DNA of 64,000 nt. It comes from Marasmius tenuissimus (Eukaryota; Basidiomycota; Agaricomycetes; Agaricales; Marasmiaceae). The position numbers and the translations under genes were made by a program. The notes below the pieces were generated by a model that did no database searches, was not told where the DNA came from, and saw nothing but the letters and a program-made list of their open reading frames with translations. Location: positions 806,001 to 870,000 of the forward strand of contig JAQOTA010000064.1 of the NCBI GenBank assembly GCA_029532415.1. The letters are read 5' to 3'. Shown here piece after piece: positions 1 to 64,000 of this stretch (the first letter of the stretch is position 1; each line of letters begins with the position of its first letter).

Positions 1-1540
1 AGACAACGGAACCTGGAAATTTTTGACGCAACTCTGACCCGAATGAGCTCACTGTAAGCAATATGGGTGGCAGCAGGACAATAAATTACAATTGGTTGCT
101 CAAGATTGGTCTGTATGCTGTATGCTTAATCACCTCACAAGCTGGACCGTTAACGGCACTCTCCCTACCTGGTCTTCTCTCCAGTCCTTGCCGTCGTTCT
201 CTGTCTTCTATAATTCATTCCACCTCCGTACCGTGCGCCGAAACTTCTCCCAGATAACTTTTCATCTGCAAGCCACTACGGGGACCAAGAATTGGTTAGC
301 CTATCTCTCCCTAATGCCGCCTGATCCAACGATGTGCATGCAGCTTTTGGTGAAGGGGTCAAATCGCCCCAACAAGTGTATGATGAGTCGGCGCCAGAAC
401 AAGTATGTCGATCTCGTTATTCAAAGATTTGGATCTTTGCTCGGCACTAAAGAATCGTCTCACAAGAACACATTCACCTATGCTTCATTACGACGCTCTT
501 AGGTGTGACGACGCGATCCTTTCTAACGTCTTCATCCTCTCTAGTGGTATTGGGTATGGGGGCAAGATCTCACCAGTTCGAGTCTCGAAGGGACGGGGAG
601 TGATAGGTATTTGTGATCCTGTCTTTACTTCTTTGACCTCGCCAGCTCGTCGTCTCGTTTCTAGATCTGCTGGCGTTTACCAAACGTTACCCCGTACCCC
701 GGGCGCTCTTGCCTTCAAAGTACTCTCACTTGAACGAGAAGGAGCTGTAGGGCAGAGAAACTCGATTGGTCCATGAGAGTCAGGTGGCCGAGCAATCGTA
801 CAACGTGACGTTGAGCTGCTTTCTCGATTTGGCTTAGGCACTAACAGCACGACGCCACAATCAGTGCGTGTTCTGTCCACGTTCAGGATATTTCGGATAG
901 TTCTATACCAATTATCTCTCGTGGCTATGTTCTTTCTTCGGACGAATCATTCTGTCACCCAATACACCACTCTGTAAGTCTCCATATCTGTGCAAAGTCA
1001 TTCTATATAGAACCGGTGTTGATCGCTAGATAGAAATTGGAAGTTCCTCCCGAGCTTGGCCTCTCCTGCGGCATTGATGATCGATGTCAAAGATTCATGA
1101 ACTACAGCTCCAAACTCGATACTTTGTATCGCCATTCGTGTACCTAAGTCTCTTTCTACCTGATTACATTGCTACTAATTTCAACTCTCTGCCGAACTTC
1201 CAGGTTCGCCACTTTGCCGAGTACGTTCTCACAAAAACGTGTATCGGGAATGTATGATCGGCGATCCCGCATGCTATAATGGCTTGTTGAATGTCGAACC
1301 GTTAGCGATCATCGCAATGTTACATTTGGGAACAAGGTTTACTGTGCATGGCTTCGCCATTTCAATCGACAATCATCCAGAAAAAGTGTCCGATCATGGG
1401 TACTCAACGTTGTGGCGTTCAAGGGCGCTAAAAGAGCTCACGTGTAGGCAACGAGGCTGAGAAGCAGACGGTCACATATATGTGCGACGTCGTGGCCTTG
1501 CTTCTCGGTCCCTTTCCCCCTTAGCCTCCATCACTCAACA
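1..1540. other. Repeat-derived upstream region of copy A, no supported gene
   Basis: No convincing gene here. Bases about 680-860 resemble segments at about 8130-8300 and 59720-59890; all share a run around CCCCGGGCGC and GGGGCAGAG/TAGGGCAGAG. Bases about 1230-1500 resemble the regions upstream of copies B (16820-17160) and D (61180-61560). The family was therefore duplicated together with roughly 1 kb of 5' flank. Confidence 0.5.
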
Positions 1541-4500
1541 ATGGCTTCCAGCTTCTTTGCAGGTGCCACAAATACGAAAATTGGTCCCGGGAGTAGCTTC
1601 CAAAATGTCGAAGGGGATGTCCACCACCACTACGATGCGACCTACCAAAAGGAAGAGGAGAATCGAGTCATGGTACGTCCCGAACCCTCTAATGGATGAA
1701 TTGACTCAAAACGTGCATTTTTCAGCCTAGACAAAAACGGTATAGGGAGGTTTTTGAGGGTGATGTTCTAGTTGGAAAGCAAACTTGGTCGCAGGAGATG
1801 GAGGTTGTGATCAGGGAGAGGGAACCTCTGACGGACAGCGTGTCATTTCGGGACGGTGGAGAAACAAGAATCGCAGTGGTGAAGAGGTTTCACACCGCCA
1901 CACTATATCCACACAGTTACATGGTTACAGTGATGACTTTCGAGCCAAAAGAAAAGAGGGATAGGGAAACTACACGTCTGGTGAGTAGAATCTTGACTAG
2001 CTATTGAACATTGGAATGACATTCAGTTCTTTAGCTGTGGGAAGAGCTCTATAAGGCCCTTTCTGCTCACAGGTAAGACCCAAGTTGGTTCAGGTGGGTT
2101 TGTCACCTCAAAAGGCAAGCCTAGGACACGGCAAGTTGTTCAGATGTTGGGATTGATGACGGCAGAGATGCCGACTTTCATCTTGCATGAAGGTGCGAAG
2201 GCTCTTGTAACTGGGCTAGTACTTTGGGCTCACATCTCGAGGTTCCCAGAATTAGTGAATGGAGACGAGTTTGCATATCAATATTTTTACACACAGCGCC
2301 TTGTGTTTGACTACCTTCTCTATACCAAGGTAAGTGTTTTAACCTGTGTCCAAACATCTCTAAAAGTGCCTTCAGGAAGTCGCAATATCCACGCTCTGTG
2401 CCGACAAATCACTGAGGATTTCGGTGAGTTGGCTATTCCGAGTTTTGGCGAGCTAAAAATAGCACAACAGGTTTCGTCTGAGTGGGAGGATTGGACATTC
2501 AATCTCAAAACACGGACTTGGCACTACGACGCCTCCACCTCCATTGAGCAACCAGATGGATACTACTCCTCTGCACCAACCCCACTTCCTGAAGGGCCTC
2601 TTCCCGAACTTGATGCCAAGTCGATCACCACCTACTTCGAGAATGCTTTCGGTGACTTTGTGTACCTGATTGCGTCATTGGGGGGAATAACGCCACTATA
2701 CCTGCCAGATTATGGGCAATACGGCCGATTGACATTCGGAGCTGTCGTCGAATGGAGAGGGGTTATTCTCGCCCACTTCCCTTCCATTCCACGTCCCAAG
2801 TGGTGTTTCGAGAATCGGACCCACAACATCGACGTCGGTTATTCTGAGAAAGGTGGGTATGTTTCCTATTCATCCCCTCCTCTTCTAACCTGACTAGTCC
2901 CTTCACGCGTTGACTTTACCTTCCATGATACCCACAACACCCGACTCAACCTATACTTCTCGATGCGCCTTCCATTGGAGGACCAAAGTCGACTCCGCGC
3001 CGCATACCTTTGCCAGTCCGATAAGGATAGCGACTGGGCAACATGTACGTGCCCCACAAATTTTTGTCCTCATTGGCATATTCACGTCCCTCTGATATCA
3101 TGTTCCAGGTTTCATCGATGAAATCGGATTTTCCATCGCTGGCGACTTCTCACGTCGTTTGAAAACCTGTCCCGCACCCGCGTACCTCTTTGTTCCCCCC
3201 CTACACGTCGAGTACATCGACAGAATGTACTGTATAACCCATCCCCTTCCTGACCCGATATTCTACTGGTCATGGGATCCAAAAGGAAAGACCGTGATCT
3301 CAGAGTTAGATTGGGAGCAGTCTGGAATACCTCAGCTGGAAGTTGAGACGTGGGTTGGGTCATATTGGGAGGATGAGGAATATAGATTGATCAAGAGTCA
3401 CTTGCACACCAAAAACTATGAAATTGATGGGAAGCAGTACGCTCAAGATCACGGGTATCCCGAGTTGATATGGGGTACGTACCGTCCACTGTCTGTAATT
3501 TGTCGAACATAATTTAGTTTTTGGTTCAGGTGATCCCCATGCTCGAAGGATCGTGGAGCTGGAGGACACGGACAGCGATGAAGACTTGGAAAACTCGAAT
3601 CAGTATGGGGACTCGGAGGAATTGGATGAATCTTGCTCTTCAATTTCTCAGCCAGCATACCCGTCAACCTCCTTATTCGTGGATCTACCTGTGGAACGTG
3701 TGCTGGCCTACACGGGAGGACAAGGTACGTGTGGTCTATACTTGTCACATGCATACCCTGGTTAACGTTTGAACTCGAGTCTTAGATACTCGTCATGAAA
3801 CCAGCGTGCAAAACTCTGTGGAAGAGACACGCCGCGTCAGAGGACAACACTCCACAGTGCAGGAAACCAGAGGTCAATCAAATACATCAAAGAATGTTAT
3901 TCAGAGACTTACCCCATCTAAGCGGTTAGCCTCATTTCCACGCACTCACACCCATTATCTCACCAACCTTTCTCAGGTTTCCAACCTCTCTGTCCAACTC
4001 GGAAAACAAGGATCCCAAATCATCCGAGCAGGAAACCACCAGAGAAACGGTTGACTCTTGTGGTGATACCTCTACACGACCGACACGGTAAATATCGTTC
4101 CCTATTTCAAATAGACTCCATTAAACTTCTCGACCAGTTCTCAGACACCGAGAGAAGCGATTGCTGGGTTCAACGCACAGACCCAACGTTCATCTCGAGA
4201 GTCTGAATGGAAGACGATGGGGTCACTCGGAGAAAAGACTCCCGGGGTTGGCGCAAGGCAATACGTTCAAGACCATGGCTATTGTGAGTTAAGATTCGGT
4301 GCCCACCAGTCATCTCGAGCTCAGAGCTCATCTCGATACTTGTGTTAGGCGTCTCTCGCGAAGGAGAAATGGAGGAGCTGGACGACTCAGATGGCGCATA
4401 TTGGTCTACTGAATCAGGAATAGAGAACAAGCCGGACGATGAAGGCCTATCACTGTCAACATTCTCAGGAGTCGATGCAACCCGTGATTGGGAAGGAACG

Positions 4501-4738
4501 ACACGGTTACATGTGGAGGAAAAGGAGAGTTCAACTGCAACGTATTTGGCCCAATTCCTTGAGATTGAAACGGATGGCACTGGTACGAGTCACCTTGACC
4601 TTTCATCCTTGCTCGAATCTGACCGAATAACCGTTTGCAGGCGACGCATCCTCACAGCGAAATCAGTACAAAACAATGGCTTCTGTGAGCCCGACCGGCG
4701 CAGATCAATGGGAATTCCTTGTGAATGAAGATTTGTAG
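1541..4738 (+). CDS. Copy A: intact 14-exon member of an agaricomycete repeated protein family, function unknown (831 aa)
   Basis: I can splice a continuous 2496-nt frame from ATG 1541 to TAG 4736-4738. Exons: 1541-1672, 1726-1980, 2035-2072, 2125-2329, 2376-2423, 2471-2852, 2898-3044, 3109-3474, 3530-3724, 3786-3924, 3977-4087, 4138-4283, 4349-4582, 4641-4738. All introns are GT-AG and 45-66 nt. The N-terminus carries IGPGSSFQNVEGDVHHHY (about residues 14-31), a leader I have seen on many agaricomycete proteins. A globular region with RYREVFEGDV and VVKRFHTATLYPHSY follows, then a core (YLIASLGG, LTFGAVVEW, YLFVPPL, YWSWDPKG, GKQYAQDHGYPELIWG) and a low-complexity acidic tail. The QYAQDHGY motif recurs as QYVQDHGY before exon 13, so the tail contains an internal duplication. 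No signal peptide or membrane helix is seen. The alignable copies B, C and D support the same splice sites. Biochemical role: none assignable. Confidence 0.8.
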
Positions 4739-7700
4739 ACTGCTTGTAGTAGCTCTCATTCTCGCGGGTCCGAAATCTTGTCTATAAAGTTCATCTTAAG
4801 TTGCGACTCGTTTGCTTCCCTTTTCATTTGAAACACGACATACAACTAGTCCATGATTTGTAGCTTAATGGTACCCCTTGCGATGCCTGTTCTCTATTGA
4901 CGGACCCCGAGAGGATCTGCTCGACTGATGCCTCTTGATTTTGACCCGACGAATTCAAAGTGACCATACAGAAAGATCCTTATCTCAAGTTCACGCATCG
5001 AGATGTAAAAATCTGGCCAGATCGGGGGGAAAGACAGATCAAAGCGAACACCCTTTACCGAGATTGGGCGACATACTTTCAACATTTGGGCGGCCTGTCC
5101 CCTGGTGTTAACTATTTTCCTAGCCATATACCGACTGGGATCGCGAGTGTAGGTGAAGGAGTACTCAGATAACTCGGAGGGACGTGTTCTGAAGGCAACG
5201 GGATGACTTCCGAGACATAGGTACTATCTACAACCAGGGGTTAATTAAATCGCGAGGAGGCTACGAACAGATGAGGGATGTGTTGAGTTTCAATTGGATT
5301 CTCCTTCCTTGGTCAGATTTCCAATAGCAGCGAGCAGCTTACAAACAGTTATTCTCTTTCTTGACTCTGAAGTAGTTCTTTGTGTGAACACTTGGCGTTT
5401 CAAGTTGTCGACTCGGCGTTTAAAAGCACAATGATCCGTAACCAATGAGCCAATCTACATGACCCGTAAGCTTTATTCTCACCGTCAACGGACTTTGAGA
5501 ATCTCGAGGTCACTCTCTGATGACCAATAATGAGTCCGAATTGTAAAGATGATCTCTACAGCCCGGAAGACTCAATCTTACGCCCCTCCATGTACGGTTC
5601 TGAGCTGTAGACAATTCACTTCAGTCCAGGTAATACGCAGTCAATAAAGGCACCAAAAGGCCATGACCATGACGTTCTGCCTCGAATCTATGTGCAAGGA
5701 TGCCAAGCAGAAGGCGTACTTTAGATGGAAATGATTATATTCCGCCTCATCAGAACGACTTTCATGAGGATTTCGGAGGACGGCGTGTGCTGTAAGTCAC
5801 TCGTTTCTACCGGTAGGTCCTGACAATGACCGTAGAGGGTGTGTAAAGTAGAGTCCGGAACGTTGATCATCTGTGAGCTGTACCTTTGGGGTCTCCACGG
5901 TCGGTCAGATAAGAATACTGAAGGTCTTGCGCATGCACGAAAATTAAGCTTTCGAGAGAGTTGTTGGCTAATCACAATTTTGTTAACCTTCGTAACGACT
6001 GGAGTTATGGCACCATCTGATGCTTAACATCAAAGATCGGCGAGCCACAGAGGGTGGTGTCCAGTTGTAACGAGCGCCCCAAAGATGGCACTGTTACGTC
6101 CACTACATGAACCAGCGGCGAACATATCTCTCTATAGTTCTATCTCGCTCACCCGTGGTCGCAAAGCCACATTCCATTTCCGATTACTTGACGTGCGCCG
6201 AATTTTTTTATTCACCTCCGGCACTGCTCAACCGCCAGCTTGCTGGGTGTTTTTTAACACTCTCCCTTTAGTAGCTATCACAGTTAGATGTGCCCGAGTA
6301 GAATTTGCGTTTCAGAAGAGATTCGAGACAGAGGAATTGGCTCAAGTGGCACCACCGGAGATCCATACTAATCGCCAAGGAGACTCGTGAAGCACGAGCG
6401 AGGGTTGTGGAGAGTGAGAGGTTTTAAGAAGACATAGCCGCTCGAGATGCGGGGTACCCACCAAAGTGATATCTAATCTATCGAATAGATATTGGTGGCT
6501 GTACTCGAGCGCGGATGGGATTTGAATTTGAGGATCATATTGAAGACCATGATATCTTTTAGAAATTGTTTCCATAATCTGCATACAATCAGCAGAGATA
6601 GGCTTGAGCAGTTGATGTATATACTCAGACAACCCGCCGGGTACCAACGAACTGTGTCCGGTAGCTTGCATCCGCTCGAGCTTATATGATCCTTGGCTAT
6701 ATATCACTCGACCCCGCAAACTCGGTGCACATCCTTCAATGCCAGACGCCTAGTGACAGCCCTCCACCAACACCCATGATCGATTTCTGGGGCAATGTTC
6801 TGCAGTTTTGCCATAGCCAGCGTGAGTGCCTTCGGTCTTCTGATGTCGCAATCACTCTCAGATACCTTCTACACAGGATTACTAGGGCTTTGTCGAAGCA
6901 AAAAGATATGGGTTCGCTTTCAACATTTGCGCCCCTGGCGGAAGGTATGTTTCCCCCCCCATCGTTTCGGTCACACATTGTCTGACATTGTGTTTGGTCA
7001 AGATTCGCGATATATGCTGAAAGCTTTCGTTCGACTGAATCAAGCACTGAGCCTTGAAGGAGAAAACGTACAACCGAGTCAGTCTAGTTGTGAATGGAAG
7101 TAAGGTGCGTGTCTTTCTGCTTTATCTCATTACCCCATCCTTATATGCTCCTTGGATAGGCAGCTACCCAACACCTCTCGCCATGGTTAGGAAGTACCGC
7201 ACCAATCCGCACGTTCTTGATACTCAAAAGCTTAGCATGGGCAATCTAATTCGATGCACGACCGGGATTTGCACTTTAGTTGCGAGCGCAAAGGTGAATA
7301 CTCCACATACAACCCCCGGGAGATCTTCGTTACCTTTGACGCTTCGGTGAGTCTCCTTGACGAGCTCGGGGAACCATCCAGCTAATATACCCTAGTTCAC
7401 CAATTAAGGACAGTCAGCGAAGCTTCATTGACGGAGACGAGCTGGAACAAGACTCGGTCAACTCCTTGGCTACCAACTGCCTGCTGGGTACGTATCTTGC
7501 TGATCACTTTGGCGTCAATTGGCTCAACGTTGCCGACTCTTTCGCTAGGTATTCCTCAGCCCCGCAAACTGGGTACAAGTCTGGAAAGGCGCCCTTTGCT
7601 AGAGCCAAACTAAGTACGTACATCCTTTTGACAGTTAAACTTCAGTCCCCCTTGTTGATGAGAGTCCGCTCTTTGTAGCTATCATGGGAAGATCATGTCA

Positions 7701-8690
7701 TTGTCCTTTCCTGCACGGAGAAAGGTAGATCGTAAGTAACTGTACGGAATTATCACATTGACAATACATCCACCGTACAATTATTCTTACTCAATTCTCC
7801 TCGGCGTACCGTCATTGAGGTATCGTCGCTTCATCGACGACCATGGTCATCCCCGACTGCACGGGTTTCAGTTATATATATAACCGGACCTACGTTTGGC
7901 CCTGAGATTGTAGTTTGCCTCGCCGTGACGGTGTAATGACATCTTAGTGGTGATGTAGCTCACCTGGGCGAGCAGTGGTCAGTACAGAGTTCCCGAATCT
8001 CACCTGAATCTTTCTCTTCGTTTCCAACGCTCCTAGCAATGCTTATTAGCGTCCTCGTTTAGTTTCTATCAAGATTTCGCGACCAACATTCACGAAAAGG
8101 AACAGTACTCCGATTTTTTTGATCTCTGTATCCCGGGCGCCTTGCGCTCTTGCCTTCAAGGTTCTCACGAAAAATGCTGTGGGGCAGAGAAGTTTCGTCG
8201 CTGCTCGACGTTGTGATTGAGCGGCCGTGAGTTCATTTGTGTGCTCAATCTAGCTTAGGGTACTGAGATCATAGTGCCACAATCAGAGTGTGTTCTGATA
8301 TCTGCGTCTCTCGGTGGGCGGTGAATCACTTTACGTGTAGAAAGTAGTTATCCGAAGCGGTGCCAGCTCAGTAGAAAGAGAACTTTCCCTTGAGAGCTCC
8401 ACCTGGGTGAATAGCACCCCTCTTGCTGCGTCGATACTCGCTGTCGACAGCTCGTGAATCAGAGCACCAGAACATGATACTGTGTATTACCATCTACAAA
8501 TGAAAGTTTATCGTTGATCTCGGAGTTTTCAAGTTGGCCGCACATGTTTACGGTGACTGTATCACCGGCGGTCCCACATGTTGTTGGCTTGAGAACTAGG
8601 ATCGAGAAACGAGGTTTACTACGCAACCTTTCATTCTGATCGATCCCTTGGGTAACTACGCTTCAATTTGGCGCTCCTTGTGAGCGATCA
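4739..8690. other. Decayed repeat region, no supported gene
   Basis: No closed gene model found. Bases about 6580-6800 are similar to about 53460-53680 (shared GCTTATATGATCCTTGG-like and CCCCGCAAACTCGGTGCA-like stretches), so this is a dispersed repeat. A short spliced fragment with MIDFWGNVLQFCHSQ starts near 6777 but runs into stops. Bases about 8130-8300 repeat the far-upstream flank of copies A and D, and are probably the distant flank of copy B, separated from it by the element at 8.7-16.7 kb. Confidence 0.45.
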
Positions 8691-8756
8691 GTGACCCATT
8701 GTGGTCAGTAGACGAGTACTCTCGTAGATACTATGGGTGCATGACGGGCATAGAGA

Positions 8757-8965
8757 AAAGTCCGTGACGAGGTCAGTGACAGCCCAATCCGTGTATGGTC
8801 CGTATAGGATCCGTGTAAGGTCCGTGTAAAGTCCGTGTAGGGTCCGTGTATAGTCCGTGTTTGTCCTCGTGAGATACATGTAGGGTCAGTGTAGGGTCAG
8901 TGTCGACTATCGGGTCAGTGTCGACTATCGCATCAGTGTTTGATCAGTGTTTGATCAGTGTTCGA
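8757..8965. repeat. GTCCGTGT / GTCAGTGT tandem array, left subterminal
   Basis: Roughly 10-11-base units (GGTCCGTGTA, then GGGTCAGTGT, then GATCAGTGTTT) are arrayed with drift. The same units occur at 15849-16200 and 16548-16628, that is, at the other end of the GCM element. They are probably subterminal transposase-binding repeats. Confidence 0.7.
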
Positions 8966-10117
8966 CCAAGACAGGGACGGTATAAAATTAGTTTAGTCAA
9001 TGATCCGTGGCCTCTTGTTTAGCCGTAGACATGTTCAAGAACGGGTTCTGACTTGTGCATATGACTGCCATTTGGCATCGATGTGAAAGTATGGCACACC
9101 TGTACTCAACAACCTACGTTCCCAAGTCCAAAACTCAGGCTCTAGGGGTGGAACGATGAAGCCAAATGAAGGTGGATACCTCATTCGGGCTTAGATCTTA
9201 ATGCCTCGGCTAATAATAGACACCCAGTTGAAGTGTTCGACGTGATACTGATCGGTCGCTGCCGCCACTTTTCTGTGTGGAGCTACAATAGCTGGTGAAC
9301 CTACAAGTTTCGCCAGCTGGGCCCGCAAAAGATGTTCCAACGCGTCCTTCCACGTACAACTAACCTCACCAGAATCTCGATGGATTGAAGTGAGCGAGGA
9401 AACATAGGTTTTGGTCGACTTGCAATTCAGGGATATCATATTGTGGAGGCTAAGACTCTTGGAGATATCAACTGAATGAAGATAACCTAGGGTGAGTAGA
9501 CTTCGTACTCCTCTCATTGTTTTTCCCTCTTCTTTCTTTCGTCCCCTCACTCGACGCGTACTTATTCTGGTAGGTCTCTAGGAGTTTTGGGGTTGTGAAT
9601 CGGGATTCCCACTGAAAGTGTGACATGAAGCAGGAAGTCGCCAAGCCCCTTTGCTTTGTCAACAACTGGTGTTCAGATTGGTTCAAAGCCATCTGAGGAT
9701 ACGACTTGACAAATTGTCAGTCACTCATTCTCAACCTGACCAATTGTCGGTTATCTTTTCCAAAAGTGCCCGTACTCAACATTACCATGTTTGATCGCCT
9801 TGTGAGCGTTATATTCATAATGTTCGGTTCCTAAATTCACTATCGTGACTCTAAGAAGCGCGCGGTCCAGGTATTATTTGGTTACGAGACTCAAAACAAC
9901 GCGAAACGAAAGCGTCAAATCAAGCCAAAGACTCCCAGCTTTCGACTTGTTTCACGTCTTGGTTCGACCTCGAGAACCGCCAAGAGCAAGTCAACAGTTG
10001 GTTACGACAGTGATAGTTCCCTCGGTGTGTTAGTTGCTATAATATTGCCACAGAGATACTTAGCAGAACATATATGACATAGATGAGCGCCCGAATAAGA
10101 GGACCCGGTTCACCGAT

Positions 10118-13100
10118 ATGTTCAAATCACCTCAAAGAGAGTCCACCGATGGGTTTGAACCAAGGCCTACTGTACGCCCCCAGTCTACGCCTGTCAAAGG
10201 TGTCCCTACATCGTCTGCAGAATTATCTCAATCGATCACTCATATCGGCGAGGCAAGACTAGCTGAACGCACCGAAAATCACAGCGGTCACGGGGAGGTG
10301 ACTGAGATTGAGAAAAACTTTGCTGATCTTTGTGGGGAATGGAATGGGTATCCGGATGGAAGCTTCACAACAAGTCTTACTTGGGAACAATTTCGGGTTT
10401 TGAACGAGTTGAAGGTTGACTGGGCGTATAGCGGGTATGGTCGCCGTAATGTGAAGGGAGAGGCCGACGATGCAGATGATCCCCAATTTGGAAAACGCAG
10501 CTTTCGCGGCTGCCTTGGAATCCTCCAGTGTGATAATCCACACTGTGAGCTGATGGTACGCCCAAAGGTCAAATCGAAACTCCGAAGGGAGCAGGAGGGC
10601 CAGCTGTGCATGTGTAATGAGCAAGATGAGGATAGCGGCGATTTGTTAACGGACTATCGCCTCGCAATCTTTCCATGCCCAAACATAGCCACACTTATCA
10701 AGTGGAAGGAAGGAGTCAAGTACCGAAATGGCTGTGCTCATAACCACCCACCATTCGAGCGCAAAAAGCGGCTATCACCTATCGAGCAGCATCGAGCAGA
10801 CCTCCCCATCAAGGCTAATCCAACCGCCACTGCTTCATCGTTGCGCTCTGGGAATACTGTCACTGGATAATCACTCTTGGATATCTGTCCTGGTCGCTTT
10901 ACTACGGAAGATGTTGTTCGGAATGAGGTGAAGAAGGTTCGAGGTCCCCAATCGTCTTCAGCTGATGACTTTATTGCTCGGTTTGCCGCCTTCCAGCAAG
11001 AATACCCAGACTTCGTCATTGCGGCACACCTCCTGAACGGAATTGCGGTTATCTCGTGCCAAACCGAGTGGATGGCTGAGCGCCTTGCTTGATCAAACAC
11101 TCAAGTTGAAGGGTTCTCTGGATCGGTCACAGATGGTGCACATGGCTGGTTTGCAGTCTCCACATCTATCCTGATCACATCATCTATCTTCAGCCCCACA
11201 ATGCAGCGTTGGGTCCCCGGGATCTATTCATATAGTAATGGAGCGACCGCCATTCATTACGAGTACCACTTTCTGGCTAGTATGCGGTCGGTTCGGGTTA
11301 TGAAAGAGAAGCTCGGACTTGGCCCGATAGTTGACGAGGTCTTTGGTGGTGTACGTTGCAATTACTTTGATTTTCCATCCTCATTCATATGAAGATCACA
11401 CTCTAGACCATGGACTATAGTCAGGCCCAGCTCTTGGGGTCTGATAATGCATTTGTTCGCTTTTTCCTAGAGGACCCGAATGACACCCGGACTGAGGCGG
11501 AGCTACGTGTCGCCACAGCCAAACGCCACCGTGGGTGTGGCTACCATTTTGAGGACCAGATCACCCGGGTTGGCCGAATAATTGCCATTGTTTCTGTAGA
11601 CAAACGGAAGGCTTTTAAGAAGCACGCTCGGTCTCTGAAAACGGCAGGAACATACGACGAACTTCAACGTCGAGCCAATTCATTGATAGCACGATTTCCA
11701 AGGGCTAAACGCTGGGTTCATTGGTGGACTCAGCCACACATTGCAAACATGCTTATTGTGAATAAATCAACGGATTCCAGCGATGCACGTGTTGTACTTC
11801 CGGAGACAACAAACGCTCAGGAGGCCGCCCATTTCAGCATGTACTCCCGACAAGGAAAAAAGCATGAGCTCATTACGGGACTTCAGAAGTGCTATACAAT
11901 TGCTAAGGAACACGAGAAAACTTCATACGCAGTTCAACGTGAGTAAATTCCTGTTACCTAACGTGCCTCGAAATTGACTCCATGCATATAGGTGGGATTC
12001 CATTGTATTATGGAAAGTCCCCACTTCAGCAACGTTTGAAGCTGAAGGATGAAATTCGTCGGACAAAATGTACAAGATCTTCGAAGGCTATTCGGAGGCA
12101 AGCAATAATAAACAAAGAAAAAGCACGCTCTCATCGTCCTCCTGATACAATTGATGCACTCATCCCCAAAAAGCGACGGTACGTGATTAGTTACTCCTTT
12201 GAGCAACGTTCTCTTATGTAATTTCTAGACTATCATTGCGAGCCAAGTCAACGTCTGTTGACAGCCGGAAACCCCTTGTTATTCACCCACGCCTGCTCCG
12301 ATTGCCTGCCATTGAAACCAAGTCTAGCAGCTTAGAGCGTTCAGCTGCGGGATTGCCTCCATCTCCTGCTGTCAAATCTAAGACCCTGCCATCTGCTCAA
12401 ACACGCGAAACTGTTGTTCACCGCCCGAATGCATCGATCATCTCTAACACGTTCCAGATGATAGTTGAGGAAAATACAGGGCGCATGCAGCTGGCAATTG
12501 ACTCAAAGACGAAGAATTTGGTCGGCATACCTTGGCTGAAGAACTCCTGCTGGTTGGACTCACCTCTTGAGGTGCTTTTCTGGGCAGAAATGCGTGACCT
12601 TACTGCACTGCTTCGTCTCTCTACCACCGATGAGGACCAAGATACATCATTACCCATCATACTCATCTTGGCATCTCTTGATGAGCGAAGGCACCTTCTC
12701 CTGTCCAACAAGTCACCCAACGAAATCTCCGAGTTTCTTCGAAACCAAAAAATCGATCTCCGTCGGTACATTATCCAAAACAAGTGGACTGTTGATCAAA
12801 CCGAGGATGCCTACGATACAGACATCTCTTGGTTTGTGCATGCGCTTGCAGACACAAGGCGAGCAGGTAATACCAGCACTGGCAACCATTTTGGAGTACA
12901 CTCCATGACATTCAAATGGTGCACCGGCTCAAACCTTGCTATCTTGGATCAGTCAGACGAGGACGGGCGTATTCAGTTCTCCCATGGACTTCTGTATGAG
13001 ATAGACCGTTCACGTCCTATTCTCAATATCCCTTCCACAGAGTATGACCTCTGTAATGGAAGACTCAGCACATACTTTCAGCGCCATATAACAAGTTTCA

Positions 13101-15758
13101 CCGATCATGCTCACGAGATGGGGACTATCCCCTGCTGGCGTGCTCGGGACGGCGATGTATGGTGCGAAGGTCTTGCCCACTTGGCCACCGTCATTGTTTC
13201 TCTACCCAAGACTCTTATTGTTCGGGTTGAGCGCGAGACGTTGGAGAATGAGTGGGAGTTTCCTAGTACTCTTTGCACTGGGGGCAAAAAAGCATAATTC
13301 ATGTGGTAATATTCAATCTTTATGCTGAATTTATTCTAAAAAATGCCAAATTTGGAATAAATTCAGCATAAAAATCGAATAATACTACGTGCATTATGTT
13401 ATTTTAGCACCCAGTGTTGTCCTATTGCCGACAACGAGGGACGTAAATTGGGGCTGGAATACGAGATTGTAGGCCGGGTGTTCTACAATGGGAATCACTA
13501 CACCGCCCGATTTGTGGCAACAACAAATACGCCGAAACATGCAAAGGGCATGTTCTTTTATGACGGGCTTGGGGTTCACGGGGGCACAGCAGGATACAGT
13601 GTCAAGGAATTGGGGGGGATTGCCAGGGGTTTGGGTGGCTGGAATACTGAAATGCCCTCGGGTTATCGAGATTAGAGAACAACCCTCGTCGTCTATAAAC
13701 TCCGTGGAGGGGAGAAGGCTCAAGAGTGGTTTTGGATCCACCAAAGGGAGTTCTTACGGTCGACCCTTGGGATCGATCTTAGTCCCTCCTATCAACGAGA
13801 GCTGTCATCCCAACCCATATTGAACTGAGCGGGATTCTCAGAGTTCCCCCCAAAGAAGATGATGTGGGTTCGTGAAATCTCTCGAAGGAATCCCCAGAAT
13901 TATCGGGAGTATGTCGAAACACCCTTGCTCTCGGAGACCCTCCAGCACAATACTCGACCCAACCCTGTTATTGATGTCGATTACGGCGACTTGACTGGCC
14001 CGAAAGGTAACAAGCATGCCATATCTGTCAAAACTATCTCAGAGTATTTATCTTTGATTTTTCAGGTGATTTTGATGATTCAGTCGAACACTTCATGCAG
14101 GATTCCGCGAGTCCACAAGTAGAAAACCAATCGGAACATTCGGAACGTCCCTTACTCTCGGAATCTCCTTCGCCCGAGCCCAAAGATTTCATGGCTTCCC
14201 CTCCGTCTACCCCACTACCTTTCGATTGTCGCTGAGGTGCAAATGGTGATGGTAACTATCAGGAGGTTCAACAGGATGCGATTCAGTGCTCAGAATGCAG
14301 AAAATACTCCCATGTAGCATGCGAGCCCCATCCAACAAGGAAATTAGTCTCTGACTTCACATGCCAGAGGTGCGTTGAAGGTCAATTCAAGCTGGTAAAA
14401 CCGGTAAGACAACAGTGAGTGATACCGAAACAGATTTCAAATTCTGTTGTTTTAATGAGGTGTAATAGAGATCCTGGACGCATCGACCTCATCTCCAAAG
14501 TCCATCAACGGTTGAGGTATGTTTCTAATTATTTGACACTCAAGTCACTCACCAATTGACGTACTTCATAGTTGCGGTCAATCAGTGCTGGTTCAAGACG
14601 GGCCCTATCACCGCTACCCAGCTCGGGCGATCAACCGTGATTCCAATTCTAAGTGGAAGGTTAAATGGTGGCGTGGTAATCAAGTTAGTGAGGAATCAAC
14701 ACATATACCGGGATCATACGAGACTGTATCATCCTCCCGAATTGTTGATGCACTATACGGGGACATCAAAGGGCGAAGAGGTGTCCGGGTACGCAATGCA
14801 TATCTTCTATACTGCTTACTTTATTTTGTGCTGACTTTCATCAGCTCGGAAAATGGACTACAGTGCCCGAGATACGTGAAAAGGAAGAAGAAGCATATCA
14901 ATCTCAATACACGATTGTTGAGAACCCCTCAAAATCCCGTCCTTATACAACAAAAATCCACGAAATTCTTTACCCTAACAAGGATCAGCTGACCCGCCTT
15001 ATTTTCGACCGATCCGACCTCAACCTTGACGAATTCCCGACTCTTCGTTTCTTGCGCCACTACCATTTGACCGTTGTTCCATACACTGGCGGATTATCTC
15101 TCGAAACTCAGTCTGAGATCATGAACTGGGTGTATCATAACATTCCCGGAGTACGTGGTACATTACCGGCATGGATCACTGATGGGTCTCTTCAACACGC
15201 ATTCCTACTATGGATCGAGGGTCGCGACAGAGTCGAACTAGAGAACCTACCTGAGTGCCCCAGGAGCAAATTGAAACGTGAAAAATTTCTCCGGGAGCAG
15301 GCATGGATGAGGCTCAAACAATTCGCCAGTCGGTCGGACCGAGAGTCACGAGGACCGCCGGAGTATGTCGATATTGACCTTGAGTCCTTATCACAGCTCG
15401 AGATGGACATGTTCGATAGATCGACAGTTGCAGGGCATGGAGGTAACTGTCAGTGGGGTCTCGACGTCGGAATCCACCAGGACAATTGGTGGCCATATAT
15501 GGTGTATCCAAATAATGTAGACCATGGTAGAGACGACGAGGAGGAGACAAAGGTGAGTAGCCCGAGATCTCAAGACTTCAGTTATTGTGACCAGTACTGA
15601 TAGAAACCCTTTCACTGCGGTTTATAAAGCCTGGACGTCGCTACCATTGGGATCCGTATACTATAAAGTGGAGAGAGCAGAAGGCACGTCAAGACGAAGT
15701 AAAGAAGAAAGCGGATGATATACCTAGACCACTACCAAAACGACTTCGAGCTACTTGA
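10118..15758 (+). pseudogene. GCM DNA-binding - transposase-like - USP peptidase - PHD protein, broken by in-frame stops
   Basis: Exons include 10118-11350, 11407-11938, 11992-12178 and 12229-about 13295, then pieces from 13408 to TGA 15756-15758. Domain order: (1) a GCM-like zinc DNA-binding domain (FRGCLGILQCDNPHCELMV, then QLCMCN, FPCPN, AHNH); (2) a transposase-like core (RWVPGIYSYSNGAT, GGTMDYSQAQ with a candidate catalytic Asp, RGCGYHFEDQITR, LPETTNAQEAAHFSMY); (3) a ubiquitin-specific-protease-like domain with Cys box NSCWLDSPLEVLF and His box YNGNHYTARF; (4) a PHD-like finger (IQCSECRKYSHVACEP..FTCQRC); (5) a WKVKWWRGN Tudor/chromo-like segment and a basic tail. Stops interrupt the otherwise open frame at 10868-10870, 11090-11092, 13673-13675, 13826-13828 and 14233-14235. 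A hairpin sits between the Cys and His boxes. It is probably the protein of the surrounding transposon. The domain calls rest on motif recognition only. Confidence 0.65.
13319..13372. repeat. Perfect 18-bp inverted repeat (small MITE-like hairpin)
   Basis: Arms 13319-13336 (TTTATGCTGAATTTATTC) and 13355-13372 pair perfectly around an 18-nt loop. Imperfect pairing continues outward (ATTCAAT against ATCGAAT). It lies between the Cys-box and His-box exons of the USP-like domain, just after the frame stops at 13295-13297. An intron or an insertion there would both fit. Confidence 0.75.
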
Positions 15759-15848
15759 GTCTTGTTTCATACCAAACTATAGTTTAGAATCTTCCCGAGA
15801 TAATTTTTGTCCTCCAAAACGGCGAGTCCTAGTTTTGAACCTCTGTAT

Positions 15849-16200
15849 GGTCAGTTACGGGTCAGTGTAATATCAATGATGAGTCCGCATGAGGTCAGCG
15901 ACAAGTTCGCGTAAGGTCAGCAACAAATCCGTGCCAGGTCAGTGACGAATCTGTGCTTGGTCAGTGACGAATCCGCGCCAGGTCAGTGACGAATCTGCGC
16001 CAGGTCAGTGATGAGTCCGTGTAAGGTCAGCGAAGAGTCAGTGTGAGGTCAGTAACAGGTCCGTGACAGATTCGCGATAGTCAGTGTTAAGTCCGTGACA
16101 GTCAGTGTTGAGCCCGTGAGGGTCAGTATTAAGTTCGTGAGGGTCAGTGTGAAGTCCGTGTTGGTCCGTGTGGAGTCCATGTGGAGTCCATGTTTAGTAC
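15849..16200. repeat. GTCAGTGA / GTCCGTG tandem array, right subterminal
   Basis: About 350 bases of degenerate units such as AGGTCAGTGACGAATCCG and GGTCAGTGT..AGTCCGTG, starting 90 bases after the stop of the GCM/USP gene. It mirrors the array at 8757-8965. Confidence 0.7.
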
Positions 16201-16565
16201 ATCTGTCTTAAGATTGTGCAGTTTTTTTGCTACCTGAGGATAATTTTGAGCTCAGGGCAAGATCTAAGACTCACACGCAAGTGCAGAAGTACTATATATT
16301 GTGTCATCAATGCCTCGCCTTTCATTGCTGGTGGTAGATGCTTGCAAATACCACTCTAACAACTGTGAATTAATGTGGGGATCTGATTTTGGCGTTTGCC
16401 GAGATGACTTCAGTGTTGTATCCATCTCTTTCAAGGATACAGAGAGGCTTAAAACCTATTTGGATTGATTGATGTACTTATTTATTGATTCAGGTCACAA
16501 ATTACCTATCAACTATTTTCTGAGGTCAGTTAACCACGAACAGTAGTCAATGTCAGGTCCGTGGG

Positions 16566-16628
16566 AAGTCCGTGTCAGGTCCGTGTCAGGTCTGTAAAAA
16601 ATAGGTGACACGGACCTGACACGGACTT
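16566..16628. repeat. Perfect 23-bp palindrome built of GTCCGTGTCA units
   Basis: Arm 16566-16588 (AAGTCCGTGTCAGGTCCGTG plus TCA) is the exact reverse complement of 16606-16628. The loop is 17 nt, GGTCTGTAAAAAATAGG. It marks the right subterminal region of the GCM element and could extrude as a hairpin. Confidence 0.9.
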
Positions 16629-17157
16629 TTCTGGTGGCCCGTGCATGACCTACACCAGACCGTCTGAATTTACACTCGAGCCTTCGGCAAACACGGGGCA
16701 TTGGGTAGGCCTGATTCTGGTAGAAATGGAGCTGTGGTGATCATTCCACACGCTCATCCTCTATCAGAGCCCAATCGGGTGGTCAACAAGGGGTGAAGAC
16801 ATGTGTTCCGATTAATTAAACCTTCGATTGACAGGAAACACGGTTTTATGCAACGTGTATGCCACCCGCCAGAAAAATGATAGAGGGGACCCTTGCGTCT
16901 GTGCTCACTGCTCACAACCTCTCCGGGATGTGCTTTACATAGGATTGAAACAGGACATCGCTCAAGGGATGTTTATTTTACTGTTACTCGATGATTTTCA
17001 AGCCCGTATCTGCGACTTCGATCGACGATCGCTCAGAAAGAATGTCGATCATGGTATTTGACGTGGGGTGGCGTTCATGGGCGCTATCGAATACCACGCA
17101 TAGACAACGAGGCCGAGGAACAGACGGTCACATATACATGTGACGTTGTGGCCTTGC

Positions 17158-17770
17158 CTCTCAGTGGGGGCTGGCAACTGGCCGTGTGGGAATTTTTTGG
17201 ATGACTAAGCGCCCTCCCGCCAAACTGAAGAATGTCGGTGGTCCGCCTTCATGTAGCTTCTACCACCGCATATTTGCTGACCGGATCTCACGGAATAACA
17301 TTTTGAGACTGAAATACATGTATTCTTCGAGCCAGATTTTTTGTAGGATCCCAGGTCAGCCCAATACGACCAGGATTTCAGTGTTGTTGCGTATTAATAA
17401 AAAATCTGTCACGAAGAATACATGTAAAATAAGGAAAACGGGCTGTTTCACGCGTGAAACTGCCTGGAAAGGGCATGTGTCGCGTCAAAAGTGGTCAATC
17501 TCAAATTAGCGCAATTTGACGCGTTTTTTCGATTACATAAGGCTTTCACGCGTCAACTCGTCCGTTCCATGCTGCCAATATTGTTAAAAATGGTCAAGGT
17601 ATCTGTATCTGTCTGGCGCAAGGGCTGGAGACAGGGGGAAAGAGAGTAACATCCAGGATGGGCTTTTTCAGGCGGCGTACGACGCGGACCATCTCAGCAG
17701 TGTTAACCGAGTGGCGGTGTCAAATTTTCCACACATGTCCCCCTGCCAGGTTGCCAGTCCCCACTCTCAG
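17158..17770. mobile_element. 599-bp MITE with 7-8-bp target-site duplication in copy B promoter
   Basis: The element spans 17165-17763. Its ends are TGGGGGCTGGCAACTGGC on the left and TGGGGACTGGCAACCTGGC as the reverse complement of the right. The duplication CTCTCAG flanks it at 17158-17164 and 17764-17770 (8 bp if the shared T is counted). Copy D has the empty site, a single CCCTCTCAGTCCCTTTC, at the equivalent position near 61567-61579. It has no coding capacity for a transposase. The TIR and TSD length suggest a hAT-like origin, without proof. Confidence 0.85.
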
Positions 17771-17802
17771 TCCCTTTCCCTCCCTGCCTTCATCGCCCAA
17801 CT

Positions 17803-18923
17803 ATGTCCTCGACGTTCTTCGCAGGTGCCAGGAATACAGAAATTGGTCCCGGGAGTAGCTTCCAAAATGTCGAAGGGGATATTCACCACCACTACATCAG
17901 TGGCGCTACCTACCAAGAGGAAGAGGAAAGCCGAGTCATGGTACGTACCGAACCCTTTAATGGATTAATTTACTCAAAACATCCATTTTGCAGCCCAGAC
18001 AAAAACGGTATCGGGAGATTTTTGAGGGTGATGTTCTACTTGGAAAGCAAACTTGGTCGCGGGAGATGGAAGTGGTGATCAGGCAGAGAGAGCCGAAGGC
18101 AAACAACACGTCATCTCGGGACGGTGGAAAAACAAGAGTTGCGGTAGTGAAGAGGTTTCACACCGCCACACTATACCCACACAGCTACACGGTTACGGTA
18201 ATGAGTTTTGAGCCAAAAGACAAGAAGAATAAGGATACTACACGTCTGGTGAGTGCAACTTTGACTAGCTATTGAGCATTAGAATGATATCCGGTCGTGT
18301 AGTTATGGGAAGAACTCTATAAGGCCTTTTCAGCTCACAGGTAAGACTCAAGTTGTTTAGGTAGGCTTGTGACCTTAGAAGGCGAGCCTAGGACACGACG
18401 GGTCATTCAGATGTTGGGATTGATGACGGCAGAGATCCCGACTTTCATCTTGCATGAAGGTGCGAAGCTCTTGAGACTGGGCTGATACCCGGGGCTCACA
18501 TCTTGAGGTACCTAGATTTAGTCAATGGAGACGAATTTACCAATTGGACACACTCGAACTCGAATCTTGTATTTAAGTACCTTCTTTATACGCAAGTAAG
18601 TACTTCAGCCTACGTTCAAACATCCCTGAAAGTGCCTTTAGGAAGCTGCAATATCCGCGCTCCGTGCTGACGAATCGATGAGGATTCCGGTGGGTTGGCC
18701 TGTCTGAGTCTTGGCGAGCTAAAAATAGCACAACAGGTTTCGCCATGGTGGGTGGATTGGACATTCAATCTCAAAACACGGACTTGGCACTACGATGCCT
18801 CCGCCTCCGTCAAACAACCATATGAAGACTACCACTACGCGCCTGCCCCACTCCCTGAAGGGCCTCTTCCCCAACTTGATGCCGACGAGATAACCACTTA
18901 CTTTGAGAACACCTTCGGCGACT
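17803..18923 (+). pseudogene. Copy B: 5' half of a family paralogue, frameshifted and interrupted by the 16.5-kb element
   Basis: ATG 17803 opens IGPGSSFQNVEGDIHHHY as in copy A. The splice pattern matches copy A through RYREIFEGDV, VVKRFHTATLYPHSY and the RxVIQMLGLMTAE exon. A one-base loss near 18466 (GCGAAGCTC where A has GCGAAGGCTC) gives TGA at 18482-18484. Similarity resumes through the WTFNLKTRTWHYDAS region and stops exactly at TCGGCGACT (18915-18923). The missing 3' half resumes at 35414. Its own promoter holds the 17165-17763 MITE. Confidence 0.85.
18915..18923. repeat. Target-site duplication (left), TCGGCGACT
   Basis: The identical nine bases recur at 35414-35422. Intact copy A has a single TCGGTGACT at the equivalent point of exon 6, which serves as the paralogous empty site. 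Confidence 0.85.
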
Positions 18924-18958
18924 GAGCCCACAGTCGATGCGTCTTTACAGGAACCGAT
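18924..18958. repeat. Left terminal inverted repeat of the 16.5-kb element
   Basis: Begins GAGCCCACAG, then TCGATGCGTCTTT, one variable base, and CAGGAACCGAT. It pairs with 35379-35413. Confidence 0.85.
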
Positions 18959-19705
18959 TCAGGAGAGGTTTTGACAGCGTAGATAATCAGAGATCCTACG
19001 TAGTGTACTTGAATGATTTTTCGGTAATTATGGCTTTATTTTCCCCACTTCAGTAATTAACTATATTCCAAAAGAAGTTGTGTCCCGCCCTGATTGTCGG
19101 GATGTATCGACCCGCCTCTTCCACCGCTTCCTCTGCGCACCTTCCACCGCGTCTATGAGTGACTTCCGTGCAGCCAGACCTAGAGCACGCAGAACACGAT
19201 ACTTGTACCCTTAATCAGTGAAGTTTTTCTGTATCTTCGTCGCGCTGAGGTCTCGACGAGTCAACGCTCACTCTCAATATTTCACAGAAGCCGTATCATA
19301 TTCGGGTTGAAGCACATGCAAGGATTCAAGAAGACAGGTCCCGAGTCAATGTTCCGATGTCAAGGGTTCTCTGGATTAGGCAGATCCACAGACATTCTTG
19401 TGGGTCACTGGGGCATACGGTACTTCCTTCCAACATTTCACAGAAGATGCCCGACGTCGGGACCTATCGCAGCGTGATTTCGACCCGAACTACCTATTCT
19501 CGGCCTTTGGGGACGTCAAAATGCTCTGGGGAACTTGGAGACCGTCAGCTGCCTATGCTGAACGACACGGAACATTGTAAGAAACGTTCTCGAGAATTGC
19601 AGGCTCGGAATTGTCAATACCGAGGCCATACGTTCCTGGTGAGTTTTGTATATCAGTAGTCAAGTTTTTGGGTTCTTTTTTTGTCTACCCTCCGTGCTCC
19701 CTATA

Positions 19706-21656
19706 ATGCCGCCTATCCGTGGTGGAAAGATCGGCCTGAACTTTTCTTGGAATGGACCTTTTCCTACTCCGCATTCATCTCAGAACGCGCGTCAACTACA
19801 GCCCTTTCAAAATTCATCTCCTCTCAACCTCGTTCTTGCTCGTGATCCTCAACATGGGTCTGCTCGCTTCAAGCAATGTCAAGTAGAAGTGCAACGTGCC
19901 CAGGCAAACCAGGCTATTCTTACTTATACTGGTAATAAGCAGTTCGCCGTATGGAAGAGGCAGGTGCTACTTTTCTCCAAGCTTGACAACAACTAATCGC
20001 GGTATTCTCAGGCCGATGGTCTTACAAGGTAGAAAGAGACGTGAAGCTAGCGCGAAATGGATTCAGGACGCCATAGCAAATGGTCCTGCTCCTGGTGAAC
20101 GGCCCATTCATCCACCTCGTTGCATTCTACACGGGCCCAACGAGTTTCACGACAGTGAACTCGAGCTGAAGTGTGGCTCAGTCGACCGATTTGTGTGTAA
20201 GGTTCCTGGGTGCTTTGTCGAATGTGAGTTCCATTGCTTGGTGGTGGTATTGAATTTGAACCCTCATTCTTCTAGTTGTACTGCCTAAAGTGCGAAAGAT
20301 GAGACAAGCCCCGGACGGTATGTGAGGTTTGGCGTATCTTCCCATTTGTTAGCTGAGATTGTTGTAGATGCAGATACCATTCAAGAACCGCTAGACCAGG
20401 ACAACGATCTGGAGGATCTCCTCACCTTCCAGGATCCAGGCGACCATCAGGTCAAGAAGGAAGTCAAGTTTTCCATCAAGGAGGAGGACGACTTTGATGC
20501 GGAGCAAGACCTCCAATTTGTACCTTCATCCCAGTCATCCTCGCTCTCTTTAGAGGACGATGGTATTGAGTTCCTCAGCATCTCTCTGTCCCCCAGTTCC
20601 TCTACTGTGCCAACCAGTTCTCCTACTAAGGCTTCTTCCCCTGCTGTTCAGTCGAAGGGCAAGTCTCGTCAGACCTCGAGAGGGGAATCGCGATTCCAGC
20701 CAGCTGCAGCAGCGCTGATGCACCTCAACAAAGGCAACGTTCGCCTCAATCCCTTGTTTCGGATGAGCGTGGCCACTTCTCGGAAGCTTATTGGTCCGTT
20801 TTCTCATACCATTGAGACTCGAGGCTTAAGTTGCATTGATGTTAGATTCAGAACTAGCAGAGCGTGTCGACCAAGACTATCTCACTGAAAGTACGTTGTT
20901 TTTTTCTAGCTTGATTTGCGCTCAGAGGTAGTTGATCGCGTATTATTTAGACCGCCACGCAGTGCACCCCGCTGAGGATCCTGCATCGTGTGAGGTCCTT
21001 GGACCTTACCGCCTTGACCGCTATCACCAGTCATTGGGCGTGCAGGGTCTTATTTGGGAGAACCTATATTCCTCCCTGACTGGTGACGCCGTTCGAGCCC
21101 TTTGTTCTCTCCTTGGAGCTCCTGAGGAGGCTATATTTGCCCTTCACCATCAGGACGTATCCTGTAACGCATGTGGTTCTCACTTCTCACTTGATGGATA
21201 CAACGGCCATGTTGTGAGTGGGAAATGCGGGAGCGTTCTTGGAGAACAGTCGAGTACGTGGTGTTTAGAACCTGTAGTTTTGTTGCTAACCAGTTGCTTT
21301 AGTACAGAAGAAGGACATCAGCCCTAACGCTGTCGAAAGCATCCCCCAGCGAACATATCCACGGGATTTTGATATCGAGACCCATCCTGGCGCACGTCAA
21401 GCGTTCCGATTCTCACTCAGATCTCCTGTTGCAGCTGCGTTCCTTGAATGGAACAGTATCATGGGTGTCCCGGCTGATGTCTGGGCAGTCATATCCACTG
21501 CTTACAAGGTTTGCGAGACCTGCAATCTCGCGAGGATATTCCCCGAGCACAAACGACACTGTGATCATGCTGGGGTGTGTATGGACCCCGGGCAAGAAGA
21601 GGTATGTGGTGTATTTAGTTTCGCAATGGTTACCAAGCCTGACTGTACGCCAGTAG
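19706..21656 (+). pseudogene. Cysteine-containing transposon ORF cluster, unknown function, apparently frameshifted
   Basis: A coding-like series starts at ATG 19706 (MPPIRGGKIGLNFSWNG). It continues through HPPRCILHGPNEFHD and KCGSVDRFVCKVPGCFVE, then a spliced acidic/serine-rich segment (EPLDQDNDLEDLL, FSIKEEDDFDAEQD) and KGNVRLNPLFRMSVATSRK. Next come VSCNACGSHFSLDGYNGH and KVCETCNLARIFPEHKRHC. CxxC pairs suggest zinc binding. The frame shifts near 20029 (a GGTAGAAAG stretch) and again near 20930, so I could not close a full model; a stop after a last intron would fall at 21654-21656. It converges on the TET/JBP-like gene with about 150 bases between them. I do not recognise the family. 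Confidence 0.4.
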
Positions 21657-21808
21657 GGTACTATTCTACATTAAACCCAACGTATAAAGACTTGCTACGT
21701 TTGACTTGTGGTCTCCATTGTGTATTGTACAACGCGTGTAACTAATACTGGGATTTGTTCGCACAAAAGGATGAAATGGACTGATAAATTCGCGTGTGGT
21801 CTGCAAAG

Positions 21809-23451
21809 CTACAAATCGGAAATAGGAACAAGAAGGTCGTCTACATTCGTGTACAGTTTAAGGCGCTCTGATACTGCTACTCTCTTCCTCGACTGAGCCT
21901 CCTTCCACTCGGCCTTGTTGGTCTCCTTGATCGACTTTTCTGTACGAAAACCATTCTCGACCCAGCGGAAGATCGCCCCTGCTGTATACTGAGTGAATGA
22001 TGTATGTGTATCGCCTATCGGATCTGTTAGTCAGGGAGCCAGATGCATTCATAGGAACGCTCACTGGGAGCAATGCGGGTGTTGAAGTGAGTCGCACAAG
22101 CGGAGGGGATAGCAGCTGACGACGCATGCGGAAAGTTAATAACAATCTTGAACTCTTTGAGGACTAGGTGTGCACTTTTGGTGGCATCGAAATGCCCCAG
22201 TGCTGTGATAACGCACAGACCAAAAGGCCAGTTCATGTGATCCCTGTGAGCAATCGTTCGTACCCGGCCTCCAAAGTTGAATGCAGATGCAGTGAATATG
22301 GAGTGTTCGAAATTCCTCGGTAATTTCGGTAGCTTGCGGTGCATGGAATCTACTGTCTCGTAGTACTTGCGGTGCAGCTGTGGTTCCCAAAGCTTGATGC
22401 AACCTGATGATTCGTCAGAATGGGAGGTAGACGCGAGGAAGATAGCTAACCGTTCTGAAACCCGTTGAGACGCTTGAGCTCCGGCATCGAAAGAAGTCGC
22501 TCGAGGACTGGCTGTACAGATTTGCCGTTCTGAAGAGCAACTGGAGTGGGGCTACCCATGCCCATGGTCACGCCGCAGTTGTAGGCTTGGAAGAACCCGC
22601 GTTTATGAGCTTCTGCGAGATCCTCCAGCCAGTTCATCGACTCCGACGCCTCCATCATGGCGTTGAAAACCTTGGTCATGTCTTCAACATAGCCCGGTCG
22701 GTTCGGACGCCCTGCAAAGAACGCCACAACCCGACCTTTACAGTCTACAACTAGCAAAGGACGTCTAGCAATGGGCATCGGTTGAGTTAAAGGGATTCTG
22801 GAAGAGGGGTAGCACTCACATCCCATCCCATGGAATATGGATGTAGCCTAGTGCTACCAGTTCCTCCAGCGTCCACTCGGGTTCCATCTCTGCCCTTGTA
22901 CCGTATGTCTTTGCCGTTCCCTTCTTCACCGTGTGTGCTCCCTTGGCGGCGTCAAAATTACCGGCGTCTTGGTTAACCCGTATCGCTTTCGCTGGACGTA
23001 GGGCTTCTTGGATTGCCCTAGAGCTCGGGGTGTAATCCTCCGGCCGTTGCTCCTTGTCTGCTTTTTGTTTCGCTTTACGGGTTTCAGTACGCTTCCGGTG
23101 GTGGTAGGAAGTGTTATTGGAGGCCGGAATTTCTTCACCGGCGGTTGAAGCCTGTGTCTGGTTAGGCAAGTCGTCGGGGCCAGAGCCTCTAACTGTATGA
23201 ACGCAGGTTCCAAGGTCTTCTGCGATGCTTTCCTCGGATTCCTCGTGCTCCCGTTCGGCCTGTGTAACCAGAGCGTCGTAGTCAAAGGAGTCTGGAAGCT
23301 GAAACACGTCAATTGGCTGGGTATCTTCCAGAAGAGGGTCCAAGGGCGGCGATTCCCCTGCGAGCCCTGGTTCCTCAACAGCAGGTGAGGCGGCTGAATG
23401 GCCTGGGGGAGTCGGGTCTATTTTCCAAGTGGTTTTGGGCTTCTGTTTCAT
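21809..23451 (-). CDS. TET/JBP-like 2-oxoglutarate/Fe(II) dioxygenase, intact (499 aa, 4 exons)
   Basis: Exons on the minus strand: 23451-22820, 22764-22451, 22403-22065, 22023-21809 (1500 nt, no stop). Residues 1 to about 205 are acidic/basic low complexity with RKRTETRKAKQKADKEQR, a likely nuclear signal. The catalytic part has FNFGGRVRTIAHRDHMNW with the Fe-binding HxD at His368/Asp370. The distal His421 is in IPSACATHFNTR, and the family-like end TSFTQYTAGAIFRWVENGF follows. Fungal TET/JBP proteins of this kind oxidise 5-methylcytosine or related bases and are known to be spread with DNA transposons in basidiomycetes. The Arg I expect just before SFTQY is His435 here (GDTHTSF), so 2-oxoglutarate binding should be checked. 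Start: first in-frame ATG; the TTG two codons upstream is not used. A fold-back repeat lies upstream at 23600-23708. Confidence 0.75.
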
Positions 23452-23599
23452 GTCCAAACCCTTTACTCGCTAGCAACACAGTCAGTAACGCGTAAAAAAC
23501 AGAATGGAAGGACCCACAGAGCGCAAAAAGTACCTGGTTTGGCGAAACATGGCGGTAGCCTATCAAAAACACGTCAGAAAAACAAAAACGCGCGTTTTT

Positions 23600-23708
23600 C
23601 CTCACCGTTGCGCGCTTTTCCTTCAATCCTGACGCTCAGTCTAGCCCCCATAGGGGCGGAGGCATGACCTGAGCGGCAGGAGTGAAGGGAAAGCGTGCAA
23701 CGGTGAGG
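23600..23708. repeat. Inverted repeat upstream of the dioxygenase gene
   Basis: Arm 23600-23624 (starts CCTCACCGTTGC) pairs with 23684-23708 (ends GCAACGGTGAGG) at about 22 of 25 positions around a 59-base loop. It lies about 150 bases 5' of the gene start. It could be regulatory or a small transposon relic. Confidence 0.65.
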
Positions 23709-23890
23709 AAACGGGCAGACGGCGCCTACCTGGCTGGGAACACGATGGGAGCTACGAGAAAGAACCAGAACTTGGTCCCATTCAAAACAAACACGTACAC
23801 GTGCCGTTGCTGCGCAGCTCGGTAACGGGCGCTTGTTGTCTCTTCACTCCGAACCACCGCGACGAAACACCACGCTAGCTCAAACGAGGG

Positions 23891-24050
23891 TTTGGCCGCC
23901 GATTAGGCTTGGTGGCCGGGCCCGATACTGAGCTTTACTCAATATTTGACAGAGCTTTGCCGGTCACATACCTCTGCGGGATTCCATCTGAACCCTCGCG
24001 TCGAAACAGGTTTGGCCGCCGATTAGGCTTGGTGGCCAGGCCTGATACTA
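23891..24050. repeat. Two direct copies of a 40-base unit spaced 120 bases apart
   Basis: 23891-23930 and 24011-24050 share TTTGGCCGCCGATTAGGCTT and GGTGGCC(G/A)GGCC(C/T)GATACT. The second copy abuts the start of the sirtuin fragment and may mark a capture junction. Confidence 0.8.
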
Positions 24051-24065
24051 GGATTTTCTCAAAAA

Positions 24066-24990
24066 ACTACACGGCACACTCCATGTAAGTTTCCCCTTTC
24101 GATCCGAACGCCAACAACAATAACCTTCTTCATAGCGCGTTCGCTGCAAACACGGTCACATAGTCGACAGAGACACCTTCCAAGATTGGTTATCCGAAGC
24201 CAACCCTCAAAGGTACTCCTTCGCCGCAGAGGTAGAAAACTCTGGCGAAGCACTCAGGACTAACCCCAATGGTGACATTCGTATTTCGTATTTTTTCTCT
24301 TTTCTTTCGAGACTTGAGCTGATACACCCCATTACACGCTCACAGGTTGCTATAGAACACCTAGGCGTTTCGTACCACGAATTCGTGATACCCGAGTGTC
24401 CCACTTGTCTCAGCGAAAACAAGATGAACAACGCGGTATGGTTTCTTTCTACCTTGTAAACCAGCTAGCATTTTGGTTGACTCTCTCTCCCCAGCACAAA
24501 CCCGACCTAGTCTTATTCGGAGAATCACTCCCAGAGGAGGTCAGATCCCGGTCGTAAGAAGCAAAAAACGAAACAGAACGTATACCACAGGAACACTGAC
24601 TATCTACAACCACAGCTTCCAAAACGTCAAACAAGCCGATAAACTACTCCTGATAGGAACAACGCTCGCTACATACTCTGCTTTCAGGTACATACCTCCC
24701 CTCCTCCCCTCCCCCTCCCCTCCCTTCCTTCCCCCGACCCAATCCAAAACCGATAGACTACTCAAACGCGCCATCGACCTCAAAAAACCCGTCCTAATGG
24801 TAAACGTCGGACCTTCCCGAGCCGACGACGTCCCAGGCGTCGAAAAGCTGGACATCTCGAGCGGGTTGATTATACGAGATGTTGTTAGGAACGTTTTGTG
24901 TAGGTCGAGCGCCAGTTTTGGTCCCCCGACTTCCTCCCTACGTATAGCGGGTTCCCCTCCGCCGATTAGCGTAATTCTTTTTTTAATGGA
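24066..24990 (+). pseudogene. Sirtuin (SIR2-type NAD-dependent deacylase) gene fragment
   Basis: Exon pieces with introns still present read LHGTLH, an intron to 24135, then RVRCKHGHIVDRDTFQDWLS and EANPQRYSFAAEVENSGEAL. Next come HEFVIPECPTCLSENK (second zinc CxxC), HKPDLVLFGESLPEE, KQADKLLLIGTTLATYSAF and KPVLMVNVGPSRADDVPGVE. These are the zinc module and C-terminal Rossmann half of a class II/SIRT4-like sirtuin. The N-terminal half, with the GAGxS and catalytic His region, is absent, and a stop follows PEEVRSRS. Retained introns show capture from genomic DNA rather than from mRNA. Non-functional. Confidence 0.75.
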
Positions 24991-24999
24991 CAAGTAGAA

Positions 25000-25890
25000 C
25001 CCAGTAGATAACTATTCAAGCCTCCGATTGTCCGATATCGTCCATATTCTGATAGATCGCGAGGTCGACATTGCGCGGTCGAAGTGCCGGTAATTGCCGG
25101 ACTGGGAAAATGTTTGATCTCGTATATGGGGAACGAATGCTCGCCTCGTCACCGGATATACCGGTTTTGAGATCCTGAATTGACACCTTACAGACGGTGT
25201 ATAGCCCATTGAAATCGGCGAGGAACTGAACGAGCAACGGTGGTAGCTCTCCTGACCCGGGCCAAATCCACCCACAGCCACTCACCCCGAAATTAGTTTG
25301 GCTTGTATAACGGGTTTTTCTGCATCGTTATGGATGTCCAGCGGCGCAAATGAAAGCTATGAGATCTACAAACAGAACGGTAAGTTCTATATGGCTCAAC
25401 GTTCAAATAAAAATGTGCCAGGCCCTCAACACGTGAACCCGGCATTTTCACCACCATCAACGTATGTTGGCTCGTATAGTGGAATAAAGGCACGAGTAAA
25501 AAAAATCGAGCGAGCAGGACCTTTAGATTTTTATTCAGGCTTTCAGACGCTGCACGACGCTTCCCAATCCGTTCAGTATTCGTAGCACAGTGACGATCTC
25601 TTTTTCGACCTCCCTCACAGCCACCCCAGCCAACACATACCGAAATATCTCCCAGCTCTCATCACATCGTTGATCCCAGAAGCCCCCCAAATCAAATATG
25701 TTGATCTTTTTCTACATTACTAGCTTCCCTATGGCCGGTGAGTTGAGTTGCAGAGGGTAGTTGCGGGCGGTTGCAACTGGTTGCAACCGTCCGCGGATAT
25801 CCGCAACTACACAACAGTTGTTTGTTGTTACTCTCGAGCAATTATACGCGACTTTTTTCGTTCTGATTTCGTTTTTACACACAGTCTCAA
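25000..25890. other. Unassigned cargo segment
   Basis: A short minus-strand open stretch (25285-25012; contains GSGELPPLLVQFLADFNGLY) and a plus-strand one (25340-25585) look like gene scraps, but I recognise neither. A tract of TTGCAACTGGTTGCAACCG-like repeats lies near 25765-25790. Confidence 0.3.
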
Positions 25891-25899
25891 TAGGATAAC

Positions 25900-26830
25900 T
25901 ACTCTACATCAGGAAGCCGACGGTACAAGTCATAGAAAGTGATAATGAATCGGATCGGATTGGGTACATCCTCCAGGTTCCCCATCGGCTGGCTCAGCCA
26001 CTCACACAACTCTCGTATGGTTCTCCAGCGTACCCCTAGCACCCTACCAATCCCATCCATGAAGGTCTCTCCTTCTGAATCCTTCCCCTGTCGGCCAAAG
26101 ATAATCGCAATAATCCAGGGTAGGACTGGGAAATGTTCGCCAGTCGTTGAGTCGAGCGGGCGGAATGAACATTTTTCCGCATCAATCCGCTGGTTCGGGG
26201 TCGGTGGAGGATGGTTGAACGGCTGCCGGAGAGGAACCCAACAGAGGAAGCAATACGGCCAGTTATTGTTGTAGGGCAACTGGAGTCGACGAATTTGATT
26301 AAGATGTGTTCTGAAGAACACGTTTCGGTCGTGAATAGTAGAGTCAGTGTGAATATGACCCAGGACCCAGCAATCGACACAGCTGACGTCTACGACACGC
26401 TCTAGGACGCGTTTCAGGACATTGAGCTGGTCCTTTCCCTTGTCGAAACGTGACTCTATATCCATCGCGTTCGTTTCGACGGAGGCAGCTACCTCAGCCA
26501 CAACCGGCCCTTTTTCGGCGTTGGGAACAGGGACCAGAGGTTTGTCGAACCTCGCTCGATCAGCAGGTGTATACCCATACGGAGTCTAAAACACGTTAGC
26601 GATAGAAACAACGCTGAAAAACAAGCCGAGTACTCACGTTGGCCATTCGCTCACAATTACTACAAAGCTCACCGTTCAGAGCTACACAGGAGTGAGATTC
26701 ACGGTCTAGGCAAGCAAAAGAAAGCCGTAGACAGTCTCTCGTCTGTAAAAACTCCCGCATCTCAATTCTCCCCTCGTGGTCGACAATACTGGGGTCTTTC
26801 GGGAGTGTTGGCAATCTCCACCAGAGAGTT
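25900..26830 (-). pseudogene. RecQ/telomere-linked-helicase-like C-terminal tail fragment
   Basis: The minus strand reads [19 protein letters not shown].., [17 protein letters not shown], an intron near 26590-26640, then YGYTPADRARF, VSCVDCWVLGHIHTDS, WPYCFLCWVPL and WIIAIIFGRQGKDSEGE, ending LYRRLPDVE. Paired cysteines ([21 protein letters not shown]) resemble the zinc-binding tails of fungal RecQ-like helicases found near telomeres and in mobile DNA. No helicase motifs are present, so it is at best a 3' fragment. The family call is tentative. Confidence 0.4.
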
Positions 26831-26895
26831 ACGCATCTCGAAGGAAGACCTACTCATATGACCGAACGTCATTGTGACCTCTTCATTCTTCGAAA

Positions 26896-27453
26896 ATGGC
26901 CGAGCAACCTACCAAACAAAAGTTATGGGGTGGAAGATTCACTGGCAAGACTGATCCTTTGTGAGTTTTGTACCGACCATGTGATGATTCCTTATGCCCA
27001 TGTTGTCAGAATGCATGATTTCAACCAATCGTTGCAATATGACCAGAGGATGCATGCATCCGATATTAAAGGCTCTATTGCCTACGCGAAAGGACTAAGA
27101 CGCGTCGGGATTTTGAACGAAGATGAAGAATGAAAGATCATCGGGGGATTACAGGCTGTCGGTAAAGAATGGGAAGATGGAGTCGTATGTAACCTCCATA
27201 ACAAACCGAGTTTTACGCTGACGCGCTCCAAAGTTCAAGGTGCAACCAGACGATGAGGACATCCATACTGTTAACGAGCGCAGGCTGAGCGAACTGATTG
27301 GGCCGCTCGGCGGAAAACTGCATACTGGGCGATCTCGAAACGATCAAGTTGCCACCGACATGCGACTATGGCTTTTGGAGGAGATCAAAGAAGTCCGTAG
27401 CGGTTTGATGGGCCTCATCCGTGTGCTAGTGGAAAGGGCCGACAAAGAAAAAG
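26896..27453 (+). pseudogene. Argininosuccinate lyase gene fragment (5' part only)
   Basis: ATG 26896 starts [20 protein letters not shown]. It splices over 26961-27009 to [14 protein letters not shown] and [20 protein letters not shown], and over 27187-27233 to [31 protein letters not shown] and [17 protein letters not shown] follow, the unmistakable argininosuccinate lyase N-terminal domain. Argininosuccinate lyase makes arginine and fumarate in arginine synthesis. An in-frame TGA lies at 27131-27133. Similarity ends at LVERADKEK (about 27453), where a minisatellite begins, so the catalytic Ser loop and two-thirds of the enzyme are missing. Introns are retained. Clear captured host-gene pseudogene. 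Confidence 0.9.
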
Positions 27454-27456
27454 CAA

Positions 27457-27860
27457 ACGCTGGCAGGGAACACCTCGATTCCCTGCTGGCACCTCGACCG
27501 TTACGACGCCGCTGGGTCAAAGTAAAACAAAAAAAGAAGAAAACTCTCGAATATACGAGAGACACACCCCACGCCGGCAAGAGACACCTCGATCTCTTGC
27601 TGGCACCTCGACCATTGCGACGCACGGTGTGCAATGAAAGGTAAAGAAAGAAACTCTCGAAAATACGAGAGACACACTTCACGCCGGCAGGGAACACATT
27701 GATTCCCTGCTGGCACCTCGACCGTTACGACGCGTGGTGTGCAATGAAAGGTAAAAATCTCGAAATACGAGAGACACACCCCGCACCGGCAGGGAACACC
27801 TCGATTCCCTGCTGGCACCTCGACCATTACGACGCGTGGTGTGTAATAAAAATAGAAAAA
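27457..27860. repeat. Minisatellite, about four 102-114-base units
   Basis: Units begin near 27461, 27575, 27683 and 27786. Each holds CCTGCTGGCACCTCGACC(G/A)TT and, between units, a short palindrome CTCTCGAATATACGAGAG or its variants, plus an inner dyad GGGAACACCTCGATTCCC. A further fold-back lies at about 27896-27980 (GTTCGATACC..GGTCGTTCGAC). The array begins where the argininosuccinate lyase similarity stops. Confidence 0.8.
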
Positions 27861-28140
27861 AGTGAAAAAAGTTTGAGAAAACAGCTCATTACCCTTTTGT
27901 TCGATACCACCACGGTCTTCAGTGTAGGAGAGAGTCACCTCGGACTCTCTCAAACACCTCGGTCGTTCGACACTGAAGGGTGATGGCGGTAAAGAACAAA
28001 GAGGCGACGTGTCACACGCAGTGACATGTAACGATATATCAACTTCTGGTCATGTGACCTGTCAACACGCGTCGCGTGTGCTTTTTTCACGTGTTCCTCT
28101 CTTTCTTCTTTACCACCACCACTACTGATTCTTCTTCAAC

Positions 28141-29996
28141 ATGGTAAGTTATCTCACACATTCTTAATCCAATTCTATTATTTATGTTTATTGTAGGCCA
28201 GAACCAAAGGCAGGGGTAGACGCAGGGGCAAGGCTGGTGTTGTTAAACAGACAGCACAGAAATCCACTGGAGCGCCAGCCCCACGCGTTCCTTTGGGCAT
28301 TTCTACCGTCAAAGCATCACCTCCTCTCAAGTCTGCGAAGAAGGGCGGGAAAAAGCCGATTCCAGCCAAACGAGATATCAATTTGAAGGCTCCCCAGCCA
28401 AAAATCAAGATGCACGGGGCGACCATCCAACACCTTTCCGGGGCGATGGGTTTCAGTGTTCTCATCACGACCAAGATGGGAGTTGAGCTCTACACCGAAC
28501 AGCAATTTCTTGAAAATAACGAGAATCCTCCGGTTAGATTACAGGTACGTTTCAAATTTCCGGGTTCGTATCATTTCTAAGTGCGACTATAGCATTGTAT
28601 CACCTGCAATCATGGCGGGAAACTGATTGATTGCGACCACTGCATGGGCGCTGTATGCTGTCAGTGTCTGCCAGATGCCATCGTTCAGAGACTTGACGAA
28701 GGGGCGCCTCTTGGGTACTTCATGTGCCCGCGATGCCATGCTCAAGAATACCCTACGAAACCATACAAGGTAAAATCTTGACATTGCATAGCTCCGAGTA
28801 TGACTCAATGTTCCACACAGGGATTCGATCTTCTCAAAGAAACTCTGTTCTTGCAACGCGGCTCAACCTATCGCACCAGAACAGTTGACCCTATTATGGG
28901 GGCCACCCTCGTACTCTTCATATACTTGAAGGACCCAGTTGTGAAGCCTGGCGTGGTTCTGGGCGCGATTCATCCTCTCAAGATTTGGGCTGCTGATGAC
29001 TTGGTCTATTGTGCCGTTCCGTTCGATTTCAAAGACGACACTAGCGACTACTTGGAGGCCATGAACGACGTTGTCAACCAACTCCAAGATGGCGTACTAC
29101 AACGGTATGTTCTGTTTGACATCTCCACAATTCTCTGCATCTGAGATTACACAGTGTCAAAAAAATTGTGGTGGTTGTCTCGACGCATACCGACCCAGAG
29201 AGGGGGGACTTCCATATTATTCCTGACTGTGGCGGAAGCGTTCCTTTTGACGAGGTAAATGATATCACCTATTGTTCTTCACGTTTCTCATTTATCCTTC
29301 AGCTTGCGAATGTCCTCTTTCCAGAAGATCTCCGGGTTCAGCTACGGGCCCGGGGCTTCTGGAGTCAGTTGGTATTGCTGGCCTGCGGTTCTTTTTGGAG
29401 GATGCGAGAGCCTGTTACGCAGATTTTTGACTTTGTCAAAGAGTGCGAGCTATCTTTCTGTCCCTTGTTTATTTTGTTTGTCTAATCACAACTGTAGCAT
29501 TGGCTTTGATCATGCTCTGGGATTTTCTGCACAGAATCTTCAGACTGCTCTCACCACAGCGTTCGTCCAACACGCCCTTGAGAACTTTGTCATTCACGGG
29601 GATCGTCGAACTATTATACCCATCCTTCTAGAGCACTCGCGCACTGGTTCCCACAGTGAAATCATCTCGTTGAACCCTTTCACCAAGGAAATCCTAGAGT
29701 TTCTATGGCATCACCCACTCATGAGCCCATTTGGAGACCCTAGCTTGCTTCACGCTCAGTGTTCCAAGTGCGGTGTACTCTCGCCATGGGTGAATGTCGA
29801 CTGCAGACCTGGGAGCGACAGCATTCATCGGCTCACTGTTCAGTGCAAACATTGCCATGAAACTCAAACCATCGATCGTCCCGCTGGTCTAAGGAAGGTA
29901 ACTGGTGGAGGAGACAATGCTAGCTACCTCAGACATAGTACTGGAGATTGGATGGTACGTACTATTGAGATAGAGAAGTTGCGTTCAGTAGAGTAG
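28141..29996 (+). CDS. H3-tail-like / PHD-like zinc finger / caspase-CHAT-like protein (516 aa, 7 exons)
   Basis: Exons: 28141-28143 (ATG alone), 28197-28544, 28593-28769, 28821-29104, 29155-29254, 29303-29442, 29498-29996; 1551 nt, no stop before TAG 29994-29996. The first residues read MARTK, a 12-residue basic insert (GRGRRRGKAGVV), then KQTAQKSTGAPAPR. This matches histone H3 A1-K4 and K4-R17, with R8 changed to Q and K14 to P. A Lys-rich linker follows. Residues 118-176 form a PHD-like finger (CITCNHGGKLIDCDHC, VCCQC, CPRCH) with Cys where PHD usually has His. Residues about 185-370 look caspase/CHAT-like: beta strand IVVVVS then THTD (His282), and LVLLACGSF (Cys332), 50 residues apart. 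A CxxC zinc ribbon (CSKC..CKHCH) precedes the C-terminus. Possible roles: binding or decoying H3-tail readers, with a peptidase. Function is inferred, not shown. Confidence 0.75.
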
Positions 29997-30220
29997 AATG
30001 ATCGTACCGTATTTTCTTGACACGAATCCAATATGTTCATTGGGTTACCCATTTCTATCAGCGCTTATTGTCCCGAAATAACGAATCTAGTCTAATTGAA
30101 GAATCCTGTCAATCAAAAGAAGCGTTATTTCACACGACTCGGACTTTAGGGTGGACAGTCCGATTTTTCAGGGTCTATCACCCCCATTCCCCAATCTTTT
30201 TATTTCCTTTCACCCCCATC

Positions 30221-31547
30221 ATGTTCCCAGTCGCTCAAACGTACCTCGACCGAACACTGTGCCTGTTCGATATGCCTTGCTATAGTGCAACGAAACGTCA
30301 ACGCCCATCCATCCAATCTAAAGCAGCTGAAGTGGAAAATCAGGCAGAAGATCAACAACTCACTGTGAATAACGAGGTTCTGTGCATTCCAGCAAGCATA
30401 CAGACACCTACAGAGATTCTTGAAGAGATCCTGTACACGGCTATTGTATCTAGCAACACCAGTCACGATGCACGCAACATCCTACTTGCATCAAAAGTCT
30501 GGTCACAGGTGTGAGTTTTCTCGCGTTTCAACGTGTTTTCTCGTGTTTCGACGCGTTTTATAGTGGATTAACGCGTTATTTTGGTAGTTCCAGGATCAGA
30601 AACGCGATGTACCGCAACATATCTGTCAGAAACCCACGGTCCCTTCATTTGCTGCTCCTGAAACTGGAGTCTGACCCTGAGAATCTCCTTCCTCTCATCT
30701 ATTCCTTCACTGCGATCATTGAAGACGGTTGGGTTTCTGAGCCCCTCCAGTGTGCACAGGATGCTACGATTCGTTCGTACGCTGATCTTTACACCAGTCA
30801 CGACGATGTGCCGGGCTCTGCTCTGGCCTCCATCCTCATTCTACTTTCGAAATCCCCTGCAAAAGTAGAATCACTTGTTCTCAATGCAGCACGTCCTACA
30901 CCTCTCATGCGAATGGTCATCAATATGCGTACTTTCTCCACAATCACCCATCTCGAGGCCCCAGTCGAGTTTGTCACTATCCAGCGTGACTGGCCTGCTC
31001 TTATCACGCTCCGGGTGTGGTACACTGTCAGTCGCGAGACAAATGTGCTACTCGAATCCCCTGACTTTTCCCATCTATCATCTCTCCAAAGGATGCATGT
31101 CATGTACGATGGGTTCGAAAAGTGGGACCTCACACCTTCTATCCGCAATATGCGCCTCCCTGCGTCGATCCAGGCAGTTGCACTTGATCTTTCATGCGGT
31201 CAAAAGGTCCCGATCTCTTGGAGTACCTTGGAGAGCTTTATTCTCAATCCAAAGGTTGTGTTTGTTTGGCTACGCTCACTGTTTCCCGGCTTGTGTCCTC
31301 ACGTTTTTCATAGGTTGTCTTTGTCATTTCTGACCCCGAGTTGGTTAGTGCGATGGGGGTAGTAGTTGAGTACGGGGATTGGTCGCAGGAGCTTTATGAT
31401 GCCGCAGTGGATGTGACGTTTGTTGCCCCACTGAGTATGGGCTCATTCTGGGAGAGCCTCGAGGAGAAGGTTGATGCACGTCTTTTGTATGCAAAAGCAT
31501 GCTCTCACAACTCTCCTGACCACCCCTTGCTTGTTGAAAAGGTTTGA
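30221..31547 (+). CDS. F-box-like protein (396 aa, 3 exons)
   Basis: Exons 30221-30510, 30588-31254 and 31314-31547 give 1191 nt without a stop. After a charged N-terminus the motif IQTPTEILEEILYTAI.. resembles an F-box (IPxEILxxI). ILLASKVW and a long Leu-rich region (FSTITHLEAPVEF, LSSLQRMHVMYDGF, VVFVISDPELV) follow, as in the large basidiomycete F-box/LRR-like families that recruit substrates to SCF ubiquitin ligases. It lies 225 bases after the H3-tail-like gene on the same strand and runs toward the transposase gene. The second intron uses a GTTGTG donor. The F-box call is moderate; the splicing is well supported by phase. Confidence 0.6.
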
Positions 31548-31623
31548 GTTTACAATGAATATGTTTTTCTTGTCCGAAATGTTGTTTGCGCACATGTATC
31601 AGTCTGTAAAGAATGAATGTATT

Positions 31624-34600
31624 CTACGAGTCCTGAAAAACAATAGGGATATACTTTCCGCTTCCCTTCTTCAGCTCTGTTGCGCTCCCGGAAATTTTTA
31701 CGAGTTCATCCTTCATCTTATTCCACTTCTCACGATGCTCCGTCATCTTTCTCCTTGCTTCATGAATCTCTTCCATAGGCTTACCCAGCTCAACAACTCG
31801 CTTCAATTTCGCATAGAGTGCATTACCTCTTGTTTGTGCACTGGTGAACTTGTCGTATGCTTTCTGTACCTTCGTATTGTGCTTGAGAATCTGATCGTCT
31901 TCCTTGTTGATCATACGATGGTCCTTGTTGTCTGGATTGTGATGAGTGAGAGGTACACTAGAAAAGTAATGGTGCTCACTCTTTCGCTTTATTGCACGAC
32001 ACAAATTGTCGACTTGATGTCCTGTTGCATACGATGGACGGACCCCTGCCTCCTCAAAAGACTAGACACATATTTAGCTTTGCCCGATAGTTGAAAGAAA
32101 GGAAGCTCACCCGAAGCTTGGCCAACTTGGTTGCATCGTAGCGTCGCCCTTTCTCAATACCTCCCACCAGAGTACACGATTTGCCTTCAAGGTTGACATT
32201 TGAGTGGGACGACTCTACTATGTTGTCGTTCTGATCACCGGCCATCCATATGTACTTTGGGATCTTGCTCTTCTCCCAGCAGACAGCTTCAAGCGCAAAC
32301 TTGCTCTGAATCTTGTTCTCTAGCCAGTCTAGAATTGTATTGTTAGTCCACGGCACCAATTCACAGGTGAATACTCCTACCAACACCAGCACGACCTCCA
32401 TCATTTCGTATTGTCTCCAAAGCTTCATCCCAACTCTCATGCTCCATACATGCAAGCCCTCTCATTGCCTCACGAGCAGGCGGCGGAACCTTGCACTCCT
32501 GAATATTCCGACAGAAGTGTACGAGGCACAAACGGAAGATACGATGGAGATGGTCATAAGGACTGAGGTCCTTCAGTTGCTTGTTCTCGTATAGATCTCG
32601 CCCATCAAGACTTTGGCATATCGACTGAAGGTGTAGTCCAAGACCTATAGGTTGTGTTAGCATCATCCTTGTCGCTTGAATGTGGGCAGTACCCTTGGCC
32701 TGCCCTCCATGCTGGTCGCCAGTCCACATCAAGACCAACCCTTGTTGATCACTTTCATCGTTTGATGGTGCGTATATGTGCCTCCAAGGAATTGGCCTCC
32801 CGGTGTCCTCTTTGACTGTCTTCTCGATCTCTTGAAATATCCGAAAGTGAGCGAAGGCTGTCTCACGAGTAACATACACCCGGCAATAGACAACCGCTAC
32901 AGACAGCTTTAGTATGAGAGTCATGAATCACAAACTCTACTTACCTGCATTCGTGTCTCGGTCACATCCAGCTATGATGAACTCTTTCCACCCATTGAGC
33001 CTCTTGAATGAAATATCGCTCTGAAGGTATTGCCCAGACTGAATAAGCCGTTGGCTACCTTCCTTACTCATACACAAGATAATCCGTAGGTCGTCGGTGC
33101 AACCGTCGTCACTATCATCTTGCATCTGATCAACAGGAACGTGGATGATGCTCCGGATGTACTGATCATCCTCTCCGTAGCGCTCGAGATGACACTTTTG
33201 CAAGTGTAAGGCGCCTAAATTCCTCTTTAAAATAGCCATAGACATTCTCAAACATTTGGCTCACCTTCCCATCCAGTACCCGTTGGAAAGACTTCCTTCT
33301 TGGCCTGCTTGATGTATGAAGCAATGTGGGCGTGATTGGCAAGCAACACATGTATGTCACTGATTGAGGCAAGAGAATCATTCGGAAACAGGGCCCGAAT
33401 GTGCGAGTGAACGACAGGGTGGCGGATAAACCCACGAGCTGTAAGGTCAGCAAGATCCTCACCGACATTTCGGAGTATGTCAAATATTCGAGAACGTAGC
33501 TTCGGCGGAGTTTTGTTGGGGAGGGGAATGGGGTGACAGTGTACTCCTTGAACAATGATCAAGACGTATGGACAGTCCTCACGGTAGTCCTCGAGAGGTT
33601 CATATATCTTGAACTTGACATCACACTTGAGGTGCTCCATGAGAGGTTGATAGAGATCCCCGGTTTCGGGGTCACGGTGGGAGTGTGCTGTTAAAGTAAG
33701 CGTCAAGAAATATTGACACTATAAGTAGCAACTCACGGCAGTTGAAGCGTTGAGCAGAGTGGTTTGTGACGATATTGCACGTCCTAGCAGGTCCTACGTT
33801 GTGTTCTATGTCAGCTTCTTCCTCAATGGCCCGTGCAGTGTCTAAATCGCCAGTAAGAACAGCCTTGATGTATTCATTGTGGTAAGAATCGTCGAGGCGC
33901 TGGTGGAAATGAAGACGGGAGTTATGCGAGTCGTAATATTCGCATCTTGAGCATACAAATCAGCGTTCCCTCCCGAGGGTACGTGGAATGGGAAGCTCAC
34001 GAAACACTTGGGTGACCTGCCTAATCAAAGGAAAAGACGACCTTGCCAGAACAACGCGTCACCTTGTCGACGTACCCTCGCTGAAGTTGCTCGTGGTGTT
34101 TTGTGAGAAACGAATCACCGGTACGTTGTTCACCTTCCACCTGCATTCGACACCCGAGTCACTGTAGTGCAGTCACATAGCTAGACGTCTTCTGGAAGAT
34201 ATCTCTTGATGGTGAATCGTAGTTCAATCGATGGTCCCTGTCCTGAGTGAGTCATTGCTTGAGTAACTCCCGCGACGCCTTGGTATGTGGAGTTTTCATC
34301 TCGTCAAGATCAGAAAACGGACAAATTTTGACTCCTTGACCTAGTAATACTGTAAGAACGCAAGTACACCAAGGCTCGGGACCACTAACAGGTTGAATGC
34401 CGACTGATGCATGGTATAGCGCCTTGTCCCATGAGTGGGTGAGTGATCAGATCGCCATTGTGCTTCTTTTTGAGTGATCCTGAAGGCTTTCCAAGAGAAT
34501 ACACAAAGTTATTCCACGGATGGTCCCAGTTTGATTCGTCGCGTCGCAAGAGATATCCAATCCCGCGGGCTGAAGTTTCCGGGTACTCAATGTATGTTTC

Positions 34601-35014
34601 AGGGTCTTCGTAGAGGTACAACCGGTCTAAACAGGTCTTGTTTGAGACCACGACATTTTCCCGGACTGATTCGGGCGTCCATAAGACCCCAGAGTACACT
34701 GAGCGACCAGGGCTGGAGGAGATGCTGCGAGTAGGGGAAGGGGTCTGAATTGGAGTAGAATACGCATGGGGTACAGGAGTCACAGGGGTCACAGGTTGAG
34801 TTGGGGAAAGTAGCTGCTGGAGAACACGCAAATCATTCTCTGAGGCGCGTACATCCTGTCCAGACTGAAGCTGAGAGTGTAGATTTTGAACAATACGCCG
34901 AATTTCTCTCTGTGGAGGAGTTTCAGGGGTTTGAACAGACAGCGGGATCAGAGAATTTGAGGTAGGATTTGTTTCCTGTGGCGCGGGGTTCAAGAGAGAC
35001 ACGATTGGGATCAT
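31624..35014 (-). CDS. Mutator-like (MULE) DDE transposase; core intact, N-terminal region uncertain
   Basis: Core exons on the minus strand: 33945-33737, 33687-33265, 33214-32945, 32896-32693, 32644-32381, 32328-32111, 32061-31624 (TAG), all in phase. Motifs: CEYYDSHNSRLHFHQRLDDS, VLIIVQGVHCHPIPLP, YLQSDISFKRLNGWKEF (first Asp), WTGDQHGGQAKG (second Asp), LCLVHFCRNIQE and NDNIVESSHSNVN (candidate Glu). A coiled-coil-like basic end follows. These fit the MULE DDE fold. An upstream exon (35014 to about 34388; proline-rich, then ESNWDHPWNNFVYSLG) and pieces such as GVKICPFSDLDEM and SGVECRWKVNNVPVIRF belong to the same gene. Between 33950 and 34390 I meet stops I cannot splice around, so the N-terminus may be broken. 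It lies at the right end of the element whose TIRs it presumably recognises. Confidence 0.65.
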
Positions 35015-35378
35015 CTTGGGCAGTAGGGGACAAAGATGAGGAGAGAGGGGCTTGAGGGATTGAAGTATCTGGTACCACAACTCCAAGAACAAAGATTCGG
35101 ACGCGACTGCAAGCAGACAGAACTTCTCGGGACTCGGAAACGACAGATTGACAGGGCGGGCTACGGGAAGGAAGTATGTGCCCCAGTGTGAAGGATGTGA
35201 AGGAGTAATCCAGAATATCACACCAATATCACATTCTCAGTCTAACTACTTAGCTAGACACAGCTGTCATGCTAAGGGACTTAGCAGGTTTTCGGGACCT
35301 GTGCAGCTTGATCTTATCTACTAAGGTACGTCACATCGTTTGTCTTATCTGCCAAATCAGAGCTTCCGATGCCTCCAT

Positions 35379-35422
35379 ATCGGTTCCTGAAAAGACGCAT
35401 CGACCCTTCCCTCTCGGCGACT
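35379..35422. repeat. Right terminal inverted repeat (35379-35413) and target-site duplication (35414-35422)
   Basis: The reverse complement starts GAGGGAAGGG, then TCGATGCGTCTTT, one variable base and CAGGAACCGAT, pairing with 18924-18958. TCGGCGACT follows directly, and then the interrupted gene resumes. Confidence 0.85.
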
Positions 35423-37295
35423 TTATGTACCTGATTGCGTCATTGGGAAAAACCGACGAAGACAACCTGTCAGCCTTTGCAGGTTACGGCCGATTGACAT
35501 TCGGAGCTGTCGTCAAATGAAGAGGGGTTATTCTCGCCCACTTCCCTTCCACTCCACATCCCGAGTGGTGTTTTGAGAATCGGAGCCATAACATTGACGT
35601 TGGTTATTCCGAGAAAGGTGGGCATGTATTCTATTTATCCCCTCCTCTTTTAACCCGACTAGTCCCTTCACGTGTTGACTTTGCCTTCCATGATACCCAC
35701 AACACCGACTCAACCTATACTTCTCGTTGCGCCTTCCATTGGAGGACCGAAGTCGACTCTGCGCCGCATACCTTTGCCAGTCCAATAAGGATAGCGACTG
35801 GCCAACATGTACGTGCCCCACAAATTTTTGTCCTCATTGGCATATTCACGTCCCTCTGATATCATGTTCCAGGTTTCATCGATGAAATCGGATTTTCCAT
35901 TGCTGGCGACTTCTCACGTGGTCTCAAACCCTGTCCCGCACCCGCGTACCTCTTTGTTCCCCCCCTTCACATCAAGTACATCAACGGAATGTACTGTATA
36001 CCTCATCCCCTCTCTGGCCCACTATTCTACTGGTCATGGGACCCAAAAGGAAAGACCGTGATCTCAGAGAAGGATTGGGAGCAGTCGCGTATACCTAAGC
36101 TGGAGGTCAAGATGTGGGTTGGGTCATTTTGGCATACGTTTGAATATAATGTGGTCGAGAGTCACTTGCACACCAAAAGCTATGACATTGATGGGAAGCA
36201 ATACGCTCAAGATCACGGGTATCCCGAGTTAATATGGGGTACGTGATGTCCACACCCTGTAATTTGTTGAACATAGTTTAGATTTTTGGTTCAGGTGATC
36301 CCCATGCTCGAGAGATTGTGGAGCTAAAGGACACGGACAGCGATGAAGACTTAGAAGACTCAAATCAGCATGGGGACTTGGAGGAACTGGATGAATCTTG
36401 CTCTTCAATTTCTCAGCCAGCATACCCGTCAACCTCCTTATCTGTGGATCTACCTGTGGAATGTGTGTTGGCCCACACGGGAGAAAAAGGTGTTTGTGCT
36501 CTATACTTGTCACATGCATACCCTGGTTGACATTTGAACTGGAGTTTTAGATAGACGTCATGAAACCAACGCGCAAAAATCCGTGGAAGAGACACGCCGC
36601 GTCAGAGGACAACATTCTAGAGTGCAGGAAACCAAATGCCGACCAGATTCATCAAAACCTATTGCACAGAAACCAGCCCCGCTTGGACAGTGAGCTTCAC
36701 TTTCTATCATTCACATCCACAATTTTCACCAGTGTTCCTCAGCTCTCCGACCTCCGTGTCTTACACGGCGACCAAGCGAGCTAAACAGTCGCAGGGAACT
36801 ACACGAGCAAAGATAGATGCTCGTGATAATACCTCTGCACGCATAACAAGGTAAGTCTCTTTTTCTAGCTTACATTCGGTATCTAAATTATTCGAGTAGG
36901 CCCCCGGGTCAGGGAAAGGCAGCTGCCATCTCAAATACACAAATACAACTGAAAAGAGCGGCGCAGAAATCCCTCAGAACAAGGACGATAGGGGTAGGTG
37001 CCGGTCAAACATCTACCGCAGCTCGACGGTAAGAATCAATCTTTTAGGTCACTTTTACATATAATTTAACAAGTCCTTTTAGTACCCAAACGGCGGGTAT
37101 CACCACGCCGAGAAAACCAAAGAAACAACCCGAGCCGGAAGACGGAGAGGTTACTCCTGCGAAACCCAGCCCAACTCCTGCACGGACAACGCGGTAAGTG
37201 TGAATCATTCCCGGTCGCAAGTCTGTCATCTTATCCATATGTACAGCATCCAGACATCTCGCACAAATGCGACTGTTAAGAAGGCTTGGAGATAA
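35414..37295 (+). pseudogene. Copy C: 3' half of the family paralogue interrupted at 18923
   Basis: Similarity to copy A starts exactly after the right TIR (DFMYLIASLGK). It runs through the same introns to GKQYAQDHGYPELIWG, GDPHAREIVELKDTDSDED and RRHETNAQKSVEETRRVRG. Lesions: TGA 35518-35520 where A has TGG, and a one-base loss in ACACCGACTC (A has ACACCCGACTC) near 35706. The 3' end differs from A. Four short exons separated by introns end in TSARITR, TAARR and ARTTR and then IQTSRTNATVKKAWR, stop 37293-37295. Joined with copy B it is one dead gene with an element inside it. Confidence 0.8.
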
Positions 37296-38317
37296 ATGAA
37301 CGGAGTGTCATGGGAGTGAAAGGGATGATGTACTCGTTGGGGGATGGATTGAAGTTGGTTAGTTCGGTCGGTTTTCTCGAGCTCAGGCCACATGCCTACG
37401 CAGTGCCCAGTGTCTTTATCTTCTCGGCTGAATAACATATGGAATGTAGAATACCATATCCTCTGTGCAAAGCTCCTGGATATTTAATGTTGGGGAGATC
37501 CCCAGACTATAAATTCACATCCAGCGAGTTCCCTCTGCGTCGAGTTTGGAGGTCCGCGTTGGACATAAATAAGCTGGTGTTTAGGGCATGCAAATTTTGT
37601 TTTTTGTTAGTGAAGCTTGGTATCCCTGAGCATTCTTGATCTTGATTTTGGGTCTTGTTTTTTGGTCTGGGCGTACAACTTGGGATTGAGGCCATGACAT
37701 TCGCTTTGCCGTTCCTTTTTTGCACGCATCTACGGTTTCTGTACCCCACTCTCAACTCGGGCATCTAGTCTATGTTACGGAATACAATCTCGAATGACGA
37801 ATTTTGTTTTGGATCGGGAGTTACGTTTCATATCTATTTCCTCGCGTCGGGTTTTTGTTTTCGCTGCCTCTATTCACATTCACGCGAGATTTTTGGTCCG
37901 CACCTTTATCCTTGTACTGTAGGGCGTCCTATTCGGGTGAGAATCAATCATGGATTTCTCTTTCAGCTAGAGATCTCCAAATGGTTTGCTGATCTGGAGA
38001 TGTTTTCAGATTTTCGTGCACCCTGTGGGGCATTTGGGATGAGGGTACGGGCTAAGTCGAGGCACGGGTATGACAGACTCTTTGGCCAATGTTACTCATT
38101 GCTCAACGACACTTGCTGCTTCAGCAAAAAGCTCATCGGCCTCTCACTCAAAGGTCGAAGAAGAACATCCCTATTCATATTGAGCTCTCATATGCCCGAC
38201 ACTCCTTCCAAGTTTTTCCAATACTTGTCCTGCATTACGGATTCGGAGTTGTCAGTATTGCGAAATGCTTATTAACAGAGACTCAAGAGAATCAAATATT
38301 AGAACTGGCTTCTATTG
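37296..38317. other. Spacer without supported gene
   Basis: A T-rich spacer between the 3' end of copy C and the 3' end of the dioxygenase-like pseudogene on the other strand. Short open frames are present, but none has recognisable motifs or splice-supported extension. Confidence 0.4.
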
Positions 38318-39091
38318 TTACTTCTGTACATGGCGAACAGGCTGGCAGGTAGGAAGCTTCCCATGCATGGTGTCTGCAGCCCACCCTGCCTCCTTATCCT
38401 TCAACTGGTTGAGTGAGCGCGAAGGGAAGAAGAATACTGTTCCTATACGACCGGGGGTTGTAACTTGATTACGGCTCATTTTCGTGGCCTCCCAAATGTC
38501 AACTGTGTGCCAAATACTGTTCGCATAGATAAGAACAAGGTCTCCAGGCCTATACCTGTACGGGAGTCAGCTACCGGAGACAGAAACAGGTCAAGAACGC
38601 ACCAAAGCTTGGTTTTGAATTGAGGAATAATGAGACAGCCTTCCTTGAATCTTCCAGCGGGAAAACTCGCAGACATGCCTTCGTCACCCTTGTCGCAATG
38701 GAGATACAGCTGGAGCTTGAAGATAACTGCTCGCCCAATGAAGCACCCAACACCCTCATCTCCAGCAACCCTTCCAGCCTCCCTCGCTTTGCTGAAAGCC
38801 TTGTGCTGGTCAGGTTTGTATACCTTGATGGCTGATTCAACACACTCCTCTAACTCGGAGTTGGAACAGATGTAGTTGTCTGTAGCGCGAATGGAGGTAC
38901 CTGATCCAGAGAGTCTGGTAGAGTTTCAGTATAGCAAGCAGAAATAGGAGAACCCTCACTTTGTGTGCTTGGGCTGGCCATGTGTCACAGAGGTGATAGC
39001 AGGACGAGGATTCCTGACCGTGCTTACCATTATCGGGGCTGTAGACAAGACCTCTTTGCTGGTTCTCGGCTCCTGATCGTATCTTTGCATC

Positions 39092-39413
39092 TGATGAGCC
39101 GGCATGACGCCTAGCGCAGAGGACTACAACATGACTATACTACTACTTACCAGAGAGGAGTTTAGAGAGATAGAGGCGAGACGTAGAAGCTCAAGCACAC
39201 TGTAGATTCAGGTAGAGAACGACGAGCTTATATACATGAAGATACAATAGAGTTACCATATAAGGACAACAATAGAAATTGTACATATGAGCATAATGAA
39301 TCAATGAAGAATGGAACAATAGAGAATGCATTGTCCCGCATAATACAATGGCGGGAAGTATGAACCGGGACTTCGGATATACCGGGATCTAATTATAGTT
39401 CACGGATTCAACA
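39092..39413 (-). repeat. 3' LTR of the copia element
   Basis: 322 bases, matching 45093-45416 except for three substitutions and a TA indel in GAGAGATAGAGG against GAGAGATATAGAGG. A polypurine tract, GAGGGGGTG on the minus strand, lies directly upstream at 39422-39414. Confidence 0.97.
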
Positions 39414-39422
39414 CACCCCCTC
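39414..39422 (-). other. Polypurine tract (plus-strand primer site)
   Basis: The minus strand reads GAGGGGGTG immediately before the 3' LTR start TGTTGAATCC, the expected position for plus-strand DNA priming. Confidence 0.8.
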
Positions 39423-39455
39423 GCTAAGTGCAGCTAAAGAGCGCATCTGAGCGAA

Positions 39456-42400
39456 TCAAGTGGACGAATAGAATTCAAGTCCAAGGTGATCTCTGAACCG
39501 TAAGAACTTCTCATGTCCAAGATTCTTCGTAAACATGTCTGCAGGATTATAGACTCCTTCAATAAAGTACAACTCGACTTTGCCATCTTCAACACACGAT
39601 TGAATATAATGATATTGAATATTGATGTGTTTGGTTCGGCGTTCTTGAACCGGATTAGATGCAATGAAGATAGAGCCCTGATTGTCTCCACAGATTGGAA
39701 TAGGACCCAAGTTGATTCCAAGTTCAGAGAGTAGTGATCTTATCCAGGAAGCTTGACGACCGCAATCTGACAGTGCCATATACTCAGCTTCAGTGGAAGA
39801 AAGAGCTACAGTCTTCTGGGCGTGTGATTGCCACGAGAAGATGCCGCCTGCTAACTTGAAGAAGTAGCCAGTGATCGAACGGCGTTTGATAGGATCGGCA
39901 GCCCAATACGAGTCTGTGAACGCAAGAAGACCTCCATCAGAGTCACCATCGTAGACGAGTGAATAATCTGATGTGCCAGCAAGATAGCGGCAGATGTAGA
40001 GTGCTTTATTGAGGTGTTCCTTTGTTGGATTAGAAGAGAACTGGGAAAGCTTTGTAACTGCATAGGCAATATCAGGACGTGTACCCAGCATTATGTACAG
40101 AAGCGACCCAATCACAGACTGGAATCTGGAGGGAATGGCAGGATTGACTGGACCATCATTGGGAGTTGGCACATAGCCAGCAGGTAAGGGCGTTGGAGCA
40201 CCTTTTGCATTCTGCATCCCAAAATGTTCAAGGACTTTCTTAAGATAATCCTTCTGGTCAATCATGATCTTATTGCCTTCGCGACGAATGCTCATGTGGA
40301 GAAACTCGCTAGCATTGCCCATATCGCGGCATTCCCATCGAGTCATGAACTCGGCTTTCTTCTTGTCAACAAAAGCTTTGTTAGGACCCATGAAGAGTGC
40401 ATCGTCAACGTATATGATCGCATGCACAACTTCACCACTCTTCGGATCTTTGCAGATGAAGAGTCCAGCATCAGAAGTTAGACGTTTGAAGCCTAGTACT
40501 TCCATGGACAAGCTGAGGGTTCGCCACCATTCAAGGGCAGCTTGCTTCAGTCCATATAATGCACGACGCAGGCGTAGTACCTTATGTTCCTGGCCCTTGA
40601 CTTTGAAGCCTTCAGGTTGTTCCATGTAAATCTCCTCAACAAGATCGCCATAAAGGAAGGCGTTCTTAACATCAACAGAGGTGATGTACCAGCTCTTGAG
40701 AGCTGCGAGAGCAAGCATTATACAAACAGTCTCATAACGAACAACTGGTGAGAAGATCTCATCGAAGTCTACACCTTCGACCTGAGAGAAACCTTTGGCA
40801 ACAAGTCTTGCTTTCTTGCAACCATTCGACTTAACGTCGAAGACCCATCTATTTCTGATGGCTTTGCGACTTTTAGGCAAGTCACAGAGTTTGAAGACCT
40901 TGCGCTTACAAAGGGCCTCAAGTTCTTCGTGGCAAGCGTTCTTCCACTCCTTCTGTTGCTCGACAGGCAACTTTAGAATATCGCGGAGTGTCCACTCTCT
41001 GATGTTAGAGAAATCAGGAGTATCAGACGTTGGAAGCGAATCGTGAACTGGAACAGCATTGTTCAACAGGTAAATCACGAATCCTACTCCCCCTTCTTGG
41101 GTCAGTCTTTTGACTACGCTTTCTTCCTCATGCGACTCAGTGCTTCTACTGGGTTCTGGAGCAGGTGGAGGCGGAAGTGGACCAGGAATCCCCTTTTTAC
41201 CACTTTTGCCTTTCCTAGATCGCAAAGAGCTAGGACGATCAACTGGATGTGAAGGTTCTTTGTCTTCAGTGACGTTTCTCCAAGTATTTTTATTCTCTAA
41301 GTCGCGAATAATATCTGAGGGTTTATTTGGGTTCCGCTTTTCCCCAAAAATATTACCAGGTTGCGTTGTACCCTTCCGCTGCCTTGAAGACCGGCATGGA
41401 CCATCTGCTGCTGGTGCAGGCGGAGGAACGGCGGGTTCGCCTGGAGGTGTCGGAGGACCAGATTGAGGGAGTGGGACATCCCCTGGCGCAAGGCCACCTG
41501 CAGGTTCGTCAACCTGAGGTTCTGATCTCTTAGAAGGTTCGGAGCAACGTCTGAGGTCTGGCAATGGAGTATCAAAACCGTCGTCATCAGAGTCTTCATC
41601 TTCTGAAGGAATGTTGGGATTTTCACCCAAAGTAAATGGTTCACTACTGATAGGTGTGAAGCCACGAGTTTTGGCATCAGGACATTTATTGTATAGCGTC
41701 TCATCGAATAGTGCAGTGCTACCTTTGAATACAGAATTATTACTTTGCATGAACAGGAAGCCTTTCATCCCATCCTGGTAGCCGATGAAAGTCATCAACT
41801 CACTACGAGGAGCGAGTTTATTCTTCCTACGATCTTCAGGAATGAAGACGTAGGCTGCGCAACCCATAACTCAGAGATGTGACACATCAGGTGCTTCGCC
41901 GTAAAGCATTTTGAACGGAGTTTGCCAGCTCAAGCGTTGCACAGGAGTGCGATTGTAGAGGTGGACGGCGTGCACATGGCAGAATTCCCACCAGGACTGT
42001 GGCATGCAAGCTTCAAATCGAAGAGCTTCAGCCTTCTCATGAATAGTCCTGTTGAATTGTTCAGCACGACCATTTTGTTGTGGTGTGTACGGTATGCTTT
42101 GATCCCTTTGGATCCCATACTCTTTCAGTACTGCATCGAACTTATCTCCTTTGTACTCTCCCCCTTCATCGGACATCCAGGTCTTGACAACAGCATTGAA
42201 CTGCGTCTTGACCATAGTAAGGAAGTCCCTCAAAGCAGGTACTGCCTCGTCTTTTGTCTTGAGCTTGGAGGTCCAAACGTAGGACATGCAGTCATCGAGA
42301 AAAGAGATGTAGTACTTGTACCAGTGATACAATTCTGCCGGGTACAACTTCAGATCCAAATGTATGTGTTCAAACGGTTTAGAAGCTCTTGTTGTAGAGT

Positions 42401-43769
42401 TGGGGAACGATTTCTCATGCATCTTGCCTTCAGCACAACCACGACACAAAGGTGTCTTTTTGGTAGGCATCTTTAGGTCAAGTGGGAAACCTTGCGTATG
42501 TTTCCGAGCTTTATTCAGGGCTTTATCTGATGGATGCCCAAAGCGTCTGTGCTCAATATCGTAGTCGACGTTGTAAACGACCGACTTTGCCATTAAAACC
42601 TCAGCAGATGCTTTCCGCGAGTGTACCCAATAAATGGTTTGACCAGGCATATGAGGGTAGGAAACAAGCGACTGTCGTCGCTGTGATGAGTAGAAGGCCA
42701 ATTTCTTCGTGTTTCCACAAATTGAAAGACCATCTTGAAGGAATTCTCCCATTGATAGTAGATGTATGTCCAATTGAGGTATGTAATAGACAGGATAGAG
42801 TCGCGAAACACGCTCAGTAAGTTTCCCGTCATGTCCTTCAATGTTATGCTTAATGAAGACTGTGCCTTTACCCTTGATTTGTATAGGGTTGCCCTTATTC
42901 GCAGTATTTACGATAGGACCATCAAGCGATTCATATTCAGCGAAGTCATTCATATTGTTCGTGAAATGAGAGGAGGCACCAGAATCAAGGAGCCAACCCT
43001 GTGCGTTGTTCACACTTTTCTTTCCCTTGCACTGAGTACAACCCACAAAGTGGGTGGAGATAGCATTGCATTATGATACAAGTGATGCCAGATCACTACG
43101 ACTACGACGCGAACTACTGATACCAACTAGTTGTGTGCATCGCTGTAAGGTTGCATCAGATTGGGAAAGCAGGTCAAGATATGGAACTTGCCTGTCATCG
43201 TGGAACGATCCAAGAGAGACGTCATCCGGGACGTCCTCTACTCCTGCAGCTTTGGCAATGTTGTTGTCAACATCATTACCAAATAGAGAGGTCATATCGT
43301 CCATACCATTGTCAGATCCCCAGTCCATTTCTACATCTTCATCAGGATCAGTGCTGCAAGCACGTTTAGAAGAAGTAGAAGAAGGACATCCGGCTCCTTC
43401 ATCTTCCGAATCGTCCTCCAGAACTCGCTTGGACGAGGAACCAGGCTTCGAGATACGATCCTGGAGTGAACGATTGGTGGCGAACGTGATGAGCTGTTCG
43501 AACGGTTTGAGATGCCGCGCCATCTTAGGGACACCAAGTCTGTCAGCAAGTGAACATGCTTCACGTACATCATCAAATACTGACTCGGATGGCTTAAAGC
43601 CGGTGAAGGACTGCATGGCAGCTGGATTCTTCTTGACAGCGGGAGCGACAGTGCTGTTACAAGACTTGTCCCAGTGACCAGTGAAGTGCGCTGGGGGTGG
43701 AGATCCTCTAGCACAGCTAGGAGGGGCACTGGCAATCTCGGCGCGCAAGGAATTGTTGACTGCGTTCAA
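39456..43769 (-). pseudogene. copia pol (protease, integrase, reverse transcriptase, RNase H) with two in-frame stops
   Basis: One reading frame runs from about 43850 to 39456. Order: gag-like/linker region (43769-43074), TAA at 43073-43071, protease WLLDSGASSHF, integrase zinc region (HRRFGHPS..CRGC), and integrase core with HLDLKL, SDEGGEY and NGRAEQFNRT (D,D,E). TGA follows at 41873-41871, in HL-stop-VMGCAAYVFIP. Then come an acidic/proline linker, reverse transcriptase (NRWVFDVKSNG, SVDVKNAFLYGDL, IIYVDDALFMG) and RNase H (LSSTEAEYMAL, GDNQGSIFIASNP, KHINIQYHY). The frame is otherwise open for about 1430 codons. The TGA looks like a CGA change. The TAA lies before CNAISTHFVGCTQCKG and may be a lesion or a regulated stop. 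Confidence 0.9.
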
Positions 43770-44794
43770 CGCAATACGTTCCCTGCGGTCAGTGATCGAG
43801 GAGTAAGGATGAACAGGAGGAGGGGAAGCAACGACGGATGCGTAGCAAGATGGGAGTGACCATGAGACTGATTGTTACTGCTATTACCGCCAGCGTTGCC
43901 GGGACCCTGGTGCTGGTTGATACCACTACGGGTTTCACGCTGCTGCTTCTTCTTCTTACCCTTGTTCTGGTTTGAAGAGGGGCGTTGCTGCTGCTGCTGT
44001 GGTGGACGGGTGTTGGTCTGCTGCTGATACCCACGCTGCTGACGTTGCTGCTGCGGGCATTGCTGCTGACCAAACAATGGTTCACAATTACCAGCACGTT
44101 TTACCGCAGAGAGACGGTTGGTGAGCTGAGGGTTCTGGCGTTCGTACTCGACCATGATAGCGTCATGGACTTTCGAAACGGTGATGCAGTCTTCATCCTC
44201 AGGATCCCTGACATAGTCATGAAGGGATTTGGATGAGGCGGCATCCCATTCGGGAGGAATAGCGGCAATGAGCAAGAGGGACTTGATCAACTCGGGGAGA
44301 ACCACTCCTACCTCGGAGAGTCGTTCGATATAGGACTTGAACTTGGCGATGCCGGCTTGGGGATGAGAGGTGGTGAGTCTGAAAGAGACGAGTTTAACAA
44401 AGTCGCCATAAATGGCAGACAAAGTAGGCTTGCTGTAGGTGAGGTTCAGCTGTTCCCAAGCTTTTTCGGCGTTCATGTCCTTGATCGGATCGAAGACCTC
44501 CTTGGTGGTGGTGATCTGGATGATTCCCATGAGCTGGAGATCTTCCTTGTCCCAAGCAAGACTTTCCTTGACCCAGGCAGCGTGCTCCTCCGGAGGGACA
44601 GTGGCACGGGTAACAGGAGTAACCCCTGCGGGGCTAGTCACAGTGCCAAGGGGCATGGAGGGACGTGGTTCTTGGCCAGTGAGATGACTGTAAAGACCTT
44701 GGGTCTTACACACAGCTTCCATCTCGCTGTAGTAGGTCTGTTTGAAGTGGGTGCTGTCGAAGCGACCAGAGAAGTATTTCTTAACGTCGAACAT
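43766..44794 (-). CDS. copia gag
   Basis: Starts MFDVKKYFSGRFD at 44794, just inside the leader; an upstream ATG at 44863 is less likely. It contains the UBN2/gag-like capsid region (EESLAWDKEDLQLMGII-like, DPIKDMNAEKAWEQLNLTYS, FVKLVSFRLTTSHPQAGIAK, ELIKSLLLIAAIPPEWDAAS). A Gln/Asn/Arg-rich tail (QQRQQRGYQQQTNTRPPQQQ) replaces an obvious zinc knuckle. The last about 25 residues are out of the pol frame. The neighbouring frame reads SVVASPPPVHPYSSITDRRE across the same bases, so gag and pol are joined by a frame change near 43830-43850, either a mutation or recoding. Confidence 0.8.
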   Translation of the reverse strand: MFDVKKYFSGRFDSTHFKQTYYSEMEAVCKTQGLYSHLTGQEPRPSMPLGTVTSPAGVTPVTRATVPPEEHAAWVKESLAWDKEDLQLMGIIQITTTKEVFDPIKDMNAEKAWEQLNLTYSKPTLSAIYGDFVKLVSFRLTTSHPQAGIAKFKSYIERLSEVGVVLPELIKSLLLIAAIPPEWDAASSKSLHDYVRDPEDEDCITVSKVHDAIMVEYERQNPQLTNRLSAVKRAGNCEPLFGQQQCPQQQRQQRGYQQQTNTRPPQQQQQRPSSNQNKGKKKKQQRETRSGINQHQGPGNAGGNSSNNQSHGHSHLATHPSLLPLLLFILTPRSLTAGNVLR

Positions 44795-45011
44795 AGTAGT
44801 AAGAGGTTGAGAGGTTTGTGTTGGATCTAGAAAAGACAGCATCAGCATGTGTCTAATCAACACAGGGAGCAGCCATCAAGGCGCTATGCTCAACGAGGAG
44901 CATTGGATCCTTGAGATCCGATGTCGTCGAAGGACGTACATCAATGCCATAGATTGAGCACTCAATTAAGAGGTCGATGGCAACATGCAGGTCTAGCCTA
45001 GCTAGCCAATG

Positions 45012-45060
45012 ACAGCAGCCTAGGGGCGCTCGTCACTAACAGCAGCCTAGGGGCGCTCGT
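45012..45060. repeat. 22-base direct duplication in the copia leader
   Basis: 45012-45033 and 45039-45060 are identical (ACAGCAGCCTAGGGGCGCTC then GT). They lie between the primer-binding site and gag. Confidence 0.9.
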
Positions 45061-45080
45061 TATTGTAGTTGGGCTAACCG

Positions 45081-45092
45081 GGGCCCATAACC
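45081..45092 (-). other. Primer-binding site complementary to the anticodon arm of initiator tRNA-Met
   Basis: Directly after the 5' LTR the minus strand reads GGTTATGGGCCC. Its complement GGGCCCATAACC contains the CAU anticodon loop of eukaryotic initiator tRNA-Met. Drosophila copia primes from such an internal tRNA site rather than from the CCA end. Confidence 0.85.
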
Positions 45093-45416
45093 TGATGAGC
45101 CGGCATGACGCCTAGCGCAGAGGACTACAACATGACTATACTACTACTTACCAGAGAGGAGTTTAGAGAGATATAGAGGCGAGACGTAGAAGCTCAAGCA
45201 CACTGTAGATTCAGGTAGAGAACGACGAGCTTATATACATGAAGATACAATAGAGTTACCATATAAGGACAACAATAGAAATTGTACATATGAGCATAAT
45301 GAATCAATGAAGAATGGAACAATAGCGAATGCATTGTCCCGCATAATACAATGGCGGGAAGTATGAACCGGGACTTCGGATATACCGGGATCTAATTATA
45401 GTCCACAGATTCAACA
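45093..45416 (-). repeat. 5' LTR of the copia element
   Basis: 324 bases, about 99 percent identical to 39092-39413, with GCATC following at 45417-45421. Confidence 0.97.
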
Positions 45417-46763
45417 GCATCTTCAGGTTTCGGGGTCCATTGAGTATTTGATGAAATGGGAAAGGTATGCTTTGCGGTGCCTTTTGTTGCAGCAACACCG
45501 TGTCTCGTCTTTGAATAGTCTGCAGTGTGGTTGTTGTAGGCTGCCAGCTCATGTGTTGTTTTCACATATCGTTGAATCAGCTGGGCCTGTGGAATATGCA
45601 GATAGTAGAAGAACAATTCACTACAAACAAGTAATAGAAACTCACGGGAAGGCCATCAAACTCCATAGGGATGCCTCTATTCTTCATGTCTTCGACAGCA
45701 GCGACCAGGCGATGAGGGGCATTTTGGTCCTCGACAGGAAGCTATGATATCAGGTAAGCTGAGAGAATAATCACACCAACACTAAAGGACTCACAGATTC
45801 CTTGACCTTGTCGCTAGATTTGTAGCGGTGCGAAAGGAAGATCAAGACAGAGGTATATTTCCCTGTATTATCATCTTTCGCCTCCCAGATTCCAGAGGTC
45901 GCCTGAACAGGGAAACTCGGTTTGTGCATGTGGTCCACTGTTGCTACTAATTTGTCGTAAATGTCCATATTACCTGCATCCGCCTGCAACTCCTGTAATG
46001 TCTGTGTGACTTTGAACCGCTCAATATAGTCTTGAGCTATATAGGTATGCCTCTCAAAGTTATTGACAGTCTGTGAAGCCAGAACAGAGGGTCGGTGTCT
46101 TGCTGAGGAGGGAATATGGCCAGAATGATGGTCGGTACCATTGTGTGTACTACTGAGTCGCCGATGCTGTTTGTCCACCAAACAAAAGGCTGGCGTATAG
46201 TGATCAATAGGTGGAATATAATTCCCAACTCTGTGCTGCAGAAATAGGTCGGAAAAGGGAAGACAGAGATGAGTACAAGACGCACCACTCTAGTAGACCG
46301 CCTACCCTTGGTAGAACGTTGGCGCTGACCCTCTGGAACCCCCTCCGCACTTCCATCATGTCCTTCAGGTATGGAGTTTCTCCCTGAGCTCAAGTCTGTG
46401 TCTTCATCTGACTGGTGAGTGCTCCCTTGGTCATTCTAGGCAGTATGATCAATTAGGTTAAAGTGAGACTAAAAATGAATGGACTCACATATGGATGGTA
46501 CCACCTTGACTGCCTTGGTTGTCTTTGCTGCTGTTGTCCTGCCTCTCAGGCGCTGGCAGCATTTGCAAACTCATAAATCAAGTCAGTAAAGTTAAAGAGG
46601 CTGAGCATTGACTGACAACCCACCCGTGTTTCTGTCATGGGACTCCGAGGGAGCAAGAAGGGAAAGATTGAACCGTGGGAACAACCATGTACCAATTCCG
46701 TCAACGGGTGATCTGTCGCGGCAGCGTTAGCCTCGTGCAGTCCTCCTCTTGTCTTTCACTTCC

Positions 46764-48035
46764 ATGTTGTCCAAGATATCCATAAGTGATGTGAGTCCAC
46801 TATCTTTGACTGTTCAATTCAATTTCTAACATTTCTCTAGCTTAGGGGTCACAGTGCTGTTGCAATTGCAAAGAAGTATACACAACAGGACTCCCGGGTT
46901 GTTGACAACAATTGGGGGCGCTCTCCTACAGTCAAATTTGGAAGATGGATGGCTAGGGCACAATATGAAACCCTCACTTGGCTCCCGTATCGATCTGACT
47001 CGTGCCGTCTATATGAGCGCATTTTTTCGAAGATGATCTCAAAGTGTGGTCGTGAACCTCTTTTGGAGGCCTGCCGGTTGAAGTTGGAAAGGTGTGACAG
47101 AACCTCAAGACTGGAGAAACTCCAGCCTGAATTGATATCCGAAGTGAGCCTTTCCCTTTTTATAGAAAGTAGATTGTGCTCAACGGATGCACTAGATCTT
47201 GAGTTACATTACCGAGGCAGAAGACTTGTTTGTCTTGGGTATGGTGGATTCATTTTTCCACTATTTTTTGTACTGCACCCAGAATGACCGGTTTATATGG
47301 AGACCTGCACGAGAGGGGAAGCAGTATTCTGTGCCGATGGGAGGCATGTCCGAGTTGGATTGGTTAGTCTTTTTGAAGAGTGATGAGTGTGATGTAAGTG
47401 GTACTCTATCTCTACTAACACTCGCTGACATCTGCACCCAGATGTGCTACAGTGACTTTGAACCAAGGATTGTGTGGGATAAGCAGATGCACCTTGGTAC
47501 ATGTTGTGCAGTAGGGATACGGGAGAGGACTGAGGAGGAGTTGGGTGACTCTGATGATGAGAGTGAAGCAGAGTCTCTATCCAGGGGGTACTCTGATGAA
47601 TAGTGAGTATCAGTGGCACGTTGGTTTCTCTGCACTTAATGCTCAATTATTCACAGCATCTATGGCACTGGAGATCTCACCTTCTCACAACAGCACGTCA
47701 ATGAGATATACACTCCTGAAGAGTATCCCGAACTCAAACAAATCGGCAACCTTTCAACCATCTTACCTTCCTGGAGGGGTAAGTCCTGCACATCGTACGA
47801 ACCCATTTCTCTGATTACCACTTTGCTAGTTATGGTTGAAATTCAGGGCCCCGGCCTTCCCCCTCGCCCTCCTCCACAAAGGCTATACGATATACGCTAC
47901 TTTCACTCGGATTTAGACGACTTGCTCGAATTGTTCGGTGCAATGGCAGAGAGTGAGAGGGCCACATTTCTTCAGCAGCGCAGAGACACTTTGGCGTTAA
48001 TGTTGGCAGAAGAACAACTTATTGCTACGGTCTAA
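46764..48035 (+). CDS. Protein of unknown function, 338 aa, divergent from the dioxygenase-like gene
   Basis: Exons 46764-46790, 46841-47143, 47196-47393, 47442-47602, 47657-47778 and 47830-48035 give 1017 nt with all phases matching and stop TAA 48033-48035. Sequence: HSAVAIAKKYTQQDSRVVD, WGRSPTVKFGRWMARAQYET, ILSYITEAEDLFVLGMVDSF, WRPAREGKQYSVPMGGMSEL, an acidic stretch (ERTEEELGDSDDESEAESL), YIYGTGDLTFSQQHVNEIY, then a C-terminal RPPPQRLYDIRYFHSDLDDL and ESERATFLQQRRD, predicted helical. No signal peptide, membrane helix or known catalytic motif is seen. The 5' ends of this gene and the minus-strand dioxygenase-like gene are only about 0.2-0.3 kb apart, which suggests a shared promoter and perhaps a joint mobile origin. 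Family not recognised. Confidence 0.65.
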
Positions 48036-48229
48036 GCAACACACGCTATAATTTCTTGGGGCGCTGATGTTTACATTTCGCTAATACGTGTCTGCGTCGT
48101 GTCATGTTAACCAAATCTTGTATATAATTCTACACATGGTCTAATTGTTACCCTCACGAGTGCGCTCACCACGCCGAAGGTATGGATTGAGTATGTATAT
48201 GCCCCAGAAACAGCAGAAAAAAATGTACT

Positions 48230-48640
48230 ACGAAAGATGGATAAACCACCATGAGCCCTCGCAACATTGATGATCAGTTCCTGAATCAACAGTCTTTCCG
48301 ACACCAGCACCACCAGCAACGCCGAAGAGACCAATCTTGCCACCACGAGTGTAAGGAGTGATCAAGTCAACAACCTTGATACTGGTTTCGAGGGTGTCAG
48401 GAGTAGTCGACTACTCGACGACAGGGACTTGGCGCGAATCGGGCTGACCAATGACGTTCATGATGCAACTGAGGGTACCAGCACCAACGGGAACCATGAT
48501 AGAAACATTGAAGTAGGCGGAGGTGTCGATGACGAGGCAATAACAGTGTCCTCAGTGATGTTGATAACGTTTGCGGTGGTCGAGTTAACAGTGGAGTGGT
48601 TTGATACTCAGCACCTGGCAAGAAGAGGGTTTCGGAGATG
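48230..48640 (-). pseudogene. Mitochondrial ATP synthase beta-subunit gene fragment
   Basis: The minus strand reads VPVGAGTLSCIMNVIGQPDS, then after a stop [32 protein letters not shown] (P-loop) and, after a frame change, [16 protein letters not shown]. This is the nucleotide-binding core of F1-ATPase beta. In-frame stops, at least one frameshift and absence of both ends make it a dead fragment. The functional gene must lie elsewhere. Confidence 0.85.
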
Positions 48641-48649
48641 GTGATGGCG

Positions 48650-51600
48650 AGATTGGTAAGAACTCGCTGTCCGGATCATCATTGTCCATCTCGAACTGAG
48701 TGGGGAAGCGGGGGGCCATGCAGGAGAGTTTGATAGCTGGATGAAGGAGATCGCCATCACTGGGACAGTAGGTGTTGGCTCAGACAGTGCAGCAATTCCT
48801 CGCTCGTAAGCAGCAGTGTGGTTCACTGCACCAAACACCCTCAATAGGTTGTTTGGGGAAGGTTGTGATGGTAAGTAGTGATATCTGATGCCTTCAGCAT
48901 CGTGGTCGAAGTGGCACGCTCGCCGGTGCTAAAAGTCTCGTGTGTGCGACTTCAGGCGCCAGTGATCAGAGAGCCTGCGTAGGCAATGATGTAAGGGTCC
49001 GTTTATTTTCTGCTCAAAGACATGGACACCGCACCATAGCAAGCCCCTACAACTCCGGGAGTACCTACGATCATCACCCACAAGGGATATCCGCGTTCCT
49101 ATACGATAGCGCCCAAACACACCGCCACCCGGAACCCAGTGCCTAATGGCCAAATTCGTTGATCAAAGCACCTCGTCCGTGATCCCTTCATCCCCAGACG
49201 ATACTCCCAGACTCTCCATCCCTCTCATAACCTCGTGAACATGCACAATCCTTTCCGCGATGCTCGTTTGGGTCCTCTTTCCTTTATTATTCATCCTGGC
49301 CACGCTGCACACCCTTCCACACTTTCCGCGTTCGCTCTACCAATCCTCATCCTTGTATTTCGCATATTTCTCTTGGACTACGTATGTTATTTATGCTCCA
49401 TACGATACAGTACGACTCCAGTTCGGATCATGACAAAGATTCTGAACAGTATATAAGGCTAGCTACTCAGAAGCATGTACTTTAGTTTCCGTCTATTGTA
49501 AATCTCAAGTCTACAAGCTTTCAAGCCTTTACCTGGTGTGTTTCACATCCTCAAGTCTCGTACTAATGTTTCTATTGTCGTCTTAGGTCTTTGGTTAAAG
49601 CCCCAATTCGATTGCGACCGTCCACGTAACCCAAAGGACGACCCTAGTATCTTTTCCGCGTTGCTCCTGGTCAGGTTCAACCCGGAAAAACACCTTCGAT
49701 CGGCGATCTCAGGTGTCCGCGTTGCGTTGTAGGACGTTTCCATACGTTTGAACCAGTCAGAGGCTCTGCTGTGTTCGGCTTACGGTTACTCTTCCGCGTT
49801 ACATTCTCCCCACATTTCCCTTCCGGCTTGACGTAGAAAAGAGGCCCGTTACAAATGAGCACAATCACACGTTGCCTGGAGCCCTCTAAAAACATAATCC
49901 TCTGCATCGCGCGACTTGACGAGGATAGCAAAAGTAGAGTCTGATGGCTGTGACGGAGGAGACATAATGTGTCAAGAGGGTAGTAAGCGGGACCGGCACC
50001 GGTGGTGACACCCCATGCGAGAGTGAAGGAAACAAGGAAGAATTCCTTGAGGGTACTGACAAGGACAGCTCTGAAAGTGGTGGTCAACAACAAAGTCTGA
50101 CGCCGGCACTTGGATGGTGTCACCAGTAGCTGGTCCGAAAATATTTCAGCGGTCCTCATCCTCATCCCTATGCCTGCTTATGGCCTCCCTCCAACGATCG
50201 GCAGTTGTCCCTGATAGATTGACACCTGTTTGTTGCCAGCGTTGAACAGTGGGTCCTTCGGTAACAGAACCGGTAGATGTGTTGGACATATTAGAGGCTG
50301 CAGTACTGGATGATTCCTCTTCCCTGTTGGAAAAAGGGAATGTCAATAAATGACCGTTCAAATGACATGTTCAGATACATGGGCAGCCTCTTGTGGGCAC
50401 CCCATTGGAGGTTGCAGAATTGACAGTGGTCCGTAGTCGACCTTGCCCGCTACAGTCAAATAAGTATGGCTAGCGCAGCAATAGATGTAAAAAGGCTGAC
50501 CCCAACAAAGGATATACATCCCATCCTCGCGACGCCACCAGCAGGTGGCAGAATAGTCCTCCTGCTGATCTGATGTTGAAGCTGTGTGTGACCACAGATC
50601 AAGCACCTCTCGGGCGCATCCTAAAGAAACAGAGCATAAGCAAGTTATTCTGAAGAAAAGATAGAAGGAAAACTTACCTCGTCAGCGTAAAACCCCCCAC
50701 AATGTCCAGGAGGGCATGATCGGCATTGAGGCCCAGTGCCGGCAGTGGAAGTTGGTGGTGAGCCGTCGCCCAGCTCGTTATTCATTATCTATTTCCGTAT
50801 TAATAAGGGAATTAAGGTGGGTGAAGTCAGGAATGACAGTCTTGAAAAGAGTGACACGAAGAGTAGTTTGAAAGAAGGTGGTGGTTGTGGTTCAAGTCTG
50901 ACTGATCTCTGGCAGCGTGTTTTGTTTGCCGAGAAGTTGGGGATTGTTTGGAATCAAAGGCCACGGGCATTTGAGCTCAAGAGGAGTTCGCCAAACGAAA
51001 CAATGAAAGTGATCAGCGCGACTAAAAAACCTAAACCTATAGTTTTGCTGACTAATTTTGCTACTCATAGCTTTACTTACTGTCTTAAACAATGCCATTC
51101 ATCCCAAAACTCTCTGAGAAAGAAGAATCTCTCAATGTTAACCTACAAAACGCCCCTAAACCAGAAAGAGAAACCATATTGAAAGCGCAGTGGCTGAGGA
51201 TGGCGGTTTTCAAGATCCGGATCTGGTTTTGACGCTGATGTCATAAGATTGTGGCGCGTTCTTATTTCCTTGCTTGTGTTTGATACAGCCCAGCAAGTTC
51301 CGTAATGTTTTCTATATTTTGTCCACATTTCTGGGTTATGCAAATGACCTTCGTCGCAGCGTCGAGAGTTTGACAAGAGATGACTGTAAAATGGTGGCAC
51401 ACCTGTTGTAGACATAACCATGAGACAAAGCAGACGGAATCAAGGCTACTGAGCACATAAACACAAGAAGTGCTGACCAAATCCATTCTCACGCCTGTGA
51501 AAACGAAAACGAAAACCTGAAAACAGCGAAATTAATTTTGTCCGGTACGGACACGCATAGTTGAGCCCGTGGCTTCGCTCTCGATCAAGGTAAAGTACCT

Positions 51601-52267
51601 CCACTCCAGCTCAGTTTCCGACTCAACTCGTGCGATCATCAGCGTAAGCGAAAACCTTTCAGTCTCGGGCATAAGGAAACTCTGAACAAGGAAAATTCAG
51701 TGTACTGGCATGAAGAGGCTAGCCCTCGACAATATAGAACGTGTCTTCATGACGCCCCTTTATTTATTGGATTCCTCCTCATACCACCTTTAAATTTACA
51801 AACAGGTGATTTTGTCACCAAAGCCATCCCACCATTCGCGAGAATTCCAAGGCTCAAGCATTTCGAGATAGTGGATAATATGATCAGGGCACGTGTCGCT
51901 TCTGTTTACGAGATAGCCTCGAGGCTGCCCTTTTCGGACTCCGCCCAAACCTGTTTTCGAACCACTATCATCTCTTCGTCTCGTTGGTACCTCGAAATAA
52001 GTGGAAGTGCGTGTAATCAGCATCATTTTCGCGTCGCTGGAATAATTATCAAGATCAATAAAAAAGCCTCGTTACCTTTGATTTTAGTTAACATCCAACG
52101 CGCCATCGAGGTGGTCACCTAAACATATGATCCGTCACTTAGTTGGATGGCAACCAGCTACTAGACAGTAGGTATCTCACTTGATGTCTTGCCTTGACGG
52201 CATTGACCACTCGTATCCCTATTGGTGAAGTAGAGACAACGTTAAGGCGAGCACGATCCACGGTATC
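48650..52267. other. Low-information region with gene scraps
   Basis: No closed gene except the candidate listed at 50358-50785. Minus-strand 50340-50150 (SSSTAASNMSNTSTGSVTEG..) may extend that candidate. The rest shows short open frames only. Confidence 0.35.
50358..50785 (-). CDS. Candidate small cysteine/tryptophan-rich protein, model not closed
   Basis: The first exon 50785-50678 (MNNELGDGSPPTSTAGTGPQ, CRSCPPGHCGGFYADE) ends at a good donor. A second open stretch from about 50605 (LDLWSHTASTSDQQEDYSA, CWWRREDGMYILCWGQPFYI, YCCASHTYLTVAGKVDYG) ends at a stop 50360-50358. The intron phases I tried do not join cleanly, so the acceptor or a lesion is unresolved. Not recognised. Confidence 0.3.
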
Positions 52268-52813
52268 TCAAGAAGGAAGGGGTGTCACCCGGGCATCTCG
52301 GTCATATGGGGTAGGGGGGGGAGGGGGGGGGACCCGAGCCCTTAAGATCAAAAAGTGACCCCCCCTTGGGCGGACCTTGGGAAGCCTAGAGAGCCCTTTC
52401 AGCACTCTGTAACACTCATTCAAAGTACTCAAAGGCTAGAGAATGAAGTACATGGCCAAAAAGGCCCAAACTTTGATGCTTTTGTCCGAAAATACGGTGT
52501 GAGTTGTACAGGTCGCCAAACTTGGAAGGTATGCCGGAGTCTGGGGTCCGGGTCTCAGAACTTCCTATTAGGTCCTACCATATCCAGAAGCTCTCAGTAC
52601 TTTGTGAGTAATATTAGCGCCAATTCCAACCGGAAAATATATAATATAATATATTGTCAAAAACAGGTTTGATAGGTAGAATAGACATGTGACTGTGGGA
52701 ACTACCTTCCCAAAATGGCAGGAGGGAGGGGGGAGGGGGGGTCCTGAAGAGCCTTAAGATCATATGGGAAGATCATATATAAAATTTTTTTGGTGACACC
52801 CCTTGTCAAGAAG
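52268..52813. mobile_element. 530-bp hAT-like MITE with 8-bp target-site duplication TCAAGAAG
   Basis: TCAAGAAG at 52268-52275 and 52806-52813 flanks 52276-52805. The ends are GAAGGGGTGTCACC on the left and CAAGGGGTGTCACC as the reverse complement of the right. Eight-base duplications and CA(A/G)GGG-type ends are typical of hAT elements. There is no transposase. It contains G-runs near 52315-52330 and 52725-52740 and a CTTAAGATCA motif twice. Confidence 0.85.
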
Positions 52814-55800
52814 ATGGTCCGAGACCTCAAATGCACCCGGCCCGTGGCGCTCTAGGACCACCACCATGACTGTTCACAAACACCGTGGACCCAGGCTCTC
52901 TATCCGCTATGTTTAATCAAGAAAGGGGGAGAATGTCGATCTGCTTTTCGTCCCTCTAGGTATGGTGTCTTTTCTTCTTTTTAATCCCTCGTCGACCCAA
53001 GTTTCGCCTGTACAGAAATACCCACTTCGGAGATTGAGCCAGTTCATGATAAGCCGTCTTCTTGGAGAGAACACAACAAAGGGACGATATGCCGGGAATA
53101 GAAGGATGGTGCGTGTCCTTTTACTCTCTCGGGTGAATTTACTCTTATATGCTATTGCTAGGACGCCATTTGGAGCCTCCCTGATCAACAAGTAGTGAGA
53201 AAGTTCCGTACTGCTCAATAATCGTCCCTCATCAGTTCAAGGCCATTCATACCGGACAAGACACGAGTTCAGGCTTCAGTTTCGAGCGAGCGGGTGAATA
53301 CAAAAACATAAACCCGACCACCGTGTGGATCTTTCATAGAGACTCTGGTGAGCTATACTTATCATCTTCTGTATCCATTCAGCTCATGCGCTCCTTGAAA
53401 CCCAACAAGGTCAGCCAAAGACACCCATCGGGCGAACAGAGATAGGCTCCAACAGTTGACGTATAAACTCAGACAGCCCGCTGGCTACCGAGGGATCGAG
53501 GGGTATGTTGTTCTCCGATAGCTTTCATTCGCTGGAGCTAATATGATCCTTGGTTAGACATCTCTCAACCCCGCACACTCGGTGCATGCCCTTCAATTCC
53601 TGGACGTCTAGCTGACTGATACCCGTCCACTAACACCGGATGATTCATTTTTCGCTGGGGAGATGTTCTGCAGTCGTATCGGATTGTTGGGGCGTATAGT
53701 ATGTATGTTCCCTCGATGACCGTGACTTTCCCGTGTTGATTAAGATTCACCTTTCTCAGGTATCGTGAGGATGTACAAGTACACTGTCGGACGGTACTCC
53801 TTGATCTTGTACGGCGTAATCATGTCGAAAATCTTATGAAGACACCGGAATTGTACATTTTCCTTGGCTCAGTTCACTGCGTCAGTGCTCAAGTAGCATG
53901 AAGAATCTTCAGTCCGTGACTCCGAAATCTCATAATGTGCGACGGCGAGCGAAGGGTAGCTCAAAGGAAGTCGCGGTCAGAGACTGTCAGCCAACTGGGC
54001 CAGCCATCGCATCGCTCGGGGACTCCTTGGTGGATCTCAGTCATGAATTTGCTAAATGGAATGAACCACGGTCGCCGTAAAAATGAAACGATGTTACAGT
54101 TACGAAAGGGGTATATCATTTCTTTCACTTTACGATATCTTATCTATGACTCTGATACGATTATTTATCTGATCGCAGTGTTATTTATCAGACTACAGTA
54201 TTCGCAGTAGTTCGCAGTATGTACTCAGCCTCAGATCGCAGTATTTACAACAGTTCGCAGTATGTACGCAGTTCCAGCTTCTAGTATTTATACTTGTACC
54301 ATAGTAGGTCTTGCTCTTCAGCTTGACCTTACAACTCAATCTCATATTCACGACACCAGAACCAAGACAGGTCGATAACTCAGTATTGAGCTTACGTTGT
54401 GAACACCAGTCATAACAAACGAGGTCCGGATAAATAAACAAGGGCGTAACAAATGGGGCGCTTCACTGACTGTTTCGTAGGCCTTGGATTATACTAGGGG
54501 CCTTGAAAGATTACACTATGCACGTTCAATTCAAGTTCGAGCATTAGAAACCATCACCAATCAAAACTTTTACTTATTGTCTGTTAACCTCACCCTTCGT
54601 ATCGCAGCCCACCCGACCAACATTACTCTAATCTCCGCTCAAACCGAGAACGCAATAGCTCAGAAGCGAACCTATTTCATAATGGCCGAAGTCACAACAA
54701 CTCGCATTCCGTTCTTCCCAAGCTTAACCCGTAGCTACACCAACAGTGAGCACGCCAGTGACTGTCGAGCAAAAGTAAGACTCGAGTCAGGCCTTTCACG
54801 AGCTTCGACTTCAAGCCTAGTCGGGACCCGATCTGTACTTAGTATGTACGTACAGCAAAAGCATCGGCCAAAGCCTTGTCGGTCATCGTGGTTTGGCTTT
54901 CAACATATTTTGAGTCTTGAGCAAATTTGAACTTGTTCTGAACCACATTCACGATTCCGTAACGCCACATGGCTCTCAAAACCACTCACTAGACGCTCTC
55001 CGGTATCCTCTACCCCCCAAAAGACACAGGAAAGAAATCTCTTGATTTTTGAGAAGTCCCGTAAAAGAGGTTCGAGGGCATCCGTGAAGATCGTCTGGTT
55101 GAAGTGGCAAAGTGAACCGGCAAGTCCAACAAGGGAAGCAAGGGAAGGATAACCTGAGCCTGCTCGGCAACCGTACCCCAGTGACTGTCGAGTCTCAAAC
55201 GCTAGGAAGGCTCGCTGTGCTTCAGATGCAATTGAATTTGCTTTCCTCGGCGTTCCGCTAGTCAGGACGATTCACCTGTGCTCGCCAAAAAAGAAGAACC
55301 GGAGGCAACTACACACCTTATGCAAACGAAACTCAATCACTACATGCTCCCGCCGGCGCTAAGGGGTAACATCAGTACCCAGCTAGAGAGTGGTCTACGC
55401 TTGTCAACACAGCAGCGGCTTGCTCGGAGATTGTCTCCTCAATGTGCATAATGATGATGTGCATACTCATCGTAAATGGAGCATTCAGCTCCATGATTGC
55501 GGAGATTGCTTGCATCGAAAAGGCTGTGGTGGAATTTACCCCGTTCATCCTTCAACACTCTGCTTGTCCCTTGGGGCCTTATGTTCCTCTGCCTTTCTCC
55601 CGAATCTGGATCGAAGCCTTTCCTGTCAGTTTGCAAGCGACGGAGTGACTTCACGTTGATTTGTGGTGACCAAGTGTTGGAGTGATGAGAAGAACGCAGA
55701 TTCGTTTGTGATGCCGTTGGATGAGGTGGGAGCTGCAAAGAGATCCCTCGCAGCAAGTGAGCTACCATTTCAGGTACCCCCGCCGTTTCTCCATTGCTTA

Positions 55801-56231
55801 TTATTGACACATGATGGAAAATCTTTGCATTGAGCAGGCTGTAGCAAACTCTTTCGCGTTCATCCAGGAGTATCCGCATCTAGTATCAGCGAAGGTGGAG
55901 TATGGTGGATCAACATTCGCCAATCTAGAACATCACTAACTGCCCTCCCTACTTTACAGAATGGACACGGGACCCAAATGAGACACAACATCACTGTAAG
56001 TAAAGCCAATGACACAATTTCTCTCACCGGCTTATTCATGGATGACCAGGCATGGGGCCATGGGCTATGTTATTTAGCCTTCTCTTAAAACCTGTTCTTG
56101 AACGAGATATTGGTTGCAACTGCCCGTGCGATTCTGACTCCGTCGCCACTTTCCTCCACTAGTACTCAGTCCCCCTCGGATATTTTGCTTTTCTACGGGA
56201 CCTTGTTCCTAAATTTCCTCCATCAGATACT
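52814..56231. other. Repeat-rich region, no supported gene
   Basis: Bases about 53460-53680 repeat the sequence at about 6580-6800. Bases about 54190-54270 hold repeated TTCGCAGTAT/CAGTATGTAC units. A membrane-like open stretch at 55442-55648 (VEFTPFILQHSACPLGPYVP) could be a decayed gene, but no start or partner exons were found. Confidence 0.35.
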
Positions 56232-57766
56232 ATGCCTACAGTACCTAGACAGATTATGCCCGCCACGGGACAGAGTCTGATTCCCCTATCGTCCCATCTC
56301 ACTTTGTCAGGGATCATCATTGGGCCTATCGTTGTTGTTGGGGTGTGTGATAATGTCTTCATCTAGTTTTTGTCGGTTCCGGTTCCTTACTGAAATGTGT
56401 TTTGTTTAACCGTAGTTCCAATTCCTTGCCTATGGTGAGTACACATAAAGTGTCAGAAACCTATGCGACGGCCTCAATCCAATCTCAATCTCATCCCTCC
56501 CATCCTTTACGAAGGCTTCTACATCATGTCATTCATAATTTGTCTCCTTGTCCTTGGACAGCGGTTCAGAACTCGCGAACGAACCTTCCATCTCACGGTG
56601 ATTATTGCGTTATTCACCTTAGCAACCCTTGGCCTGGGCGTAAATACCGCTTTGGCTATCTTTCAGTCCGGAGGATATTTCTATAGGCGGGTTGGAATTG
56701 GAGCGGGAGAAGATCATGTAAAGACACTGGAGACAATGAATCATTTGCGTCCGGCATTCGGGTGAGAGTTTCTTCGCAATGATGAGTATTCGCTCACTCG
56801 GGAATCCTAGGATTCTCTCGACTATTCTGACCATGTTGGCTAAGTGAGTGGATAAGGCTCTTTGTTTGAATAATCATCCTGATTCACGTCTACATGGGTC
56901 TTAGTATTCTTGCCGACGTCGTCCTCGTAAGTTGATATCTCAGCATTCACACCTGGATCTCACAAGATCAAATGTTCGTCCCACAATCATTTACCAGGTT
57001 TTCCGATGTTATGCCATGTACAACTTTCGAAGGTCGATTGTATTCACACCCGCAATTTTCTGCTTGTTATCTAATGGTGTGTCTCTGCCTCTCTCCCGCC
57101 CCATTCCCATATTACAAGGATCCTCGTTACTGAAGCTCCCCTCCGCAAGCATTGGGTATTTTATCAATGGCCTTCACAATCTCTGCAGGCCTGATACCAG
57201 ACTCCCCACTGGAAAAGTGGATCGACAAATGGACCTATCTCGAAATTACCTACTTCATTCTCAATGCATTGATCAACGTCGTTCTTACTTTGATGGTCGG
57301 TGAGTGCCCACGACCCCGCACCCACAATTTGCAGAGGAGATTTGCCGAGAACAATGTGTATACAGCCGGAAAGATCTGGTCGTCATCAAGACAGTCAGAC
57401 GAATTTGTCTCTTCAAATTCAAAGGAGAGATATGCTTCCATTGCAGCAATAATGTGGGTGCTTTTGCTGGGTGCTGGTGTTTCTGTTGGGAATTCCGTAC
57501 TGACAGCAACCTTTTTCCTCCTCCACTTTAGCTTCCAGTCGGGCCTGTTGTACCCCCTTGTCCTGGCCATCTCCGTTCCATTTATGTTGTCATCGCCGCT
57601 AGCAGGATGGAATATCTACCCACTTCAAATTCAGTTTGCAGTAAATGGTTTTCGCTCTGCCTCCGCCCCCTATATCACACTGGCAAGACTGACGAGATTC
57701 ATAGGGAATCTGCCCTACACTGATGATTGCGCGGGTTGGGCTAGGAGATACTTGGGTCAGGGATAA
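56232..57766 (+). CDS. Multi-pass membrane protein, basidiomycete seven-helix type (327 aa, 9 exons)
   Basis: Exons 56232-56342, 56416-56434, 56515-56761, 56811-56843, 56905-56926, 56998-57076, 57150-57299, 57366-57453 and 57532-57766 give 984 nt, all phases consistent. Hydrophobic segments: SGIIIGPIVVVG, MSFIICLLVLG, LTVIIALFTLATLGLGV, ILADVVLVFRCYAMYNF, SIVFTPAIFCLLS, ALGILSMAFTISAGLIP, YFILNALINVVLTLMV and FQSGLLYPLVLAISVPFML. The VFRCYAMY box and the GKIW..SGLLYP layout are typical of large fungal seven-helix integral membrane families of unknown function. Start: two in-frame ATGs (56232, 56256); either is possible. The C-terminal about 45 residues look atypical and may reflect a missed last intron. 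Confidence 0.65.
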
Positions 57767-60397
57767 ATTTGACCTGCCGTCCAACGCCACGGTCGCCAAA
57801 ACCGAGAGACCTCGCCCAGTTATAGATATTGTTGAGCTTCAAATAGGGAAGAACACAGAATCATGGTGATCAATAAACTTGTAGGATCTAGGGCTTGACT
57901 TCTTGATCTATTCATGATTCCACATTCTCTTGTATTGTTCACAGTGGGGTGTCCCGATTTCCAAGTGAGCTAACGAGCATCGTTGACGATATATCCGTCA
58001 TCGGTCGGTTCCAACATACATCCAAAACGCAGAGCCTTGACCACTGATTATGCCGATGTCAACCGTCTCGCTATGCTGAAGCGCTAACTACATTGTATAA
58101 ATATATTTTCAGTTATTTCGCCCTGAGTCAGAAAAGAAGGTGTATGGCCTTCCGGGTCTTGCGGGCGTGCAAGATCTCTTTTCGCCTAGCGAAGCGTCCC
58201 GATCTTCGTTATAGGCCTGAAAGACTCTATCGAAAGTAAGCTGGACGACTCGAATACTTATGGATAGATAATGTACGGTGCTTTCAAGATTGAATATGTA
58301 CGCTTGTCCCTCGTCACCACTAGCTCATGTCACTACTAAGCGGCCTATGATGGGATATTTGGGACCGGATGGGCGTTATAAACTATTAGCAAGAAAGACT
58401 GATCAGAGAAAAGGAATAGCCCGGCATCAGAGACACGTAATCATGAAACAAGATTCAAAATATGACTTACCAACAACGATTGAACGACTGACGCCCCAAT
58501 ATCTGATTACTCCAGTCTGTTTAACTTGCCATGCTGGTGGTACGGGACACTTCAACATTCTGAACGGACGACGAAAAGTCACGACTGCAAATAGGAAGTG
58601 TTCAAGACACATACCTCCTTTTCCTTCCCATTGCGGGCCTCTCCGATATGATGTCGATTGTAGGTCTCAACCGTAGGCGGCAGAGTCACCCCTCGAACGG
58701 CGTTTGGACCATGGCAATTAGGTTCGCCCATCTGAACTATCTGATATGACCAGCTCGGTCGCTAACTCAAACAGCTTGGGCCGTACGTCCAACGTATTTC
58801 AAAAGCGATCGTGTCTTTTCAAAATTCAAGTTTGCCGGTATTTCGGGAGATACAGATGTTAGTATACGAAGTCAGCGTGTATTTGATACTTAGAACGTGC
58901 TTAAGGGCCAAACGACCTATAAAGCAGAGTCCCGAGCTAACACTCGCCTTGATTCACGAGTACGGGTCTGTAATCAATAACGAGAATGTCAAGTGGTCCT
59001 TCAGCCGAACTACAAGAGCTAGTTCGAACCATCTGTATCTGAAGTAACTGAGATCTCTAGCGGGTGATGAATTGAAAGGAGTAGGCATAAGACTTTGACA
59101 TTGGGAGAAGGGTCAAAGGGTGCACGTGGCTTTGGCGACGGCTCGTCGGAAGTTGCCCTGAGGCTGGGCTAAATTAGCTTCACAAGAACCTCGTTGATCG
59201 CCACTCTCGAAATTAGGTGCTCACTTTCTCTCCCTCTCAACGGTCCCGGATGTCTATTAATTTTGGTCTGTAGCATCGGTGCTAATGCATGATAATTTGT
59301 CCCACGTAATCTCGCCTCATCCGAATCTTGGCGTGTGGTACCTCTCAGCGAGCTCAAAAGTCGATACTCGGTACAGATGGTGGTAGCCGGCGTCCTGGTT
59401 ACAAAAAGGTTGTGAGCCTTTAGACGTTGAATTCGTATTTTCAAAGTGATTGATCTGTCTACGCCCTACTTGTGCGAGTCTTAATCACCTATCGTGGTAT
59501 GCTGAGGGTGTTGGCGAGGGGTACTAGTACGTTGGGTATGGGTGTCTGGTGAATGAGTTTGGTACATACGGAACGCAACCGACAATTGACCAAAAATTAG
59601 GAAATGTTTGATAGACCGCGACTATGTCTATCCATCGCCTTCCCTTCGATGGGTTGATGATCACAGTTTGGTCTGGGCTATCTTATACCTATAAAAGGAA
59701 GGTTCTCTTGGTTCTCCAGATCTCCGTACCCCGGGCGCACTTGCCTACAAGCGAAAGTGCTCTGGGGCAAAGGAGCTTCATTGGCGTTCGATGGTCAGAT
59801 GGTTAAGGCGATGTGAGTTCATTTATGACCTCAATCCGGTTTCGGATACTACCACAATAGCGTCACAATCAGGGCGTGTTCTGCTTCGAGATATCCCCGT
59901 CAGTCGATCAGCCACATCTTTTGTGGCCGTTGACCATTCTTGGGAATGAAACGGCGTCTCCCTGGATGTGCCATTTTATGAGTGTATTTACATGTGCAAA
60001 GTCACATTCCTATCCAGCGGCGCTAACGTTTTGATAGAAATGGGACTTTCTCACAGGGAGTTCCACCCAACTCCCAACGTTCTTCAAAAATCGATCCCCA
60101 TAAACCAATACTCCGTATTCGTAGAGGAAAACAGTGCGTTTGTTACTTGAATACAATTCTAACTCTCTGTTTGCCTACCATACATCATGCTTCTAGGGTG
60201 TGCTGACAAAACGTGTATTGGCATAGTAGTATCAGCGATGCTGTTGAACAATGGAGCATCAACGATCATCGTAATGCGCCCGAGAGCTATGATGAGAACA
60301 ACAAGGTTTACCCCCGCATACTTCCGTTCTGATCGATTCTTTGAGCAATTCTGCTCTGATATCACGTTTATTCTGAATAATCAGTTACCCGTCGTGG
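57767..60397. other. Flanking repeat region, no supported gene
   Basis: Bases about 59720-59890 repeat the flank seen near 680 and 8130. Bases about 60200-60310 resemble about 1230-1345 upstream of copy A. They form the far 5' flank of copy D. Confidence 0.4.
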
Positions 60398-61001
60398 TAC
60401 AGTCTTTTGGGGTTCCTTGGACCACTGGGGCTCCTTGGACCACTCGCGTGTATTGGTTCTCATTGCTTGATTTTGCTGCATGCAAGGATCTGGGAAGCTT
60501 ATTATACATCTAATACATTTTCTGCCAGCTCGTAAGGAAGAGGACATGGGACAAATTTCACCTTTTTCGCGCACGGCGGCAGTTTTATGTAGTAAAGTTG
60601 AACCTAGAGAGATCAGTGCGTGTCAATATACCCTGAATCTCACTTAATATAGCCAAAATCATCTCTAACTGAAGTCTTGAGTGATGCTCTTGGTGGTAAA
60701 ACTGTTGAAGGTCAATAGAGGGCGAAAAATGAGGAAAAGTGTGACGGTGCTTGACATTTTGCCGCTTTCATCTGGCGCGGGTCACACTGGTCCAAGGAGC
60801 CCTTTTCCGTGACATTTGGACCACCACACTAATCCATTTATTCCACAGCAACGACTTCACCATCCACCAGTCTAAGTAGTACATTTTAGCCAGAAATACA
60901 TCAGCCAGACCTAGCAATTTTTTATTTTGGCCGGAAAACATCGTGTGCGAAATCGGAGGCCTGCCGTGTTAAGGTGGTTCAAGGAACCCCAAAAGACTGT
61001 A
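60398..61001. mobile_element. 600-bp Tc1/mariner-like MITE with TA duplication
   Basis: The ends CAGTCTTTTGGGGTTCCTTG (60400 onward) and its inverted match up to 60999 pair at 25 of 26 positions. TA lies on both sides (60398-60399 and 61000-61001). TA duplications and CAGT-starting ends point to Tc1/mariner. An extra internal TCCTTGGACCAC repeat lies next to the left end and an inverted one near 60790. There is no transposase. Confidence 0.88.
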
Positions 61002-61600
61002 TCCAAGTTCTCACATTTCACTCTTTCAGCGTGCCGTCTGACTCTTCGCCCGGAACCTCAATCGACACAGAACGTTGAATAGGCGCTCGACTATGAGTTT
61101 TAATGCGCAATAATCACCTCCCATACATTGAATTCTTTCACTACATATCACGCTTCTATTAGCGCCCGAACAAGGAACTGGTGGTTGACCGGAACATAGA
61201 TACGAGGGTCAAAGGCATGTATTCTGACTCGTCAAACCTTCGATTGACAGGACTGATGGTTTTGTTCAACGTGTTCGCCGTGCGACAGGAAAACAATAGA
61301 GAAAACCCTTACATTTGTGCCTACAGTTCAAAAACCTCTCTGGTACGTGTATTGCGCGAGAGTAAGGCAAGATAATCCTCACCGGGCGTTTATTGTAGCA
61401 TGACTCGGCAATTGATCAATCCCTTATCTGTCAGTCCGACTAACGATCTTTCGGGAGAAGAGTCTGATCGGAATCAAGGTTCATGGGCGCTATTGAATAG
61501 GACCACACATAAACAACGAGGTTAAAGAACTGACGGTCACATATACGGACAATGCTGTGGGCTTCCCTCTCAGTCCCTTTCTTCCCTCCCTCACTCGACT

Positions 61601-63158
61601 ATGACATCCAGCTTTTTCTCAGGTGCCAGACATACGAGGATCGGTCGCAATAGTGTGTTTCAACATGTCGAAGGAGATGTTCATCAAAACTATATCAGTT
61701 GCACGACCTGCCAGAAAGAGGAGGAGAATCGAGTCATGGTATGCATTGAGCTTCCTGATTGATAGATTGGCTTGAAACACTTGTTATTCAGCCAAAACAA
61801 AAGCGGTATAGGGAGATTTTTGAGGGTGACGTCTTTCTTTGAGAGCTGACTTGGTCACGAGAGATGAAAGTGGCGATCAGAGAGCCTAGAGAGGAAAGCG
61901 AAATGCCTCGGAATGGTGAAGTAGCAAGAGTCACGGTTATCAAGAGGTTTCATGCTGCCGCAATATACCCGCACAATAACACAGCTACTGTTGTGACTTT
62001 TGAGCCAAAGGACATGAAGGACATGAACACTATACGCCTGGTGAGTGTAGGCCGAGCTATCTATTGAGGAGAGGATTGATATGAAGCGCTTCAGCTTTGG
62101 AAACATTTCTATGAAGGCTATTCGGCTCACAGGTAGGTTTGATGCGCACTAGGTATCAAGGTTTGACATTCCAAGGTTGATATCTAGGTCATCCCGGCTT
62201 GTTCAGATGCTGGGATTGATGAGGGCAGAGATGCCAACTTTTATTCTGTATGAAGGTGGGAAGGGTTTTTGGGCGTGGTTTGTTGTAAAAGCTCACTACT
62301 CGAGGTTCCCAGATTTAGTCAATGGAGACGAATTTATAGGTCGAGATTATGACACACAGCACCTTGTATATCAATACCTTTTAGCTACACATGTAAGTCC
62401 TTCAGCCTGCATCTAAACACTTCTGACAGCGCCTTTAGCATGTCGCAGCCTCTGCGCTCCGTTCTGACAAATCGCTGGGGATTCCGGTGAGTTGGCTATT
62501 CCGAGTCTTGGCGAGCTAAAAATAGTACAACAAGTTTCGTCGGAGTGGGAGGATTGGACGTTCAATCTCAAAACACGTTCTTGGCACTATGATGCCTCCG
62601 CCTCCATCGAAGAACGAGTTTCTGAACGAAAGGCTACAGGATCACTCGGAGCAAAGACCACCGGGTTTGGGGTAAGCCAACAAGTTCCAGAACCATCACT
62701 ATTCGGAGTTGGGCTTTTGTGCGTACCAGCCATTCCTGGTTCAAAGCTCGTCTGAATACTTGCATTAGGCGCCTTTCACAACAGAGAAATGAAGGAGCTG
62801 AACGAGGCAGATGGCGTAGACTGGTCTGTTGATTCAGAACTAGAGGACGGGACGGATCATAAAGTTACATTCTCAGCAGTCGATACAGTCAGCGGCTGGG
62901 AAGGAACGACACGGATATATCTGGAAGAGAGGGACAGCTCAACAGCCACGTATTTGGCCCAGTTCCTGGAGCTCGATACGGATAACATCGGTATGTATAC
63001 ATCTTGAAGTTTTATCTTCGCTTGATCCTGACCGAAATAACCATTTTGCAGCCGATGCGGAAATCAAGGCCAGGTTTCCTCAAAAACCAGGCAAAATACT
63101 TGAGTTTTCTCCTTACCTCGTACTTACCTTATTACAATGCGCTGACAGCTGTACTTGA
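61601..63158 (+). pseudogene. Copy D: family paralogue with a nonsense codon and a large internal deletion
   Basis: ATG 61601 opens MTSSFFSGARHTRIG and VFQHVEGDVHQNY, with the same first intron as A. TGA 61840-61842 stands where A has GGA. Exons then match (VIKRFHAAAIYPHNN, RLVQMLGLMRAEMPTFIL, WTFNLKTRSWHYDASASIEE). The sequence jumps from the WHYDASASIE region straight to GSLGAKTTGFG and the exon-13-like acidic part (MKELNEADGVDWSVDSELED, WEGTTRIYLEERDSSTATYL). Roughly the middle half of the protein is missing. The last exon ends at TGA 63156-63158 and differs from A. A mariner-like MITE lies about 0.6 kb upstream. Confidence 0.8.
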
Positions 63159-63233
63159 GAGAACCTTGAGCAACGCGGTTGAGTCAAACTTGAGGGAGTG
63201 AGTGAGTCAAACTTAAGGGAGTGAACGAGGTGG

Positions 63234-63307
63234 CTCAAGGTCGATGTTGAGGCAGTAGATGAGGCAACTCAAACTGTGCTCAAGGATACCTCAACATTGA
63301 CCTTGAG
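63234..63307. repeat. 19-bp inverted repeat in a CTCAAG/CTTGAG-rich tract
   Basis: 63234-63252 (CTCAAGGTCGATGTTGAGG) pairs with 63289-63307 at 18 of 19 positions. The surrounding 63165-63380 is full of CTCAA and TTGAG words in both orientations, like a transposon end. Confidence 0.7.
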
Positions 63308-63379
63308 GGAGTAAATGAGCTGACTCAACTTCACTCAAGCCGCGCTCAACAATGCTTCAAGGTTTGTCTCAAGTTAGGT

Positions 63380-64000
63380 TGGGCGAACACACATGAGAGG
63401 GTAGAATGAAATATATTGTATATGTTGTGTGAATACATAGGAGTGGCGAGTACACCACATAGTGAGGGCTGCCATTGTTCGATGTGAGCACTGTACAACG
63501 TGCAGGGCTTATGAAGTCAAGTGCTAACCTTGGGTTGGGCCAATTTCTGGCCAGGACAACATATTCGTTGACTGTGGAGAGATTGTAAGTAGCTGAACCA
63601 GACAGACAGAGAGGGAATATGTACCAGTAGGCAATTCGGCGGCGAGTGCGTATCCTGTGTTGTTGTTTATTTCTTCCTTTCTACACTACATTTCAGTGAG
63701 ATACAGAATGGAGGAGAGGGCTGGTTTATACATTACAGTGCTTCAAAACTATACATTGCATTAGAGCCACCGCAATATCAATATATCAATAGGCATTCAT
63801 TTAACTCAAACCATTCATCATGTTCCGTCCCACCTGTCCAAGTTTCAGAAACAAACAAGAATCAAGACAAAAAAAAAGACTCACAGCAACAAATGACTTC
63901 TGTCCTCATGAACCCTAAGCACTCCATCTTCAGGTGTATACAAAGCTCTGGGATGCCAAGTTGGAAGGGACTCTGAGGATAACAAAGACAATGCACCCAC
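63380..64000. other. Window edge, nothing supported
   Basis: AT-rich sequence with short open frames only; no motif or splice-supported gene seen. Confidence 0.35.

Follow-up and report, generated by a model that had tools for sequence, protein, structure and literature searches.

Why would a fungal DNA transposon carry a gene whose product begins like histone H3? This question is raised by a gene at positions 28141-29996 of a 64,000-nucleotide stretch of the Marasmius tenuissimus genome, hereafter called the window. A previous sequence-only reading had proposed that the gene encodes a transposon-borne protein with an H3-tail mimic, a PHD-like finger, a caspase/CHAT-like fold and a zinc ribbon. 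These proposals are considered below in the light of the gene copies and of the elements that carry them.

Gene copies and their transposon

The gene model was rebuilt exactly from the window sequence and, as had been described, is a clean arrangement of 7 exons encoding 516 residues. Its introns are 48-55 bp long with GT-AG ends, the single weak donor being GTGCGA at 29443. Exon 1 (28141..28143, + strand) consists of the initiator ATG alone, directly followed by GTAAGT. The window protein gave no Pfam match even at E-values up to 10. A six-frame search of this one genome with the window protein yielded seven gene copies, a number to be taken as a lower bound. Besides the window copy, they are designated C5, C69, C2, C23, C7 and C54. 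The copies form three lineages (window/C5/C69, C2/C23 and C7/C54); C2 and C7 share 42% and 45% identity, respectively, with the window protein. With C7 and C2 as queries, a C-terminal fragment was also found at C37:1138709-1139064.

The frame is open throughout in only three of the seven copies, the window copy, C2 and C7, and the spliced models of the latter two encode 490 and 481 residues. Stops interrupt exon 2 of C23 and exon 7 of C54, whereas exon 2 is broken in C5, where about 518 bp are inserted, and in C69, where one base is deleted. One 517-bp repeat (97.7% identical) is present in two element copies at different sites, in exon 2 of C5, inside the H3-like tail, and upstream of the gene in C69. 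The gene is under purifying selection. With stop or gap codons skipped, dN/dS was 0.097 for C2 versus C23 (489 codons). Over exons 3-7 (399 codons each), it was 0.077 for the window versus C5 and 0.173 for the window versus C69. The value for C7 versus C54, 0.309, is based on 14 changes only, and comparisons of the window with C2 and C7 are synonymously saturated and carry no ratio. Within codons 1-19, C2 and C23 differ by 0 nonsynonymous changes on 43.3 sites and by 2 synonymous changes on 13.7 sites. Searches for relatives in viral and prokaryote contigs gave 54 and 103 pattern matches, respectively, with 0 confirmed.

The gene lies in a complete, MULE-like DNA transposon of 16,490 bp (18924..35413), delimited by the extent of homology to C5, by terminal inverted repeats (TIRs) and by a target-site duplication (TSD). 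DNA homology to both C5 and C69 starts at 18924. The homology to C5 ends at 35413; the C69 match runs only to 34672, and the right end of the C69 element was not found. The core of the left TIR (26 nt, 18933..18958, + strand) is 96% complementary to, and pairs with, that of the right TIR (26 nt, 35379..35404, - strand). The 9-bp sequence TCGGCGACT immediately to the left of the element (18915..18923) is perfectly repeated to its right (35414..35422), and the C5 element has its own 9-bp duplication, AATCGATCC. Together, the TIRs and the perfect duplication bear out the transposon-borne nature of the gene.

When lengths of 8, 9 and 10 bp were tried, a perfect TSD was found in 6/6 copies with both ends located, of 9 bp for the window, C5, C54 and C7 elements and of 8 bp for C2 and C23. 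The C54 and C7 elements measure 14.2 kb, that of C2 11.0 kb and that of C23 11.3 kb. TIRs accompanied by a TSD of 8-10 bp are characteristic of Mutator-like elements (MULEs), and both are present in the window element. The MULE transposase domain PF10551 was detected in the C2 element (32.9 bits for a cut-off of 27.6) and, also above cut-off, in the C23 element. The transposase-like ORFs of the window element (31624..33959, - strand) have relatives in the C54 and C7 elements (32-43%). As a joined piece they gave no relevant Pfam match, and their place is absent among the 25 PF10551 matches listed. We class the window element as Mutator-like because of its 9-bp TSD, its inverted repeats and the C2 and C23 kin of its cargo gene.

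A possible TET/JBP-like dioxygenase gene is also aboard (21850..23469, - strand), 50-74% alike to ORFs in the C54 and C7 elements. It contains an HRD...H pattern that may be of TET/JBP dioxygenase type, and both the HRD and the downstream H are conserved between the window and C54. Against Pfam and PDB, this ORF gave chance-level rows and no relevant match, and no TET-like match was found in the C2 and C23 elements. An inverted repeat adjoins this gene (23597-23711; 43 nt, 91% complementary, 29-nt gap between arms). Inside the element, an argininosuccinate-lyase-like gene fragment (27228-27452; PF00206, E 8.6e-18) is probably a captured piece of a host gene; the enclosing segment 24068-27451 has no equivalent in the alignments with C5 and C69. 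A repeat of about 110 bp occurs four times in tandem (27446-27864) a short way upstream of the gene and is matched in C5 and C69. Elsewhere in the window, 39456-41870 (- strand) holds a Ty1/copia-type reverse transcriptase ORF of 804 aa (RVT_2, E 9.7e-66).

The H3-like N-terminus

Exon 2 (28197..28544, + strand) encodes the H3-like tail and a basic linker. In the rebuilt protein, the tail occupies codons 2-31 (28197..28286, + strand) and reads ARTK, a 12-residue basic insert (residues 6-17; 28209..28244, + strand), then KQTAQKSTGAPAPR, exactly as had been reported. The splice arrangement at its start, with the ATG alone in exon 1 as previously pointed out, is kept in all seven gene copies. In 7/7, a GT donor adjoins the ATG and opens an intron of 52-57 bp whose acceptor immediately precedes [A/P]RTK; the N-terminus is M[A/P]RTK as in H3.

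The tail of C7 and C54 reads MARTKQTSKKSTG, without the insert. In the spliced models, the tails are MARTKQTSKKSTGAPAPHK for C7/C54 and MPRTKFNAKKTTGAPAPTK for C2/C23. Hence the earlier description of an H3-like start split at K4 is correct for the window lineage (window, C5 and C69), to which the split is restricted, but does not apply to C2, C23, C7 and C54. Since the insert is absent from the two other lineages, the split at K4 probably represents a derived state. The C54 and C7 elements (C54:70429-84672 and C7:1751023-1765253) are 14.2-kb copies with 99.2% identity and different 9-bp duplications. This points to recent transposition of an element with an insert-free tail.

To quantify the resemblance, identities to H3 residues 1-17 were counted. 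There are 14/17 for the window tail, the insert being omitted for counting, 12/17 for C7/C54 and 9/17 for C2/C23; these scores were reached by 0, 0 and 54 of 1,000,000 shuffles, respectively. The shuffles and the retention of the tail in three lineages rule out a chance likeness. Among ungapped columns of the window, C2 and C7 proteins, 11/17 are invariant in the tail, as compared to 11/69 in the linker, 17/57 in the PHD finger and 23/96, 29/78, 27/84 and 22/71 in the rest of the protein. The tail is therefore its best conserved part. The H3 residues kept are R2, T3, K4, K9, T11 and G12, whereas R8 is replaced (by Q, K and K).

A profile built from the three proteins and compared with PDB matched H3 chains, the alignments starting at the H3 N-terminus; among the matches listed (60 out of 195), their E-values lay between 4e-6 and roughly 3e-5. 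Some of the H3 matches listed extend to profile position 83. With single sequences, H3 matches were weak (E 0.039 for C7, 0.28 for C2). A linker-only profile, shorter and thus of somewhat less power, gave 0 PDB matches at E up to 10, which rules out mere lysine-rich composition as the source of the H3 match. No Pfam histone domain was found behind the tail in the window protein. The proposed H3-tail mimic is thus upheld, and its conservation across three diverged transposon lineages can be added.

The possibility that the tail is simply exon 1 of a host H3 gene was also rejected, since the four host H3 genes inspected, out of five H3-like loci found, have no intron after the ATG. One host H3 gene, L049 (G000:C5:3529300-3529830), has an intron exactly after K4, at the site of the window-lineage insert; this may be a coincidence.

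As judged from the pattern of retained residues, with R8 not kept while R2, T3, K4, K9, T11 and G12 are, modification directed at K9 seems less likely than recognition of the N-terminus and K4. In addition, only H3 residues 1-4 are contiguous in the window lineage, which suggests that A1-R2-T3-K4 would be the essential epitope.

PHD-type finger and C-terminal domain

Exon 3 (28593..28769, + strand) corresponds to the PHD finger, residues 118-176. Its eight zinc ligands, C119, C122, C131, C134, C139, C142, C162 and C165, follow a C4-x-C3 order with PHD spacing and are invariant in the window, C2 and C7. The canonical His, fifth ligand of the C4HC3 motif, is missing and Cys139 stands in its place, presumably as in ADD-type fingers. 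Among the 60 of 195 PDB matches listed for the three-protein profile are H3K4-type PHD fingers (BHC80, CHD4, AIRE). The AF2 model of the finger, with a pLDDT of 87, predicts a PHD fold. Both Foldseek and VIA-align ranked the BHC80 PHD finger (2puy) first, among ties, and the rows shown in the second structural comparison were PHD/ADD-type chains; with so short a domain, no Foldseek match reached E<=0.001. For PF00628, exon 3 of C2 scored 22.9 bits, just below the cut-off of 24. At the level of full proteins, weak matches were obtained for two of the three (best E 0.0081) and none for the window protein.

Overall, the profile matches and the predicted fold sustain the assignment of the finger as PHD-type. 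By its likeness to BHC80, CHD4 and AIRE, it appears closest to the class that reads unmodified H3K4. Near the finger, the window protein has Q117 and K127 where C2 has E, at positions that we take to contact K4 in AIRE and BHC80. Because of these residues and of the insert after K4, the window copy itself may bind H3 poorly.

The domain at residues 177-436 starts with exon 4 (28821..29104, + strand). Gene model and alignment place the THTDP motif in exon 5 (29155..29254, + strand; His282 at 29186-29188) and LACGxFW in exon 6 (29303..29442, + strand; Cys332 at 29384-29386). The domain end, a WHHP motif, a zinc-ribbon-like region and the stop are placed in exon 7 (29498..29996, + strand). T281, H282, D284, P285, G288, F290 and H291 are invariant in the window, C2 and C7, as are L330, A331, C332, G333, F335 and W336, and also H356, H384, H397, H403 and W421-H-H-P424. 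His282 and Cys332 were indeed found at the places previously given, 50 residues apart.

The caspase/CHAT-like fold proposed from these residues found no support. PF00656 and PF12770 were absent from the Pfam scan of the three members at E<=10, and whole-genome family scans called neither CHAT nor C14 at this locus. Searches of the domain against Pfam, NCBIfam and PDB gave no relevant match, only chance-level rows such as an antibody (E 1.7) and a cytochrome model (E 6). When the domain was aligned by hhalign to CHAT and C14 stretches of this genome, the probabilities were 0.2% and 0.6%; with single templates joined by hand, this test is weak. The structure model of exons 4-7, obtained with 11 rows for the C7 copy with retained introns, had a mean pLDDT of 38. 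Judging from its invariant His and Cys residues, the C-terminal domain may still be an effector enzyme. Further downstream, the CxxC...CxxC pairs C439/C442 and C467/C470 (29760..29855, + strand) are invariant in the window, C2 and C7 and fit the zinc ribbon that had been noticed; a weak Elf1-like Zn ribbon match was obtained for one of three members (E 0.13).

A proposed decoy for readers of the H3 N-terminus

The explanation to which we give somewhat better than even chances is that the transposon encodes a decoy of the H3 tail, equipped with an H3-type reader of its own and probably directed against silencing. The gene product would be a chromatin-interference protein whose N-terminus imitates H3 residues 1-12. 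The initiator Met is usually removed before Ala or Pro. Its removal here would leave a free [A/P]-R-T-K end, available to proteins that bind H3 by its unmodified N-terminus. The tail would then compete with nucleosomal H3 for host proteins that read the H3 N-terminus, or write or erase its marks, and that aid silencing of the element. Sequestration of H3K4/K9 machinery and self-binding of the tail, both raised by the sequence-only reading, are putative actions of the protein. The PHD finger would bind either the protein's own tail, making the protein a switch that locks itself, or the H3 of chromatin where the element lies, while the C-terminal His/Cys domain possibly acts as an effector enzyme.

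Alternatively, the tail could serve only to fill the pocket of the protein's own PHD finger, either within one chain or from one monomer to another. It would thereby regulate the C-terminal domain or polymerise the protein and leave host factors untouched. We regard this as rather unlikely. All three lineages found do combine the tail with an H3K4-class finger, and the window lineage has both a tail altered after K4 and a finger in which acidic residues have been lost, which could reflect co-change if the residue roles that we assume are right. However, three lineages are too few as proof of co-change, and conservation extends to K9-S/T-T11-G12-A-P-A-P, beyond what a PHD finger reading residues 1-4 would need.

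The extent of this conservation also bears on the idea of a chromatin-targeting adaptor, in which the finger reads host H3 and guides the element, or proteins of the element, to chromatin unmethylated at H3K4, the basic N-terminus, once copied from H3, being a DNA- or nucleosome-binding or nuclear-import arm. A mere basic arm would require neither the exact R2-T3-K4...K9-x-T-G across diverged lineages nor an ATG-only exon followed by a free Ala/Pro end. The basic tail and linker and the class of the finger would suit an adaptor, and capture of H3 by fungal transposons is on record in the account given by PMC6710886. The window protein has no Pfam histone domain, though, and the four host H3 genes inspected among five H3-like loci lack an intron after the ATG; we hold the adaptor to be improbable. 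Hardly more probable is a peptidase. Residues 177-436 would then form an enzyme of caspase/CHAT-like type with the pair His282-Cys332, which tail and finger would bring to H3-binding proteins and which would cut a chromatin protein. The invariance of T281, H282, D284, P285, G288, A331, C332 and G333 in three proteins, the 50-residue spacing and a strand-His...strand-Ala-Cys pattern resembling clan CD by eye speak for it. Against it stand the lack of a relevant Pfam, NCBIfam or PDB match, the failed hhalign comparison, weak with one template each, and a structure model too poor to be of use.

Viruses and a few host proteins are known to mimic histones. Relevant to the favoured decoy, the PAF15 N-terminus and the SNAG domains of Snail and GFI1 are H3 N-terminus mimics whose V/P-R-T/S-type ends occupy H3-N-terminus binders (UHRF1 PHD, LSD1). 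Unlike the transposon protein, they belong to cellular proteins with a shorter H3 likeness and no known PHD finger in the same chain. PHF21A/BHC80, CHD4 and AIRE and the ADD domains of ATRX and DNMT3 resemble the finger in sequence and predicted fold and are not known to bear H3-like tails themselves; the window finger has Cys in place of the His ligand. The nearest worked-out logic, by analogy, would be that of DPPA3/STELLA. According to the account in PMC7686362, this protein removes the H3-N-terminus-reading PHD finger of UHRF1 from chromatin and so lowers DNA methylation, as part of demethylation linked to TET. There, binding was shown, and for a mammalian host protein (PMC7686362). The transposon protein, for which binding is predicted, has its mimic at the true N-terminus and a PHD finger of its own.

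As far as the account in PMC12730594 goes, TET/JBP genes are carried by fungal DNA transposons of other lineages and are thought to counter silencing. An epigenetic gene aboard may be a shared trait, with the possible TET-like gene of the window and C54/C7 elements, but the TET-carrier lineages listed there do not comprise Mutator-like elements, and its main text contains 'phd', 'mutator' and 'mule' 0 times. In the account of PMC6710886, hAT transposons of Dothideomycetes captured H3 coding sequence, which in P. fijiensis was ruined by RIP. These are likewise fungal DNA transposons with H3 sequence; they took the H3 CDS as such, whereas only a tail likeness is present here, fused to a PHD finger and another domain and under purifying selection. 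No transposon-borne H3-tail mimic was found among the open-licence papers listed on histone mimicry and on H3 capture by transposons.

Taken together, the tail mimic and the H3-reader-type finger suggest a way for these elements to interfere with host silencing. A more specific version is possible but on the doubtful side. It sees a dedicated histone-mimic anti-silencing protein of fungal DNA transposons, in which a fake H3 N-terminus behind an ATG-only exon, a reader of the H3 tail and possibly a His-Cys enzyme, beside a TET-like dioxygenase, would strip or keep off host DNA methylation guided by H3. If true, a conserved N-terminal H3 mimic joined to such a finger on a mobile element would be a new weapon in the conflict between transposons and host silencing, and would open the testable question of whether an element escapes by presenting the host with a false H3 tail. 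Such a mimic would also provide a natural decoy peptide for finding the H3-N-terminus readers that drive fungal DNA methylation. In this genome, the SRA family was matched at 6 places, 5 of them above cut-off, and the C5-methyltransferase family at 5 places.
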